From Arenibacter certesii DSM 19833 (GTDB lineage Bacteria; Bacteroidota; Bacteroidia; Flavobacteriales; Flavobacteriaceae): DNA of 64,000 nucleotides. Location of the stretch: positions 62,001 through 126,000 of the forward strand of contig NZ_AUCB01000004.1 of assembly GCF_000429545.1 (NCBI RefSeq), given 5' to 3'. A model generated the notes under the pieces. The model was not told the origin of the DNA and ran no database searches. It saw only the letters and a list, made by a program, of their open reading frames with translations. Made by a program: the position numbers and the translations under genes. Below are positions 1-64,000 of the stretch, one piece after another; within the stretch, counting starts at the first letter, position 1; each line of letters opens with the position of its first letter.

Positions 1-2289
1 ATTCCCATCCAATTTCTGGGTTCCAATGCTGAGGTATTCCTCAGTGTTAATTTCTTTGGATTCCACTTTTATAAGCATACTGGTATAGTACGTATTTAAG
101 CGCGCTAATTCTTCTTCATCAGGTAATCTAGAAGTAGTTTGGTGAAAAATATATTGGATTCTGTCGGTTGTGGAGGATTCTTGGTCCATTGCATTTTTTG
201 CAATTATCCTAGATGCCTCAATAATCTGTGGGTCGTTTAGAAGCACCAAGGCTTGTAAGGGAGTGTTGGTCTCTTGCCGCTTTACATTGCACAGGTCCCT
301 CGAGGCAGCATCAAAGGTCATCATGCTTGGTGGGGGTACCGTCCTTTTCCAAAAGGTATAGAGGCTTTTCCGGTAAAGGTCTGCCCCAGTACTGGTAACA
401 TAAGTAGCCGTGCTTCCTCCGCCACCGCCGGTTGTGGCCTCCCAAATCCCCTCTGGCTGGTATGGTTTTACGCTGGGACCACCTACCTCTTTGTTTAGTA
501 GACCACTGATTTGTAAAGCTTGGTCCCTTATAAGTTCTGCGGTAAGCCTAATTCTCGGTGCCCTTGCTAGTAGTTGGTTTTCCGGATCTAATTCCTGCAT
601 TTTCTTCGTAACATGAGTACTTTGTTGATAGGTTGCAGAGAGTGCTATATATTTTAAGATCTTTTTTGAGTCCCAACCTTCATCCCTAAATTTTACAGCC
701 AAATAATCTAATAGCTCGGGGTGTGTAGGTAGGGATCCTTGGTTACCAAAATCGAAGGAGGAGGCCACCAGTCCCGTACCGAACATGCGCTGCCAATATC
801 TGTTCACAGTAACTCTTGCCGTAAGGGGATTTTCTCTGTGGAATAGCCATTTTGCTAAACCCAATCTGTTTTTGGGGTAGTCTGGTGGAAAAGGTAAGAT
901 GGCTTCTGGGGTATTTGGGTAGACCTGAGTAGTTGGTTGGTCATAAACTCCTCTATTTAAAATATAGGAAGGCCTTACATGCTCCATTTCAGCCATGATC
1001 ATAACAGGAACTTCCTTCATCTCTGATTTTTGCAACTGAACAAAACTCAACACGTCATTTTTTTCTTTTTCGGTAATTACCATAAAGGGTGATGGTATCT
1101 TGCCTGCCCCTCCGGGAGTGATTCCCACTTCATCTATATTGTTAAAAAAACTATATAGTTCAAAATGTTCTTTTTGGCTAATAGGGTCGTATTTATGATC
1201 GTGACATCGGGCACATTCCAGGGTCATCCCCAAGAAAGCGGTCCCAAAGGTCACTGCACGGTCCTCTACATACTCTACGCGGTATTCTTCAGGGATTACG
1301 CCTCCCTCAAAAGTGATCTTATGGTTTCTGTTAAAGCCAGTTGCAAGAATCTGTTCTGCATTGGCATCGGGCAATAAATCTCCGGCTAATTGGTAAGTCA
1401 CAAATTGATCATAGGGCATATTATTTTCAAAGGCGTGGATTACCCAATCCCTCCACGGCCACATTATCCGTTCAAAATCGTCTTGATAACCGTGGGTATC
1501 TGCATATCGCGCAATATCCATCCATTCTGTAGCCATATGTTCTGCATAATCCGTAGTAGTTAAAAGCGAATCTATAATTTCTTCATAAGCTGTTGGAGAG
1601 TTGTTGTCTACAAAAGTTTGAATTTGTTTTACCGTTGGAGGTAGCCCAGTAAAATCAAAATAAACACGTCGTACTAATTTTTCTTTTTGTGCCTTGGCAT
1701 TAGGGGTTACGCCTAGCTTCTCCAATTTTGCTAATACAAACTGGTCTATTTCATTATGTCCCCAATCTGTATTGGTAGTTTGTGGAATCAATTGTTTTTC
1801 TGGTGGTGAAAATGCCCAATGTGTTTTGTACTCGGCCCCTTGAGCAACCCATTTTTTTAGAATTTCTTTTTCGTGTTCTTTAAGTTCTAGATTCGATTCT
1901 GTTGGTGGCATCATTAGGGATTTGTCTGTGGAAAAAATCCTGTTAACTAATTCACTCTTTTTAACATCACCAGGGACAATGGCATAATGGTCTTTCTTTT
2001 CACCTAGAGCCATATAGGCGTCTTCAGGCGTATTTAGGGAAAGTCCGCCTTCCACAGCATTTTTGTCGGGGCCATGACATTTAAAGCAGCGATCGGAGAG
2101 AATAGGTTTAACGTGAAAGGTAAAATCAATTTTTTCGGGAATTGCGCCTTTTTCAGAATTCAGCAGGCTGATTTCCTTTTTTGGACCCGATAAATTACAA
2201 GAAGTAACTAAAAAAATAGACCATAGAGCTAAAAGACTATGACTTAAGGGGATAACTAATGTCTGAAGAAATCTGTTTAGCCTAGGCAT
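1..2289 (-). CDS. Secreted DUF1549/DUF1553 (PSCyt1-PSCyt2-PSD1) cytochrome-type lipoprotein, 3' end beyond window
   Basis: An open frame of 763 codons runs from the ATG at 2289 to the left edge without a stop, so the C-terminus is missing. The N-terminus has a hydrophobic stretch ending in a lipobox with Cys31. A CFKCHGPD haem-type motif lies at about residues 68-75 and a second CARCHDHKYDP motif at about 359. A NRYWQRMFGTG motif near residue 495 is the hallmark of the DUF1553 region. This architecture is typical of Planctomycete-type cytochrome proteins that also occur in marine Bacteroidota, usually next to sulfatase or glycan genes. The biochemical role is not established; periplasmic or surface electron transfer or oxidation of a glycan-derived compound is an inference. 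The neighbouring glycan locus makes a role there possible. Confidence 0.85.
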   Translation of the reverse strand, partial: MPRLNRFLQTLVIPLSHSLLALWSIFLVTSCNLSGPKKEISLLNSEKGAIPEKIDFTFHVKPILSDRCFKCHGPDKNAVEGGLSLNTPEDAYMALGEKKDHYAIVPGDVKKSELVNRIFSTDKSLMMPPTESNLELKEHEKEILKKWVAQGAEYKTHWAFSPPEKQLIPQTTNTDWGHNEIDQFVLAKLEKLGVTPNAKAQKEKLVRRVYFDFTGLPPTVKQIQTFVDNNSPTAYEEIIDSLLTTTDYAEHMATEWMDIARYADTHGYQDDFERIMWPWRDWVIHAFENNMPYDQFVTYQLAGDLLPDANAEQILATGFNRNHKITFEGGVIPEEYRVEYVEDRAVTFGTAFLGMTLECARCHDHKYDPISQKEHFELYSFFNNIDEVGITPGGAGKIPSPFMVITEKEKNDVLSFVQLQKSEMKEVPVMIMAEMEHVRPSYILNRGVYDQPTTQVYPNTPEAILPFPPDYPKNRLGLAKWLFHRENPLTARVTVNRYWQRMFGTGLVASSFDFGNQGSLPTHPELLDYLAVKFRDEGWDSKKILKYIALSATYQQSTHVTKKMQELDPENQLLARAPRIRLTAELIRDQALQISGLLNKEVGGPSVKPYQPEGIWEATTGGGGGSTATYVTSTGADLYRKSLYTFWKRTVPPPSMMTFDAASRDLCNVKRQETNTPLQALVLLNDPQIIEASRIIAKNAMDQESSTTDRIQYIFHQTTSRLPDEEELARLNTYYTSMLIKVESKEINTEEYLSIGTQKLDGN

Positions 2290-2437
2290 CGGTTTGTATT
2301 ATTAATTGTAAAACTTCTTCTAAATTAGCTTTTAAATAATAAGTTAACATTTAATTTCGACAAACAACGAAACATTGGAGTTAAAAAAGAGAATTTAAAA
2401 AGAATTTTGAGTGCAATAGTTTAGGCCAAAAATAGTC

Positions 2438-3154
2438 TTAGTTAAAACTGTCTTGTAAAATCTTGCTTTTTACCTCGTTTATATAGGACCTGCCAATGGT
2501 GTATCTTGTCCCACCAATCTCTATACTATTGCCTTCAATTGCATCTATTTTATCAATGGCTATAGTGTAGGATCTATGGATTCTTAAAAATTTCTCTTGA
2601 GGGAGTTCTTCCGTAAAGCTAGTAAGAGTACTATGGACAATGTGCTGATTGGTTTTAGTCTTTATTCGGATGTAGTCCTTAAGGCTCTCAATGACGGTAA
2701 TATCATCTAAATAGACCTTTTGTAATTTTTTCTTATCTACTTTTACAAAAATACTCGGATTCTCCACTGCGGATGGGGATTCCAGTTTTTTTGCCCCTTC
2801 TTTAAGGGAGATAATTCTATTCACCGCTTTTAGAAATCTAGGAAAGGGGATGGGCTTTACTAAATAATCTATGGCCTGTAATTCATAACTTTCCAATGCA
2901 TAGTTTTCATGTGCGGTAGTTATTACCACCATGGCGTTGGAATTAATAGTGCTTAGTAAGTCCAAACCACTCATAACGGGCATGTTAATATCCAAGAATA
3001 CAATATCTACCTCCTCCTTTTGAAAAAATGAGGAGGCATCCACAGCATTTGTGAAGGTGGTTACCAACTGTAACTCCTTAATCTGTTCCACATAGTTCTT
3101 TATAACTTTTACGGCTAGAGGTTCATCGTCAATTATGGCTACCTTATAACTCAT
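2438..3154 (-). CDS. LytTR-family response regulator
   Basis: This 238-residue protein has an N-terminal receiver domain with the acidic pair near residues 9-10, the phospho-acceptor Asp55 in FLDINMP, and the conserved Lys in the YLVKP motif. The C-terminal third (about 135-235) is a LytTR DNA-binding domain, recognisable from the KVYLDDITVIESLKDYI segment and the LRIHRSYTI segment. It overlaps the upstream sensor kinase gene by 4 bp, so the two are co-translated. It should bind DNA as an activated dimer and change transcription of target genes. The targets are not evident; the divergent glycan locus starting at 4538 is a candidate by position only. Confidence 0.95.
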   Translation of the reverse strand: MSYKVAIIDDEPLAVKVIKNYVEQIKELQLVTTFTNAVDASSFFQKEEVDIVFLDINMPVMSGLDLLSTINSNAMVVITTAHENYALESYELQAIDYLVKPIPFPRFLKAVNRIISLKEGAKKLESPSAVENPSIFVKVDKKKLQKVYLDDITVIESLKDYIRIKTKTNQHIVHSTLTSFTEELPQEKFLRIHRSYTIAIDKIDAIEGNSIEIGGTRYTIGRSYINEVKSKILQDSFN

Positions 3155-4239
3155 TGTACCTTTAATTTAAGAATAACATTAAACGTTTGGTCTTTCTCAT
3201 ATATTGAAAGATGGTAATCTTTTTGATCATAACCCAATTCCAATCGTTTTTTTACATTGGCAAGTCCAATCCCTCCTTCTTTGGGGACAACGGGAATGAA
3301 TTGTTTATTCTGGGGAATGGTATTGACCGCTCTAAAATTTAAGTACGATCCTTCGATATTGATGTCTATGGAAATGAGCATCTTACCAATATTTTTGTTT
3401 GCCCCGTGTTTAAAGCAGTTTTCTACAATAGGAATCAATAACATTGGAGCGATGGTTTTATTGTTCAGATCCCCAGAAACCTTTAGGTTAATGGAGAGTG
3501 ATTCGTCAAATCGGATTCTTTCCAGATCCACATAATTCTGGATGCATTCCAGTTCTTTGGTCAGCTCCTGTTGTTTCTTTTTAGTGCCGTAAAGCAAATA
3601 TCGCATTAGTTCGGATAGTTTTAAAATTACCTGTGGCGCTTTATCCGATTTTTCTAGGCTCAGGCCATAGATATTGTTCAATGTATTAAAGAAAAAGTGC
3701 GGGGAAACCTGAGATTTAAGAAACTTAAGTTCGGTAGTAAGCTGTCTTTTCTCCAACTCATGGAGTTTATTGCTTTCATTGAGCCAATCTATAGTGACTT
3801 TTATTGCAGTGACGAAGGCAATTACATAAAGTTCCCCTAGCATAGAGGTGATGGCGTAATTTAAGGTTAGCCCTTCTATATTCTCCGGTCCTTCTGGCCA
3901 TACATTAGTGCTTACTAAATAATAAGTGAGGTTGTATTTCACCAAAAGCATTATAAACAGGGATGCCATTATGGCCAAGGTATATAATATGTATTTTTTG
4001 GTAAACACCAATTTGGGCATTAAGTAATAAACGTTAAAATAAGCCAACGCCATATGGATAGGAAATCCTAATAAATTAGTTTTAAGGGAGTATTCAAAAT
4101 CGTTGTGCAAACTGGTCCAGCGAAGGGTGTTAAAAATAAAGTAAACTAACCAAAATACGAGATGCTGTTTATAAGTGATTGTGTAATCCTTAGACTCATT
4201 AACTTTGAGCAATTGATCTAAATGACCGTTTAATGACAT
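3151..4239 (-). CDS. LytS/YehU-type sensor histidine kinase
   Basis: The 362-residue protein has about four hydrophobic membrane segments in residues 25-150, a coiled linker, and a His_kinase (PF06580-type) domain. The phospho-acceptor is His181 in the motif SQVSPHFFFNTLNNI. The C-terminal ATPase part contains PIVENCFKHG (N-box) and GGIGLANVKKRL (G-box). It forms a two-component system with the LytTR regulator that follows, with a 4-bp overlap. The input signal is unknown; there is no recognisable extracytoplasmic sensor domain, so sensing is probably within the membrane segments. Confidence 0.95.
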   Translation of the reverse strand: MSLNGHLDQLLKVNESKDYTITYKQHLVFWLVYFIFNTLRWTSLHNDFEYSLKTNLLGFPIHMALAYFNVYYLMPKLVFTKKYILYTLAIMASLFIMLLVKYNLTYYLVSTNVWPEGPENIEGLTLNYAITSMLGELYVIAFVTAIKVTIDWLNESNKLHELEKRQLTTELKFLKSQVSPHFFFNTLNNIYGLSLEKSDKAPQVILKLSELMRYLLYGTKKKQQELTKELECIQNYVDLERIRFDESLSINLKVSGDLNNKTIAPMLLIPIVENCFKHGANKNIGKMLISIDINIEGSYLNFRAVNTIPQNKQFIPVVPKEGGIGLANVKKRLELGYDQKDYHLSIYEKDQTFNVILKLKVQ

Positions 4240-4459
4240 ATTTTATAACCCTTAATATTATTCTTGGATGTTACCTTAAACCGCATTGAACGGTTATTGG
4301 TCTAATTTTATTTTAGTTCGATTAAAAAATGTCAAATATTTCAAACCGATTCTGATTTTGATAGTTAATTTTTGAATTCGGGAAGGTTTAGTCCTTAAAA
4401 TCCACGAAATTTAGCAAAAATTAGAGAATGCAGCCTTTATTTCTAACTAGGAAAGACCA

Positions 4460-4467
4460 TATTTTTG
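4460..4467 (+). promoter_or_regulatory. Candidate -7 element (TAnnTTTG)
   Basis: The octamer TATTTTTG matches the Bacteroidota -7 consensus TAnnTTTG and lies about 70 nt upstream of the CBM9-like gene in the divergent gap 4240-4537. No clear -33 TTG was found at the usual distance. Confidence 0.3.
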
Positions 4468-4537
4468 CGGCTTTTGAAATTGGTTTTATACATAATTGGC
4501 GAAGTAACTTATAATTAAGTAAATAATAATAAATAGG

Positions 4538-5605
4538 ATGATGAATTTAGTAAAAAGTAAAGGTAGATGGGCTTTGTTTATTTTAATTGCTCTTTCTGGA
4601 ATTTGTGAGTCATACGCTCAAAATATTCCAAGAAGTTATATTGCGCATAAAACCGACGAAGCAATGGTAATAGATGGGAAAATGGATGAAAATGCTTGGA
4701 AATTGGCTCCTTGGTCTCAGGATTATATCGACATTGAAGGAAAGGTTACCCCTACTTATAGGACGAGAATGAAAATGTTATGGGATAGTGATTATCTGTA
4801 TGTTTTGGCAGAAATGGAAGAACCTCATGTTTGGGCTACTTTAAAGCAGCGTGATACGGTAATCTTCTATAATAACGATTTTGAGATTTTCATTGATGCG
4901 GAAGGAGATACCCATAATTATTATGAATTTGAAATGAACGCCCATAATACGATATGGGACCTTTTTCTCACCAAACCCTACAGAAATAATGGTAATAAGG
5001 TAATAGACAGTTGGGATATTCAGGGAGTTAAATCTGCTGTTGATATTAGAGGTACCCTTAATGACGCTTCGGATATGGATGAAGGGTGGTCCGTGGAGAT
5101 TGCACTTCCTTGGAGTGTAATCACAGAGGCATCTAAGGATGGGAAAATACCAGAAAATGATTTTTGGCGACTTAACTTTTCTAGGGTGAACTGGGATTTT
5201 GATCTTACCGACGGTCGCTATTCAAGAAAAAAAGGTGATGATGGCAATTACCTTCCAGAATACAATTGGGTATGGTCCCCGCAAGGCGTTATAAACATGC
5301 ATGAGCCTGAGCATTGGGGTTATGTTTATTTCTCTTCTGAACCAGTAGGGGGTAAGGTGGAGTTTACAATTCCTAAGGACGATTATATTAAATGGCATTT
5401 GTATTCACTTCACAGAGCAGTATTGCACAACGATAAGGATGCTGAGAAACAAATTGCAAAGCCCAAGAAGATTTTGGATAGCGTGCTGAAACCAGCTATG
5501 GAAAAACATAAATCAGGTTACAATATTTGGGTTAAGAGTCCTTTTACAGGTAAGATTCTATTAGTTAAGGAAGATGGGCAATTTCAGAGCTTAGAGGATA
5601 AATAG
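4538..5605 (+). CDS. Secreted CBM9-like (DOMON-type) carbohydrate-binding protein
   Basis: A 355-residue protein with an N-terminal signal peptide ending near SYAQ (residue 28). Residues about 35-240 resemble the family 9-like carbohydrate-binding fold found in many Bacteroidota proteins. Typical segments are VIDGKMDENAW at the start, then the KMLWDSDYLYVLAEM and DFEIFIDAEGDTHNYYEFE strands. The C-terminal 110 residues have no recognised domain. It probably binds a glycan outside the cytoplasm rather than cleaving it. It is the first gene of the plus-strand run that continues with GH20 and GH92 enzymes, with only about 30 nt to the next gene, so co-transcription is likely. The first of two adjacent Met codons was used as start. 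Confidence 0.85.
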   Translation: MMNLVKSKGRWALFILIALSGICESYAQNIPRSYIAHKTDEAMVIDGKMDENAWKLAPWSQDYIDIEGKVTPTYRTRMKMLWDSDYLYVLAEMEEPHVWATLKQRDTVIFYNNDFEIFIDAEGDTHNYYEFEMNAHNTIWDLFLTKPYRNNGNKVIDSWDIQGVKSAVDIRGTLNDASDMDEGWSVEIALPWSVITEASKDGKIPENDFWRLNFSRVNWDFDLTDGRYSRKKGDDGNYLPEYNWVWSPQGVINMHEPEHWGYVYFSSEPVGGKVEFTIPKDDYIKWHLYSLHRAVLHNDKDAEKQIAKPKKILDSVLKPAMEKHKSGYNIWVKSPFTGKILLVKEDGQFQSLEDK

Positions 5606-5634
5606 TAGAAAATTAAATAGAGATAAAAAGTAGA

Positions 5635-7962
5635 ATGAAAAAGAAAGTGGGACTATGGTTAAGCTTAATTATGCTTTTGACCATTTTTGGTTGTGCGGAC
5701 GAAGGGAAAACTGTTTTTAAAGAAAGTGATATTAACATCATTCCCCAACCGGATAAAGTACAATTTAAAGAGGGGGCATTTCGATTTACCAAAGATACCC
5801 AATTTGTAGTTCCCTTAGAGTATGCTGAGGTAGCCGAAGTGCTACTCGATAAGTTTAGCAAAGCGGCAGGATGGAATTTAAGGGTCGTTGATACCGAACC
5901 AATTAATAATTATGTGCAATTGGTCTTGGACGACGCCTTGGAAAATGAGGCTTATAACGTGATAATAACAGGTGATAAAGTAGAAGTAACCGCAAATGGA
6001 TATGCTGGCTTTTTATATGGTTTGGAAACCTTAAGACAATTGCTTCCTGTGGCGATAGAAAGTGACAATTTAGTTGTTGATGTAAAATGGGATATTCCTA
6101 CCGTTCAAATTACTGATAGCCCACGTTTTAAATGGCGTGGTTTTATGATGGATGTTTCTAGACACTTCTTTAATAAAGAATATATTTTATCAACAATTGA
6201 TCAATTGGCGCTTTTGAAAATGAATACGCTGCACCTTCATTTGGTAGATGACCAAGGTTGGAGGTTAGAAATCAAAAAATATCCAAAACTTACAGAAGTA
6301 GGCGCATTTAGAGTAGATCAAGAAGATAAACATTGGGATGCTAGACAAACCCCAAAATTGGGTGAGCAAGCTACTTATGGCGGATTTTATACCCAAGAGG
6401 ATATAAAGGAAATTGTAGCATACGCAACGAGCAGAGGAATAAATGTGGTTCCAGAAATAGAAATGCCAGCACATGTTATGAGCGCTATAGCAGCCTATCC
6501 GGAATTATCCTGTTTACAGAACCCTATCATGGTACCATCTGGTGGGGTTTGGCCAATAACAGAAATTTATTGCGCAGGGAAAGAGTCAACTTTCGAGTTC
6601 TTGGAAAATGTATTGATAGAGGTAATGGATTTGTTCCCTTCACAATATATACATGTTGGGGGAGATGAAGCAACCAAAACTAATTGGGAAAAATGCCCAG
6701 ATTGTAGTAAGAGGGTAAAAGTAGAAGGCTTGGCCAACGTAGAGGAGCTACAAAGTTATTTTATAAAAAGAATGGAGCGTTTTATCAGCTCCAAGGGTAG
6801 AACCCTAATTGGATGGGATGAAATATTGGAAGGTGGTTTGGCACCTGGTGCTACGGTTATGAGCTGGCGCGGCTTTGAGGGGGGATTGGAAGCCTCTGCA
6901 TCGGGACACGATGTGGTGATGTCGCCAACGTCACACGCTTATTTTGATTATTATCAAGGCAATCAAGATACTGAACCTATGGCTTGGGGCGGGCATACCC
7001 CTTTGAGTAAGGTGTATGAATTTGACCCTGTGGTTGAAGGTATGACGCCAAAACAGGAAAATCACGTTTTGGGCGGACAAGCAAACTTGTGGACCGAATT
7101 TGTACCTACTGTTGCGCAAGCACAATATATGACCTATCCTCGTTTGGCGGCCTTGGCTGAGTCGGTTTGGAGCACTAAGGAAAATAAGAATTGGTCCGAC
7201 TTCTCCGCTAGGATCGATGCCCTGTTTAATAGATACGATGCTATGGGGATTAATTACGCTAAAAGTGCCTACCAAGTAACTACAGATGTGTCTGTTGATC
7301 CGGAAAACGGTACAATTTCTATCGCACTTAAAAATGAATTTCCAAATGCAGATATACGTTATGCTTTGGATGGGAATGATATTACGACGAGCTCTCAACA
7401 ATATGATAGCCCAATTGAAATAGCTAAAACTACTGAAATAAGAGCGCAAGTTTTTAAGGATGAGGAGCCTGTAGGGGTACAATTAGAAAAAACGATCAAC
7501 TTTCATAAAGCAGCGGGAAAACCGGTAACTTATTTAAATAAATATCACGATAATTACCAAGGAGCAAAGGAAATTGGGATGGTGAACGTGGTGCGGGGTT
7601 CTAAAAATTTTCACGACGGACAGTGGCAAGGCTGGTTAGGTGATAATATGATATTGGTGATCGATATGGAAACGCCAACCGAAATAGAGGAAATTAGTGT
7701 TGGATCTTTGGAAAATCAAGGTTCTGGGATCTATTTTCCTGTGGAAATAAATGTTTTACTGTCCGATGATGGAAAAACCTATAAAAAGGAAGGCACATTA
7801 AAACGGGATTTCGCTGCAAACATTAAATCCGAACTAAAAGATTTTGTCATCGACCTTAATAAGCAAACCACTAGATTTGTAAAGGTTGAAGCTATCAATT
7901 TGGGCACGCCTCCTACTGGCGGAGGATCTTGGATGTTTATTGATGAGATTATCATGCAGTAG
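5635..7962 (+). CDS. GH20 beta-N-acetylhexosaminidase, lipoprotein
   Basis: The 775-residue protein starts with a lipoprotein signal (LLTIFGC, Cys20). Residues about 35-155 form the GH20b-type N-terminal domain, and the catalytic (beta/alpha)8 barrel starts near RFKWRGFMMDVSRHFF. The GH20 catalytic pair is seen as Asp344-Glu345 in HVGGDEA. Later motifs such as VMSWRGFEGG and LGGQANLWTE are also typical. The C-terminal part contains a chitobiase-type C-terminal stretch and a discoidin (F5/8C-like) segment around residues 630-775. It should remove terminal beta-linked GlcNAc or GalNAc from glycans at the cell surface or in the periplasm. Together with the GH92 gene that follows it suggests degradation of N-glycan-type substrates. 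Confidence 0.95.
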   Translation: MKKKVGLWLSLIMLLTIFGCADEGKTVFKESDINIIPQPDKVQFKEGAFRFTKDTQFVVPLEYAEVAEVLLDKFSKAAGWNLRVVDTEPINNYVQLVLDDALENEAYNVIITGDKVEVTANGYAGFLYGLETLRQLLPVAIESDNLVVDVKWDIPTVQITDSPRFKWRGFMMDVSRHFFNKEYILSTIDQLALLKMNTLHLHLVDDQGWRLEIKKYPKLTEVGAFRVDQEDKHWDARQTPKLGEQATYGGFYTQEDIKEIVAYATSRGINVVPEIEMPAHVMSAIAAYPELSCLQNPIMVPSGGVWPITEIYCAGKESTFEFLENVLIEVMDLFPSQYIHVGGDEATKTNWEKCPDCSKRVKVEGLANVEELQSYFIKRMERFISSKGRTLIGWDEILEGGLAPGATVMSWRGFEGGLEASASGHDVVMSPTSHAYFDYYQGNQDTEPMAWGGHTPLSKVYEFDPVVEGMTPKQENHVLGGQANLWTEFVPTVAQAQYMTYPRLAALAESVWSTKENKNWSDFSARIDALFNRYDAMGINYAKSAYQVTTDVSVDPENGTISIALKNEFPNADIRYALDGNDITTSSQQYDSPIEIAKTTEIRAQVFKDEEPVGVQLEKTINFHKAAGKPVTYLNKYHDNYQGAKEIGMVNVVRGSKNFHDGQWQGWLGDNMILVIDMETPTEIEEISVGSLENQGSGIYFPVEINVLLSDDGKTYKKEGTLKRDFAANIKSELKDFVIDLNKQTTRFVKVEAINLGTPPTGGGSWMFIDEIIMQ

Positions 7963-8021
7963 TTGAGCTTTAGAACATAGTAGCCTTCTCAAAAAAATAT
8001 AATAAAAATCACATTTAAGTA

Positions 8022-10274
8022 ATGCAGTATAAATTTATTTTATGGGTTGTTTTATTTTCAACTCAACTATTTTCTCAAGACAAACCAGTAGATTATGTGA
8101 ATCCATTTATTGGGACCTCCAATTATGGAACTACTAATCCTGGGCCTATTGCAATGAGGGGGATGGTGAGTGTATCTCCCTTTAATGTAGCCGGACCAGA
8201 AAACGTGCCACTAGAAAAAGACAGTAGGTGGTTATCTACTCCCTATGTGCATGAGAATACCTTTTTAACTGGCTTTAGCCATGTTAATTTAAGTGGTGTT
8301 GGGTGCCCAGAACTAGGGGTAATATTGGCCATGCCCACCACGGGAGACTTGGAAGTGGATCATTTAAAATATGGTTCATCCTACTCTCAAGAAAAAGCCA
8401 AGGTGGGGTATTATTCCAATACATTGGATAAATACGCAATAGGTGTGGAAGCAACTGCTACAACAAGGGTTGGGGTAAGTAAATATTCTTTTCCTGAAGG
8501 TGATGCTAACATATTAATTAACCTTGGGCTAGGACTTACCAATGAGCAGGGTGCCTCTGTAAAGGTAGTTTCCCCTACCGAAATTGAAGGAGTGCGGAGT
8601 GTAGGTTCCTTCTGTTATTACAAACCGGAGGAAGCATATCCTGTATATTTTGTAGCTCGTTTCTCTAAACCTGCAGCCGCTTTTGGTGTGTGGAAGAAGC
8701 CTACCACCTATAAAGGAGTAGAAGCAGAATGGATGGGGTACAATGGCCAGTCAAGAATAATGAAGGGGTATGCTAAGGAAGTCGTAGGGGATAGTATAGG
8801 AGCGTATATGCGCTACAATTTTAAGGTCCCTACCGAAGTGGAGATGAAAATTGGAGTGTCTTATGTGAGTATCGAGAATGCACGTGAAAATCTGGAAAAG
8901 GAAACCAGTACTAGGAGCTTTGATCGGATTTTAGAGGAAGCTCAGAATATTTGGAACACACACTTGTCGAAAATTGAAGTTGAAGGGGGAACCAAGGACG
9001 ACAAGGTGAATTTCTATACCGCTTTGTACCATACCTTAATTCACCCAAATACCTTGAATGATTATAATGGGGAATATCCCAAAATGAAAACTAGGGAAAC
9101 CTTAAAAACGGAAGATACACGCTATACGGTGTTTTCGTTATGGGATACCTATAGAAACCTGCATCAGTTGATGAGTTTGGTATATCCGGACCAGCAGTCG
9201 GATATGATAAAAAGTATGTTGCAGATCTACGATGAAAGTGGATGGTTGCCAAAGTGGGAGCTAAATGCTACGGAAACCACTACTATGGTGGGAGATCCTG
9301 CAGGAATTGTTATTGCAGATACCTATTTAAGAGGAATTACGGATTTTGATGTGGAAAAGGCTTATGGCGCAATGGTAAAAAGTGCAGATCAACTAGAAGA
9401 CAATCCGCTCCGGCCTGGCTTGAAGGATTATTTAGAAAAAGGATATTTAACTACCAAAACCACAAATAGCGGATCTGTTTCTAGCACACAAGAATATAAT
9501 ATTTCCGACTATGCCATCGCTCAACTGGCTAAAACGCTTGGGAAAAAATCAGACTATAAGCGATTTTCAAAACGATCCATATCCTATAGGGATTTATTGG
9601 ATAAGGAGATTAACCTCCTACGCCCAAAAAATGATGATGGTAGTTGGTTAAGCCCGTATAACCCTGAAACAGGAGCCAATTTTGAAATGAATTTAGGCTT
9701 TATTGAAGGGAATGCCTGGCAATATACTTTTATGGTGACTCATGATGTTAAGGGGTTGATGAAGCTTATGGGAGGAGAAAAACCATTTGTAGACAGGTTG
9801 CAGGATGTTTTTGATAAGGGGCAATTTGATATGGCCAATGAACCCGATATAGCCTACCCATACCTATTCAACTATGTGCCGGGAGAAGAAAGGCGTACTC
9901 AAGAAACGGTCGCTAATTTACTGAATTCCTATTTTAACAATAGTCCGGACGGGCTACCAGGGAATGATGATACGGGAACTATGTCTGCTTGGGCCGTGTT
10001 TTCTATGATGGGTATTTATCCTGTGAGCCCAGCTAATACCAATTATGCTATTACGGCTCCCAAATTTAAGAAGGTAACCATTCACTTGGATCCCAATTAT
10101 TACGGTCAGGAGAAACTGGTGATTACCTCCAATGCCTCATCTGAAAATAGGTTTATTAAGGGAGTAACAGTGAGTGGAAAACCTCATTTGAGCTATTTTA
10201 TTGATCATCAGGAGTTAGTGAACGCGAAGACTATAGATTTCCTATTGGAGCAAAAAGAATTGGAGAGCAAATAA
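8022..10274 (+). CDS. GH92 alpha-mannosidase
   Basis: A 750-residue secreted protein with a signal peptide ending near STQLFSQ. The N-terminal motif DYVNPFIGTSNYGTTNPGP and the segment GFSHVNLSGVGCPELG are diagnostic of family GH92. The catalytic (alpha/alpha)6 region carries SLWDTYRN and, near the C-terminus, GNDDTGTMSAWAVFSMMG. GH92 enzymes are calcium-dependent exo-alpha-mannosidases, most often alpha-1,2, that trim mannans or N-glycans; the exact linkage cannot be read from the sequence. It lies 59 nt after the GH20 gene and is followed by a strong hairpin terminator, so it probably ends the CBM9-GH20-GH92 transcription unit. Confidence 0.95.
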   Translation: MQYKFILWVVLFSTQLFSQDKPVDYVNPFIGTSNYGTTNPGPIAMRGMVSVSPFNVAGPENVPLEKDSRWLSTPYVHENTFLTGFSHVNLSGVGCPELGVILAMPTTGDLEVDHLKYGSSYSQEKAKVGYYSNTLDKYAIGVEATATTRVGVSKYSFPEGDANILINLGLGLTNEQGASVKVVSPTEIEGVRSVGSFCYYKPEEAYPVYFVARFSKPAAAFGVWKKPTTYKGVEAEWMGYNGQSRIMKGYAKEVVGDSIGAYMRYNFKVPTEVEMKIGVSYVSIENARENLEKETSTRSFDRILEEAQNIWNTHLSKIEVEGGTKDDKVNFYTALYHTLIHPNTLNDYNGEYPKMKTRETLKTEDTRYTVFSLWDTYRNLHQLMSLVYPDQQSDMIKSMLQIYDESGWLPKWELNATETTTMVGDPAGIVIADTYLRGITDFDVEKAYGAMVKSADQLEDNPLRPGLKDYLEKGYLTTKTTNSGSVSSTQEYNISDYAIAQLAKTLGKKSDYKRFSKRSISYRDLLDKEINLLRPKNDDGSWLSPYNPETGANFEMNLGFIEGNAWQYTFMVTHDVKGLMKLMGGEKPFVDRLQDVFDKGQFDMANEPDIAYPYLFNYVPGEERRTQETVANLLNSYFNNSPDGLPGNDDTGTMSAWAVFSMMGIYPVSPANTNYAITAPKFKKVTIHLDPNYYGQEKLVITSNASSENRFIKGVTVSGKPHLSYFIDHQELVNAKTIDFLLEQKELESK

Positions 10275-10321
10275 GACGTCTAATCTTCAACAATCCATAA
10301 AGATTTTTAAAGGATTTCATT

Positions 10322-10369
10322 AAAATAGTAAAGCTGGACAATACACTTATTGTCCAGCTTTACTATTTT
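10322..10369. terminator. Perfect 21-bp hairpin terminator after GH92
   Basis: Two perfectly complementary 21-nt arms (10322-10342 and 10349-10369) are separated by the 6-nt loop ACACTT. The stem contains A-rich and T-rich flanks, so it can work in both directions. It lies 48 nt after the GH92 stop and separates the enzyme unit from the SusC/SusD unit. Confidence 0.85.
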
Positions 10370-10614
10370 AATTCTTTTTTATTTAATGGTATTTGTTAGG
10401 GTAGTGGTTGCTCCTACAATTAACCAATAACCTTTGATTTCATTAAAGCAGAGCTGAAATAAAAGTGCTAATAATTCTCTTTTTTTATTACAATCTTGTT
10501 GTTATGTTTGCCGCCGGACCTATATAAGTAAAATATCTGGTTTGTATTGATAGTATTTGCCTATTTAACGATACGTTTTATGCTTTTTTCGACAGGGAGC
10601 CGTCGATAGAATTC

Positions 10615-10630
10615 GCGAAAACGTTTGCGG
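10615..10630. promoter_or_regulatory. Candidate LacI-type operator upstream of susC
   Basis: A near-palindrome centred on CG (GCGAAAACGTTTGCGG, arms matching at 6 of 7 positions around AAACGTTT) lies about 120 nt upstream of the SusC start. Central-CG palindromes of this kind are typical of LacI/GalR-family operators. No LacI-family gene is seen in this window. Confidence 0.3.
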
Positions 10631-10692
10631 AAATTGTCCTTGGGCAAGTGGGCATTGTTGTTGGTCGAATTAGTTTTTTCTTTTGTCCAATA

Positions 10693-10709
10693 AGCATAAG
10701 TTTTATGCT
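10693..10709. promoter_or_regulatory. Inverted repeat AGCATAA-GTT-TTATGCT upstream of susC
   Basis: A perfect 7-bp inverted repeat with a 3-nt spacer lies 38 nt before the SusC start. A related half-site, GTTTTATGC, occurs about 125 nt further upstream. It may be an operator or a leader hairpin. The surrounding 473-nt gap holds no gene. Confidence 0.35.
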
Positions 10710-10747
10710 ATAATTAACAACTTATTAACTAATTAAAATTCAGAAGT

Positions 10748-13700
10748 ATGAGTAAGAAATTTCATTACTTTTTATTGCTTTTCGCATTTCTCTCTGTTCA
10801 GGGGATAATGGCGCAGGGCAATCCGGTTACAGGAATTGTTACCGATGATTTAGGTGCCCCCTTGCCAGGGGTAAATGTGGTGCAAAAGGGTACAACAAAT
10901 GGTACTTCCACAGATTTTGATGGTAATTTCAGTATCAATGTTCCTAGTACCGCTACTTTAATTTTTTCCTCTTTAGGTTTTACAACTAAAGAAGTTGCGG
11001 TTGGTGGACAATCAACAATAAATGTATCATTATCTGAAGATGCCGAGCAGTTAGGTGAAGTAGTAGTAACTGCTTTAGGTATTAAAAGGGAGAGAAAATC
11101 CTTAGGATACGCCTTACAAGAAATTAAGGGAGGTGATATTGTTGACTCACGTGAATCTAACGTTACTAATGCCCTTTCAGGTAAAGTGGCTGGATTACAG
11201 GTGGTTAAAGGTAGTAATGGGCCTGCTAGTTCTTCCAAAATTGTACTAAGAGGTAATAACTCCTTAACTGGGGATAACCAACCTTTAATTGTTGTTGATG
11301 GGGTACCTATGGATAACTTTACAGGATCTAACAACAACGATTTTTGGAATCCTGCTGCTGATATGGGAAATGGTCTTGGTGATCTAAACCCAGACAACAT
11401 AGAGAGCATGTCTGTACTAAAGGGGGCATCTGCTGCTGCTTTGTACGGATCCCGTGCTGGTAACGGTGTTATTTTAATTACTACAAAAACAGGTAAAGCC
11501 CAGAAAGGTTTAGGAGTGACCTATTCTGTTACTACAGGTTTCGAAACTATTTTTATGTCTCCTGAGTTGCAAAATGAATTTGGACAAGGTATGGATGGTA
11601 TTCATGATCCTAAGTCTGGTTCTAGTTGGGGTCCTAAAATTGCTGGCCAGTCCGTAGAGAATTGGAATGGTGAGCAAACTAACTTAAGGGCTTATAACAA
11701 TTTAGACAACTATATTAAAACTGGCTTCAGCGTTAATCATAGCCTTGCTTTTCAGCAGCAAGTAAGTGAAGCTACTTCCTTATATACCTCCGCAACTTAT
11801 TTTAGTGATGACAGTAAGATTCCTGGAGCTTCATTGGATAGATTAAACTTGCTAACCCGTGCAGTTTCTACTTTTGGAGATAATAAGAATTGGTCTACAG
11901 ATGTAAAGGTACAGTACATGAAAACTACTGCACAAAATAGACCGGTGAGTGGTATTAATAACTCTAACGTTTTTGGCACTATATATCTACTGCCAAGATC
12001 TTTAGATATTACCGAGCTAAGAAATAATAGTGATGAATTTGGTAATATGATATGGTATCAACCAGGTGGAAATGGAGTTAACCCATATTGGGCAGCCAGT
12101 AATAACTTAAACACCGATTCTAGAGACCGATTCTTACTAAGTGGTGCTATTAAGAACGAAATTACCGATTGGTTAAGTGCAGAAGTTAGAGCAGGAGCTG
12201 ATTTGTATACCACCAATACGGAGTCTAAGCTTTATGCTGGGAGCCCACTTGGGACTACCGGACGTTTTTCTATGGGCAAGGAAACCTTCGTAGAAAGTAA
12301 TTATAGTGCCTTATTGACCGCATCTAAAGATAACTTGTTTGGAAAGTTTGGAGGAGCTCTTACCTTGGGAGGAAATCTTATGGCGCAAGAAAATAGTAGT
12401 TTAGGTGCTAATGCAGGGGAATTGGAAGTGCCAAACCTTTTCTCTTTAAACAATGGAAAAGATAAGGCTACTGTAAGTCAGGGGTTTAGCGAAAAGAGAA
12501 TCAACTCTTTGTACGGAACCCTGCAGTTAAATTATGATGGTTATTTCTTTATTGATGTAACTGGCCGTAATGATTGGTCCTCTACATTAAGCAAGGAAAA
12601 TAGGTCTTTCTTTTACCCATCTATAAGTACTTCACTAGTAGTTTCTGATTTGATCCAAAACAATGGAGGTAATATACCAGAGTGGCTTACCTATGCTAAA
12701 TTAAGAGCTTCACATGCGCAGGTAGGTAACGACTTAAGTCCATATCAGTTATATAATACTTATAATATCAACAAAGATCCAAACGGCAATACTGTTGCTG
12801 GAAGTGGAGGGACATTATATAATCCTGACGTAAAAAGTGAGTTGATTAAATCTAATGAAGTAGGTTTGGAAGCACGTTTTTTCCAGAACAGACTTAGTTT
12901 TGACTTTGCTTACTACAAATCCAATGCAACCCGTCAATTAATAGACTTGCCATTAAACCCTTTAAGTGGATATAATTCAGTTAAAGCCAATGCAGGTGAT
13001 ATTCAGAACGAAGGGATAGAGTTAATGGTGAATGCGAGGATATTTGATAATCCTAACGGATTTAACTGGGATACCTCAATAAACTATTCTAAGAATGAGA
13101 ATACCGTAGTAGAATTAACCGATGAGGTTACTCAGTATGGTTTAGGTGGATATGATAACATATCTATTCTTGCGGTAGCAGGTGAATTATATGGTGAGAT
13201 ATACGGTACAAAATACCGCAGGGTAGAGGATGCTTCCAGTCCTAATTATAATAAAATTATTGTAGATGGTGCTGGTATTCCTTTGGCAGCAGATGGTAGG
13301 TTTAAACTTGGAAACCAACAGCCTGATGCCATGATCGGATGGACGAACAACTTTAGGTACAAAAACTTTGGCTTAAGCTTTTTGGTGGATGCAAGATTAG
13401 GAGGAGAAATATTCTCTGGAACCAACTTGGCAATTGGTAGAAGCGGAACCGGTGCTGAAACCGTTGTTAATGGTGAAAGAGCAGATATCGTCTTTGACGG
13501 AGTTGTTGAAGATGGAAATGGTGGGTTTGTAGCAAATACAACAGCTGTTTCTGCTCAGGATTACTGGACAACTTTAAGTGATAGATCTGGTAACTTAGGA
13601 ATTACTGAAGCTAATATTTTTGATGCAACTAATATTCGTTTAAGAAGTGTACAGTTAGATTATAATTTACCTTCAAAATGGTTGGACGGAATGTCTGTGC

Positions 13701-13870
13701 AAAACGCAAAAATTGGCGTATCTGTAAATAATGTTTGGATGATTCATAGTAACTTAAATGGTGTGGATCCTGAATCAGTGTACGCAACCAGTTCTAACGC
13801 CGTAGGATTCGAGAATCTTACCTCTCCTACTTCTAGATCGGTATTTTTAAACTTAGCAATTAGTTTCTAA
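10748..13870 (+). CDS. SusC/RagA-type TonB-dependent glycan transporter (first pair)
   Basis: This 1040-residue outer-membrane protein begins with a signal peptide ending near GIMAQ. A carboxypeptidase-like regulatory domain follows (about residues 25-95, with GVNVVQKGTTNGTSTDFDG). Next come a TonB-box-like segment (GEVVVTALG) and a plug domain containing ALYGSRAGNGVILITTK. The remainder is a beta-barrel ending in a terminal aromatic residue (LNLAISF). It imports oligosaccharides as a complex with the SusD lipoprotein encoded 13 nt downstream. The N-terminal 130 residues closely resemble the SusC at 16294, pointing to a tandem duplication. The substrate is inferred from the adjacent GH20 and GH92 enzymes to be a mannose- and GlcNAc-containing glycan. 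Confidence 0.95.
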   Translation: MSKKFHYFLLLFAFLSVQGIMAQGNPVTGIVTDDLGAPLPGVNVVQKGTTNGTSTDFDGNFSINVPSTATLIFSSLGFTTKEVAVGGQSTINVSLSEDAEQLGEVVVTALGIKRERKSLGYALQEIKGGDIVDSRESNVTNALSGKVAGLQVVKGSNGPASSSKIVLRGNNSLTGDNQPLIVVDGVPMDNFTGSNNNDFWNPAADMGNGLGDLNPDNIESMSVLKGASAAALYGSRAGNGVILITTKTGKAQKGLGVTYSVTTGFETIFMSPELQNEFGQGMDGIHDPKSGSSWGPKIAGQSVENWNGEQTNLRAYNNLDNYIKTGFSVNHSLAFQQQVSEATSLYTSATYFSDDSKIPGASLDRLNLLTRAVSTFGDNKNWSTDVKVQYMKTTAQNRPVSGINNSNVFGTIYLLPRSLDITELRNNSDEFGNMIWYQPGGNGVNPYWAASNNLNTDSRDRFLLSGAIKNEITDWLSAEVRAGADLYTTNTESKLYAGSPLGTTGRFSMGKETFVESNYSALLTASKDNLFGKFGGALTLGGNLMAQENSSLGANAGELEVPNLFSLNNGKDKATVSQGFSEKRINSLYGTLQLNYDGYFFIDVTGRNDWSSTLSKENRSFFYPSISTSLVVSDLIQNNGGNIPEWLTYAKLRASHAQVGNDLSPYQLYNTYNINKDPNGNTVAGSGGTLYNPDVKSELIKSNEVGLEARFFQNRLSFDFAYYKSNATRQLIDLPLNPLSGYNSVKANAGDIQNEGIELMVNARIFDNPNGFNWDTSINYSKNENTVVELTDEVTQYGLGGYDNISILAVAGELYGEIYGTKYRRVEDASSPNYNKIIVDGAGIPLAADGRFKLGNQQPDAMIGWTNNFRYKNFGLSFLVDARLGGEIFSGTNLAIGRSGTGAETVVNGERADIVFDGVVEDGNGGFVANTTAVSAQDYWTTLSDRSGNLGITEANIFDATNIRLRSVQLDYNLPSKWLDGMSVQNAKIGVSVNNVWMIHSNLNGVDPESVYATSSNAVGFENLTSPTSRSVFLNLAISF

Positions 13871-13883
13871 AAAAATATAAAAA

Positions 13884-15824
13884 ATGATAAAAATGAAGAA
13901 TATAACTATAAAGCTTGGGTTGCTATGTACAATGGCAGTCTCCGTTATTTCCTGTTCGGACTTTGAGGAAATAAACCAAAGTCCCACAGCAGCAACTGCG
14001 GAGCAGGTGCAAGTGGAGTACTTTATTAACAACTCCATAGTTGGTGCACAACAGAATCCTCACGTTGCTGAAAGAGCGTTTGTATTATACTGGAAGGCTG
14101 CTGGAAGACAAGATATGACCAATACGTTGCCAGTAGGTAGTTATAATGATGGTTGGTCAGGTGATTATTATAACGCTATATCAGACTGGTTGAAACATAC
14201 CTATACCGCTATCCAAGTCGCTGATCAGCAGATTGAAGCGGGTACGGTAAAAGAGTATACTAATAACTTAAAACAAGTCGCTAGAATTTGGAGAGCCTAT
14301 TTAATGAGCGAAATGTCCGATAACTTTGGACCAATGCCTATAAATGGTTTCCAAGGAGTGAATCCAGACTTTAACAGCGTGGAAGAGGTATACTCTTATA
14401 TGTTAGATGAACTTAAAGATGCTGTGGCCGAATTGGATACAGATATTTCAGTTCCAGATAACGTGAGTAAATTAGATCCTGCTTACGGGTATAATTTTGC
14501 TAAGTGGCAAAAATATGCCAACTCTATGAGAATGCGTTTGGCAATGCGTCTATCAGAAGCAAATCCTTCTAAGGCACAAAATGAGTTTGAAGATGCAGCT
14601 GCTGGTAGTGTTTTTATCGCTACAAATGCGGATAACTTTAAGGTAGCTGAAAAAGGTGGTTGGGATGATCTTACTGGTGTAATGACTAGAGAGTGGAATC
14701 ACCAGTGGTTGTCTTCTACCATGAATAACCTAATGATTGGTCTAGGAGGGGTATCTTCTTCTGATCAGTTACCAACAGATTTGCATTCACATATTAAGCC
14801 GGCGGGTTATATGGGGCTTAAATTTAACAATCACTTTACCAATTTGACGAATGATCCATCTGCAGGATTTTGGTTTGATGGTTTGCATGAAACCATCGAT
14901 CCAAGAGCGTACGAGGCATTTATCATACCAGGTTACTTTGATAACCCAGAAATGAATACATATCCTTCTTGGGATGCTAACTTTACTTCAATTACAGAGA
15001 GAAGTTTAATTGTTGGAGCTAAAGATACCAAGGATAACGGGGAGACAGATGATATAAAAGTAGAAGCTGCGTTTACTTGGAATGCATTTTCACTAGGTAG
15101 TTGGGGAGATAAAGGTGGTAAAAATGAACTTAGAGGCTGGGGTGGAACACAACCTCGCTTGGCCAATAAATTTAGGAATGGTAGTTCTGAGCGTATATTC
15201 TTTGCTGCTTGGGAAACCCAATTTTTACTAGCTGAAGCTGCTGTAAGAGGTTGGAGCACTCCAGTGGGTGGACAAGCTGCTTATGAAGCTGGAATTGAGC
15301 AAAGTTTTGCATATTGGAATGTTACGCAGTTTTATGGTGATTATATTACCTCTCAGGATTACAACAGAGCAGGTACTTCTGTAAGTTGGAATCACACCGT
15401 TGAGCCTACTTCAGAGGCCATGACGTATGTTGATGGTTATTCTGGTGTTCCTGGCGTAACTACCTTTACTTATCCTAAAAATGACATATATGAAGGAGGA
15501 AGTGTAAAGAATGACTTGTTAACCAAGATTATTACCCAGAAATTCATCGCACAAACACCCTGGTTGCCATTGGAGACATGGAATGATCATAGAAGGTTAG
15601 GACTTCCATTCTTTGAAAACCCAGCAATAGAAAATGCATTGCCTAGTTTACCGGCAATTACGCAGTCCAATTACATGACAAATAGTGTGAATTTCTTTCC
15701 TCAGCGTTTGAAGTATCCATCTAGCCTGGAAAATAACGTTCCTGAAGGTTACCAACAGGCTGTTGGCCACTTAGGTGGATCTGATGATGTGTTTACGCCA
15801 CTTTGGTGGGCAAAACAAAACTAA
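13884..15824 (+). CDS. SusD/RagB-family surface glycan-binding lipoprotein (first pair)
   Basis: A 646-residue lipoprotein with a signal ending in VISC (Cys24 from this start). A second Met three codons in, at 13893, is an equally good start. The mature N-terminus (DFEEINQSPTAAT) and the C-terminal KYPSSLENNVPEGYQQAV segment fit the SusD-like_2 subfamily. It caps the SusC barrel and captures glycan at the cell surface. The gene follows its SusC partner after 13 nt, so the two form an operon closed by the hairpin at 15846-15868. Confidence 0.92.
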   Translation: MIKMKNITIKLGLLCTMAVSVISCSDFEEINQSPTAATAEQVQVEYFINNSIVGAQQNPHVAERAFVLYWKAAGRQDMTNTLPVGSYNDGWSGDYYNAISDWLKHTYTAIQVADQQIEAGTVKEYTNNLKQVARIWRAYLMSEMSDNFGPMPINGFQGVNPDFNSVEEVYSYMLDELKDAVAELDTDISVPDNVSKLDPAYGYNFAKWQKYANSMRMRLAMRLSEANPSKAQNEFEDAAAGSVFIATNADNFKVAEKGGWDDLTGVMTREWNHQWLSSTMNNLMIGLGGVSSSDQLPTDLHSHIKPAGYMGLKFNNHFTNLTNDPSAGFWFDGLHETIDPRAYEAFIIPGYFDNPEMNTYPSWDANFTSITERSLIVGAKDTKDNGETDDIKVEAAFTWNAFSLGSWGDKGGKNELRGWGGTQPRLANKFRNGSSERIFFAAWETQFLLAEAAVRGWSTPVGGQAAYEAGIEQSFAYWNVTQFYGDYITSQDYNRAGTSVSWNHTVEPTSEAMTYVDGYSGVPGVTTFTYPKNDIYEGGSVKNDLLTKIITQKFIAQTPWLPLETWNDHRRLGLPFFENPAIENALPSLPAITQSNYMTNSVNFFPQRLKYPSSLENNVPEGYQQAVGHLGGSDDVFTPLWWAKQN

Positions 15825-15845
15825 TATTTAAACACTTTTAATAAA

Positions 15846-15876
15846 AAGGCCGTCCGAAAGGATGGCTTTTTTTTTA
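15846..15876 (+). terminator. Rho-independent terminator after first susCD
   Basis: A hairpin with arms near GGCCGTCC and GGATGGCT around a GAAA loop is followed by a run of T residues, 22 nt after the SusD stop. This is a clear intrinsic terminator. Confidence 0.85.
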
Positions 15877-16171
15877 TAATCCACAGTACACTTAGGCTAA
15901 ATCTAATCCTTTACTGATATAGTTTCATCAATGTTGGCCCCCCTCTTAGTGGTACATTTATATGGTCGTCTATTTCAAAACCTTTGTGGGGAATCTGACA
16001 AATAAAATCTTCCTTTTTTTATTTGTTCCTAAACTCAATTACCTCCTCAGTTAAATTGCCAGATTTGATAGCAACATTCAAACCTAATTTCGCAAAATTA
16101 GCCCTTATTCAAACCTTAGTTTTTCTTAATAAATAGTTAATTGATTAGAGTCATTCATCGATATTAAGTGT

Positions 16172-16199
16172 AGTTAAACGTAAATAGTGGCGTTTAACT
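16172..16199. promoter_or_regulatory. Inverted repeat AGTTAAACG-N10-CGTTTAACT upstream of second susC
   Basis: A perfect 9-bp inverted repeat with a 10-nt spacer lies 95 nt before the second SusC gene, in a 417-nt non-coding gap. The arm size and one-turn spacing fit a dimeric regulator site. The AAACG/CGTTT core is also found, in looser form, upstream of the other two susC genes. Confidence 0.4.
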
Positions 16200-16293
16200 C
16201 TTATTTCTTCGTGAATTGATTAATTTTTTAAGATTAAATTAACAACTGGCTAGAGCTAATGGCTCACTTTAACTAACTTAAATATTTATTAGA

Positions 16294-19200
16294 ATGAACA
16301 AAAGACTTCATTATTACTTAATGTTTTTCGCATTGCTCCTCATTCAGGTGAGCGTGGCGCAAAACATTCCCGTTACCGGTACGGTAACCGATGATTTAGG
16401 TGTTCCCCTCCCAGGGGTGAATGTGGTAGAAAGAGGTACAACAAACGGTACTTCCACTGATTTTGATGGAAACTATTCCATTAATGTGCCCGGTGCTGCA
16501 ACGTTGGTATTCTCATCTTTAGGATTTACAACTAAAGAGATGGCTGTAGGGGGAAAAAAAGTAATCAATATAACGCTATCTGAAGATGCCGAGCAATTGG
16601 GCGAAGTAGTCGTTACAGCCTTGGGTATAAGAAGAGAGACCAAAGCTCTTGGATACGCTATGACGGAAGTTCAAGGTGAAGAATTGGCAAGAATCAATGT
16701 CGTTAACCCTGTTCAATCGTTGCAAGGAAAGGCTCCTGGTGTTAGTATCGGTTCTTCTGATGGGGGATTGTTTGGGAATTCCAAAATTCAAATACGTGGT
16801 GTATCAACGTTAAATTCAAGTAATAACCAACCCATATTTGTTATAGATGGTGTAATCCTAGAAAATGGGACATCTGGTGCAAGTGCTGACTGGAACAGTT
16901 CCTCTAATGATTATGGTAATATGCTTAAAAACCTTAATCCAGATGACTATAAGACCATTTCCATACTTAAGGGGGCGGCGGCAACTGCTTTATATGGGTC
17001 TAGAGGTATAAACGGGGTGGTATTAATTACTACCAAGGATGGATCTGGAACCAAAGGTATTGGGGTGACAGTAAGGCAATCAGTAGGTTTTGATATTGCT
17101 TATAAAGGGCCTGACTTGCAAAATGAGTACGGTCCAGGTACATTGGCAGGGTATGTAGATTATGGAGAGCAGGATGGTGATAATAATTATTACAATTGGG
17201 ATACACAACAGTTTTATTATAATTCTGATGGTGTTCCATCGCTACGAAACCATGCGGGTGGAGGTCTTGGATATGGTCCCAAATTTGATGGTAGACTTAT
17301 AGAAGATTACGATGGAACAATGGTTCCTTACGTAGCGCAAAAGAGTAATATGTTGGATGCTTATAGTACGGGTATTAACACGAATACTTCAGTGGCATTA
17401 AGCGGAGGAAATGAAAACGGAAATTTCTATCTCTCAGACTCCTATAATGACAGAACAGGAACTTTGCCTAACAACTCTTTCAAAAGAAATTCCTTGCTCT
17501 TTAGGGGGTCCTATAATCTGGCCTCTTGGTTACGTGCAAGTGCATCGGTTTCCTTTACAAATTCAAACTCCCATAACCCAAGAAATGATATTTCACAAGG
17601 TTTTTTTGATGGTACTTTTGAAAGAACCTATAATACATCAAAATATAAGCAAAACAAATATTGGCAAGCTTCCCATGGAGGTGTCCCCAATGCAAATTTT
17701 GGAGATGATTTTACAGATGTCCCCAATAGAGGTCTGTGGTTTGCTTATGAAAATGACAATAACTACAACAAAGAAACAGTCGTAAGGCCTATTGTTACCC
17801 TAGCAGCTGATGTTACCGACTGGTTAACGGTTACGGCAGAAGGAAATATGAATCACTTCACCACGGAGTTTGAAGCAAAAAACTTGGGTGGTGGTTTCGC
17901 CAATGAAGGTGGATCTTATGAATTAAGACATAACAAAGATGTTAGTAAAACGGGTAAATTAACTTTTAATTTTAATAAAGATATTAGTCCAGATCTTTCG
18001 GCAGGTTTGCTGCTTGGTGGTGAAATTTGGTCACATGAGCAGTCGTACACAAGTGGTTGGACCGATGGTGGGCTAATTGTTCCAGGTAGATTTTACTTGG
18101 GTAACTCTATTAGGACACAAAAGGGTTCTGGAGGTGTTTCAGATACTAAACAACTTAATTCTGCTTATTTCTTAGCCAACTTATCCTATAAAGAACAATT
18201 ATATTTGGATATTACCGGTCGAAATGACTGGTCTTCCGCTTTAGTATATACTGATGGCTCAGGAAATAATTCTTATTTCTATCCTTCTGTTTCTGGTTCT
18301 TGGATTTTTAGTGAGACTATAGGAAAATCAGACTGGTTCACCTTTGGGAAATTACGTGCTTCTTGGGCACAAGTTGGTTCGGATACCAGTCCATATACCA
18401 TCAACAGAGGTTATGGTCAAGGCAGTATAGATAACGGTGGTAGTTTTATTTACACCAATTCGGTCAATACCACTCTAGTAGATAGAAGTATTAAGCCCGA
18501 ACTAAAAGATTCTTATGAGATTGGAGCAGATGTTCGGTTTTTTAATAATAGATTAGGTATAGATGTTGCCTATTATGATGAAACTATTTCCGAACAAATT
18601 GGAAATGTACCCCTACCTAGTGAATCGGGGTATAATAGTCTTCTTACCAATATAGGAACCCTGACCAATACAGGTCTTGAGTTATCCGTTACGGGAACTC
18701 CAATTAAAGCGAATAATTTTAGTTGGAATACAACCTTTAATTATTGGGACAATACTACTAAGATAGATAAGGTGCATCCAGATTTTGGAGAATATAAGAG
18801 CTTAGGTGGAGACATTTCTTATGGTAACTTCCGAGTTGGGTCTGTTGCTTTTGAAGGTGGTGAATATGGTGTATTATATTCCGATAGTGCACCTAAAAAG
18901 TTTGAGTCTTCTGATCCAAATCATCCGAATAATGGAAAGAAACAGTTGATTTGGGTAGATTCTAGACGAGGAGCTTATTTTGAGAGAAGTGGAAAGCCTG
19001 AAGAAGTTGGAAAAGCTCAGCCAGATTTTGAAGGGTCTTGGAATAATGAGTTTAATATTGGAAACTTTAATATGTCTATATTATTGGACGCTCGTTATGG
19101 AGGACACATGGCTTCCTACTCCAGCAGATATGGAACTGCTTATGGTTATACGGAAAGATCGTTACGTGGTAGAGACCCCGAACATGGTGGTGTAACCTGG

Positions 19201-19686
19201 ACTTCTGGGTATAGCGATATCCAAGGCACCCAATTTAGTGACGGAATTATTCCTGACGGGGTATTTGCTGAAGGACAAACTGTTACCGCACCAAATGGCT
19301 CAACAGTGGATGTAGGTGGTATGACTTATCAAGAAGCTTTTGACGCAGGTCATGTGGAACCTACACATGCCAGTTATTATAATTATCGCCTAAATTCTTG
19401 GGGTAATGGAGTGGTAAACGACGACTGGTTTGCAGAGGTGAAATATATTGCTTTAAGGAATATATCTCTTGGGTATAATTTACCAAAAATGGCTGCAAAT
19501 AAGATGGGAGCAAGGAATGTATATTTAGGGATAAATGCTAGAAATGTGGTCTACTTATATAACTCTTTGCCTAATAATATCAATCCAGAAAGTTTTAGGG
19601 GAACCACAAGCTCGGATTCATTCCGGGAGCGTTCATTTAGTCCATATATGGCGAGTTATACCTTTTCAATTGCTATAGACTTTTAA
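16294..19686 (+). CDS. SusC/RagA-type TonB-dependent glycan transporter (second pair)
   Basis: An 1130-residue outer-membrane transporter with the same layout as the SusC at 10748: signal peptide ending near VSVAQ, carboxypeptidase-like domain with GVNVVERGTTNGTSTDFDG, TonB-box-like GEVVVTALG, plug with ALYGSRGINGVVLITTK, then a barrel ending in FSIAIDF. It is about 90 residues longer than the first copy. The N-terminal domains are very similar while the barrels diverge, which fits duplication followed by change of substrate. It pairs with the SusD encoded 18 nt downstream. A long gap with its own inverted repeat indicates separate transcription from the first pair. Confidence 0.95.
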   Translation: MNKRLHYYLMFFALLLIQVSVAQNIPVTGTVTDDLGVPLPGVNVVERGTTNGTSTDFDGNYSINVPGAATLVFSSLGFTTKEMAVGGKKVINITLSEDAEQLGEVVVTALGIRRETKALGYAMTEVQGEELARINVVNPVQSLQGKAPGVSIGSSDGGLFGNSKIQIRGVSTLNSSNNQPIFVIDGVILENGTSGASADWNSSSNDYGNMLKNLNPDDYKTISILKGAAATALYGSRGINGVVLITTKDGSGTKGIGVTVRQSVGFDIAYKGPDLQNEYGPGTLAGYVDYGEQDGDNNYYNWDTQQFYYNSDGVPSLRNHAGGGLGYGPKFDGRLIEDYDGTMVPYVAQKSNMLDAYSTGINTNTSVALSGGNENGNFYLSDSYNDRTGTLPNNSFKRNSLLFRGSYNLASWLRASASVSFTNSNSHNPRNDISQGFFDGTFERTYNTSKYKQNKYWQASHGGVPNANFGDDFTDVPNRGLWFAYENDNNYNKETVVRPIVTLAADVTDWLTVTAEGNMNHFTTEFEAKNLGGGFANEGGSYELRHNKDVSKTGKLTFNFNKDISPDLSAGLLLGGEIWSHEQSYTSGWTDGGLIVPGRFYLGNSIRTQKGSGGVSDTKQLNSAYFLANLSYKEQLYLDITGRNDWSSALVYTDGSGNNSYFYPSVSGSWIFSETIGKSDWFTFGKLRASWAQVGSDTSPYTINRGYGQGSIDNGGSFIYTNSVNTTLVDRSIKPELKDSYEIGADVRFFNNRLGIDVAYYDETISEQIGNVPLPSESGYNSLLTNIGTLTNTGLELSVTGTPIKANNFSWNTTFNYWDNTTKIDKVHPDFGEYKSLGGDISYGNFRVGSVAFEGGEYGVLYSDSAPKKFESSDPNHPNNGKKQLIWVDSRRGAYFERSGKPEEVGKAQPDFEGSWNNEFNIGNFNMSILLDARYGGHMASYSSRYGTAYGYTERSLRGRDPEHGGVTWTSGYSDIQGTQFSDGIIPDGVFAEGQTVTAPNGSTVDVGGMTYQEAFDAGHVEPTHASYYNYRLNSWGNGVVNDDWFAEVKYIALRNISLGYNLPKMAANKMGARNVYLGINARNVVYLYNSLPNNINPESFRGTTSSDSFRERSFSPYMASYTFSIAIDF

Positions 19687-19704
19687 TAATAAATAACTAA
19701 AAAG

Positions 19705-21558
19705 ATGAAAGAAGCATATAAAATTATTTTAATTCTTTTGGCAGTTGTCATCACAGGATGCGATAAGGATGAATTTGCCGAATTGAACAGTGATCCATCT
19801 ACTCTATCTGAACCGGATCTAAGATATTCTACCGCTCAGGTTATCAATAATATGTATACTAATGATTATACTAATTGGTTTTACACCAATTTTGATTATG
19901 TATACCCATGGACCCAGATAACAGGTACTGGAGTTGGTAATGCGGAAACATTCGTTGAAATGGCTGCTCAAGGTGGTTCTCAAAATGTATATGGCATTAT
20001 CCCGAATGCCAAAGATATTAGGGCTAAGGTAGACGCGTTACCTCAGGAGGAGAAAGCTACTATGCGCGCTATTGTAGGGATCACCTATGCTGCCCAAATA
20101 GCAACGGCTTTAACACAAACAGATTTTACTGGATCTATGGTGTATATAGAAGCAGGTTTGGCGCCATATACTACGCCACCATTAATTACCCCGTCATACG
20201 ATCAGCAAGCTATATTATTTGATACTTGGCTAGGCGAATTGGATGGTGCCATTGCAGATTTAACTGCAGCTGATCAATTTAACCTTGGATCACAAGATAT
20301 TATTTATAATGGTGACTATGGCAAATGGGCAAAATACTGTAACCTATTAAAGTTGCGGATTGCTGCAAGGTTGATAAATGCGGATAGAAACCGGGCTTTA
20401 GGTATCGTTCAAGAAGTGGCTAATTCCCCTGCTGGTTTTATGAATTCATTGGATGAGGATTTTATATATAAAAGAGGAATTAATTACCGAGGAACTGGTA
20501 ATGGTACTCAACCTGGTACAGGGAGCTTAAACCTTATAGACTTTTTAAGGGAAAATAAGGATCCACGGGTGCGATTCTTATTTGATAAAAATGACTTTAA
20601 TGCCGAGGTGGTACAAGCATTTATTGATGCCGGAAAACCACTTCCAAGTTACGTAGAGCAATACGTTGTATTTGATGGAAGTGGTAACTTTGAAAGTTGG
20701 TCTGGCCCGGGAGAACCATGGGTAAGATATCATGGTGCTCCAGTTTCTCCAGATAAACAGCAAGACGGAGCCTTTGATGATTATTTTAAGCAGGCATCAA
20801 GAAATAGAATAAGCTTGAATGGAGTGGAAAAGAACTATACTTCAACTTCCTCTTTTGCTGAAAAAAATACTCGGACGGGATTCGATTTTACCTATCCCAC
20901 AAGACCGGGAGGTAGGTTCATACAGCAGATAGGCAACCACCCTCCACTTGAGGTAATTCTAGGATCTTCAGCAGAGACGAATCTCTATTTAGCAGAATTT
21001 AAATTATTAGGGGCTAATGTTCCAGGAAGTGCCCAAGATTATTTTAATCGCGGTGTTGAATTATCAATTCAGCGAATGGATATTCTTGCCAAAAATTCGG
21101 GTACTTTTTATTATGAAAACGATCCGGTTTACCAAGATGAAGCCATGGCTGATATGGCGTCAACTAAATTAAAAGCTAATGAAATTGCTGCTTTGTTGGC
21201 ACTGCCAGATTACGATCTTTCTACCAACGGTATAGAAAAGGTATATATTCAACAATATATAAACTTCGCTATAACTCCTAATGACACCTATACCACCGTA
21301 AGGCGTTCAGGTGTACCAATGCTAGGTAGTTCAATTTTAGCATGGGAACCCATACTTTCAGCAGGGACTCCATTAACAGTCCCAAGACGTTTTGAAATTG
21401 GTGCTCCTACAGAGGACAATGTTAATTTTGCGAATGTAAAGAAAGCTATCGAAGATCAAGGCTTTACGACTGGTACCAACGATCCAAATATTTTAAATGC
21501 CGAAAGACTTTGGTTCGATAAAAATAATCCTAATTATGGGGAAGGACCGAAGAATTAA
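19705..21558 (+). CDS. SusD/RagB-family lipoprotein (second pair)
   Basis: A 617-residue lipoprotein with the lipobox VITGC (Cys19) and the mature start DKDEFAELNSDPSTLSEPD, typical of the SusD-like_2 subfamily. The internal motif YGKWAKYCNLLKLRIAARL is a characteristic helix of SusD-like proteins. It should act as the surface lid and glycan-binding partner of the SusC at 16294. An intrinsic terminator follows at 21582-21609, closing the two-gene operon. Confidence 0.92.
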   Translation: MKEAYKIILILLAVVITGCDKDEFAELNSDPSTLSEPDLRYSTAQVINNMYTNDYTNWFYTNFDYVYPWTQITGTGVGNAETFVEMAAQGGSQNVYGIIPNAKDIRAKVDALPQEEKATMRAIVGITYAAQIATALTQTDFTGSMVYIEAGLAPYTTPPLITPSYDQQAILFDTWLGELDGAIADLTAADQFNLGSQDIIYNGDYGKWAKYCNLLKLRIAARLINADRNRALGIVQEVANSPAGFMNSLDEDFIYKRGINYRGTGNGTQPGTGSLNLIDFLRENKDPRVRFLFDKNDFNAEVVQAFIDAGKPLPSYVEQYVVFDGSGNFESWSGPGEPWVRYHGAPVSPDKQQDGAFDDYFKQASRNRISLNGVEKNYTSTSSFAEKNTRTGFDFTYPTRPGGRFIQQIGNHPPLEVILGSSAETNLYLAEFKLLGANVPGSAQDYFNRGVELSIQRMDILAKNSGTFYYENDPVYQDEAMADMASTKLKANEIAALLALPDYDLSTNGIEKVYIQQYINFAITPNDTYTTVRRSGVPMLGSSILAWEPILSAGTPLTVPRRFEIGAPTEDNVNFANVKKAIEDQGFTTGTNDPNILNAERLWFDKNNPNYGEGPKN

Positions 21559-21581
21559 GTTTTAATGATTACGTTTTAAAC

Positions 21582-21611
21582 AAGGCTGTCCTTTTCGGGG
21601 CAGCCTTTTTA
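21582..21611 (+). terminator. Rho-independent terminator after second susCD
   Basis: Arms AAGGCTGTCC and GGGGCAGCCTT around a short T-rich loop are followed by T residues, 24 nt after the SusD stop. The A/T flanks would let it work on both strands. Confidence 0.85.
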
Positions 21612-21754
21612 AATTTTTTCAATTTGCTTATCTCTATAATTTGTTTAAATTAACACTAAAATAAAAATGTTTAGATGGAGAAAATTGTTTAATCTAATCC
21701 TTTAAGTTCAGTAAAATAGTAATTGAGAGTCTAAAATTATAATACCCGAAAACC

Positions 21755-22627
21755 ATGTCAACTTTCAAAGATCTTGCAGATTATCATCAATTGGTATCAG
21801 ACCTTTTTCAATGGCCTAAAAATGCCAATGAATGGGAAGAGTACAAGTTAACAGATGATCAGATTGCCCATTATCGTGAATTTGGATATGTGTCGGGCAT
21901 TAAAATGCTGGACGAGTGGCAAGTGGATGTGCTTCGGGAAGAGTTGAATCAGGTAATGGATCCTACTAATCCTGCCCATCATCTGTTCTACGAGTTTCAC
22001 AGTAATGAATCCGAAGATCCCAATTCTGTTTTGTTCCATTCTTTAGGGCATTGGCGAATTTCGAAGGGGTTCCATGATATATTATGGAATCCCGCTTTTG
22101 TAATGGCCGCTCATCAACTTTTGGAGAACAAGGCAGTTCGTTTTTGGCACGATCAACTTTTTTGTAAACCTGCCCTGCATGGTGGGGTAGTCGCATGGCA
22201 TCAGGATTATTCTTACTGGACCAGAACCGTGGCCATGCAGCACCTAACGTGTTGGACAGCTTTGGATGATGCGAACCTAAGTAATGGATGTCTTCATTAT
22301 ATTCCTAAAAGCCATAAATGGGGCTTGTTGAAAAAACCTGCTCTGGCTGGCGAGATGGATGGACTAAAACAATTTCTTTCTCCAGCACAAAAAAAAGCTT
22401 TTCAACCTGTACCTATAGAATTAAAAAGAGGGTATGCCACTTTTCATCACCCGTTAATGGTCCATGGCTCCTATGCCAACAAATCCGAAAGAAGTAGACG
22501 TGCCTTTGTGCTCAACGTTTTTGCAGACGGTACCTTAAGCAATACCGATGAGGAACTGCTACACGGTGTGCCTGCCATACCCAAGGGAGAAAAAATGCAG
22601 GGAAAATTCTTTCCCTTACTAAAATAG
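21755..22627 (+). CDS. Phytanoyl-CoA dioxygenase (PhyH) family Fe(II)/2-oxoglutarate oxygenase
   Basis: A 290-residue cytoplasmic protein without signal peptide. The Fe(II) triad is visible as His149-x-Asp151 in WHQDYSYW and His237 in HHPLMVHGS. An Arg near residue 248 (SRRAF) is placed to bind 2-oxoglutarate. The family hydroxylates or oxidatively demethylates small molecules; the substrate here is unknown. It lies upstream of a dehydratase, dehydrogenase and lactonase set, which suggests a carbohydrate-derived or osmolyte-like substrate, but this rests on position only. The gap to the next gene is 142 nt, so co-transcription is uncertain. Confidence 0.88.
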   Translation: MSTFKDLADYHQLVSDLFQWPKNANEWEEYKLTDDQIAHYREFGYVSGIKMLDEWQVDVLREELNQVMDPTNPAHHLFYEFHSNESEDPNSVLFHSLGHWRISKGFHDILWNPAFVMAAHQLLENKAVRFWHDQLFCKPALHGGVVAWHQDYSYWTRTVAMQHLTCWTALDDANLSNGCLHYIPKSHKWGLLKKPALAGEMDGLKQFLSPAQKKAFQPVPIELKRGYATFHHPLMVHGSYANKSERSRRAFVLNVFADGTLSNTDEELLHGVPAIPKGEKMQGKFFPLLK

Positions 22628-22769
22628 TGCTTCCTAAAGAAATACTGCAGTCCTAAGGCATTTTATAAAATGCTCCTTTCTTACAAAAAAAGTTTGTTAT
22701 CTTGGAGAGATGTTAGTTGACCCTCAGTTGTAAGTCCGAGAGGTAGGGTGGGTTATAATTTTTAACGGT

Positions 22770-24491
22770 ATGAAAGATAGAAAGACAAGACTCCGAAGCA
22801 GTGATTGGTTTGGCCGTAGTGGTAAGGATGGATTTATATATCGCGCTTGGATGAAAAACCAGGGAATCCCGGATTCTGAGTTTAATGGGAAACCGATTAT
22901 AGGAATATGCAATACTTGGTCCGAACTGACGCCCTGTAATGGTCATTTTAGGGAATTGGCCGAATCAGTTAAAAAAGGAATATGGGAAGCAGGAGGTTTT
23001 CCAGTAGAATTTCCTGTAATGTCATTGGGTGAAACCCTAATGAAACCCACCGCCATGTTATATAGAAACTTGGCTAGCATGGATGTGGAGGAGAGTATAA
23101 GGGCAAACCCTTTAGATGGCGTTGTACTGTTGTGCGGATGTGATAAAACTACCCCTTCATTGGTTATGGGCGCATGTAGTGTAGATATTCCTACCATTGT
23201 GGTATCTGGTGGACCAATGTTGACAGGGAAATACCGAGGGAGAAATATTGGGACCAGCGATGTTTGGAGATATCATGATGATGTTAGAGAAGGTACGCTA
23301 GAAACTTCTGAACTGCGCAACATTGAAGCAGCTATGTGTAGGAGCGATGGGCATTGCGCCGTCATGGGTACTGCATCTTCTATGGCTTGTATGGTAGAGG
23401 CTCTTGGTCTTAGCTTGCCAGAAAATGCGGCTATCCCTGCTGCAGATGCTCGTAGAAAGGTGTTGGCACAGCTCTCTGGACGAAGGATTGTAGAAATGGT
23501 AAGTGACGATTTAAAACCATCAGATATTTTAACCATTAAAGCTTTTGAAAATGCGATTAAGGTTAATGCAGCTATTGGTGGCTCTACAAATTTTGTGATC
23601 CACCTTCTAGCGATTGCAGGAAGGGTAGGGGTGCCCCTAAAACTAGATGATTTTAATAGCCTCTCCAGGAATATTCCGCTACTTGCGAATTTACAGCCGT
23701 CCGGGAAACATTTTATGGAAGACCTCTTCTATGCAGGTGGTCTGCCAGCGGTTTTAAAAGAGCTTAAAAATAGTTTAAACAATGACAGTATTACCGTTAA
23801 CGGAAAAACAGTAAGAGAAAATTATGAAAGTTCTGAGAATTACAACAGAGAGGTAATTGGTAGTATAGATAGACCGTTTAATAGTGCTACAGGCTTGGCA
23901 ATCTTACACGGTAACCTTTGCGAAAATGGTGCAGTTATAAAACCATCTGCCGCCAGTGCTCATTTAATGGTGCATACTGGAAAGGCCGTCGTTTTCGAAA
24001 ATATTGAGGATTATAAGGCTAGAATAGATACCGATAATCTGGAGGTTGATGAAAGTAGCATTTTGGTGCTAAAAAACGTTGGACCCAAAGGATATCCAGG
24101 AATGCCGGAAGTTGGTAATATGGGTTTGCCCAAAAAACTTCTGGAAAAAGGAATTAGGGATATGGTGCGTATTTCAGATGGACGTATGAGTGGAACTGGA
24201 TTTGGTACCGTAGTCCTCCATGTTTCTCCGGAAGCTGCTATGGGAGGTAATTTTTCGGTTATTCAGAATGGTGATATCATTTCCCTTAATGTATATGAAC
24301 GTAGCCTTCATCTAGCAGTTTCAGATGAGGACCTGGCATTACGTAAAAGCAATAAGACATTAAGTCCGCCATTAACGGAGAGAGGGTATGTTAACTTGTA
24401 TATAAATCATGTAGAACAGGCACATCTAGGGGCCGATATGGATTTTTTAAAAGGTAAATCGGGAGCAGAGGTGCCTCGGGACTCCCATTAA
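22770..24491 (+). CDS. IlvD/Edd-family sugar-acid dehydratase
   Basis: The 573-residue protein belongs to the dihydroxy-acid and phosphogluconate dehydratase family. Cluster-binding cysteines are visible at Cys56 (SELTPCNGH), Cys124 (LCGCDKTTPS) and Cys196 (DGHCAVMGTASSM), the spacing seen in pentonate dehydratases such as L-arabinonate dehydratase. Length and the start LRSSDWFGRSGKDGF also fit the sugar-acid branch better than the valine/isoleucine enzyme. It would convert an aldonate to a 2-keto-3-deoxy acid. The SDR and SMP-30 lactonase genes downstream would provide the preceding steps. Which aldonate is used cannot be read; ilvD of branched-chain amino-acid synthesis is the less likely alternative. 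Confidence 0.85.
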   Translation: MKDRKTRLRSSDWFGRSGKDGFIYRAWMKNQGIPDSEFNGKPIIGICNTWSELTPCNGHFRELAESVKKGIWEAGGFPVEFPVMSLGETLMKPTAMLYRNLASMDVEESIRANPLDGVVLLCGCDKTTPSLVMGACSVDIPTIVVSGGPMLTGKYRGRNIGTSDVWRYHDDVREGTLETSELRNIEAAMCRSDGHCAVMGTASSMACMVEALGLSLPENAAIPAADARRKVLAQLSGRRIVEMVSDDLKPSDILTIKAFENAIKVNAAIGGSTNFVIHLLAIAGRVGVPLKLDDFNSLSRNIPLLANLQPSGKHFMEDLFYAGGLPAVLKELKNSLNNDSITVNGKTVRENYESSENYNREVIGSIDRPFNSATGLAILHGNLCENGAVIKPSAASAHLMVHTGKAVVFENIEDYKARIDTDNLEVDESSILVLKNVGPKGYPGMPEVGNMGLPKKLLEKGIRDMVRISDGRMSGTGFGTVVLHVSPEAAMGGNFSVIQNGDIISLNVYERSLHLAVSDEDLALRKSNKTLSPPLTERGYVNLYINHVEQAHLGADMDFLKGKSGAEVPRDSH

Positions 24492-24596
24492 AGTCAACTA
24501 CTTCAGGGCAGGTCCATGGGGCAGGTGCGAAAAATACGGACAATAAATCACGCCGGCTCAAAAGTAACGGGCAGACAAGCGTTGTAGCATTCATAT

Positions 24597-24609
24597 CTCA
24601 CTTAGTGAG
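24597..24609. promoter_or_regulatory. Short palindrome CTCACTTAGTGAG before the SDR gene
   Basis: A perfect 6-bp inverted repeat around a single T lies 15 nt before the SDR start, in a 132-nt gap that looks more GC-rich than neighbouring gaps. It may be an operator or chance. Confidence 0.2.
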
Positions 24610-24623
24610 TAAAATATTAGGGT

Positions 24624-25385
24624 ATGGATTTTAAGGAAATGGTAGCCATTGTAACAGGAGCAGGGCAGGGAATAGGATTGGAGATTAGCAAGCAATTGTT
24701 AGTGCATGGCGCTAAGGTAATCATAAACGATATTGATGGGGAATTGGCAGAAAAAGCTATTCTCTCTTTGGGTTCAAATGGAAACTGTACGGCGGTGGTA
24801 GGGGATTCTAGTAATATGGGCATTATCCAAGAAATGGTAGATAAGGCGGTCAATACCTATGGAAAACTAGATGTGGTAATACTAAATGCAGGAATTACCC
24901 ATTTTGGAGATTTTTTCACCTATTCGCCGGAATCCTTTTTTAAGGTGATGGAAGTTAATTTGGGAGGGAGTTTTTTCTTGGCTCAGGCGGCGGCAAAACA
25001 AATGAAGGAGCAGGGAAAGGGAGGTGCCATCCTATTTATGTCTTCGGTAACGGGACATCAAGCACATAAGAATTTGGCCGCATACGGGATGAGTAAAGCA
25101 GCTTTGGAGATGTTGGCGAAAAATCTGGTGATCGAATTGTCGCCCTATAATATAAATGTCAATACAGTTGCTCCAGGAGCTACCTTAACAGAAAGGACTT
25201 TACAAGAAGAGAACTATTCTGAAACCTGGCAGGGATTAACTCCTATGGGTAGAGCGGCAAATGTTAGCGATATAGCGCAGGCCGTTTTATTTTTGGTATC
25301 GGATAATGCCAAACATATAACGGGTCAAACTCTTATCGTGGATGGAGGCTGGACTTCTTTAAGTCCATCACCCTATCAGAAATAA
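24624..25385 (+). CDS. SDR-family NAD(P)-dependent sugar dehydrogenase (probable)
   Basis: A 253-residue classical short-chain dehydrogenase. It shows the cofactor motif TGAGQGIG at residues 11-18, an Asp after the second strand (INDID) that favours NAD over NADP, NAG at 88-90, a catalytic Ser near 140, and Tyr154-x-x-x-Lys158. The C-terminal ITGQTLIVDGGW is typical of the family. Its position between an aldonate dehydratase and a lactonase suggests it oxidises a free sugar to its lactone, as in oxidative rhamnose, fucose or arabinose pathways. The sugar itself is not identifiable from sequence. Confidence 0.9.
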   Translation: MDFKEMVAIVTGAGQGIGLEISKQLLVHGAKVIINDIDGELAEKAILSLGSNGNCTAVVGDSSNMGIIQEMVDKAVNTYGKLDVVILNAGITHFGDFFTYSPESFFKVMEVNLGGSFFLAQAAAKQMKEQGKGGAILFMSSVTGHQAHKNLAAYGMSKAALEMLAKNLVIELSPYNINVNTVAPGATLTERTLQEENYSETWQGLTPMGRAANVSDIAQAVLFLVSDNAKHITGQTLIVDGGWTSLSPSPYQK

Positions 25386-25406
25386 ATCACTCTTAAATAA
25401 AAAAAC

Positions 25407-26285
25407 ATGAAATCAGTTGAGGTTGTTTGTGACCATATAAGCGAACTTGGTGAGGGCCCCATATGGGATGAGGCAAGAGGACTTATCTGTTGGGTAGATA
25501 TTTTGAATGGGCATATCCATGAATGGGCAACTGAAAATAAAACTATGAACACCATAAATGTAGGCCAAATGATCGGTGCCATGGCGGTTACTGCCGATGG
25601 GAATTATGTGGCTGCTGTACACAACGGGTTCGTATTTATTGATCGGAAAACAGGAACACTAAATGTAATCGCAAATCCCGAAGAACACTTGCCTGAGAAT
25701 AGATTTAATGACGGGAAATGCGATCCAGCAGGACGGTTTTGGGCAGGAACCATGCCACTTTCCGAAGATAAACCTTCAGGTAGCCTGTATGTGCTAAACA
25801 AAGATAGATCAATAGAAAAGAGGGAAAACAATGTTACTATTTCTAATGGATTGGCTTGGGATCTAAAGGAGAAGGCATTCTACTATATAGATACCCCTAC
25901 TTTAGAAGTGGTGCAGTACAATTATGAAATGGCTACAGGGGCCATTGCAGACAAAAGAACGATCATCCGTATCCCAAAAGAAGCAGGTTTTCCAGACGGG
26001 ATGACGATCGATAGTGAAGGAATGCTTTGGATAGCGCATTGGGGAGGATGGCAAGTGACTAGGTGGAATCCTAAAACAGGGAAACAATTAACCTCCTTTA
26101 AACTTCCTGTCTCCAATATTACCTCCTGTACTTTTGGGGGTGAGAAATTAAATGATCTTTATATTACTTCTGCAAGGAAGGGGCTTAATAATGAGAAATT
26201 AATGCAACAACCCTTGGCTGGCTCCCTATTTGTAATTCGTAATTGTGGCTATGTAGGCGTGGCTGCAAATAAGTTTATGGGCTAG
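25407..26285 (+). CDS. SMP-30/gluconolactonase-family sugar lactonase
   Basis: A 292-residue six-bladed propeller of the SMP-30/LRE family. The likely metal ligands are Glu16 in ELGEGPIWD, an Asn and Asp in RFNDGKCDPAGRFWAGTM, and the Asp in FPDGMTIDSEGMLWIA. It should hydrolyse a sugar lactone to the aldonate, between the SDR dehydrogenase (22 nt upstream) and the IlvD-type dehydratase. There is no signal peptide, so it is cytoplasmic. No terminator is obvious directly after it. The following 406 nt up to 26692 hold no recognised gene. Confidence 0.92.
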   Translation: MKSVEVVCDHISELGEGPIWDEARGLICWVDILNGHIHEWATENKTMNTINVGQMIGAMAVTADGNYVAAVHNGFVFIDRKTGTLNVIANPEEHLPENRFNDGKCDPAGRFWAGTMPLSEDKPSGSLYVLNKDRSIEKRENNVTISNGLAWDLKEKAFYYIDTPTLEVVQYNYEMATGAIADKRTIIRIPKEAGFPDGMTIDSEGMLWIAHWGGWQVTRWNPKTGKQLTSFKLPVSNITSCTFGGEKLNDLYITSARKGLNNEKLMQQPLAGSLFVIRNCGYVGVAANKFMG

Positions 26286-26691
26286 ATGAAAACACATCAA
26301 TTAATTAAATATAGAAAAAGAGGTTGTTTGCAATCATTGAAATTGGGTGGTGTTCAGTATTTTATAGTTAAATGGATAAAAGTGCGTTAAAAATTCTTAG
26401 GAAATCAAAAAAGATGTGATATTTGTAAGAATTTTGGCGGCTAATCAAGGATGTCATAATCTCGAAGAATTTTAGAATATAAAAATTAAGGGATTGATAA
26501 TTCGATAGGTTTTTAATCCTCCTTAATAAAGATTGAAAAAGATAGTTTGAAAGGGTGATAAAGGTGGAAAGAGCCTGATTTTAATAGATATTGTTATTCC
26601 CTGAATTGTGGGCTAACAAAATTGAATTAGGTGCCGAAGAATAGTAGATTCGGTATTCAAATGAATAATAAATAACTCTTAAATAAAATTT

Positions 26692-28281
26692 ATGAAAGTT
26701 CGTGAACTGTTTATAGTTATCTCAGTGATCGTAATTGCTATTATTGCTGGTACTGCTTTTTTCTGGCCCCCTATTCTATGGACGTTATTGTTATTTGTTC
26801 CGTTGATTTTAATGGGTGTGTATGATATTTTTCAGAAAAAGCACACCATTAGAAGAAACTTCCCTCTTATTGGTAGATTCCGATATATGTTAGAGTCCGT
26901 AAGACCCGAGATCATGCAATATTTCGTGGAGACAGATACAGAAGGAAGACCTTTAAATAGAATATTGAGGTCGTTAATCTATAGAAGGGCTAAAAAACAA
27001 AATGATACAGAACCATTTGGTACCCAAATGGATCTCTATCACTCGGGTTATGAATGGATGGAACATTCCATGTATGCCAAGCATAATCCCAAGGAAATTG
27101 GGGAATTCCCAAGATTGATTATTGGGGGTAAAGATTGCTTGCAACCCTATTCTTCTAGCTTATTAAATATTTCTGCAATGAGTTTTGGTTCGTTGAGTAG
27201 AAATGCCATTCTAGCATTGAATCAAGGTGCCAAAATGGGGAATTTCGCCCATAATACAGGAGAGGGTGGTATAAGTGATTATCATTTAGAGCCAGGTGGA
27301 GACCTCATTTGGCAGATAGGTACTGGGTATTTTGGGTGCAGAAATGATGATGGCACTTTTAATGAGGAAACTTTCAGGGAGAATGCTTTACGGCCACAGG
27401 TGAAAATGATAGAGATAAAACTATCCCAAGGTGCTAAGCCTGGGCATGGAGGTATTCTGCCAGCCGCGAAGAACACCGAGGAAATTGCCCGAATTAGGCA
27501 CATTCAACCTCATGTAGCTGTACATTCACCACCGGCGCATAGCGCGTTTGCCGATCCCATTCAGTTTATGCATTTTATTAAAAAATTACGCGATCTTTCC
27601 GATGGTAAGCCTATTGGATTTAAGCTGTGTATTGGCAGGAAACAGGAGTTTATGGATTTCTGTGAGGCCATGGTTTATACTGGGATTACTCCAGACTTTA
27701 TCACGGTAGACGGTGGTGAAGGAGGGACTGGTGCCGCTCCGGTTGAGTTTTCCAATAGTATGGGAATGCCGTTGAGGGAAGGTCTTGTATTTGTACACGA
27801 TACCTTAGTAGGTTTTGCCTTAAGGAAAGAGATAAAAGTAATTGTTGCAGGAAAGATAATTACTGGCTTTAGTATGGCGCGTGCGATTGCTTTAGGTGCC
27901 GATGGTTGTAATAGTGCCCGTGCGATGATGTTGTCTATTGGCTGTATCCAAGCTTTGAAATGTAATACAAATACTTGCCCCGTAGGGGTAGCCACGCAGA
28001 ATAAATCCTTGGAGAAGGGATTGGTTGTGGCAGATAAGGCACCTAGAGTAAGGAATTATCATGAAGCAACAATTCATAGTTTCTTGGAATTGGTTGCAGC
28101 TGCCGGTTTGGATGGCCCTTATGAGCTAAGTCGTGAGCATATAAGTAAAAGAATAGGTATGTATAATGTGCGTACGTATGATGAGATATATCCTTATATG
28201 GAAGAAGGTTCCTTATTGAAAATTGACACTATTCCAGAGCACTATAAAAGGTACTATAAATTAACGAGAATAATGAAATAA
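26692..28281 (+). CDS. Membrane-anchored FMN-binding glutamate synthase-domain protein
   Basis: The 529-residue protein has one or two N-terminal membrane helices (residues about 5-45) and then a domain like the FMN-binding barrel of glutamate synthase (GltB). Recognisable parts are ISAMSFGSLSRNAI, KPGHGGILPA, TVDGGEGGTGAAP and GADGCNSARAMM. Cys418, Cys424 and Cys429 match the spacing of the 3Fe-4S cluster of GltB. It lacks the amidotransferase and C-terminal GXGXG domains of full GltB, so it is not a stand-alone glutamate synthase. YerD-like proteins share this layout and their role is unclear. A hairpin terminator follows. Confidence 0.9.
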   Translation: MKVRELFIVISVIVIAIIAGTAFFWPPILWTLLLFVPLILMGVYDIFQKKHTIRRNFPLIGRFRYMLESVRPEIMQYFVETDTEGRPLNRILRSLIYRRAKKQNDTEPFGTQMDLYHSGYEWMEHSMYAKHNPKEIGEFPRLIIGGKDCLQPYSSSLLNISAMSFGSLSRNAILALNQGAKMGNFAHNTGEGGISDYHLEPGGDLIWQIGTGYFGCRNDDGTFNEETFRENALRPQVKMIEIKLSQGAKPGHGGILPAAKNTEEIARIRHIQPHVAVHSPPAHSAFADPIQFMHFIKKLRDLSDGKPIGFKLCIGRKQEFMDFCEAMVYTGITPDFITVDGGEGGTGAAPVEFSNSMGMPLREGLVFVHDTLVGFALRKEIKVIVAGKIITGFSMARAIALGADGCNSARAMMLSIGCIQALKCNTNTCPVGVATQNKSLEKGLVVADKAPRVRNYHEATIHSFLELVAAAGLDGPYELSREHISKRIGMYNVRTYDEIYPYMEEGSLLKIDTIPEHYKRYYKLTRIMK

Positions 28282-28340
28282 TGTTGGTTAGGATTGTCTA
28301 TTAACGGTAGCCTATAAACATCATCTTATATTAACTTTAA

Positions 28341-28380
28341 GCTTCCATCCAAGGTTCATTACTGCTAGGATGGAAGTTTT
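28341..28380 (+). terminator. Rho-independent terminator after GltB-domain gene
   Basis: Arms CTTCCATCC (28341-28349) and GGATGGAAG (28367-28375) form a perfect 9-bp stem followed by T-rich sequence, 60 nt after the stop codon. Confidence 0.75.
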
Positions 28381-28502
28381 CGGTTTTTAGTATCTGCCTT
28401 CCTCAGATTAATTTATTTGCAATCTAGTTTTTTCTTTTTTAATCCTTAATTTTAATCCAATAGGAGAGTTTATTAGGTAATAATTAATACGAAGATGGGG
28501 TT

Positions 28503-29375
28503 ATGGGCAAGAATCTAAAAATAGGTACGATTAAAATATTGACAGTAGTAGGATTGCTTTTGGGGCTAGTGGTAATATTTGTGGGGTTTAATGGAAAAGG
28601 AACAGCCGTTACAAGAACTAATACTCCATTTGAAATTGTGCAGAAATGGGAGCTACCTTCTGTATTGCGCGAGATATCGGCAATTTCATGGTTGGGTAAT
28701 GACAAAATTGCCGCCGTGCAGGATGAGGAGGGAATTATTTTTATATATGACCTGCAAAAGAGCAAAATAGTGGATGAAGTTAAATTTGCTGGTCCCGGAG
28801 ATTATGAGGGCTTGGCGGTCCATGGTGAAGATGCCTATGTGCTTCGTAGTGATGGAACTATATTTGAAGTGAAGAAGTTTAAAGAGCCCCTGCCTAATGT
28901 TTTTGTTCACAACACCTTCTTCTCAACTAAGAACAATATGGAAACGTTAGTTTTCGATAAGGAACGCAATAGCCTTTTATTACTGCCTAAAGACCGTTCC
29001 ATGAAATCTGAAAACTATAAAGGGATCTATGCTTTTTCCTTGGATACTTATGATATTGCTTCGGATCCTATCTTGAAAATATACTTGGATGATGACAAGC
29101 TAACCCCTTTTATTCAAAAACAAAAATATAAAACTTTTAGACCTTCAGGTATGGCTATACATCCTGATACTGGTGAGCTATATATCTTGGAAGCGACTAG
29201 ACCAAAATTAATGATTATGAAGGATAATGGCGAAATTAAAGGAGTTTATCCATTGGATAGTCGCCAATTTCCTCAGCCAGAGGGAATTGATTTTAGTGAT
29301 GATGGAGCGCTCTATATAGCTACTGAAGGGAAAAAGAAGGCTTATGGAGTGATTTATAAAGTGGATTTAAAATAG
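28503..29375 (+). CDS. SdiA-regulated family beta-propeller protein, membrane-anchored
   Basis: A 290-residue protein with one N-terminal membrane helix (about 10-30) and an exported propeller-like domain. The pattern EISAISWLGNDKIAAVQDEEG, GPGDYEGLAV, ETLVFDKERNSLLLLPK and FPQPEGIDFSDDGALYIATEG matches the SdiA-regulated (YjiK-like) family. The function is not established; related proteins bind calcium or act as periplasmic or cell-surface proteins. It stands alone between two non-coding gaps. Confidence 0.75.
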   Translation: MGKNLKIGTIKILTVVGLLLGLVVIFVGFNGKGTAVTRTNTPFEIVQKWELPSVLREISAISWLGNDKIAAVQDEEGIIFIYDLQKSKIVDEVKFAGPGDYEGLAVHGEDAYVLRSDGTIFEVKKFKEPLPNVFVHNTFFSTKNNMETLVFDKERNSLLLLPKDRSMKSENYKGIYAFSLDTYDIASDPILKIYLDDDKLTPFIQKQKYKTFRPSGMAIHPDTGELYILEATRPKLMIMKDNGEIKGVYPLDSRQFPQPEGIDFSDDGALYIATEGKKKAYGVIYKVDLK

Positions 29376-29507
29376 GTTGAAAACCTATGAAATTAGTATA
29401 GTTCATTTTCTACGGATACCTCTTTAATTTTAAACAATTGTTAGACTCCTTTTAAATATCCTGCTTGTACTAGAACTTCTGTAATGATAGCAATGTAGGG
29501 ATGACCA

Positions 29508-29951
29508 TTAATGCAATAAATAAGACTCAAACTCCGCGGACCATTTGGAGCACCTTCCCACTGCTGGGGTGAGAGTGGCAAAGACATCTAGGCGTCGTAG
29601 AATATGAGAATCATTTTCGGTTAGTTTCCCTAATTTTAGGGTGACAGGAAGAATTAATATCTCAATTTCCTTACTGACAGTCAATTCCAATTTGGCGAAG
29701 CCCATATATTTATCTTTTCTACCCTGAGTTATAGGAATCACTTTGGTATCTTTCCAATTTGCCATGACCACAGGGACATCTAATGGGCCATGTATATCAT
29801 AAATGATAACATCCAAAATATACGCCATTTCTAATTTAATATCAATTTTATGAAAGGTGATTTTCACCTCTACGTCAATGTCGCTCTCATTATCGCCTAC
29901 ATCTATATATTCAGGGACATTTTTGATTTCAACCGAATTTATTTGTGCCAT
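29508..29951 (-). CDS. Conserved-looking hypothetical protein, 147 aa
   Basis: No family is recognised. The 147-residue product starts MAQINSVEIKNVPEYID and has alternating hydrophobic segments (VEVKITF, YILDVIIYDI, GFAKLELTV, IEILILPVTLKL) that suggest a single beta-sandwich-like domain. No signal peptide, membrane segment or cysteine pair is seen. A clear ATG start, convergent orientation to the SdiA-regulated gene, and uninterrupted length support it as a real gene. The 326 nt upstream (to the putative promoter of the riboswitch) hold nothing I can name. Confidence 0.6.
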   Translation of the reverse strand: MAQINSVEIKNVPEYIDVGDNESDIDVEVKITFHKIDIKLEMAYILDVIIYDIHGPLDVPVVMANWKDTKVIPITQGRKDKYMGFAKLELTVSKEIEILILPVTLKLGKLTENDSHILRRLDVFATLTPAVGRCSKWSAEFESYLLH

Positions 29952-30277
29952 AATCTATGTTGTTAGGTGCTATTGAACAGTGAATGGAACTTGGGTTTTG
30001 TATTTCTTTGGTCCAATGTTCCGATAAAAAGATAATTGCCTAGTGAAAAGCCTCTAAATTAAAAACCTGATAGCTTTAATTTAGCTATGATAAACGGAGG
30101 GAAATATAATCACAGCTCTATAAGCAATTTTAATCCCTTGTTAATTAGCGGTGTATTATAAATATACGTTTAACTCTAAAGAAGTTATAGGATTATAAGG
30201 ATTATTTATAGCTAATTCTTTAAAAAAGTATTTGGGTTAACTCAATCGAGGAGCTTAGTTATTGTAAAATTTATGCC

Positions 30278-30285
30278 TACATTTG
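30278..30285 (+). promoter_or_regulatory. Candidate -7 element (TAnnTTTG) upstream of the B12 riboswitch
   Basis: TACATTTG matches the Bacteroidota -7 consensus and lies about 35-40 nt before the riboswitch, where a promoter would be expected. A TTG occurs 13 nt upstream, closer than the usual -33 spacing. Confidence 0.4.
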
Positions 30286-30317
30286 GCCCTTGTAAGTTCT
30301 TAATATTCTTCATCAAC

Positions 30318-30482
30318 CGGAAAAGGTTTTACTTAATTGTAAGTAATAGGGAATCGTGTGAAAATCACGGACTGTCGCGCAACTGTAAGTAATACACCAA
30401 AAGCTTTCATCCAAGAGAATCCACTGCATTAGCGGGAAGGACGATGAAAGTTGTTACAAGTCAGGAGACCTGCCTATTCCGA
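30318..30482 (+). ncRNA. Cobalamin (adenosylcobalamin-type) riboswitch
   Basis: The core elements are all present in order. These are AATAGGGAAT, GTGTGAAAATCAC with a CGGACTG arm, the conserved CGCGCAACTGTAAGT segment, a B12-box-like CCACTG followed by GCGGGAAGG, and the closing AAGTCAGGAGACCTGCC. This matches the cobalamin riboswitch class by pattern. There is no btuB, cob or transport gene next to it. The first plus-strand gene downstream is nrdB at 31038, followed by nrdA, so it most likely represses the class I ribonucleotide reductase when B12 is present. A similar link is known for nrdABS in Streptomyces. An expression platform was not identified in the 555-nt leader. Confidence 0.9.
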
Positions 30483-31037
30483 ATTGACAATGCTTTCGCG
30501 ATTGAAGTTTTAGTCGAATGGGAACGTATTTAACAAGGTTACTATCTTATAATTACGAAGGTGGCCCTTTGTTTTTCTAACGTCACTTATTTCATCAAAT
30601 TTCTTATCCAATAAAGTTATTGCGAAGTTCCGAAAAAAGAGCTTTTAACGAAGTGTTATTTTAGTTTAAATAGTTAAAAGAAGCGGCTATAAAATAATTT
30701 TGCTATCCGCGAATTGGTAGTAAAAGTTGAAAAAAAAAGAATAAATCAGATTAATGGATTAAGTCCATTCTAAGGGAAAAAAAGTAAGGTGTTTTGCCTG
30801 ATCCTAAAGAGTTTCATGCAAAAGGTCAGCTATTCTTCTTGTAGGAGAGATGCATTTTTAACAAGGATAGAAGACGTATTTATAGTCGCATCAGTTGTGA
30901 GCGTTTATAATATACCCACTAAATTCAAGATGTTGATAACCCTGTGGACAATCAAATAACAGAATATATAAACGTAAGCAATAAAGGGAGACCTTTATAG
31001 TCTAACATGATTTTAGATTTTTAAATATTTAATACAC
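30483..31037 (+). other. Long 5' leader between riboswitch and nrdB
   Basis: This 555-nt stretch contains no gene I can support. It holds two very short ATG frames (about 20 codons from 30519 and about 46 codons from 30817) without convincing features, and a DnaA-box-like TGTGGACAA near 30942. It presumably carries the riboswitch expression platform and possibly a second promoter for nrdBA. Confidence 0.4.
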
Positions 31038-32312
31038 ATGGAAATTACCTCAATTGTAAAAAGAGGCTTTGCGACAGAATCGTTTGATTTAAAGAAGATT
31101 AGCAATGCCACATTAAAAGCTATGACAGCTGTAAAGCATGGAGATGCTGTAGATGCAGAACGCATAACCACTAAAGTACATGCTTTTCTTTTAGAGCGAA
31201 AAGAGCAGGATAAGGATTATATACCCACAGTTGAGGAGGTGCAAGATCTTGTTGAAACGAAACTAATGGAAAATGGTTTCTTTGATGTGGCCAAAGCGTA
31301 TATTCTATATAGGAACGAACAAGCAAAAAAGCGTAAGAGCAATATATTTGAGAAGCGCATCAATTTAAAACCCTACGAATATCCGGATCTTTATGAATAT
31401 GTTCCGGCAATTAGGCATTCCTATTGGATCCATAGCGAATTTAATTTTACAAGTGATATTCAAGATTTTAAGGCCTTGCTTTCCGATACAGAGCGTAGTG
31501 CAATAAAAAACACCATGTTGGCAATTTCTCAGATAGAAGTAGCTGTGAAAAGCTTTTGGGGTGATATTTACCATAGGATGCCTAAGCCAGAAATTGGTTC
31601 TGTGGGGGCAACATTTGCGGAAAGTGAGGTGCGGCACCATGATGCATATTCACATTTACTAGAGATTTTAGGTTTAAACGAAGAGTTTAAAAATCTAAAA
31701 AAGAAACCTGCAATCATGAAGCGAGTGCAGTATCTCGAGTCCGCACTTAAAAACGCAAAAAGTGAGGATAATAAGGAATATGCCGAATCTGTTTTACTTT
31801 TTTCTCTGTTTATAGAACATGTTTCGCTATTCTCCCAGTTTCTAATTATCATGGCCTTCAATAAGCATAAAAACATGTTGAAAGGGATATCCAATGTAGT
31901 TGAAGCTACTTCTAAAGAAGAGCAGATCCATGGGGATTTTGGTATTGATATTATAAAAATCATTAAGGCTGAGAACCCAGATTGGTTCGATGAAGATTTC
32001 CAACTAATGATTCAACACATGTGTAGTGAGTCTTTTGAGGCAGAGAGCAAGATTGTAGATTGGATCTTTGAGGAAGGAGAATTAGATTTTTTACCGAAAA
32101 AAGTGGTAAACGAATTTATTAAGGACCGATTTAATAGATCGCTAGAAAGTATCGGGATTAATAAAATATTTGAAATAGATCAAACCCTTTTAGCAGAGAC
32201 AGAGTGGTTTGATGATGAAATTATAGGCACCAAACACGGAGATTTCTTCGTAAAGAGATCTATAAATTATAGCAAAAGAACCCAAAGTATAACCAGTGAT
32301 GACCTTTTTTAA
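31038..32312 (+). CDS. nrdB: Class I ribonucleotide reductase radical-generating subunit with N-terminal ATP-cone
   Basis: The 424-residue protein joins an ATP-cone (about residues 1-95, starting ITSIVKRGFATESFDLKKI) to a ferritin-like NrdB domain. Dimetal ligands are visible: Glu167, Glu197-x-x-His200 in SEVRHHDAYSHL, Glu260 in LFIEHVSLF, and Glu295-x-x-His298 in KEEQIHGDFG. Tyr204 occupies the usual radical-tyrosine position. ATP-cones on NrdB are known from flavobacteria such as Leeuwenhoekiella and control activity through small-subunit oligomerisation. With nrdA it reduces ribonucleotides for DNA synthesis. It is preceded by a cobalamin riboswitch and followed after one nucleotide by nrdA. 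The metal (Fe or Mn) cannot be decided from sequence alone. Confidence 0.95.
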   Translation: MEITSIVKRGFATESFDLKKISNATLKAMTAVKHGDAVDAERITTKVHAFLLERKEQDKDYIPTVEEVQDLVETKLMENGFFDVAKAYILYRNEQAKKRKSNIFEKRINLKPYEYPDLYEYVPAIRHSYWIHSEFNFTSDIQDFKALLSDTERSAIKNTMLAISQIEVAVKSFWGDIYHRMPKPEIGSVGATFAESEVRHHDAYSHLLEILGLNEEFKNLKKKPAIMKRVQYLESALKNAKSEDNKEYAESVLLFSLFIEHVSLFSQFLIIMAFNKHKNMLKGISNVVEATSKEEQIHGDFGIDIIKIIKAENPDWFDEDFQLMIQHMCSESFEAESKIVDWIFEEGELDFLPKKVVNEFIKDRFNRSLESIGINKIFEIDQTLLAETEWFDDEIIGTKHGDFFVKRSINYSKRTQSITSDDLF

Positions 32313-32313
32313 A

Positions 32314-34101
32314 ATGAACGACAATAAATTAACTTTAGATCCCGAAGTCCAGAACAATAATGAGGCAGATTTGCTTGTAGATTCAAGAAAAGAAGCGCTT
32401 GGGAAGAACAAGCAAAACGCGAGTAAAAGCTTTGAGTGGTTAACGGAGCACAGCAGAAATTTCTTATCCATGGGCTATTTGTCTAATGGAATGAGTGCTG
32501 AAGAGCGAATTCGTGAAATTGCGGATAGAGCAGAAGAGATACTTCAGATTCCTGGATTCTCCGATAAATTTTACGGATATATGTCTGAAGGTTTTTATTC
32601 ATTAGCTTCTCCGGTGTGGTCAAATTTTGGGAAGAAAAGAGGATTGCCTATAAGTTGTTTTGGTTCTCATATAGACGATGATATGGGGAATATATTGTAT
32701 ACCCAATCGGAAGTGGGGATGATGTCCAAGCTAGGAGGGGGTACTTCTGGATATTTTGGCAAGATCCGTCATCGTGGTGCAGAAGTTAAAAATAATGGTC
32801 AGGCATCCGGGGCCGTTCATATTATGCAGCTTTTTGAATCTATGGTAGACGTAGTGAGCCAAGGATCTGTAAGACGTGGTCGTTTTTCACCCTACTTGCC
32901 AGTAGAGCATCCAGATATCATGGAGTTTTTGGAAATCGGTACAGAAGGAAACCCTATCCAAGAGCTTACTCATGGAGTTACTGTAACCGATAAATGGATG
33001 CAAGAGATGATAGATGGAGATACGGATAAGAGAACCATTTGGGCAAAAGTATTGCAGAGAAGAGGAGAAATGGGGTATCCTTATATTTTCTTCAAAGACC
33101 ATGCTAATAATGGAGCAGCAGATGTATATCGAAATGAAAACCATACGATCTATGCAAGTAATCTGTGCACGGAAATTATGTTGCCTTCTAATGACGAGTG
33201 GTCGTTTGTATGTGTGCTGTCTTCGGTGAACTTATTGCACTATGATAAATGGAAAGATACCGATGCTGTTGAAACGATGGTTTATTTTCTGGATGCAGTA
33301 ATTACAGAATTTATAGATAAATTAGAAGCCTTTAGAGATTCCGAAGAAAGAGAAGATAGGCAAACATTCCTTTTTATGGAGCGTGCCTATAATTTTGCAA
33401 AGGAAAATAGGGCTTTAGGCCTAGGGGTATTGGGATGGCATTCATTGTTGCAGTCTAAAATGCTGCCATTTAACAGTCAGGAAGCTTATAACCTAAATAG
33501 TGAGATCTTTAAGCTAGTTAAGGAAAAATCGTATGCAGCTTCAGGTGAATTGGCTGTTAAATTTGGGGAGCCAAAAGTACTTAAGGGATATGGTAGACGT
33601 AATGCTACTTTAAATGCTATAGCGCCAACAACGTCGTCTGCGTTTATTCTTGGACAGGTCTCTCAAGGGATAGAACCTATTTGGTCCAATATATATGTTA
33701 AGGACATAGCTAAGATAAAAACCACTATAAAAAACACGTATTTAGAAGCTTTGTTGGAAGAGAAAGGGAAAAATACCCAGGAAGTATGGCGCAGTATACG
33801 GGATTTTGATGGCTCTGTTCAGCATTTAGATTTCTTAACAGAGTTGGAAAAAGATGTATTTAAAACGTATTCCGAAATTGATCAAATGGATATAATATAC
33901 CAAGCGGCCAATCGTCAGAACCATATTGACCAAGGTCAGTCGGTGAACATTATTGTTCACCCGGATATGCCCGTTAAGGATATTAATAAAATTCATGTTA
34001 CAGCGTGGAAATTAGGTCTAAAATCGCTGTATTATCAGCATAGTATGAATGCCGCCCAGAAATTTAGGCAGAAAAAGGATTGTGCAAGTTGTGAGGCATA
34101 A
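32314..34101 (+). CDS. nrdA: Class I ribonucleotide reductase catalytic subunit without ATP-cone
   Basis: The catalytic subunit is 595 residues from the ATG at 32314; in-frame ATG (32299) and GTG (32296) codons overlap the end of nrdB and are alternatives. Active-site features include the first redox Cys in LPISCFGSH, the NLCTEIMLPS motif with the thiyl-radical Cys and catalytic Glu, and the second redox Cys in FVCVLSSVNL. The C-terminal shuttle pair is DCASCEA. It lacks the N-terminal ATP-cone present in longer NrdA proteins, which fits the cone being carried by NrdB here. A hairpin terminator follows the gene. Confidence 0.95.
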   Translation: MNDNKLTLDPEVQNNNEADLLVDSRKEALGKNKQNASKSFEWLTEHSRNFLSMGYLSNGMSAEERIREIADRAEEILQIPGFSDKFYGYMSEGFYSLASPVWSNFGKKRGLPISCFGSHIDDDMGNILYTQSEVGMMSKLGGGTSGYFGKIRHRGAEVKNNGQASGAVHIMQLFESMVDVVSQGSVRRGRFSPYLPVEHPDIMEFLEIGTEGNPIQELTHGVTVTDKWMQEMIDGDTDKRTIWAKVLQRRGEMGYPYIFFKDHANNGAADVYRNENHTIYASNLCTEIMLPSNDEWSFVCVLSSVNLLHYDKWKDTDAVETMVYFLDAVITEFIDKLEAFRDSEEREDRQTFLFMERAYNFAKENRALGLGVLGWHSLLQSKMLPFNSQEAYNLNSEIFKLVKEKSYAASGELAVKFGEPKVLKGYGRRNATLNAIAPTTSSAFILGQVSQGIEPIWSNIYVKDIAKIKTTIKNTYLEALLEEKGKNTQEVWRSIRDFDGSVQHLDFLTELEKDVFKTYSEIDQMDIIYQAANRQNHIDQGQSVNIIVHPDMPVKDINKIHVTAWKLGLKSLYYQHSMNAAQKFRQKKDCASCEA

Positions 34102-34128
34102 ATTATCTTACTTACCTTTTTAATTTGT

Positions 34129-34162
34129 AAAACCTCGGGAAAATACGCTCGAGGTTTTATTT
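34129..34162. terminator. Hairpin terminator between nrdA and the sensor pseudogene
   Basis: Arms AAAACCTCG (34129-34137) and CGAGGTTTT (34150-34158) form a 9-bp stem with A- and T-rich flanks, suitable for termination on both strands between the convergent genes. Confidence 0.75.
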
Positions 34163-34182
34163 ATTAGGGAAATTTAATTGTA

Positions 34183-35240
34183 TTAATTAACATCTGAAAT
34201 CACGGAATGTGAATTTTCAACAATTACTCTAATAATCTCGTCAAATTCTATTGCTGAAGTGTAAATATGATCTAATAATTCTTTTTTCTCTTCCTCTGGT
34301 ACTATCTCATCTTTAATAAGGTAGATCAGTCCCATAAATCTTGCCAATGGAGCCCTCACGACGTGAGACTGTGTCCAAGCGATATCCTTAAGTTTTTTAT
34401 TTTGTGTTTCTACATTGAGGGCATGTTCTTTTAACTCTTGATTTAGCTGTCTTAAAGATTCTTCATATCGCCTGCGGAGGGTAATTTCTGCCATAGACCC
34501 AACCATCCTAATTGCTTTACCCTCTTTATTTCGTATTACCGTTCCCTTGTCCCATAAAGGGGCATACTCTCCCGTATTTTTTAAGTATCTGTATTCTGAT
34601 TCCCATCTTGTTGTTTTCGGATTATCCATAGCCGAACAATTTCCCATAGAATTTGGGGCTTTTGGAACTGTTTTCGTTAGCTAGAACAAGTACGCCCTTA
34701 ACCTTATTATTATGTATTAACGAAATACCCAATAAAGCTTGTTGGCAAAAGGTATCAACTGCTGGGTCTGTTTTAAAGGTTGCTTTCTGGTCTATACTAT
34801 CCCAAACTACAATTGCTTGATCTTTTGCAAACCATATTCGGAAGGCCTTCGCCATATTTTAAAAATAGTTTTCTTGCTACACTTATTTAAATAGGCTTTT
34901 GCCTTATCATTTTTTGAATATTCGGCAACAAGTGATAAAGTGGTATTATCCTGATTTGGCAATGTCGTTCGATTTTTTTAGTTGGCGCTCCGATTGTATT
35001 AATTTCCAGAAAGGGAGAGGTACCTAGTCTGCTATTTTCTTGTGATGCTAATTTTCCTTGCGAAATTATCCCTTCTTTTTTATGCTTTAGAAAGGCAACA
35101 GTATTTTATGCTAGTAGTTTTAATCCGTTTAAACACCTGGCATTTAAGTTTTTACATTTATAGTCCGATACCGATAATAATCCTCGTACTGTGCCTTGGG
35201 TATCAACTAAAGGCACTATGGCTATAAAAGTGGGGTATCT
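34183..35240 (-). pseudogene. Decayed GAF-GAF-PAS sensor protein gene
   Basis: Three coding-like pieces on the minus strand lie in order but in broken frames. At about 35230-35110, a GAF-like segment reads AIVPLVDTQGTVRGLLSVSDY and runs into a stop. At 34855-34622 a second GAF-like piece ([10 protein letters not shown]) ends early. At 34647-34183 the C-terminal half of a PAS domain ([19 protein letters not shown]) is followed by a HisKA-like helix ([17 protein letters not shown]) and ends without an ATPase domain. Internal stops, the overlapping frames near 34630 and the missing first half of the PAS domain show a disrupted gene. Short flavobacterial sensors without ATPase domain exist, so the last piece could in principle still be expressed. 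Confidence 0.7.
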
Positions 35241-35696
35241 AGATAAGATATTGGAAGGGAAGTCTTACAACTTTAAGTCGATACTAATTTGAGGCTATTG
35301 CGAATAGCTATTGCTCTTAGCTAAAATAACGAGAAATAATTCTTAATATGGGTTATATTGTGTTTTATTTCTATTAGCTCCATATCAACAATCTTAGGTA
35401 TCTATTTTTTTGATGTTATGAGATTAAAGGAGTAGGGGTAGTTTTTTTTATATCATTTTAGTGTTTTGACAGAGATAGATGAGGTTCTAGGGTGTTAGGA
35501 AGATTTAAACAAATATAGCGATAGAAGACGGGAGGCTAATTAGTTTCTAAAAATGTGGTTGTGGGCTAACCATACTCAAAATAAATATTAATGCGCATCC
35601 TATGGATAATTCAACTATTAGATGATTGTAGATCTTAATTGATTAAATTTGAAAATAAAATATAATTGAATTAACCATTTTTTTAACCATTTTACT
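35241..35696. other. Non-coding gap, nothing recognised
   Basis: This 456-nt AT-rich stretch between the sensor pseudogene and the isomerase-like gene shows no gene, hairpin terminator or repeat that I can support. It probably contains the promoter of the downstream gene. Confidence 0.4.
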
Positions 35697-36563
35697 ATGA
35701 TAAAAACTAGATTAAACAACTTTTTATTGTCTCTTCTTTTACTTGGGATATTTATGGGCAATGCCCAAGAGAAGTTTGGAGGGTTGGCTCTTTACACAGT
35801 GCGAAACGACATGAATAAAGATGTTAAAGCTACGCTTAAAGCTGTAGCAGATGCCGGTTATAAGAATATAGAGGCCGCAGGATATGCCGACGGTAAATTC
35901 TATAATATGTCACCTGCAGATTTTAAGGCGTACCTAAAGAAAATAAATTTAAGACCCCTTAGTGCGCATCAGGGTAGTGTTACCTTGGAGAACGCTGATG
36001 CTATGATGGCAGATGTAAAAGCGGCAGGATTTAAATATTTTGTGGTGCCCATACCGCCAATGGGTCTATTTAAATATGACGCTGAAACCAAGTCCTTGGG
36101 GATGACGGGCGGAGCAGCCAATCTGGCGGATATAATAAATACATTGGGTAAAAAGGCGCATGCAGCGGGACTTAAGTTACTTTATCACAATCACGATTTC
36201 GAATTCATGAAAGATAAAGATGGAATTGTTACGATAGACTATTTGTTGGAACATACCGATCCTAAATACGTTAATTTTCAAATGGACTTATATTGGGTGA
36301 CCAAGGCTGGATTAGATCCAATTGCTTATTTTGAGAAATACCCAGGTCGTTTTATAAGCTGGCATGTAAAGGATATGGATGACCAAGGGAGATTTGCTCC
36401 CGTAGGAAAGGGCACAATCGATTTTGCTCGGATTTTGGCGAAAAAGAAACTTTCCGGCATGAAATACTATATGGTGGAGCAAGATCAGACCTTTGACGGT
36501 TTAGAGCCTTTGGAGGCAATTAAAATTAGCCATGCTGGCATAAAACAATTGGGGTTCAATTAA
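35697..36563 (+). CDS. Secreted sugar phosphate isomerase/epimerase-like TIM-barrel protein
   Basis: A 288-residue protein with a signal peptide ending near GNAQ, followed by an AP-endonuclease-2/xylose-isomerase-like barrel. Typical segments are GYKNIEAAGYADG, AGLKLLYHNHDFEF, NFQMDLYWVTKAG and FISWHVKDMDDQG, which carry the Glu, His, Asp and His residues expected to bind a divalent metal. The substrate is not known; exported members of this family in Bacteroidota are often near sugar-oxidoreductase genes, but none is adjacent here. It appears to be a single-gene unit. Confidence 0.88.
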   Translation: MIKTRLNNFLLSLLLLGIFMGNAQEKFGGLALYTVRNDMNKDVKATLKAVADAGYKNIEAAGYADGKFYNMSPADFKAYLKKINLRPLSAHQGSVTLENADAMMADVKAAGFKYFVVPIPPMGLFKYDAETKSLGMTGGAANLADIINTLGKKAHAAGLKLLYHNHDFEFMKDKDGIVTIDYLLEHTDPKYVNFQMDLYWVTKAGLDPIAYFEKYPGRFISWHVKDMDDQGRFAPVGKGTIDFARILAKKKLSGMKYYMVEQDQTFDGLEPLEAIKISHAGIKQLGFN

Positions 36564-36827
36564 TTTAAGGTTGCTCTTTTTGTAAAGTAAGCGTTTTTGC
36601 CTTATAACTATCATTCGGGGGCTGGTTTTATAAAAACTCAGGTCCCGAATTTTTATTTGAGAATGGATATCAAAATATAAGGCGACAATAACATTTTATA
36701 GTCTACAACAGTATAGCATACGGTGTAATTTTTTTTCATTACAATAGACTTCCTTTATAGACCGAATCCTCAATTAATGCTTTTCAAACATATATAGACG
36801 TGCTATTTCAGGATTTCGGGGCTTTAT

Positions 36828-37607
36828 CTACATTCCGGATGGGGATGAAGCGCTATTCCGATAGGCGCTAATACTGATGAATATAAGAATTATGGCAGCT
36901 ACAATATAACTAGCGTAGACTATGGATAAGTTGCTATTTTCTTTATTGGAAACAGCAATGGCAATTAAGGCCCAAATCCCCACTAGGGCATATTCTCGTA
37001 GATTTCTCTTTAAAATCATAAATATATTGATCAGGCCTGCAACAATGATCATGATAATAGTCCAATTAATTTCTGAAACTCCCCAACCGTCCCAGTTAGT
37101 TTTGGTGAGGTAGGCTGCAACATTGGCTATAAAGGCAACGGAAATCCATCCAGTATATATTGCAAAGGGCCAAAAAATCAGCAAATATTTTTTTAAGGGA
37201 TGAGTATCCAATTCCATTCTTGTATTTACTATGATTTTTAATAGGGAGAAAAGAACAATGCTCATGAGTAATACAGAAGTACCTGTATACAAATTTAGCC
37301 AAGCTATAACCCAAAGGGAATTTCCTATACAGGAAATAACAAACCACCATCCTATCTTTTCTACTATTTCTTCATCAGAATCCCCTTTAAAAAGACTGCG
37401 TCCTGTATAGATGACAAAACCTATCAATCCCATATAAATTAAGCCCCAAATAGAAAAAGCATATCCCGACGGAGTAAAATAATTAAAATACATATCCGAT
37501 ACGGTTTTCATTGTATTTCCATTGATGGTCCCGGTGTTGGAAAGATAATTAACCACTATGGTTATGAGTAAAGCTATTGCATTTGATATCTGTAATGTTT
37601 TTTTCAT
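36828..37607 (-). CDS. TspO/MBR-superfamily-like membrane protein
   Basis: A 259-residue integral membrane protein with about eight hydrophobic helices and many tryptophans. The segment YFTPSGYAFSIWGLIYMG is typical of tryptophan-rich TspO-related proteins, and this longer form is common in Bacteroidota. Transport or sensing of porphyrin-like or other small ligands is described for the superfamily; no specific role can be assigned here. The gene is transcribed alone, and the 410-nt gap to the next gene (37608-38017) holds nothing recognisable. Confidence 0.7.
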   Translation of the reverse strand: MKKTLQISNAIALLITIVVNYLSNTGTINGNTMKTVSDMYFNYFTPSGYAFSIWGLIYMGLIGFVIYTGRSLFKGDSDEEIVEKIGWWFVISCIGNSLWVIAWLNLYTGTSVLLMSIVLFSLLKIIVNTRMELDTHPLKKYLLIFWPFAIYTGWISVAFIANVAAYLTKTNWDGWGVSEINWTIIMIIVAGLINIFMILKRNLREYALVGIWALIAIAVSNKENSNLSIVYASYIVAAIILIFISISAYRNSASSPSGM

Positions 37608-38017
37608 GTGGTTAATTTTAGGTGTAGCTGTTCTTTAGGTTTTGGAAATTATATTGTAAAAAGTATTCCCCTTCAACTAAGCTCCAGTAATATGATCTGT
37701 ACTACAAAAAAGACATTTGCTATCTTGAATAATAAAAGTACATATAATTTTATCTTTTTAAGAAAGGCTTATTTTTAAAAGCAAGAAAAGATCGTTTTGC
37801 ATCAAAATAAAATGACATCGACTTGTGTTTTACAGCTTATGCTATTCTCCACTTTTGTCGAATTAATTGTGGATCGGCTTAAAACATCTTAATACATTAT
37901 GAGCATACTAGGGGCGGCAGGAGCAATATTGTTCTAAACTTGCCAGGCAAGAATCACTAATTATAGTATTTGTTAGAGTTGGTAGAGTGGTACTGGATTA
38001 ATAAGTTTAAAACAACC

Positions 38018-38926
38018 TTATTTATAGGTATAGCTGACAAACGCGAAACGCTTTCCATCGGGTGCCCAAGAGGGAACATTTATGCTGCCTTGACCGCCTA
38101 TAAATTCGCAGAGCGTTCGGATAGTCTTAGTCTTGATGTTGTACAATCGCAATGCCACATTTTTCATTGCCGGATGGGTGCTTCCTTGGTCTTCCAAATA
38201 GGAAATAAAAACAAGGTTATTTCCGTCTGGGGAGGGATGAGGGAACCAGTTAGAGAAGGGGTCGTCTGTAAGTTGTTTGTTATAGGTTCCATCGGCCCTC
38301 ATCCTCCAAATTTCCATTTTTCCCGATTGTACGGAATTGTAATAGATATACTTTCCGTCCGGGGAATATTCGGGACCGTCATCAAGTCCGGCCGAATCGG
38401 TCAACGCAATTTCCTTTCCACCATTAGAAGGGATCGCATAGATATTAAAATGATCGTCGCGTTTAGCTGTATAGATGAGTGTTTTTCCGTCAGGTGACCA
38501 TCCATGCCAAAACGAAGGGGTGTTTTCAGTTACCCTTGTAGGTTCTCCTCCTTCTATCGGAACCGTAAAAATGCAAGAAGTAAGCCATCCATTTTTCCCA
38601 TCTTCCACATTATGACTCAGGGCTAATGTCTTACCATCTGGCGAAATACCATGATCATTATTGCATCTATTGGCGAAGCCTGTATTGATTCGCTCTTTTT
38701 CTCCATCCAAAGAGATTTTAAATAGACTGCCCTCTTGGTTGATGACGAAGTAATTCCCGTCATTGCTCCAGTTCGGAGCTTCAAAATGAGCATCTTCAGA
38801 TAAAACAACGGAGCGTTTATTGGTCTCAATATCGTAAATTTCGAGGGTAGAGACAACATCCGTGCTTTGTGCGTAGATGGATGATATAGTTGATAAGGTG
38901 AATAAGGCCTGAAAAAGGTTTTTCAT
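38018..38926 (-). CDS. Secreted TolB-like PD40 beta-propeller protein
   Basis: A 302-residue protein with a signal peptide ending near SIYAQ. At least five WD40-like PD40 repeats are seen, each with SPDGK or a variant: GISPDGKTLALSHN, GWSPDGKTLIYTAK, EYSPDGKYIYYNSV, HPSPDGNNLVFISY and SWAPDGKRFAFVSY. Such propellers bind proteins or glycans in the periplasm or at the surface. It lacks the N-terminal domain of TolB and there are no tol genes nearby, so it is a relative and not TolB itself. A long open frame on the opposite strand is a shadow. Confidence 0.88.
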   Translation of the reverse strand: MKNLFQALFTLSTISSIYAQSTDVVSTLEIYDIETNKRSVVLSEDAHFEAPNWSNDGNYFVINQEGSLFKISLDGEKERINTGFANRCNNDHGISPDGKTLALSHNVEDGKNGWLTSCIFTVPIEGGEPTRVTENTPSFWHGWSPDGKTLIYTAKRDDHFNIYAIPSNGGKEIALTDSAGLDDGPEYSPDGKYIYYNSVQSGKMEIWRMRADGTYNKQLTDDPFSNWFPHPSPDGNNLVFISYLEDQGSTHPAMKNVALRLYNIKTKTIRTLCEFIGGQGSINVPSWAPDGKRFAFVSYTYK

Positions 38927-39252
38927 AATTATATAGTTCTTTTCGAAAGATATAAAAAAAAGCTCATTACTTTTTTGAGATCTATCCGGGATCTCGACAG
39001 TGTTGACGTTGTCTTTCCTGATAAAGCTCCGCTTTGAAAATCACCAAAAGATAACAAATGCATCGGCATAATCCTTCAATGCAAAAATAAAAGCTTTTAG
39101 GGCACAGTTCAGAGGCGTAAGGAATACGAAATTCTTCCTCTTTAGGTTCACTCAACTATTTGCATAAATATTCAAATACCCAAAAATTGGACTTGATCCG
39201 GTTTTATTCCCTTTCGAAAGCATTTTGCTTTGAAGTTCCTAAAAACACAAAA

Positions 39253-39271
39253 CCACGCTCTAGGAGCGTGG
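39253..39271 (-). terminator. Intrinsic terminator downstream of tRNA-Arg
   Basis: The perfect 8-bp arms CCACGCTC (39253-39260) and GAGCGTGG (39264-39271) flank a 3-nt loop. On the minus strand they are followed by TTTTGTGTTTTT, placed directly after the tRNA 3' end. Confidence 0.85.
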
Positions 39272-39285
39272 TTTCTTAAGTGATG

Positions 39286-39359
39286 TGACCTCGACAGGAT
39301 TCAAACCTGTAACCTTCTGAGCCGTAATCAGATGCGCTATTCAGTTGCGCCACGAGGCC
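39286..39359 (-). tRNA. tRNA-Arg (anticodon ACG)
   Basis: A complete 74-nt cloverleaf can be folded by hand. It has a 7-bp acceptor stem GGCCTCG/CGAGGTC with one G-U pair, a D arm with GCGC/GCGC, an anticodon stem TCTGA/TCAGA around the loop TTACGGC (anticodon ACG), a 5-nt variable loop, and a T arm ACAGG/CCTGT with the loop TTTGAAT. The CCA end is not encoded (ACA follows). It decodes CGU, and CGC/CGA through inosine. Confidence 0.95.
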
Positions 39360-39444
39360 GATTGAAATAAAACTAAATTGCTTTGTTTCGGGCTGCAAAT
39401 ATATTTCTTTTTAATTTTACAGCAAAATAACCCACACGAAAAAA

Positions 39445-39957
39445 ATGAATTTTAAAAATTATATAAGAAACGTATCCGATTTCCCCGAAAAAGGCATTGT
39501 TTTTAAGGATATAACACCATTATTGCAAGATTCTATAGCATTAGCTGCAGCCAAGAATGCATTATTGCAAATGCTGGGCGATAATACGGTCGATAAAGTG
39601 GTGGGAATGGAAAGTAGAGGGTTTTTCTTCGCTCCAATGCTTGCCATTGATTTAAATGCCGGATTTGTGCCAGTTAGGAAACCAGGGAAATTACCTTTTT
39701 CTAAAATTAGCGAAACTTATTCCTTGGAATATGGGGAAGATGTTCTAGAAATGCATTCAGATGCCATCTCAAAAGGGGATAAGGTCCTTATTCACGATGA
39801 TGTGCTGGCTACTGGCGGTACTGCCAGTGCAGTATGTAAACTAGTGGAGCGGTTAGGGGGAGAGATTGTGCAATGTAATTTTTTATTGGAACTGCAATTT
39901 TTAAATGGGGCCGAAAAGTTAGCAGGTTACCCCATTGCTTCTCTGATGAAATTTTAG
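39445..39957 (+). CDS. apt: Adenine phosphoribosyltransferase
   Basis: A 170-residue type I phosphoribosyltransferase of standard length. The N-terminal NVSDFPEKGIVFKDITPLL and the MESRGFFFAPMLA segment are diagnostic of APRT. The PRPP-binding loop VLIHDDVLATGGTA is at about residues 115-128. It salvages adenine to AMP in the cytoplasm. It stands alone between the tRNA-Arg gene and the convergent small gene. Confidence 0.97.
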   Translation: MNFKNYIRNVSDFPEKGIVFKDITPLLQDSIALAAAKNALLQMLGDNTVDKVVGMESRGFFFAPMLAIDLNAGFVPVRKPGKLPFSKISETYSLEYGEDVLEMHSDAISKGDKVLIHDDVLATGGTASAVCKLVERLGGEIVQCNFLLELQFLNGAEKLAGYPIASLMKF

Positions 39958-39975
39958 GGAAAAGGAGAAAGCGCC

Positions 39976-40131
39976 CTAATCCAATGCATTGGTAGTAACA
40001 TAATACCGCCATCCAATAATTGCCATTTGCCATTTGCTGGCTTTGGCAAGATCTAATTTTTTCCTGGTAAATGAAGGCAATATAACCTTATTGATTTTGG
40101 CCAAAATCTTAAATAAATTCTTCTTCATCAT
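39976..40131 (-). CDS. Small basic flavobacterial protein (51 aa)
   Basis: A short frame of 51 codons from ATG at 40131 (or 40128, as two Met codons are adjacent) encodes a Lys/Arg-rich protein with segments KILAKINKVILPSFTRKKLD and WQMAIIGWRYYVTTNALD. I recognise this as a short protein present widely in Flavobacteriaceae, often annotated as SsrA-binding protein, although it is far shorter than SmpB and that name is probably wrong. The function is unknown. Its stop lies 19 nt from the apt stop, in convergent orientation. Confidence 0.8.
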   Translation of the reverse strand: MMKKNLFKILAKINKVILPSFTRKKLDLAKASKWQMAIIGWRYYVTTNALD

Positions 40132-40305
40132 TGCTTAATTAGGGTACGTATTGTTTCATCAACTATATAGTCTGTATACTAGCTAGTTGCAAATATAGTG
40201 ACATAGATGGAACAAAACAGCCTGTTCTAGAATTCTCAATTGGATTGGCGTAATTTTAATATTTGTTTGGGTTAATAAAACACGGGCAAAACATAATGAG
40301 ATTAT

Positions 40306-40313
40306 TATATTTG
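40306..40313 (+). promoter_or_regulatory. Candidate -7 element (TAnnTTTG) for the exchanger gene
   Basis: TATATTTG fits the consensus exactly and ends only 16 nt before the ATG at 40330, implying a very short leader. No clear -33 element is seen. Confidence 0.4.
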
Positions 40314-40329
40314 TGTCAAATTTTTTTGG

Positions 40330-41268
40330 ATGCAAGATATTCTCTTTATAATCGGTGGTTTAGTATTGTTGATTCTCGGTGGTAATTGGCTTTTAAAAGC
40401 GGCGGTAGCTATGTCGTTGCGATTGAATATCCCTAAAATTGTAATCGGGATGACCGTGGTGTCTTTTGCCACTTCGGCCCCAGAATTAATAGTGAGTATA
40501 AACGCTGCCTTGGAGGGATTCCCCGATTTGGCTCTGGGAAATGTAGTCGGTTCTAATATCGCTAACCTGGGACTGGTGCTAGGGATAACCATAATCTTGT
40601 CTAATATAGATGTTAATAGGAGTTTTTATGTCACGGATTGGCCCGTTATGATGTTCGCTTCTGCCTTGTTTTTTGGGTTCATTTATTTTGATGGTGAAAT
40701 TCAACGTTATGAGGGGCTTGCAATGATGGTATTGCTATTCTTGTTTTTGTTATATCTATTGAGATTTCAGAAAACTGCAGTGGTAGATGAAATGCCAGAA
40801 GATGATTTGCCATTGCCACTTTATAAACTGCTTTTGTACTTGGTTATTGGAGGTGCAGCCTTATGGGGAGGATCTGAGTTGTTGATCCAAGGAGCCGTAG
40901 GTCTGGCTACATATTATGGGGTTAGTGAGCGAATAATTGCGATAACCATTGTATCTGTAGGGACCAGTATTCCGGAACTGGCAGCCTCGGTAATTGCAGT
41001 TGTAAAAAAGGAAAAAGCCATCTCTTTAGGTAATTTAATCGGTTCCAATATTTTTAATATTTTGGCAGTGTTAGGGATTACAGCAATGATACAACCTATT
41101 AAGGTTATGGATCAGGGATTGTTGTCTAGTGATATTTTCTGGATGTTGGGCATATCGTTCCTATTGTTGCCATTAGTATTTTTTCCTCAAAGAATGCGAC
41201 TGGGGTGGAAAGAAGGAGTAATTCTACTTGGGAGCTATGCAGTGTTTTTGTATGTCACCCTTATCTAA
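40330..41268 (+). CDS. Calcium/sodium antiporter of the CaCA family
   Basis: A 312-residue membrane protein with about ten helices in two inverted halves. Each half carries an alpha-repeat: SFATSAPELIVS with GNVVGSNIANLGLVLG in the first, and SVGTSIPELAASV with GNLIGSNIFNILAVLG in the second. These are the ion-binding motifs of YrbG-like Ca2+/cation exchangers. It should export Ca2+ in exchange for Na+ or H+ across the inner membrane. It is transcribed alone. Confidence 0.95.
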   Translation: MQDILFIIGGLVLLILGGNWLLKAAVAMSLRLNIPKIVIGMTVVSFATSAPELIVSINAALEGFPDLALGNVVGSNIANLGLVLGITIILSNIDVNRSFYVTDWPVMMFASALFFGFIYFDGEIQRYEGLAMMVLLFLFLLYLLRFQKTAVVDEMPEDDLPLPLYKLLLYLVIGGAALWGGSELLIQGAVGLATYYGVSERIIAITIVSVGTSIPELAASVIAVVKKEKAISLGNLIGSNIFNILAVLGITAMIQPIKVMDQGLLSSDIFWMLGISFLLLPLVFFPQRMRLGWKEGVILLGSYAVFLYVTLI

Positions 41269-41410
41269 AATCTTCTCATGGTTTTTAGTGGTGAATTTTC
41301 AAATCTTCTTTAAGATAGTAACTTTTACAGTTGGAAAGTAATTTTCAGGAATAGATAGTGAAGGTTTTTGTAGGTATTGGCCAGAAAGCCTTATAAATGT
41401 GCATAAATAA

Positions 41411-41436
41411 AGCCGCTACATTATATAATAGCGGCT
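41411..41436. terminator. Hairpin terminator between exchanger and glutamine synthetase II
   Basis: Arms AGCCGCTA (41411-41418) and TAGCGGCT (41429-41436) make a perfect 8-bp stem between two convergent genes. T runs on either side allow use from both directions. Confidence 0.75.
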
Positions 41437-41455
41437 CTCTTATATATATTTATTA

Positions 41456-42484
41456 CTAGGATAATTGAGGCTCTAGAACAGCAGAATTTACTGTTTGGAT
41501 AATTCTTCCTGCAATTTTATATGGATCTCCGTTAGATGCTGGTCTACGGTCTTCCAAATACCCTTTCCATCCGTTGGAGACCGTGTAAATCGGAATTCTA
41601 AGAGAAGCACCTCTATCAGATATTCCATAGGAAAAATCGTGAATGGATGCGGTTTCGTGTTTTCCAGTCAAACGTTGGTCGTTAAATGCCCCGTATACGG
41701 CAATATGTTCTTTTACAACGGGTCTAAAAGCTTCACATATTTTTTCGTATACCTCTTTTGATCCACACGTTCTTAAGGTGGTATTGGAGAAATTGGCATG
41801 CATACCAGAACCGTTCCAATCGGTGTCGCCAAGAGGTTTGGGGTGGTATTCTATATAGTAATCATACTTCTCTGTTAGGCGATCCAATAAATAACGTGCT
41901 ATCCATATTTCGTCTCCGGCTTTTTTGGCACCTTTGGCAAACAATTGAAATTCCCATTGTCCGCAAGCCACCTCTTGATTAATGCCTTCGAAATTTAAAC
42001 CCGCTTTTATGCAGGCATCGGCATGTTCTTCTACGAGTTCCCGACCATGGGTGTTTAATCCGCCTACGGAACAGTAATACATTCCTTGGGGTTTTGGATA
42101 TCCTCCTCTTGGGAATCCTAAAGGAAGTTCTGTTTTTACATCCATAATAAAGTACTCCTGCTCAAACCCAAACCAAAAATCGTCATTGTCATCGTCAATT
42201 TTAGATCTCGCGTTGGATGCATGTGGTGAGCCATCAGGATTCATAACTTCGGTCATTACCAACCAGCCGTCAGTACGATCTGGATCTGGGTAGATGGCTA
42301 CCGGTTGTAGTACGCAGTCGGACAAATTGCCATCTGCTTGTCTGGTAGAACTTCCGTCAAAAGACCAAATTGGGCAGTCTTCTAACGTACCATTGAAATC
42401 TTCTACTACCTTGGTTTTACTTCTCATGTTTTGGGTGGGTTCGTACCCATCCAGCCAAATATATTCTAATTTAGACTTGCCCAT
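41456..42484 (-). CDS. Type II (eukaryote-like) glutamine synthetase
   Basis: The 342-residue length and sequence fit GSII, not the longer GSI. Motifs include WSFDGSSTRQADG, the metal and glutamate-binding FGFEQEYFIMD, GINQEVACGQWEFQ, and the SGMHANFSN ATP/ammonium segment. It makes glutamine from glutamate, ammonia and ATP in the cytoplasm. It is divergently arranged with the GSIII gene across a 194-nt gap, so the two ammonium-assimilation enzymes may share control sequences. No regulator gene is next to them. Confidence 0.95.
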   Translation of the reverse strand: MGKSKLEYIWLDGYEPTQNMRSKTKVVEDFNGTLEDCPIWSFDGSSTRQADGNLSDCVLQPVAIYPDPDRTDGWLVMTEVMNPDGSPHASNARSKIDDDNDDFWFGFEQEYFIMDVKTELPLGFPRGGYPKPQGMYYCSVGGLNTHGRELVEEHADACIKAGLNFEGINQEVACGQWEFQLFAKGAKKAGDEIWIARYLLDRLTEKYDYYIEYHPKPLGDTDWNGSGMHANFSNTTLRTCGSKEVYEKICEAFRPVVKEHIAVYGAFNDQRLTGKHETASIHDFSYGISDRGASLRIPIYTVSNGWKGYLEDRRPASNGDPYKIAGRIIQTVNSAVLEPQLS

Positions 42485-42655
42485 AATATCTTTTTTTGGT
42501 TTTAATTAGATTATCAAATTTACGTTTTTTATTAAAACACCCTTTTATTTGGAGGGGTTATTTTAAAAAAAGACACGATTTTTATTTTGACCCCCTATTT
42601 TTTAAGGGTGTAATATTATATTTTGTTTTTTAGGTGGTTTATTTTAGGGATTTGC

Positions 42656-42663
42656 TATTTTTG
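42656..42663 (+). promoter_or_regulatory. Candidate -7 element (TAnnTTTG) for GSIII
   Basis: TATTTTTG fits the consensus and ends 15 nt before the GSIII ATG, implying a leader of under about 10 nt. No clear -33 TTG is seen at 19-21 nt upstream. Confidence 0.4.
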
Positions 42664-42678
42664 TAAAAAAAATAATAG

Positions 42679-44865
42679 ATGTCAAAACAAAGGTTTACTG
42701 CCATTGGCCGTAGTAATAAGCGGAATAGGATAGAGATTAAGGAGAAGGCAAGACGCTCAGAGTATTTTGGAATGAATGTTTTTAATGAGGAGAAAATGAG
42801 GCAGTTCCTAACTCAGGAAGCTTTTGACCAAATTAAAGCATCGGTAAATTCAGGTACTAAGATAGATCGTAAAATTGCAGATCAGGTTGCTGAGGGCATG
42901 AAAGCCTGGGCGATTTCCATGGGGGCTACGCATTATACACATTGGTTTCAGCCCTTAACCAATGCTACTGCAGAAAAACATGATGCCTTTTTTGATCTAA
43001 CGTTAGATGGAAAGGCGATGGAGAAGTTTGGCGGTGGACAATTGGTGCAACAAGAGTCCGATGCATCTAGTTTTCCTAATGGTGGTATCAGAAATACTTT
43101 TGAAGCTAGGGGTTATACGGCATGGGATCCTACTTCACCGGCATTCCTTTATGGTGCTACATTATGTATCCCGACTATTTTTGTGGCATATACCGGAGAG
43201 GCTTTAGATAACAAGGCACCGTTATTAAGGGCTTTGAATGCCATGGATGAGGCAGCGACGGCAGTAGCAAAATATTTTGATAAGAGTGTAACCAAAGTGA
43301 ATGCTACCTTAGGATGGGAGCAAGAATATTTTTTGGTAGATAAGGCATTGGGGTATTCTCGTCCAGATATAAGTCTTACTGGAAGGACACTTATAGGGCA
43401 GTCTGCGGCTAAAGGGCAGCAGTTAGACGACCATTATTTTGGTGTTATCCCAATTCGGGTGCTAAACTTTATGAAAGAATTGGAGAAGGAATGTACTAAA
43501 TTGGGAATCCCAGTTAAAGCTCGTCATAACGAGGTGGCTCCAAATCAATTTGAGCTTGCTCCAATATTTGAAGAGACCAATTTAGCGGTAGACCACAACC
43601 TTCTGCTAATGGATGTAATGGAGAAAGTATCTGATAAGCATAACTTTAAAGTGCTCTTTCATGAAAAGCCATTTGCAGGAATTAACGGCTCTGGGAAACA
43701 CAACAACTGGTCCTTGGCTACCAATACTGGTGTAAATCTTTTAAGCCCTGGGTCTACCCCAATGAAGAATTTACAGTTCTTAACCTTCTTTGTGAATACT
43801 ATTAAAGCGGTAGATACCTATGAGGAATTGTTGAGATCCTCCATTGCTTCTGCTAGTAATGATCACCGATTAGGATCTAGCGAGGCACCCCCTGCTATTC
43901 TATCAATTTTTATAGGAGATCAATTAAATAAAGTGCTTAATGAATTGGAAGGGGTTACTAATGGAAAATTATCGCCAGAAGAAAAAACTGACCTCAAGCT
44001 AAACGTAGTGGGTAAAATTCCAGAAATATTGCTAGACAATACCGATAGGAACCGTACCTCTCCTTTTGCCTTTACCGGTAATAAGTTTGAAATGAGGGGA
44101 GTTGGCTCCAAAGCCAATTGTGCTAAACCAATGATGGTGCTGAATACTATAGTGGCTAAGCAATTGCAAATCTTTAAGAAAGAAGTAGATGCCTTAATAG
44201 AGAAGAAAGGGCTAAAGAAAGACGAGGCTATATTTAATGTATTGAGGGAATATATAAAAACTTCCAAGAGAATTAGGTTTGAAGGTGATGGGTATAGCGA
44301 AGCTTGGGAAAAAGAAGCCGAAGCAAGAGGACTTAGTAACAATAAGAATACCCCAAGTGCTCTTCAGGTGCTAACTTCTAAAGAAAGTATTTCGCTCTTT
44401 AAATCCATGAATGTGCTGAGTGATGTGGAGGTGAGAATGCGCCAAGAGGTGGAGTTGGAAGAGTATATTCTGCATATCCAAATAGAAGGTAGGGTGTTTA
44501 ATGAGTTGATTTACAGTTATATTATTCCTGCAGCCGTGAAATATCAAAATAAATTAGTGCAAAATATAAACGGTTTAAAGTCAATTTATGGGGATAGCTA
44601 TAAGAAAATGGCGGCGAGTCAATTGGATATAGTTTCACGTATATCTCAACATATGGAGGTTATAAAAGAAAAGACGGATGCCATGGTTGAAGAGCGTAAG
44701 AAAGCTAATAAAATGGTGGACGTAAACAAAAAAGCCTATGCTTATTGTGATAAAGTGAGGGTTCATTTTGATGAAATCCGTTACCATTGCGATAAATTAG
44801 AGCGATTAGTGGGCGATGAATATTGGCCTTTGGCTAAATATAGAGAGCTTCTTTTTATTAAATAA
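42679..44865 (+). CDS. glnN: Type III glutamine synthetase
   Basis: The 728-residue protein has the length and motifs of GSIII: MGATHYTHWFQPLT near the N-terminus, LGWEQEYFLVD, VKARHNEVAPNQFELAPIFEE, and FAGINGSGKHNNWS. GSIII forms large dodecamers and is typical of Bacteroidota and cyanobacteria. It assimilates ammonium into glutamine. A hairpin terminator follows at 44891-44918. It lies head-to-head with the GSII gene. Confidence 0.96.
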   Translation: MSKQRFTAIGRSNKRNRIEIKEKARRSEYFGMNVFNEEKMRQFLTQEAFDQIKASVNSGTKIDRKIADQVAEGMKAWAISMGATHYTHWFQPLTNATAEKHDAFFDLTLDGKAMEKFGGGQLVQQESDASSFPNGGIRNTFEARGYTAWDPTSPAFLYGATLCIPTIFVAYTGEALDNKAPLLRALNAMDEAATAVAKYFDKSVTKVNATLGWEQEYFLVDKALGYSRPDISLTGRTLIGQSAAKGQQLDDHYFGVIPIRVLNFMKELEKECTKLGIPVKARHNEVAPNQFELAPIFEETNLAVDHNLLLMDVMEKVSDKHNFKVLFHEKPFAGINGSGKHNNWSLATNTGVNLLSPGSTPMKNLQFLTFFVNTIKAVDTYEELLRSSIASASNDHRLGSSEAPPAILSIFIGDQLNKVLNELEGVTNGKLSPEEKTDLKLNVVGKIPEILLDNTDRNRTSPFAFTGNKFEMRGVGSKANCAKPMMVLNTIVAKQLQIFKKEVDALIEKKGLKKDEAIFNVLREYIKTSKRIRFEGDGYSEAWEKEAEARGLSNNKNTPSALQVLTSKESISLFKSMNVLSDVEVRMRQEVELEEYILHIQIEGRVFNELIYSYIIPAAVKYQNKLVQNINGLKSIYGDSYKKMAASQLDIVSRISQHMEVIKEKTDAMVEERKKANKMVDVNKKAYAYCDKVRVHFDEIRYHCDKLERLVGDEYWPLAKYRELLFIK

Positions 44866-44890
44866 TACCTCTTTTTAAAGGAGTTGAATT

Positions 44891-44919
44891 AAAAGCCCAT
44901 TATTAATGGGCTTTTTTTT
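44891..44919 (+). terminator. Rho-independent terminator after GSIII
   Basis: A hairpin built from AGCCCAT and ATGGGCT is followed by eight T residues, 26 nt after the GSIII stop and directly before the next promoter element. Confidence 0.85.
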
Positions 44920-44930
44920 GTGGAATCTGC

Positions 44931-44938
44931 TATTTTTG
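44931..44938 (+). promoter_or_regulatory. Candidate -7 element (TAnnTTTG) for purM
   Basis: TATTTTTG ends 16 nt before the ATG at 44955, the same layout as upstream of the exchanger and GSIII genes. Confidence 0.4.
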
Positions 44939-44954
44939 TCCCAAACTTTTGATC

Positions 44955-46133
44955 ATGGGTTCATCTAATAGTAAACGATACAGTCAAAGAGGTGTTTCTG
45001 CCTCCAAGGAAGACGTGCACAATGCGATAAAAAATATAGATAAAGGACTGTTTCCACAGGCTTTTTGTAAAATAGTTCCCGATTATCTTACTAATGATGA
45101 AGATCATTGCTTGGTAATGCATGCGGATGGAGCGGGCACAAAATCTTCTTTGGCATATATGTATTGGAAGGAGACAGGAGACCTTTCCGTTTGGAAGGGA
45201 ATTGCCCAAGACGCCTTAATCATGAATATAGATGATTTGATCTGTGTAGGGGCTACGGACAATATTATGTTGTCTTCCACCATAGGAAGAAATAAAAACT
45301 TAATCCCCGGGGAGGTGCTTTCTGCAATCATCAACGGTACAGAAGAATTGATTTCTGATTTGGCAAACCACGGAATTACTATTCATTCTACTGGAGGGGA
45401 GACCGCTGATGTTGGCGATTTAGTGCGTACTATTATTGTGGATTCCACAGTTACCGCAAGGATGAAAAGAAGTGAGGTAATAGATAACGCCAATATTAGG
45501 GAAGGGGATGTTATAGTAGGTTTGGCTTCTTTTGGACAAGCAACTTATGAAGATGAGTACAACGGAGGGATGGGCAGCAATGGACTCACCTCTGCAAGGC
45601 ATGATGTGTTTTCTAAATACCTAGCGGAAAAATATCCAGAAAGTTTTGATGCTTCTGTTCCTGAAGAGCTCGTTTATTCTGGAAATGTGAAGCTAACGGA
45701 TTCCGTGCCCAATTCACCCTTGGATGCGGGGAAATTGGTATTGTCGCCCACACGTACTTATGCACCAATAGTAAAAAAGATTTTAAATAAATTCGGTGCT
45801 CGGGATATTCATGGTATGATCCATTGTAGTGGAGGGGCGCAGACAAAAATTCTTCATTTTATAGATAGTTTACATGTTATAAAAGATACTATGTTTCCCA
45901 TTCCCCCGCTCTTTAAATTAATTCAAGAGCAATCAGGAACGGATTGGAAAGAAATGTATCAAGTCTTTAATTGTGGTCATCGATTGGAACTCTATGTAAA
46001 CCCAAACAGTGCGAAGGAAATTATTGCTATTTCGGAAAGTTTTGGAGTAGAGGCTAAAATCGTAGGAAGGGTAGAGGCTAGTTCCGATAAAAAACTCACG
46101 ATTAAAAGCGAGTTTGGCACTTTTGATTATTAG
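44955..46133 (+). CDS. purM: Phosphoribosylformylglycinamidine cyclo-ligase (AIR synthase), Bacteroidota-type
   Basis: The ATG at 44955 gives 392 residues; an in-frame TTG six nucleotides upstream is less likely. The PurM/AIR-synthase fold is visible from VMHADGAGTKSSLAY, HSTGGETADVGDLV and the GLASFGQATYE segment. It catalyses ring closure of FGAM to AIR in purine synthesis. It is longer than the E. coli enzyme (about 345 residues), as is usual in Bacteroidota. It is preceded by a terminator and its own -7-like element. Confidence 0.9.
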   Translation: MGSSNSKRYSQRGVSASKEDVHNAIKNIDKGLFPQAFCKIVPDYLTNDEDHCLVMHADGAGTKSSLAYMYWKETGDLSVWKGIAQDALIMNIDDLICVGATDNIMLSSTIGRNKNLIPGEVLSAIINGTEELISDLANHGITIHSTGGETADVGDLVRTIIVDSTVTARMKRSEVIDNANIREGDVIVGLASFGQATYEDEYNGGMGSNGLTSARHDVFSKYLAEKYPESFDASVPEELVYSGNVKLTDSVPNSPLDAGKLVLSPTRTYAPIVKKILNKFGARDIHGMIHCSGGAQTKILHFIDSLHVIKDTMFPIPPLFKLIQEQSGTDWKEMYQVFNCGHRLELYVNPNSAKEIIAISESFGVEAKIVGRVEASSDKKLTIKSEFGTFDY

Positions 46134-46685
46134 GTAGCAGCATTCTCTTATTTCTGGCTTTTTTAAATTTATAATAAAGTATGGTGGTAATGCAAAAATC
46201 TAATTTTCGGGAACGCTAGGTTAGGGGGGAGAGTTCCTATCGCTCTAACCTAGGGCTTCATTTTACATGAAGGTTTCGCCTCTTATTAATTATGGAAGCT
46301 TTGTACAGTTAGATGTAATTGTTGACTAAGGCGCTAAGGAGGCATAAGGTTTGTATTAAATAGACCATTTTTTGTTGAGTAGGTTAAAAAAGCCGCTTAG
46401 TGGAATTGGTGATTTTTTCGATATGAACTGGTGGTTCTCAATAGTAATTAAGCGGTATGTTTATCAATAATATACTGTTGAAGTTTTAAAAATCAGCGGA
46501 GGGAAATTAAATTAAGTCTTTTAAACAAATTTATACATTATATTAGCTTCTTATTCATGATGTTCGCTAGCCCTTAAGGTCGATTTTTATTCTTTGGTAG
46601 ATTAAATTGATGCTACTGTAGACTTTTGTCATCAATATAGGATCAATTCCATTAGTTTGGTAATCATTGCCTAATTATATCTTTA
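46134..46685. other. Non-coding gap with a hairpin
   Basis: This 552-nt gap has no gene I can support. It contains a perfect 9-bp inverted repeat, CTAGGTTAG (46216-46224) and CTAACCTAG (46245-46253), around a 20-nt loop. This could be a weak terminator or an RNA structure. Confidence 0.4.
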
Positions 46686-47672
46686 GTGAAAATATTTGTT
46701 GGTATTCTTTTCTGCTTTTTTACTTTTTTTAATCCTTTAAAGGGGAGAAAGCTCGTTACAGCACATCGTACCGTGAATTTAATGGGAAGTAAATTCGATA
46801 TTACTGTTGTGGCGGATAATGAAGAGATGGGATATATCAATATAGAGGAAGCTATATCGGAAATAGAGCGAATAGATAAAATGCTTTATGCGGGTGACCA
46901 AAATTCTGAAACACATTTAATCAATTCCAATGCAGGTATTAAGCCTGTAAAGGTGAGCTATGAGATGTTTAGGCTTATAGAACGGACTATTGAGATTTCA
47001 AAGCTTACTAATGGAGCATTTGATATAAGTCAAGAGGGAATGGACGTGGTTTGGGATTTTAAAAGCAACGTTGATAATGAATCTATTAAGGATGAGTTGT
47101 CATTGAGCTTAACTAATGTGGGATATCAAAATATTGTCCTCAATGCCAAGGATCTCACTGTATTCTTAAAGAAAAAAGGGGTTAAAATTGGGTTTGGAGC
47201 CATTGCTAAGGGATATGCAGTAGATAAGGCAAAAGAACTTCTAGTGAGAAAACAAGTCTTAGGCGGAGCAATTAATGGCGCTGGCGATTTTACAACCTGG
47301 GGAGTAAAGGCAAATGGAGAAAAATGGATGATCGGGATAGCAAATCCTGTCGGCTTTGCGAAAATGTTCTCATGGATTCCCGTATTGGAGTCTTCGGTTT
47401 CTACCACCGAGAGTTGCAATGATTTTGTCCCCCTTGAAAATACTCGATTCTCATCAGTATTGGATCCCAGGACGGGTTATCCTGCTGTGGGGGTTAATAG
47501 GGTATCTGTGTTTTCTAAAAGTGCAGAGCTTTGTGATGCCTTGTCTACAGCGGTTTTTGTTCTTGGGGTGGAACGAGGCTTAGCCATAATTAGCCAATTG
47601 GATGGAACAGAGGTTATTATTGTAGATAACAATAATGTGATGCACAAAACGGAGGGTATTTTGTTGGACTAA
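46686..47672 (+). CDS. apbE: ApbE-family FAD:protein FMN transferase
   Basis: A 328-residue protein starting at a GTG codon, with a signal peptide in the first 20 residues. Family motifs are HRTVNLMGSKFDIT, the GFGAIAKGYAVDKA helix, the GAINGAGDFTTWG segment, and SVLDPRTGYPA. It attaches FMN from FAD to Thr residues of exported or membrane flavoproteins such as Na+-NQR or Rnf subunits. No such target gene is seen in the window. The flanking gaps on both sides are about 400-550 nt. Confidence 0.92.
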   Translation: MKIFVGILFCFFTFFNPLKGRKLVTAHRTVNLMGSKFDITVVADNEEMGYINIEEAISEIERIDKMLYAGDQNSETHLINSNAGIKPVKVSYEMFRLIERTIEISKLTNGAFDISQEGMDVVWDFKSNVDNESIKDELSLSLTNVGYQNIVLNAKDLTVFLKKKGVKIGFGAIAKGYAVDKAKELLVRKQVLGGAINGAGDFTTWGVKANGEKWMIGIANPVGFAKMFSWIPVLESSVSTTESCNDFVPLENTRFSSVLDPRTGYPAVGVNRVSVFSKSAELCDALSTAVFVLGVERGLAIISQLDGTEVIIVDNNNVMHKTEGILLD

Positions 47673-48068
47673 TCAACGCTTCCAATAATTTTGTTCTTCT
47701 ATATTAAAATTAGGTGCATAGTGGAAGGTATCAGTTTGCGATTTGAATTTCTCTAATATAATTCCTGGTCTTTTATTGAACTTATCACTAAGTATATTCT
47801 CTAAAATTACTTTAAATCTTTATGATCAAGTAATTTCTAATATCACACTTATGGGCGTTTAGGAGGATTCAATATCCCCTTAAATAGCTTTATGTATGTT
47901 ATAATTAAGAATTTATAGAAGCATATAGCGGTTTGGTATAAGGGACTTGATAGTAAAAAAAATAGGAAACGTAGTGTGAAATCTGATGAAATGATTTCAT
48001 CTAATCAAATTGGATATGGTTAAATGTACAAATTTATCGTAAATTCGCGTAACGATAGAAGTTAGTGT
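47673..48068. other. Gap with a coding-like minus-strand stretch
   Basis: This 396-nt gap has no intact gene. On the minus strand, positions 47822-47673 read as 49 sense codons with protein-like composition, ending NIEEQNYWKR and a stop, but with an upstream in-frame stop and no usable ATG. It may be the tail of a deleted gene. The rest shows nothing recognisable. Confidence 0.3.
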
Positions 48069-49145
48069 ATGATTGATAAATTAAATATAGTAAAACAGCG
48101 ATTTGATGAGGTTTCGGACCTTATCATCCAGCCCGGGATTATTTCCGATCAGAAGCGATATGTGGAGTTGAATAAGGAATATAAAGACCTAAAGAAGCTG
48201 GTAGATAAAAGAACGCTTTATCTAGAAATCACCAATAATATTGAGGAAGCCGAGGAAATACTGGCAGATGGAAGTGATCCAGAGATGTCCGAGATGGCTA
48301 AAATGCAACTGGAAGAAGCCAAGGATAAACTACCTGGGCTGGAAGAAGAAATTAAATTTCTACTAATACCTAAAGATCCCGAAGACTCTAAAAACGTGGT
48401 GGTTGAAATCCGTGCCGGAACCGGAGGGGACGAGGCTAGTATTTTTGCAGGAGACCTGTTCAGAATGTATACCAAGTTCTGCGAATCCAAGGGTTGGAAA
48501 ACCAATGTTATAGATCTTAGTGAAGGAACCAATGGTGGTTACAAGGAAATTCAGTTTGAGGTAACCGGAGAAGATGTATATGGTACCTTAAAATTTGAGG
48601 CAGGGGTACACCGTGTACAACGTGTACCACAAACAGAAACTCAGGGAAGGGTGCATACTAGTGCTGCCACCGTAATGGTGCTTCCAGAAGCGGAGGATTT
48701 TGATGTGCATATAGAGGCTAAGGATGTGCGAATTGATTATTTTTGTTCCTCAGGTCCAGGTGGACAATCGGTGAACACTACTTATTCTGCCGTACGATTA
48801 ACTCACGTTCCAACTGGTTTGGTAGCGCAATGCCAGGATCAAAAATCGCAACACAAGAACAAAGAAAAAGCGTTTAAAGTATTGCGTTCCCGTTTATACG
48901 ATATGGAGTTGGCCAAGAAACAGGAGGAAGATGCTGCTAAAAGAAACTCCCAAGTCAGTAGCGGTGACCGTTCTGCAAAGATTAGAACCTATAACTACTC
49001 TCAGGGAAGGGTTACCGACCATAGAATAGGGTTAACCTTATACGATCTACAAAATATAATAGGCGGGGATATCCAGCGTATTATAGATGAGTTGAGTATG
49101 GTAGAAAATACAGAAAAATTAAAAGAAGCTTCCGAGACATTCTAA
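48069..49145 (+). CDS. prfA: Peptide chain release factor 1
   Basis: A 358-residue class I release factor of standard length. The GGQ motif that triggers peptide release is at residues 231-233 ([10 protein letters not shown]). The stop-codon-recognition loop reads RVPQTETQG, the PxT type of RF1, which reads UAA and UAG. It is cytoplasmic and ribosome-bound. The pyrF gene follows after 5 nt, so the two are co-transcribed. Confidence 0.97.
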
Positions 49146-49150
49146 AATAA

Positions 49151-49969
49151 ATGACCACCCAGTTTTTAATTGAACAAATTCGTAAAAAGGAGTCCTTTCT
49201 TTGTATAGGATTGGATACGGACCTAGATAAGGTGCCTAATCATCTTTTAAAAGAAGAAGATCCTATTTTTGCCTTTAATAAAGCAATAATAGATGCTACT
49301 CATCACTTATGTGTTGCTTATAAGCCAAATCTGGCCTTTTATGAAGCATATGGTATAAAGGGATGGCGTTCCTTGGAGCGGACTATTGAGTACCTTAATA
49401 TGCATTTTCCAGAACAATTTACCATAGCCGATGCAAAACGTGGAGATATCGGGAATACCTCTACAAGATATGCTAAAGCATTTTTTGAGGACCTTGGATT
49501 TGATTCAGTTACTATAGCTCCATATATGGGCAAGGATTCCGTTGAGCCCTTTCTGGCATTTAAAGATAAACATACCATTCTATTGGCATTGACCTCTAAT
49601 AAAGGAGCCTTTGATTTTCAGACTAAAATGGTAGAAGGGCAAGAGTTGTACAAGCACGTGTTAGAAACGTCCAAGACCTATGAAAACTCGGAGAACCTGA
49701 TGTATGTTGTTGGTGCTACGAAAGCCGAATATCTAAAGGGTATACGCTCCATAATTCCGAATAGTTTTCTGCTGGTGCCTGGGGTAGGGGCGCAGGGAGG
49801 TAGTTTAGAGGAGGTTTGTAAATATGGTATGACCAAAGATGTTGGTCTGTTGATTAATTCCTCTAGAGGTATTATCTATGCCTCCGAGGGTGTAGATTTT
49901 GCAGAGGCAGCTGCGGATAAGGCAAAAGAACTGCAGTTACACATGAGGTTAGCGTTGCAGCATCAGTAA
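49151..49969 (+). CDS. pyrF: Orotidine 5'-phosphate decarboxylase (type 2)
   Basis: A 272-residue protein of the longer type 2 OMP decarboxylase subfamily. The catalytic [10 protein letters not shown] motif is at about residues 96-105. The N-terminal [13 protein letters not shown] and the C-terminal [11 protein letters not shown] and [11 protein letters not shown] phosphate-binding segments are also present. It makes UMP, the last step of de novo pyrimidine synthesis. It follows prfA after 5 nt. Confidence 0.96.
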
Positions 49970-49973
49970 CCTC

Positions 49974-50171
49974 CTATTGGGATAGGTCTTTCAATATTTT
50001 ATCAATTTTTGTCGCTTTTCGTTCAAAGAATTCCGCAAGTCTGGAATCGGTGTATTTTATATTAGCTGCCTTCTCCATAAAATTATGGTATTGTTCCTCT
50101 AAAAGGGGTCTTGTATCAACGCCATTAGCCATCTGGGTGACGGAGCCTACTTTGCAATTTTGATTTTTCAT
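49974..50171 (-). CDS. Small hypothetical protein, 65 aa
   Basis: A 65-residue protein without a recognised domain, starting MKNQNCKVGSVTQMANG. The C-terminal half is charged and likely helical (LAEFFERKATKIDKILKDL). It lies 4 nt from the end of pyrF in convergent orientation. The reading frame has a good ATG start and a composition unlike a shadow frame, which supports a real gene, but with no family assignment. Confidence 0.5.
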   Translation of the reverse strand: MKNQNCKVGSVTQMANGVDTRPLLEEQYHNFMEKAANIKYTDSRLAEFFERKATKIDKILKDLSQ

Positions 50172-50313
50172 ATCTACGTTACATATTAATATTCTCTTCC
50201 CAAATATACTTCTTATTGAGGGTTTATAAAGTGTGAATTAGTTGTATGTGGTTAAAAATCAGATAATTTGACCTTTTGGCAACCTTTATTTAAACTAGTG
50301 ATGTGGGTTTGGT

Positions 50314-50321
50314 TATCTTTG
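50314..50321 (+). promoter_or_regulatory. Candidate -7 element (TAnnTTTG) for the alpha/beta hydrolase
   Basis: TATCTTTG matches the consensus about 56 nt upstream of the proposed TTG start. Confidence 0.35.
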
Positions 50322-50377
50322 CGGTGTTTTGAGGGCATAGGTGTCTCTTTAATTCTCTTTTAATACTACGATAAGCA

Positions 50378-51157
50378 TTGATTAGTTATACTACTCACCT
50401 TCATAAGGTGTCTAACAAATGGGTCACTTTTGTGCACGGAGCCGGAGGCAGTTCTACTATATGGTACAAACAGTTACGGGAATTTAAAAAACACTTTAAT
50501 GTGCTCCTATTGGATCTTAGGGGTCACGGAAATTCCAAGTTGCATTTAAAAGATGCCTTTTTAGATAAATATACCTTTGATACCATAACTAATGATATAG
50601 TTGAGGTAATAGACCATGAGAAGATTCCGAAGTCCCATTTTGTAGGCATTTCCTTGGGAACTATTCTTATTCGGAACTTGGCCGAAAAATACCCTTCTCG
50701 AGTAGAGAGTATGATTTTGGGTGGTGCCATCATGAAGCTGAACTTCAGGTCTCAGGTACTTATAAGGTTAGGGGTTGTTTTTAAGTCCATAGTTCCTTAT
50801 CTATGGCTGTACAAGTTCTTCGCATTTGTTATTATGCCCAATAAAAACCATAAAGAGTCTCGCACCTTATTTGTTCGGGAAGCTAAAAAGCTTTATCAAA
50901 AGGAGTTTATCCGATGGTTTAAACTAACTTCAGAGATAAATCCTTTATTGCGATTTTTTAGAAGCGTAGATATTAATATCCCTACCTTATATTTAATGGG
51001 GGAGGAAGACTACTTGTTCTTGCCTGCTGTAAAGAAAATGGTAGAAAAACACCGGGTATCTTCCTTAGTTGTAGTTGAGAATTGTGGGCATGTGGTAAAT
51101 GTAGAGCAGCCCTTGTTCTTTAATGAAACCGTTATTAAATATCTATTGGCTAGATAA
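50378..51157 (+). CDS. Alpha/beta-fold hydrolase with TTG start
   Basis: The 259-residue protein has the alpha/beta hydrolase core. The oxyanion segment is FVHGAGGSSTIW, the nucleophile elbow GISLG carries the catalytic Ser near residue 92, the acid lies in LYLMGEEDYLF, and the catalytic His in ENCGHVVNVEQP near residue 242. The start must be at or near the TTG at 50378, since an in-frame TAA sits only two codons upstream and no ATG occurs before the nucleophile region. The substrate is unknown. A bidirectional terminator follows after about 105 nt. Confidence 0.88.
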   Translation: MISYTTHLHKVSNKWVTFVHGAGGSSTIWYKQLREFKKHFNVLLLDLRGHGNSKLHLKDAFLDKYTFDTITNDIVEVIDHEKIPKSHFVGISLGTILIRNLAEKYPSRVESMILGGAIMKLNFRSQVLIRLGVVFKSIVPYLWLYKFFAFVIMPNKNHKESRTLFVREAKKLYQKEFIRWFKLTSEINPLLRFFRSVDINIPTLYLMGEEDYLFLPAVKKMVEKHRVSSLVVVENCGHVVNVEQPLFFNETVIKYLLAR

Positions 51158-51261
51158 GAGTTAAAATTTGTGATATAAAAGTGGGCTTCACGTACAAAGT
51201 ATTCTAGTGGTTACATGAAGAGTTAAAGTTGCTTAATCCTTATTTTGATATTAAAAAAAAA

Positions 51262-51292
51262 GCCTGTCAAAATTAATTTTGACAGGCTTTTA
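51262..51292. terminator. Bidirectional terminator between hydrolase and second SusC/SusD locus
   Basis: A long perfect hairpin (arms around AGCCTGTCAAAATT and AATTTTGACAGGCT) flanked by A and T runs lies between two convergent genes, the hydrolase and the minus-strand susD. Confidence 0.85.
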
Positions 51293-51317
51293 TAATATTA
51301 ACTCAACTTTTAACTAC

Positions 51318-52811
51318 TTAGTTGATGTTAGGGTTATTCTGAATTTCACTCTGTGGAATTTCAAACGTTAATCTACTATCGTTGTAAGGAATTGGCTCCC
51401 CTACAGCCGAAAGGTGGTTAGCTCCACGTGTAATGGTTGCCTTGTTCCTTTTCATAGCCAAGTAGCTTTTTCCTTCCCCCCAAAGTTCAATTCTGGTTTG
51501 TAGGTAAATTTCGTCCAGTAAATCCTGTCCGGCCAACTGATCTACATAAGCAGCATCTGAGGCAGATTCTAATCTTTCCTCCAATAACGCTTTTAAGGAA
51601 GCTTTAGCAGCAGGTTCGTCTCCAGATTTAGCAGCAGTTTCAGCATGTAGCAAATACATTTCTGCTACTCTCATATAAACGTAGTCTGTTGTAACACTTC
51701 TTTGTCCACCAATCTCACGCTCAGGAGCATAAAATTTACCAGTAGGGTATAATACATTGTTGTTTTCTGTTCCATCTTGATCCTCAAACTGGTCTTTTCT
51801 AACATCATTATCAGGAATAGCATTATAAAGATCTACATCAATAACTTTAGGATCTCCTGCCCAAGCGTAGCTATAGGTGAATAGGTCTATTTGTCCCCAC
51901 CAAGATACAAGGTCTAAGTCGTTGTCTAGGGTAATATCTACGCCCCACATCCATCCATTGGTGTTTACATCGTTAAATCCACCAGTAACTTCCTCTTTTG
52001 TCATAAGGCTAAAGTTGCCACCGGTGATCACTTTATTAGCTAATATTGCAGCTTCTGCATCTTGTCCTGTAGCTGCATATGCATAGGCTAAAAGACCTCT
52101 AGCCACATCTTGGTTGATTTCATGTTTAGCACTTCTAGAGAATCCTTCCAATAAATTTATTGCATTGCCAAGGTCGTCTATAACAATTTTATAAACCTCT
52201 TCAGCACTACTCAAAGGTTGGTTGGGTGCTTCAATATCTATGTGGATTGGTAGTATGGGCTCCGATGGTTCAAAACCTTTAGAAAAATAATTTGCTAAAT
52301 AAAAATAAGCAAAGGCTCTAGATGCTTTCGCTTGTCCCATTGTTTGTTTTTCAGTAGCTGTTTCAAGTTCAGCATCGTTTCCACCTAATCCTTCAATAAC
52401 AATATTAGCCGAAAGAATAATTCTATAGTAGAATCTCCAAACTTTATAATTGTTATTATTAGTGTAGTCTACCGTAGAGGTCATATCAGCCACACTACTG
52501 TACCATCCATAGGTAGTCCCGGCCAATACCATATCCGAAGACAACATGTCGCCATAAATATCGTAGCCCTTATGGCCAAAATCGTCATGGTCTAAATCGG
52601 TTCCACCTGATCCTGTTTGGTACATGGTTGCATATATGCCTCGTAAACTAGCTTCTAGTACATCTGGATTTAGCTCTGAAGCATCGTTTATCTGTTCAGT
52701 GGAAATAAATTCAGTAGGTTTCGTTTCTAGATAATCATCACTGCAGCCTAATGTTAATAGGCCTGTAGCGAGTATCGTTATATATAATTTAGATTTCATA
52801 AGTTGTTTCAA
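51318..52811 (-). CDS. SusD/RagB-family lipoprotein (third pair)
   Basis: A 497-residue lipoprotein with the lipobox LLTLGC (Cys23) and mature start SDDYLETKPTEFISTEQIND, which is the classical SusD type and not the SusD-like_2 type of the first locus. The helices AKASRAFAYFYLANYF and YVYMRVAEMYLLHAETA are typical of the family. It should bind glycan at the surface with the SusC encoded 9 nt upstream. No glycoside hydrolase lies nearby, so the substrate cannot be inferred. Confidence 0.93.
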   Translation of the reverse strand: MKQLMKSKLYITILATGLLTLGCSDDYLETKPTEFISTEQINDASELNPDVLEASLRGIYATMYQTGSGGTDLDHDDFGHKGYDIYGDMLSSDMVLAGTTYGWYSSVADMTSTVDYTNNNNYKVWRFYYRIILSANIVIEGLGGNDAELETATEKQTMGQAKASRAFAYFYLANYFSKGFEPSEPILPIHIDIEAPNQPLSSAEEVYKIVIDDLGNAINLLEGFSRSAKHEINQDVARGLLAYAYAATGQDAEAAILANKVITGGNFSLMTKEEVTGGFNDVNTNGWMWGVDITLDNDLDLVSWWGQIDLFTYSYAWAGDPKVIDVDLYNAIPDNDVRKDQFEDQDGTENNNVLYPTGKFYAPEREIGGQRSVTTDYVYMRVAEMYLLHAETAAKSGDEPAAKASLKALLEERLESASDAAYVDQLAGQDLLDEIYLQTRIELWGEGKSYLAMKRNKATITRGANHLSAVGEPIPYNDSRLTFEIPQSEIQNNPNIN

Positions 52812-52820
52812 TTTTTATAA

Positions 52821-55800
52821 TTAAAATTTAGCTCTGACTCCAAAGGTAAAGGTAGATAATGGAGAATAACGGTACATATCAGATGTACCAGCCTCATCTG
52901 TAGATGGGTTAAAACCATCTCTTTTAGATAACAACCATAAGTTGTCTCCAGAAACCCATAAGTTTAAGTTAGACATCCCTATTTTTTCAACATACATTTT
53001 TGGAATAGTATATCCCAATCTAATGTTGTTCAAGTTTAAGAAATCTGACTTAGTGATGAAACGAGTTGAAGATGAAGTCACGTTTTTGTCGTAGTCACTA
53101 GAAATACGCGGTACAGAGGTAACGTCACCAGGCTTTTGCCATCTGTTTAAGATATCTGTATGCCAGTTGTTACCACCTGCTTGATCATTGCCCATTAATC
53201 TTGCATAAGCTGCGTCATAAGCATAACCTCCTACGCTATATAGGAACTGTGCACTTAAATCCCATCCTTTGTAACCTGTACTTAGGTTAAAGGCACCTCT
53301 AACCGTAGGAATTGCAGACTTTCCAATATATTTTTGGGTCGCCTGTGAATAAGTGTCAGTTGTAGTCATTGCTAAGCTGTTTGCTCTTTCTGGGAACTCA
53401 GCCGCATAATCTGCCATGGAAGCAACTCGCTCACTTGCCTGGTACTCACCATCATTGTTTTCGTCAAAGTAATACACATTCCAAGTGCTTACTCCTGTGT
53501 CAGAATTTACTCCTGCATACTCACGGGTATAAAAGTCATATAAAGAATGACCATTAGATCTTCCAAATCTGCCATCAATATCTATAACCTTTTCTTCACC
53601 GGTAGCTGGTTCAATTGGCATTCTGGTCAACTCATTGTCTAATAACTCTCCGTTTACCGTAAAGTCCAAATAGAAATCATCAGTCTTAACCAAATGTGCA
53701 GTTATATCAAATTCCAAACCTTTATTACGCAAAGCACCATCGTTAACTTTAATAAGAGCATATCCAAGTGATGGACCATTTCTTCTGTCAAAAATTAAGT
53801 CGTCCGTGTTTTTAATGTAGTAATCAACAGCAATATCTAATACGCTTCCAATTCCGAATTCAATTCCAGTCTGGAACATCTTAGAAGTCTCCCAGGTTAG
53901 ATCTGGATTTCCCTTAGTGTCAAAAATTAACGAAACTTCATCATTGAGGTTTTGAACATCAAAAAGATCGTATCCTGGATAGTACCCAACACCACCTTGC
54001 TCACCAATTAGACCGTAACTCGCTTTAAGCTTCAAATTGCTTAAGAAATCTTGATTTTGCATAAAGTTTTCGTTGGTAACTGCCCAAGCAAAACCAACAG
54101 AACCAAATGTTCCCCATTTGTTGTTCAAGAATCTAGAAGATCCATCTCGTCTAACCGTTCCAGAAAGGAAATACTTGTTGTCATAGTCATAATTTACTTG
54201 ACCAAAATAACTTTCCAGTGTGTAATCTCTAGTGTAAGAAGTTGCAGGAGAAGAAACTACCGCATTGTTTAATTCGGTTCCAAAAGGATCTACTAGCTTC
54301 GTTTTGTAGGCAGAAAGATACTTTCTTTCCCACGAGTTGTTCTCATGAGCTACCAATGCTTCTAAACTGTGCCTATCAAAACGCTTTTTAAAACGTAATA
54401 AGTTCAACATGTTGTAAGAAAAAACTTCGGTTTTGGTTTTGAAGATAGAACCTCCACTAGTAGCACTAGGGCCGTAGAAAGGACCATTCTGGCCGTCAAA
54501 AGAGCTATTGTAGTACTGCGTACCAAATCTATTCTCTAAAGTAAGATTATCTGTGAACTTAACGTTTAAAGAAGTATTGAAGTTAATTTCATGATTAAAT
54601 CTATTCTCAACGCTGTTGTAAGCGTCAGATATAGCGTTGGTTAAGGCTCCAAAACCTCTTCCTTGGCCGTAATCATAAATGTTGCCACCGTAGTAAGGGT
54701 CAGGCATGGTTTTACCATTTCCATCTCTTAAATATAGTGGGTAAATAGAAGGGATGTTATCTACAAACCAGAAAACACTTCCTGAATCTTCAGATTGACC
54801 ACCATTATTAGTTTCAGATACGGTATAGCCCAAATTCATTGAACCGTCTAACCAGTCTTTTACCTTGTGGTTTACATTTAAACGAGCAGAATAACGCTCA
54901 AAATCAGAGTTTATAGAATATCCTGTATCGTTTAGATACCCAATAGAGCTAAAATAGTTAGTTCTTTCATTACCACCACTTATTTTCAAGTTAGCTTCCA
55001 ATCTGCTAGAAGGTTGAAAAGCGTAATCTTCCCAGTTTTCTGGGTTGTATTTACGGGTAACTCCATTTTTAACTAAACCAGTTGCTGGGTCTATTAGCTC
55101 CGCGCCATCAGCTACATTCCACATATTGTATTTAGAGCTTATACCTCCAGAACGGGAGTCAAATAGTCTGTCGTTTGCATATTGCATTGCTGCTGCCTCA
55201 TCACGACCAAACGCTGCTCCTCTGTTTTTAAGTCCTTCCCAGCTTAATCCTATATATTGCTCGGGGGATTGAATGGTGCTATATCTTGGTAACAAACTAA
55301 AGTTTTGTCCTGTTTTGGTCTCTACTTCAATATAATTGTTTCCATTTCTACCTTTTTTAGTGTTTATTACTACTACACCGTTGGCACCACGTGCACCAAA
55401 GATTGCAGTTGCAGAAGCATCTTTTAAGATAGTGGTAGATTCGATATCACTAGGATTTAAGGCATTAATATTACCATTATAAGGAACGCCGTCTACCACA
55501 TATAAAGGATCTCTGTTACCATTAACCGATCCAAAACCTCTAATTCTGATAGTTGCCGCCTCACCTGGCTGTCCGGAGGTATTAATAACCCTTACCCCAG
55601 CAGATTCACCGGTTAGCGCCTGTGATATATTGGAAACACTCTTACGCTCCAATAACTCAGCATCAATTTGTTTTACCGAACCAGTAAAAGATTGTTTGGT
55701 AGTTGTACCGTATCCTACAACGATAACTTCTTCCAATGCTTGTGCATCCTCTTCCATTTCTACATTAATGGTGTTTGATGCGCCTACCGTTACAGTAACG

Positions 55801-56033
55801 GTTGTTTGACCAATGTAACTAAACCTTAATACATCGCCTTGCTTAGCATTAATGGTGTAATTCCCGTCAAAGTCGGTTTGCGTACCGCTAGTTGTTCCCG
55901 ATACAACGATAGATACTCCTGGTAGGGGTAATTCATCCTTGTCAGTTACCGTCCCGGTAATTGCTTTTTCTTGCGCCATCATTATCAATGTCACTAAGAA
56001 AAGTTTTAAGAATAAAACATACTTAATTTTCAT
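52821..56033 (-). CDS. SusC/RagA-type TonB-dependent transporter (third pair)
   Basis: The 1070-residue transporter has a signal peptide ending near IMMAQ and a carboxypeptidase-like domain (GVSIVVSGTTSGTQTDFDG). A TonB-box-like EEVIVVGYGT follows, then a plug with ATAIFGARGANGVVVINTKK. The barrel ends in the terminal Phe of FTFGVRAKF. It forms an outer-membrane import complex with the SusD that follows after 9 nt. It belongs to the classical RagA type, distinct from the two GH20/GH92-linked copies. It is preceded by an unusually long non-coding region of about 1.1 kb. The AraC-type regulator at 58670 may control it. Confidence 0.95.
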   Translation of the reverse strand: MKIKYVLFLKLFLVTLIMMAQEKAITGTVTDKDELPLPGVSIVVSGTTSGTQTDFDGNYTINAKQGDVLRFSYIGQTTVTVTVGASNTINVEMEEDAQALEEVIVVGYGTTTKQSFTGSVKQIDAELLERKSVSNISQALTGESAGVRVINTSGQPGEAATIRIRGFGSVNGNRDPLYVVDGVPYNGNINALNPSDIESTTILKDASATAIFGARGANGVVVINTKKGRNGNNYIEVETKTGQNFSLLPRYSTIQSPEQYIGLSWEGLKNRGAAFGRDEAAAMQYANDRLFDSRSGGISSKYNMWNVADGAELIDPATGLVKNGVTRKYNPENWEDYAFQPSSRLEANLKISGGNERTNYFSSIGYLNDTGYSINSDFERYSARLNVNHKVKDWLDGSMNLGYTVSETNNGGQSEDSGSVFWFVDNIPSIYPLYLRDGNGKTMPDPYYGGNIYDYGQGRGFGALTNAISDAYNSVENRFNHEINFNTSLNVKFTDNLTLENRFGTQYYNSSFDGQNGPFYGPSATSGGSIFKTKTEVFSYNMLNLLRFKKRFDRHSLEALVAHENNSWERKYLSAYKTKLVDPFGTELNNAVVSSPATSYTRDYTLESYFGQVNYDYDNKYFLSGTVRRDGSSRFLNNKWGTFGSVGFAWAVTNENFMQNQDFLSNLKLKASYGLIGEQGGVGYYPGYDLFDVQNLNDEVSLIFDTKGNPDLTWETSKMFQTGIEFGIGSVLDIAVDYYIKNTDDLIFDRRNGPSLGYALIKVNDGALRNKGLEFDITAHLVKTDDFYLDFTVNGELLDNELTRMPIEPATGEEKVIDIDGRFGRSNGHSLYDFYTREYAGVNSDTGVSTWNVYYFDENNDGEYQASERVASMADYAAEFPERANSLAMTTTDTYSQATQKYIGKSAIPTVRGAFNLSTGYKGWDLSAQFLYSVGGYAYDAAYARLMGNDQAGGNNWHTDILNRWQKPGDVTSVPRISSDYDKNVTSSSTRFITKSDFLNLNNIRLGYTIPKMYVEKIGMSNLNLWVSGDNLWLLSKRDGFNPSTDEAGTSDMYRYSPLSTFTFGVRAKF

Positions 56034-57128
56034 AGAAATTAATTTGTGTTAGTTAAAGATTTAATTTGAGTTTGTTGACTTTAAAGGACTTGAGAATTGG
56101 GTTTTTAACGGCTGCCAAACGTTCTAAAAATCATCACAAATTTTAACAAATTTGTGATTTTCCTTCTCATAGGCAATAAAGCCAATTGGCAAATTAACCA
56201 TAGTAGAATAGAATAAGCATCAATCCCGACCTAAAGTAAAGTAGAGCCGATTTTAATTAACGTTTACTGTATTTGTAAAATGTTGAAAAATAATACGTTA
56301 TATATCAAGTTGTGAAGTGAATAGGATAGTAAAATATGTGGTTGTTTTAGTGGTTTTTGGTCCTTTTTGGTCGATAAAAACGATTGTTCAACACCGTTTT
56401 ACGGTTTTCAGCACCTATGATTAAAACACAATTTTATTAATAATTAGTTAAAATTATCACCAGGCAAATGTTATTTTTATCTAAATTTTAGGAGTTGAAA
56501 ATAGGGTGGAATGCAACTTTATTTTGTTTTTTATAGCATGAGTAGCTTCGTTTATAGCCCTTTCAAATTACTGATTAATCTACGATTGAAGATGTTGTCG
56601 TGATGTTGTTGTCCTAAAAGGGCGTATTTCTATTTTTGTTGCATAATTCTATCAGGGTTATGACTATTTTTTTTCAGAATAGAGGTTTGTGTAAAATGCA
56701 TTATTCAATCATGAATATATTCTTTTCTGTCTTCCTGACTTAGTTAGGGAGGGTAATTTTAAATATGGTTTAAAGCGATTTTTCTTATAAGTTAAAAATT
56801 TAGATTTAATACGGCTATAGGGGAGAAATGGTATTAGAGAGTGCCCCTAATGAATGCGCAGAGAGTGAATATCCTAGTCGGAAATTTATCTTCAGTTTTC
56901 ATAGGAAAACATAATCAAGAGAAATAATTGTATTTGATCAATGGTAGCTAATTAGTTCATATTGTAAATTTTTTACTCTTGCTTAGGCAAAGGAGTCGTG
57001 CTTATAAGTTGTTAGCTTCAAATAAGATTTATTAATGGGTGCTTTCTATAGGTGAGAGTCTTGGTTCTTGAGTGGATGATTTCTTTCTTTATATTAGCTG
57101 TTATTTGTGTGATGGTATGTTTTGAATA
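56034..57128. other. 1.1-kb non-coding region upstream of third susC
   Basis: I find no gene on either strand. It contains an inverted repeat AAAACG-N12-CGTTTT at 56377-56400, resembling the AAACG/CGTTT cores upstream of the other susC genes, and AT-rich sequence throughout. It presumably holds the susC promoter and may be the scar of deleted genes, given the damaged operon just beyond it. Confidence 0.4.
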
Positions 57129-57162
57129 AAAAAACCGTCCAAGATAGGATGGACGGTTTTAA
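57129..57162 (-). terminator. Terminator downstream of orphan lipoprotein
   Basis: A hairpin with arms around AAACCGTCC and GGACGGTTT, with A and T runs on either side, lies about 35 nt after the minus-strand lipoprotein stop. Confidence 0.8.
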
Positions 57163-57197
57163 TTTCATTTAATAATCTAAGTATAGAAGCGTGCCGA

Positions 57198-58109
57198 CTA
57201 TAGCCTAACGAGTTTTTGTAAAGATTCACGAGTTGCTCCTGCACCTCTGAAATAACCGGTGGTTAGTTCAACCAAATGATGGCCATCGTCTTTTAAAGTT
57301 GCTTTTTTCGTCTCATCAGTACAAGGTGCCATTTCAAATTGGCCTCCAGCACAGTTCATGATCGGAGATCCATTAAGTAAGGTTGGTGTTCTATCCGGAT
57401 CTTTATCCAAGACACTAATAACCCCAGTTTCTTCATCAACTGTAAAATAGAAATCGTTTCCATCGGGCCAAAATGCGATACCTTCATGTCTGTATAACCC
57501 CGGAGCAATAGCGGCAATTACAAAGGTTCTACCAGGAAAACTTGAGTTATAATTCCCTGAGTTCCAATATTTACCCACCTCAACAGTATAAGTTCCGGCC
57601 AGGGTATTGGAATCAAGAGCTTTAAGAGTAATAGCTGTGCTGTTTACATCTGATACTGATTCTGATGAGTTTGTGATTTCTAAAACGATATTCTTAAATT
57701 CAAAGGGAACTAGTTTTTCAGTTAGGATCTTTATACTCGCAATCACAGAAGTTTCCCCAGCAGGAATAGTGTAGGTGGTTAGGTTTAATTCAAATTCCTC
57801 CCCTTCATTAGCCTCGGAATCAGGACTGGTTGCAATTGTTACATCAACATCTCTATCTAATGGGACATTTTTTCCGCCAAAAAAAGTGATAGGAACTTCA
57901 TAATCAATAGGCGTGTTTTCTGGATCCTTAATGATGTTTAGTTCTGTCTTAGTTTTTTCGAACTGAACTAATATAGGTCCTTGACCGAAATCAGTTTCGT
58001 CTTGTTCGAGAAGGGTATCGCATGAAGCCATAAACAGTGCGGCAGTGGCGACAGCTCTGTAATTTATTTTATATATTATATTTTTTATCGTTTGATATTT
58101 TATTTCCAA
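57198..58109 (-). CDS. Orphan SusD-operon lipoprotein, uncertain start
   Basis: A 303-residue product from a TTG at 58109. The lipobox MASC (Cys30) suggests an outer-membrane lipoprotein. The mature part has Ig- or Calx-beta-like strands (PIDYEVPITFFGG, DVDVTIATSP, TYTIPAGETSVIASIKI) and then a domain with GTYTVEVGKYWNSGNY and a FYFTVDEETGVISVLDKD segment. Such proteins often follow susCD and bind glycans. It lies directly after the remnant of a susD gene, so it is the last gene of a mostly deleted operon. No ATG precedes the signal peptide; an ATA at 58088 sits where a start would be expected and may be a mutated ATG. Expression is therefore doubtful. Confidence 0.65.
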   Translation of the reverse strand: MEIKYQTIKNIIYKINYRAVATAALFMASCDTLLEQDETDFGQGPILVQFEKTKTELNIIKDPENTPIDYEVPITFFGGKNVPLDRDVDVTIATSPDSEANEGEEFELNLTTYTIPAGETSVIASIKILTEKLVPFEFKNIVLEITNSSESVSDVNSTAITLKALDSNTLAGTYTVEVGKYWNSGNYNSSFPGRTFVIAAIAPGLYRHEGIAFWPDGNDFYFTVDEETGVISVLDKDPDRTPTLLNGSPIMNCAGGQFEMAPCTDETKKATLKDDGHHLVELTTGYFRGAGATRESLQKLVRL

Positions 58110-58395
58110 AATGGGTTACTTGTAAAGGTGTCACCAACATTTCGCGTAGGAACATTATTTTTTGTTTCTAGCAACCTCAGATGCTGGGTATAGTAGTCTT
58201 ACTGGACGTACACCCTCTGATTCTGCAGGGATAGGTAAACCTGCAGGATACCCGGTCCTGGTTTTTCAATCCACAATTCAATGGAAGAGGTGCTATTCAA
58301 AGCTACCCATTTTTGGATAATTATTGCTTCAATTTTATCAGCTGATGAATCCCAACCAACATGAATTAAATCTTGTGTGTAGTAAGCTTTTGTGG
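58100..58395 (-). pseudogene. C-terminal remnant of a deleted SusD-like gene
   Basis: Reading the minus strand from about 58395, the segments YYTQDLIHVGWDSSADKIEA and IIIQKWVALNSTSSIELWIE are typical of the conserved C-terminal helices of SusD-like_2 proteins. After a frame change comes GYPAGLPIPAESEGVRPVRL, then LYPASEVARN, and after another frame change NVPTRNVGDTFTSNPFWK and a stop at 58100-58102. At least two frameshifts and the absence of the first 80 percent of the gene show it is dead. It sits immediately upstream of the orphan lipoprotein. Confidence 0.8.
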
Positions 58396-58669
58396 AACAT
58401 TTTTATAGCAAAAGAATGCTTAATCGTTAGTTTTTGGGGCTTTGCAACTAGGTTATTTATTCGATATTGGTTGCGTTTTGCCTATCTAATCCAAGGATGC
58501 TTCCCTCAATATTTAGGATTAGAGTCAGTTCTAAATATAAGTGTTGACTACGAAAATTTAAATAAGGGCAACAGGATAAGGGGTGATGAAGTTATTCTGA
58601 ACGTGTGTTCTGTGTTTTGAATAGTTGAATCAGTTTGTTTTGAGAGGTGTTGTGTATATATAATTCTAC

Positions 58670-60217
58670 CTATTCCTTATCTTTATATTTCTCTTTAATA
58701 TACTGAGTGGGAGTTGTTTTTTTACGTTTCTTAAACGCTTTGTAAAATGACACCTTATTGTTGAACCCAGATTCGTAAATAAGATCAGTTACCAATTTTA
58801 TTTTGCCTTTATTATTTTCGATGATGTTGACTGCCTCCTGTACCCTGTAGTCATTTATAAATTCATAGAAGTTCTTGCCAAACTCTTGGTTGATCACTTG
58901 TGATATACTATATCGGTCCGTGTTTAATTCCTTGGCCAATTTTTCCAAAGTAATTCCGTTGTCCAAATATACTTTTTTGGTTTCTATCAAGTTTACCAAT
59001 TGGGATTTTAAGGTACTTGTCATGGCCTCTGTTAGTCCCGAATTTTTGTATTTAACATCACTTTCAGTATCCATTCCAGTTTCCGTTAGGTTCTCAGTCT
59101 TGGTGATAATATCTGGCTTTAGGTATAGCATAAAACTGTAAAGGCAAATAAAGAGCGAAAGTGCTATTGCAGTAAAATATATGGAGATGTAATTAAAATC
59201 GTAGTCAGAACTGTATAGGGTTCTAGAATACAATATTAGCATTAACAATGCTAAAAACGTAATAGCAAGCATTAACCATTTATTGTTAGAAGGGCTAAGT
59301 ATATTTTTGTATTCCCAATAAAGTCGAATTAGTAAGATTAGATAAAATGTGCAATGAATCGATTTGATAAATTGACTTTGTAGAATCAACGTAATAAGCT
59401 GTTTGAAATTTGACGTGGGAATAGTAGTTTCTGTATTGACAGCCATTAAAAGTAAGATGCAGAAAATAAAGAATAGACCGTAATGTCTTAAGATTTCATT
59501 TATAGCCGTCTTTGGTTCGATAGTTAATTTTTTACGAATATATAGATATAGAGAGGGGGCCCATAGGTAATAATGAATTTTAAAGAAATATACCTTTGGG
59601 TTATAGTCAAAGTCTTGTAGCCAATACATGGCGTGTTCTAATACCATTGTAGAGACTCCTAACATAAAGATGGCTAAATATATCGTATGCGTTGCTTTCT
59701 TCCGGTATTTGTATAATAGCCTAAAGGCTATAAACAACCCGGCGACCGATATGGTAAGGAACAAATAATTAACTAGGTGATTGAGTAATAGGTAGTTGTG
59801 GTTGTTTTTAAAGTCCTGATTTCTTTGATCCAGTTTGTCTATAACAATTTGATCGGTAATGTTGTTTTGTGTTTTTAAATAGTCAAAACTTTCTTTTTTG
59901 GTGCTTTGCAAGGAATCTAGAGAAGCTTTGCATGCTGCAAAATACGTATTAAAAACAGGGGTGTTCTTATGCCCTTTTAGGGAAGCAGATAGAAAAAAGG
60001 TATAGGCGGTGCTGAAATTTTTATGGAGGTATTCACATTTGCCTAGTTCAAAACACTCCTCAGCAGTTAGGTTTTCTATAATTACTGAAGTTATTTGACC
60101 ATTAGTAATGGGTGTGCAATCTGCAGGGTTCGATATTGGCATGTTTGACCATGCGGATGAACTTAATAGCAGCTGCATACAAATAATAATGCTTATGATA
60201 AAATTCTTTATGGCCAT
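58670..60217 (-). CDS. Membrane-bound AraC-family transcriptional regulator
   Basis: From the Met at 60217 the protein has 515 residues (an upstream in-frame Met at 60250 is possible). A signal-like helix is followed by an extracytoplasmic stretch of about 110 residues with helical-repeat character, then about seven membrane helices (residues 150-375). The C-terminal 100 residues form an AraC-type double helix-turn-helix, seen in ITLEKLAKELNTDRYSISQV and DLIYESGFNNKVSFYKAFKK. This layout links an external signal to DNA binding in one protein. Its nearest target candidates are the orphan lipoprotein operon and the SusC/SusD pair at 51318-56033. Confidence 0.9.
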   Translation of the reverse strand: MAIKNFIISIIICMQLLLSSSAWSNMPISNPADCTPITNGQITSVIIENLTAEECFELGKCEYLHKNFSTAYTFFLSASLKGHKNTPVFNTYFAACKASLDSLQSTKKESFDYLKTQNNITDQIVIDKLDQRNQDFKNNHNYLLLNHLVNYLFLTISVAGLFIAFRLLYKYRKKATHTIYLAIFMLGVSTMVLEHAMYWLQDFDYNPKVYFFKIHYYLWAPSLYLYIRKKLTIEPKTAINEILRHYGLFFIFCILLLMAVNTETTIPTSNFKQLITLILQSQFIKSIHCTFYLILLIRLYWEYKNILSPSNNKWLMLAITFLALLMLILYSRTLYSSDYDFNYISIYFTAIALSLFICLYSFMLYLKPDIITKTENLTETGMDTESDVKYKNSGLTEAMTSTLKSQLVNLIETKKVYLDNGITLEKLAKELNTDRYSISQVINQEFGKNFYEFINDYRVQEAVNIIENNKGKIKLVTDLIYESGFNNKVSFYKAFKKRKKTTPTQYIKEKYKDKE

Positions 60218-60250
60218 AAATTGCATGCAAAGAAACGCATAAAATTGCAT

Positions 60251-60678
60251 ATAAATAATTGAACTTGCCGCTATCTTTTTACGAGATGAATATACATGGT
60301 TTGGGGAATTATAAATTACAATTCCCCTGACAAATGGAAAATATAGATTCTGGTATGGGTCCCCATCACAAATTTTAGTAGCCTATTAAAATTAATTTTA
60401 CTTGTTTAATATTGCAGAGGGAGCTGAGTGAACCTTTTTAAATAGGGTTCATCATTTTTTATTTATATAAAACAACTAAATAGACTTTTTCATGATGTAT
60501 CAGGACAAGTGTTTTTTGGATCTCTTTTATTTAATAGCAGTATAGGGTGAATCTACACCTGTTAAAAGCGGTTTATTATCTATATCTTTTGCTGCAAATT
60601 AATTTATAAAACCAGGACTAGTAGAGCTAAGGATTGATTTTTGACTTATACCCAAATGTAAGTTGGTTAGTAAGAAGT
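60251..60678. other. Non-coding gap with a hairpin
   Basis: No gene is seen in this 428-nt gap. A perfect 8-bp inverted repeat, GGGGAATT (60303-60310) and AATTCCCC (60320-60327), lies about 85 nt before the AraC-type gene start and may be an operator or leader hairpin. Confidence 0.35.
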
Positions 60679-61389
60679 TTAGTTTCTTTGGTCCTGTAAG
60701 GCAAAAACGCGCTTAAGAACGGCAGAAGTTCTGGAGGCGGTTTTGGTTCTAATTTCTTTTTCTTCCAATGCAATCATGGAATATACCCCTTCTAGGGCCT
60801 CTTGAGTAACATAATCCGTTAAATCTGGGTTAACAGAACTAGTGAAAGGGATAGCGTTGTATCTATTAATCAGGTTGCTCCAGATCTTGTCTGCACCAAC
60901 CTTTTCAAAGGATTGTTTTATCACTGGATTAAATTTATCATAAAGTTGGTTTTGTGTTGCCTGTGTAAGGTACCGTGTGGCCGCATCGTCTGAGCCCAAT
61001 AAAATATTCCTGGCATCGGCGAACGTAATCCCTTTTACCGCATCTACAAATATTGGGGTCGCTTCTTTAACTGCATCTTCAGCTGCCCTATTTAATATCT
61101 TTAGGCCCTCATCTGCTAAATTAGAAAGTCCAATATCCCTTAGTGTCTTATCTACTTTTTGTAACTCTTGGGGTAGCATAATCTTTACCATTTCATTTTT
61201 GTAAAAACCATCGGTTTGGGTGAGTTTACTTACTTGTTTCTGAATGCCCATATCCAATGCTTCCCTTAGACCAAGGGCAATTTCATTATTTCCAATTGTG
61301 CCTGCCTGGGGCATTTGATTTACTACCTGCTGTAATTCTGCACATCCTAAAAATTGAAATACGACTAACAATATTAATATTCTTCTCAT
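60679..61389 (-). CDS. DUF4197 lipoprotein
   Basis: From the ATG at 61389 the product has 236 residues; an in-frame GTG 24 nt upstream is less likely because the ATG gives a standard lipoprotein signal (FLGC, Cys16). The mature protein is mostly helical and matches DUF4197, with EIALGLREALDMGIQKQV, FYKNEMVKIMLPQEL, ITFADARNILLGSDDAATRY and TDYVTQEALEGVYSMIALEE. The function of this family is unknown; it is widespread in Bacteroidota and Proteobacteria. It is transcribed on its own. Confidence 0.92.
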   Translation of the reverse strand: MRRILILLVVFQFLGCAELQQVVNQMPQAGTIGNNEIALGLREALDMGIQKQVSKLTQTDGFYKNEMVKIMLPQELQKVDKTLRDIGLSNLADEGLKILNRAAEDAVKEATPIFVDAVKGITFADARNILLGSDDAATRYLTQATQNQLYDKFNPVIKQSFEKVGADKIWSNLINRYNAIPFTSSVNPDLTDYVTQEALEGVYSMIALEEKEIRTKTASRTSAVLKRVFALQDQRN

Positions 61390-61531
61390 TTCTTTATTAT
61401 AAATTAGTTTCACTTGCTTTACTCACAGATTTCGGAAGGATAACTGATTTTTCTTCACCTTTTCCGTAGATAGGTAAGCTTCTTATCTCTATTATATTAT
61501 TTTTTGAACTACAATGGTTGCTATAGTATAA

Positions 61532-62383
61532 CTATGAGAAAATCACCGTCTTATTGTTGTAAACCATCGTTTTTCTATCGATATGTAGCTTTACTGCTCG
61601 CGAAAGTACAATTTTTTCCAAGTCTCGTCCTTTAGAGATAAAGTCTTTTATGCTGTGGGCGTGGGTGACCCGGGTTACATCTTGCTCTATAATGGGGCCT
61701 GCGTCTAATTCCTCTGTAACATAATGACTAGTGGCACCTATAATTTTCACCCCTCTGCGAAATGCAGCATGGTAAGGCTTAGCACCTGCAAATGCAGGAA
61801 GGAACGAATGATGGATATTGATTATTTTATTCGGAAAACGGGCTATTATCTTGGGAGTAATTATCTGCATATACCGTGCAAGCACTATAAAATCTATCTT
61901 ATAATCTTCCAAAAGGCTCATGTGTTTTTCTTCTGCTGCTAGTTTATTTTCTTTTGAATAGGGAATATGGTGGAATGGAATGTTAAACTGGTCAGCAATA
62001 TATGCTAGATCGGCATGGTTGCTTAATATAAAAGGTATTTCTACCGAAAGTTCACCAGAATGAAATCTACTTAACAAATCGTAAAGGCAGTGATTGTATT
62101 TAGAAACGTAAAGGGCCATTCTTGGTTTTGTGGATCCTAGATGTAGACTCCATTCCATTTGGTAAGGAAGGGCTAATTCTTTCTCAAAGCGCTGTTTTAA
62201 GCTTTGGACTATGGGTATGTTCTTTTCAAAATCACTTTCCAATCTCATGAAAAATACTCCAGCCTCCTTATCTACATGCTGATCTATGTAAATAATATTT
62301 CCTCCATTTTTATGGATAAAACCAGTAACGTTGCTAATAATTCCCGATTGATCGGGGCAGTGAATAAGAATGGTTGTTTTCAA
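61532..62383 (-). CDS. purU: Formyltetrahydrofolate deformylase
   Basis: A 283-residue protein with an N-terminal ACT domain (about 1-80, ILIHCPDQSGIISNVTGFIH) and a C-terminal formyltransferase-fold domain. The active-site Asn and His are in INIHHSFLPAF and the Asp in EELDAGPIIEQDV. It hydrolyses 10-formyl-THF to THF and formate, balancing one-carbon pools. It is cytoplasmic and transcribed alone. Confidence 0.95.
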   Translation of the reverse strand: MKTTILIHCPDQSGIISNVTGFIHKNGGNIIYIDQHVDKEAGVFFMRLESDFEKNIPIVQSLKQRFEKELALPYQMEWSLHLGSTKPRMALYVSKYNHCLYDLLSRFHSGELSVEIPFILSNHADLAYIADQFNIPFHHIPYSKENKLAAEEKHMSLLEDYKIDFIVLARYMQIITPKIIARFPNKIINIHHSFLPAFAGAKPYHAAFRRGVKIIGATSHYVTEELDAGPIIEQDVTRVTHAHSIKDFISKGRDLEKIVLSRAVKLHIDRKTMVYNNKTVIFS

Positions 62384-62474
62384 GTATGTAAATTTTAAGC
62401 ACTAAAATTAGGATTTTGAAAAGGAAAAGACGCGTATTATAGCTGTTTTTATAATATTGTAATATTGGGGTCAT

Positions 62475-62482
62475 TATTTTTG
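62475..62482 (+). promoter_or_regulatory. Candidate -7 element (TAnnTTTG) upstream of IcmF gene
   Basis: TATTTTTG lies about 147 nt before the ATG at 62630, with a TTG 15 nt upstream of it. The gap between purU and the mutase gene is 246 nt. Confidence 0.35.
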
Positions 62483-62629
62483 CGATTTCATTAAATTGCG
62501 GAAGATTTGGTGCTCTGGTATTGCGAATAGATTAATGAAGGGTTAATCATGTTTTAATGTTAAATTAAGCTATTAGCCAAATCGTTGAAATTATAAATCA
62601 CTTGAATTTAGTACATAAAAAAGTTAAAA

Positions 62630-64000
62630 ATGAAAAAAGAGTCCACCTATAAACCTATCAATAAAGTGCGTATTGTTACGGCTGCTTCCTTGTTTGATGG
62701 GCATGATGCGGCAATAAATATGATGCGAAGGATAATCCAATCCACTGGGGTAGAGGTTATTCATTTGGGGCATGATAGGAGTGTGTCAGAAGTTGTAGAC
62801 TGTGCTATTCAAGAAGACGTAAACGCTATTGCAATTACCTCCTATCAAGGCGGACATAATGAGTACTTTAAATTTATGCGCGACCTCCTAATGGAGCATG
62901 GGGCGGGCCATATTAAAATTTTTGGTGGTGGAGGAGGTGTTATCCTCCCAGAAGAAATTAAGGAGTTAATGGAGTACGGAATTACAAGGATTTATGCTCC
63001 TGACGATGGCAGAACTATGGGGCTTCAAGGGATGATTAATGATTTAGTGGAGCAAAGTGATTTTCCTACCCCGGATTTAAGGACTCAGGATCCTATTCAA
63101 TTAAAACAGCTTTTAAAGGAGAAAGATTTCTCAACTATAGCAAGACTAATCAGTCTTGCAGAAAATAGAAATGCCGAATTTAAGAAGCACGCAGCTATAT
63201 TAAACGGGAATGATAAACAGGTTCCTGTTTTGGGAGTTACTGGAACAGGAGGAGCAGGTAAATCTAGTTTGGTAGATGAGCTGGTAAGGCGATTTCTAAT
63301 GGATTTCTCCGATGGGACTATAGGGATAATATCGGTGGATCCTTCTAAAAGGAAAACGGGAGGGGCCCTCTTAGGAGATCGTATTCGGATGAACTCAATC
63401 AATGATCCAAGGGTTTATATGCGTTCTTTGGCAACAAGAGAATCTAACTTAACGCTGTCTAAGCACATAGATGAAGCTGTGAGGGTGCTAAAGGGTGCAA
63501 AGTTTGATCTTATTATTTTGGAAACATCAGGAATTGGACAATCTGATACTGCCATAACAGAGCATAGCGATGTGTCTCTTTATGTAATGACGCCCGAGTT
63601 TGGTGCGGCAACCCAACTGGAGAAAATTGATATGTTGGATTTTGCTGATCTAGTGGCTATTAATAAGTTCGATAAAAGAGGAGCCTTGGATGCAATTAGG
63701 GATGTAAGAAAGCAATTCGTTCGCAACCACGGCCTATGGGAGGCTAAACACGAAGAACTTCCAGTTTTTGGAACTATAGCATCGCAATTTAATGATCCAG
63801 GGATGAATAGATTATACCATTCCATAATGACTACCCTGGCAGAAAAGACAGAAACGTCCTTAAAATCTTCCTTTGTGTTAACAGAGGGGAATGAGGAAAA
63901 GTTGTTTGTTATTCCTCCTGCTAGAACAAGGTATTTGTCGGAAATTGCAGAAAGCAACAGGCAATATGATCTTAATGCTAAGGAACAATCTAACCTGGCA
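62630..64000 (+). CDS. icmF: IcmF-type fused B12-dependent acyl-CoA mutase with GTPase domain, 5' part
   Basis: The first 457 codons are present; the gene runs off the right edge. The N-terminal domain is the cobalamin-binding Rossmann fold, with the base-off ligand His25 in LFDGHDAAI and a loop [12 protein letters not shown] MeaB-like G-protein chaperone domain follows, with the P-loop [10 protein letters not shown] near residue 205, [20 protein letters not shown], and INKFDKRG. This order (B12 domain, G-domain, then a mutase barrel) is that of IcmF, which interconverts isobutyryl- and butyryl-CoA or related acyl-CoAs. Stand-alone methylmalonyl-CoA mutase has a different order. The enzyme shows the organism uses adenosylcobalamin. 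Confidence 0.92.

Follow-up and report, generated by a model that had tools for sequence, protein, structure and literature searches.

The nrdBA operon of Arenibacter certesii DSM 19833, which encodes a class I ribonucleotide reductase (RNR), lies downstream of a cobalamin riboswitch that, judged by its sequence relatives, descends from a metE switch whose own gene has been lost. We propose that the metE switch was kept after the loss of metE and now serves nrdBA, a reading to which we give a probability of roughly 60%. The whole stretch of DNA that was analyzed, 64,000 nucleotides long, is referred to as the window, and the features at nrdBA are collected in Table 1.

Table 1. Features of the nrdBA leader and operon, in window coordinates
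Feature	Position	Strand	Remarks
TACATTTG, candidate Bacteroidota-type −7 element of the riboswitch transcript	30278..30285	+	common to the 4 nrdB-adjacent copies
Cobalamin riboswitch aptamer, RF00174	30307..30491	+	94.0 bits, cmscan
P13-like hairpin, loop CUUUCG	30488..30504	+	TGCTTTCGCG common to 8 aligned live metE leaders
Intrinsic-terminator-like hairpin and U-tract	30555..30572	+	window species only
Relic of metE start; core 30703-30720 = YPRIGS codons	30683..30745	+	start codon lost, in-frame stops
Twin DnaA-box-like repeat, TGTTGATAA-nnn-TGTGGACAA	30931..30951	+	native control region of nrdBA
GACCTTTA, A-nn-TTT core, candidate −7 element of the native nrdBA promoter	30990..30997	+	A and TTT invariant, 82 regions
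nrdB, class I RNR radical subunit with N-terminal ATP-cone (NrdBi type)	31038..32312	+	PF03477 residues 5-96 and PF00268
nrdA, class I RNR catalytic subunit without ATP-cone	32314..34101	+	TIGR02510, 770 bits; PF02867

The entire window was scanned with cmscan, which found a single riboswitch, an RF00174 (Cobalamin) match upstream of nrdB that spanned the full model (1 to 189) with a score of 94.0 bits against a gathering threshold of 31.5 (E = 4e-22). The match, at 30307 to 30491 on the plus strand, bears out an earlier note on this DNA that had placed a cobalamin riboswitch at 30318 to 30482. The core motifs of the aptamer were intact (GGGAA, GCAACTGTAA, CCACTG, and the B12 box AGTCAGGAGACCTGCC), and the RNA is a putative binder of adenosylcobalamin. 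Upstream of the aptamer, TACATTTG was located at a fixed offset, 181 to 182 nt before the B12 box, in all four nrdB-adjacent copies of the riboswitch, and we call it a promoter element on the basis of the Bacteroidota −7 consensus, TAnnTTTG. Downstream, the UUUC of the P13 loop (L13) could pair with a GAAA in L5 to form a kissing loop; by inspection, the pairing includes one G-U pair in genome G009 and is reduced to only three bases in the nrdB-adjacent copy (copy 1) of genome G003.

The end of the aptamer and the nrdB ATG are separated by 546 nt. As the earlier note had stated, nrdB and nrdA were the only plus-strand genes behind the riboswitch, with no further plus-strand open reading frame (ORF) of at least 60 amino acids between the riboswitch and nrdB. 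An unseen small ORF within 30491 to 31038 was considered as the client of the switch and rejected, as the short ATG ORFs after the aptamer were not common to the copies (by eye, the first such ATG aligns with ATA in G009), and the divergent gene at 29508 to 29951 was rejected because it lies on the wrong strand. The ATP-cone type that had been assigned to NrdB was upheld by a PF03477 match to residues 5 to 96, and in NrdA PF02867 was the only domain matched and no ATP-cone was found. The nrdA start in Table 1 is the ATG used by the G003 and G009 ORFs, in place of the GTG at 32296 picked by the ORF caller. Among named records, the NrdB of the window was closest to those of Arenibacter latericius (93%) and A. 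amylolyticus (90%).

Relatives of the leader were retrieved by a DNA search with positions 30250 to 30740 across 397 family genomes, with two candidates scored per genome. Matches were obtained in 106 genomes, including the own genome and G003, and the gene context was read for nine matches in other genera and for a second copy in G003. In eight of these nine best extra-genus relatives among the 106 genomes matched (G273, G444, G394, G161, G272, G160, G047, G144, and G266), the next gene was full-length metE (TIGR01371, 1074 to 1135 bits). Moreover, alignment to the live loci indicated that CTATCCGCGAATTGGTAG, at 30703 to 30720 of the window, is exactly the YPRIGS codons of G273 metE, where metE begins. 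The 18-mer was the sole match in the window at up to three mismatches (0.05 expected); in the relic, GCG stands where the start codon was, with stop codons after it. In the nrdB-adjacent copies, the YPRIGS codons seemed, by eye, less decayed than the rest of the metE relic.

The relic was first placed by eye, and a profile of seven live metE starts recovered the same place independently, with its best position 205 to 208 nt downstream of the B12 box in all five Arenibacter copies. Dinucleotide shuffles equalled the profile score in 0 of 1,000 cases for the window and for both G003 copies, in 28 of 1,000 for G009, and in 232 of 1,000 for G002, such that the G002 relic rests on position. In tblastn against a database of five short sequences, MetE residues 1 to 20 matched behind the second G003 copy (75%, E = 1e-4) and residues 1 to 35 behind the G003 nrdB copy (47.5%, E = 6e-4), and the match of MetE to the window leader was not significant (E = 4.3). 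No further metE was recovered between the relic and nrdB: local alignments of this spacer from the window, G009, and G003 against three live metE genes scored no higher than the best shuffle. Among 80 named family loci, a minus-strand B12 box near nrdB was found in five, all of which scored as RF00174 and four of which had metE behind, and the order switch-metE-nrdB was absent from the examined flanks. Such an inverted, divergent metE switch, as in Muricauda-type loci, was rejected as the origin because its orientation differs. As the relatives stand before metE and a relic of the metE start remains, metE was once co-oriented ahead of nrdBA and is now lost. We conclude from these alignments that the riboswitch descends from a metE switch.

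Retention of the switch was assessed at positions conserved in at least six of seven live metE loci, 102 in the aptamer and 39 in the metE start; L179, near-identical to L178, and L184, with no full-length metE behind it, were omitted. Mismatches amounted to 4/102 in the aptamer versus 17/39 in the metE start for the window (Fisher p = 4e-8), 9/102 versus 19/39 for G009 (p = 6e-7), 8/102 versus 22/39 for G002 (p = 3e-9), and 5/102 versus 12/39 for G003 copy 1 (p = 1e-4), or 4 to 9% versus 31 to 56% overall in four copies that are related and not independent. Live metE loci, each left out in turn, gave no contrast (5 to 17% in the aptamer and 3 to 21% in the metE start). Consistent with retention, identity between the window and the three other species was 88 to 90% in the aptamer, 52 to 65% in the leader, and 27 to 56% in the relic, and the leader was slightly above the 38 to 52% identity of fourfold sites in nrdBA. 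The four species form one clade in a NrdJ tree that was midpoint rooted without an outgroup (support, 0.997).

The second G003 copy, L183 (G003:C1:4156911-4157373, minus strand), comprises a metE riboswitch and metE start that are not beside nrdBA. The gene preceding it reads as sulfite reductase, and no same-strand ORF of at least 60 amino acids was found within 1.5 kb after the aptamer; the copy is nearest to G003's own nrdB copy (80.6%). The copy scored 47 bits, both its B12 box and its −7 element were broken, the nearest sequence to TACATTTG being TTCATTTA, and mismatches in the aptamer (14/102) and metE start (8/39) gave no contrast (p = 0.31). Of the 49 aptamer pairs, 36 to 39 were standard in the four nrdB copies, 35 in the decayed copy, and 35 to 38 in three live metE loci, ranges that overlap such that pair counts alone cannot tell the three groups apart. 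The copy apart from nrdBA decays, and the four copies adjoining nrdBA do not. Since the contrast between aptamer and metE start was found in the four copies and not in the second G003 copy, the switch has outlived its gene under selection. We conclude that, as measured on aligned sequence, promoter element and aptamer have been retained in four species well beyond neutral expectation.

The A. certesii genome (4.99 Mb) contains nrdJ (570 bits), in agreement with the class II enzyme that the earlier note had presumed. No metE match was found in the genome, and metH was present in two ORFs. Two further RF00174 elements were each followed by a long ORF, 76 and 101 nt behind the aptamer, both of which read by sequence as TonB-dependent receptors. 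A B12-dependent IcmF, also claimed for the window, is there at most in part: an ORF from 62630 to 64000 runs off the end of the window, and the methylmalonyl-CoA-mutase match, in a 1158-aa frame, falls further along the contig, beyond the window.

Across the genus, metH, nrdJ, and RF00174 were each above cutoff in 18/18 genomes, and ATP-cone nrdB was found in four (G000, G002, G003, and G009). In each of those four, RF00174 was upstream in the same direction, 531 to 733 nt from the start codon. The other 14 genomes and G003 carry an apparently different class I enzyme with no RF00174 beside it, made up of an nrdB-like match that is 23 to 24% identical over part of its length and an adjoining nrdA-like frame of 816 to 830 aa. 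We note that G003 seemingly has three RNRs: nrdJ, the other class I type (nrdAB, lacking a riboswitch), and the riboswitch-linked ATP-cone nrdBA. metE was above cutoff in 10 of the 18 genomes, was split into two pieces in G010, reached only a 96-bit partial match in G002, and gave no match in G000, G003, G006, G007, G009, and G016; full-length metE was absent from all four species with the switch-nrdBA arrangement. G006, G007, and G016 have also lost metE, and each has only one RF00174, which is unlinked.

Across the family, 2 of the 80 named loci, both from Arenibacter, had a B12 box ahead of nrdB and on its strand, as judged by a pattern that recovers 27 of 28 known RF00174 matches. The sequence available upstream of nrdB measured 297 nt at L025 and 322 nt at L061, both too short to show a switch, and 703 nt at L057. 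Of the 80 loci, cmscan was applied to the 23 from nrdJ-bearing genomes and to the 5 with a divergent box. nrdJ was above cutoff in 23 genomes among the 49 of the 80 named ones that were searched, and RF00174 was present at 2 of these 23 nrdB loci; the other 21 had the same kind of nrdB without RF00174 in the examined flank. Thus, nrdJ accompanies the arrangement but does not predict it, and the earlier note is supported as to the presence of a class II enzyme in the genome. Moreover, metE is missing from the genomes of L072, L077, and L087, and their nrdB loci show no B12 box, which indicates that metE loss often leaves no switch there.

A separate control region lies between the riboswitch and nrdB. 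The sequence TGTTRATAA was found 100 to 113 nt upstream of the nrdB start in 81/81 loci (the window and the 80 named Flavobacteriaceae loci), followed by a second similar box and then by an A-nn-TTT core, invariant at −47 to −42 in 82 upstream regions with G003 added. The core resembles the Bacteroidota −7 element, TAnnTTTG, and the twin boxes resemble DnaA boxes. The twin repeat, about 107 nt upstream of nrdB, is fixed across Flavobacteriaceae, and replication-linked control of the ATP-cone NrdB type of RNR is possible. DnaA boxes are described at the Escherichia coli nrdAB promoter in the available portion of one report (PMC8203912). Arenibacter keeps the block at 30931 to 30997, downstream of the riboswitch, where it is a putative nrdBA promoter. 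With a promoter-like block between switch and nrdB, an effect of B12 that curtails an additional transcript from upstream is more likely than one that silences nrdBA, and the shutoff by B12 envisaged in the earlier note is unlikely to be complete.

We envisage the following hand-over. metE, with its promoter and B12 riboswitch, once stood directly in front of nrdBA; when nearly all of metE was lost, the riboswitch remained about 550 nt ahead of nrdB, with a remnant of the metE start in between. When B12 is missing, a transcript from around 30292 would continue into nrdBA and add to nrdBA mRNA. When B12 is present, the aptamer would fold, the L5-L13 contact would form, and the leader would end early, either Rho dependently or, in the window species, at the hairpin at 30555 to 30572. 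The block at 30931 to 30997 would supply B12-independent expression, such that, with B12 present, nrdBA would depend on this downstream promoter and the B12-dependent NrdJ would supply deoxynucleotides. The metE/metH logic, in which the B12-independent enzyme is off with B12, would in this way have passed to nrdBA/nrdJ through gene loss. A cell with metH and without metE needs B12 or outside methionine, and relief of nrdBA would therefore matter when methionine is available but B12 is short.

The transcript-ending step is the weakest link of this mechanism, as the only terminator-like hairpin is not shared and the folding of the leader is ordinary. When the first 200 nt or so behind the B12 box were searched by a simple rule (stem of at least 5, loop of 3 to 8, and a run of T), no intrinsic terminator was found in the other three nrdB-adjacent copies, the second G003 copy, or seven live metE leaders, and terminator-like sites numbered 2 on both strands versus 1.1 expected in shuffles. 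Leader RNA folded no better than its own shuffles (z = −0.01). Strong conservation stops near 30537, before any gene, and the remaining leader is patchy, with better-kept patches near 30595 to 30665. With no shared terminator and a patchy leader between P13 and nrdB, no common device acting on nrdBA is visible. Also counted against a role in nrdBA expression are the intervening promoter-like block and the frequency both of nrdJ without the switch and of metE loss without a kept switch.

One alternative is that the switch is a mere fossil of metE that has decayed little and controls nothing, with nrdBA run by its own promoter alone. Such a fossil would fit with a dead metE, an intact native nrdBA block, the lack of a terminator common to the copies, and the plain decay of the second G003 copy, and metE may have been lost early or late, once or several times, in the clade. 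A fossil is nonetheless unlikely, as the aptamer is 88 to 90% identical across species whose fourfold sites are 38 to 52% identical, aptamer mismatches are far rarer than those in the adjacent metE start in four of four copies, and the promoter element is invariant. Alternatively, the retained unit might be a B12-controlled RNA in its own right, a trans-acting or antisense small RNA and not a leader of nrdBA. B12-riboswitch-controlled RNAs occur in Listeria, and the end of strong conservation near 30537, ahead of any gene and with a patchy leader beyond, is what such an RNA might leave. The conserved parts, however, are the ordinary promoter element, aptamer, and P13 of metE leaders, no 3′ terminator is common to the copies, and adjacency to nrdBA is kept in 4/4 cases; we consider a small RNA less probable still.

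The earlier note's reading, with Streptomyces nrdABS as its model, amounts to a dedicated nrd riboswitch, of a kind also known from Propionibacterium, by which B12 would turn off the class I RNR so that a class II enzyme takes over. Riboswitch, nrdBA, and nrdJ are indeed all present, and Propionibacterium acnes offers a precedent of an nrdAB riboswitch with early-ending transcripts (available text of PMC3848588). Against it stand the metE descent and metE relic, the 546 nt that separate the switch from nrdB and hold a conserved promoter-like block, the B12 box on the nrdB strand in just 2/80 named loci (both Arenibacter), and the second class I RNR that remains without a riboswitch in G003. 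We regard a dedicated nrd element as the least plausible of these readings, and a metE switch kept and handed over to nrdBA, with control inferred from sequence and gene order, as the one to prefer.

A second candidate for hand-over was found in an Algicola sp. metagenome-assembled genome (MAG). Locus L071 (3826 to 4574, minus strand) has a riboswitch of 95.4 bits and a leader that is like those of four Muricauda-type metE loci up to the start codon, and in the place of metE it encodes a 136-aa 4HBT thioesterase, the ATG of which aligns with the probable ATG of metE. No metE match was found in this one MAG, whose completeness is unstated; in the 10 genomes compared, metE was present in 6 and missing in 4. 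L071 is likely, on alignment, a second metE switch without metE. Whether after metE loss the next gene sometimes inherits the B12 riboswitch, and has done so twice in one family, we regard as evenly balanced; the heirs would be a thioesterase in the Algicola MAG and, in the Arenibacter clade, nrdBA, which like metE encodes the B12-independent counterpart of a B12-dependent enzyme. At another locus, L184 (G144:C26, approximately 6234 to 8580), a 68-bit RF00174 match was followed by an epimerase-like ORF, judged by eye, and a 329-aa ORF like the MetE C-terminal domain. The latter was PRK04326-like but below cutoff, and L184 is perhaps another B12-independent methionine route under B12 control.

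If hand-over occurs, riboswitch regulons can acquire new members through gene loss. The target of a riboswitch is usually taken to be the gene that follows it, which here may be a successor to the gene that the switch originally served. The locus amounts to a natural experiment in which the gene has died, the switch has been kept, and a second copy decays as a control, and, if B12 alters nrdBA expression, it would be a worked example of a regulatory RNA that changed pathway without moving. No published case like the hand-over of a metE switch was found in a search that lay mostly outside the subscription literature and is a weak negative.

The riboswitch shares its aptamer and a P13 with loop CUUUCG with the metE riboswitch of Flavobacteriaceae, and some live metE loci (L177, L182, and L185) also have TAnnTTTG 181 to 184 nt before the box. 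The distance from the B12 box to the metE ATG was 152 to 197 nt in seven live loci versus 205 to 208 nt to the homologous place in the relics. Unlike the live loci, the window lacks metE, and the switch is followed instead by nrdB with a promoter-like block of its own. Algicola L071 is the same in aptamer (95 bits), metE-type leader, and a genome without a metE match, but differs in its heir, the 4HBT thioesterase.

In Streptomyces, a B12 riboswitch precedes nrdABS. In P. acnes, a cobalamin riboswitch precedes nrdAB and transcripts mostly end early (PMC3848588, in the part available). A. certesii is like both in that its genome encodes the B12-dependent NrdJ and has a B12 switch ahead of the class I RNR operon, and it is unlike both in that the switch is metE derived, a metE scrap and a promoter-like block intervene, NrdB carries an ATP-cone, and the host belongs to the Bacteroidota. 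The same domain makeup of NrdB and NrdA is found in the NrdAi/NrdBi of Leeuwenhoekiella blandensis, which has a class II enzyme and a class I enzyme with an ATP-cone on NrdB (PMC5794259); the word "riboswitch" occurs 0 times in the accessible text of that paper, and RF00174 was absent by cmscan from the three Leeuwenhoekiella nrdB loci scanned (L027, L030, and L038). That B12 riboswitches precede B12-independent isozymes was stated for metE (PMC2211319) and tested for MetE/MetH (PMC9600662), as far as the accessible sections of both papers go. B12 switches before B12-independent isozymes, including nrdAB, are thus already known. What sets the A. certesii locus apart is the descent from a metE switch through metE loss, the intervening conserved block, the ATP-cone NrdB enzyme, and the likely recurrence at L071.
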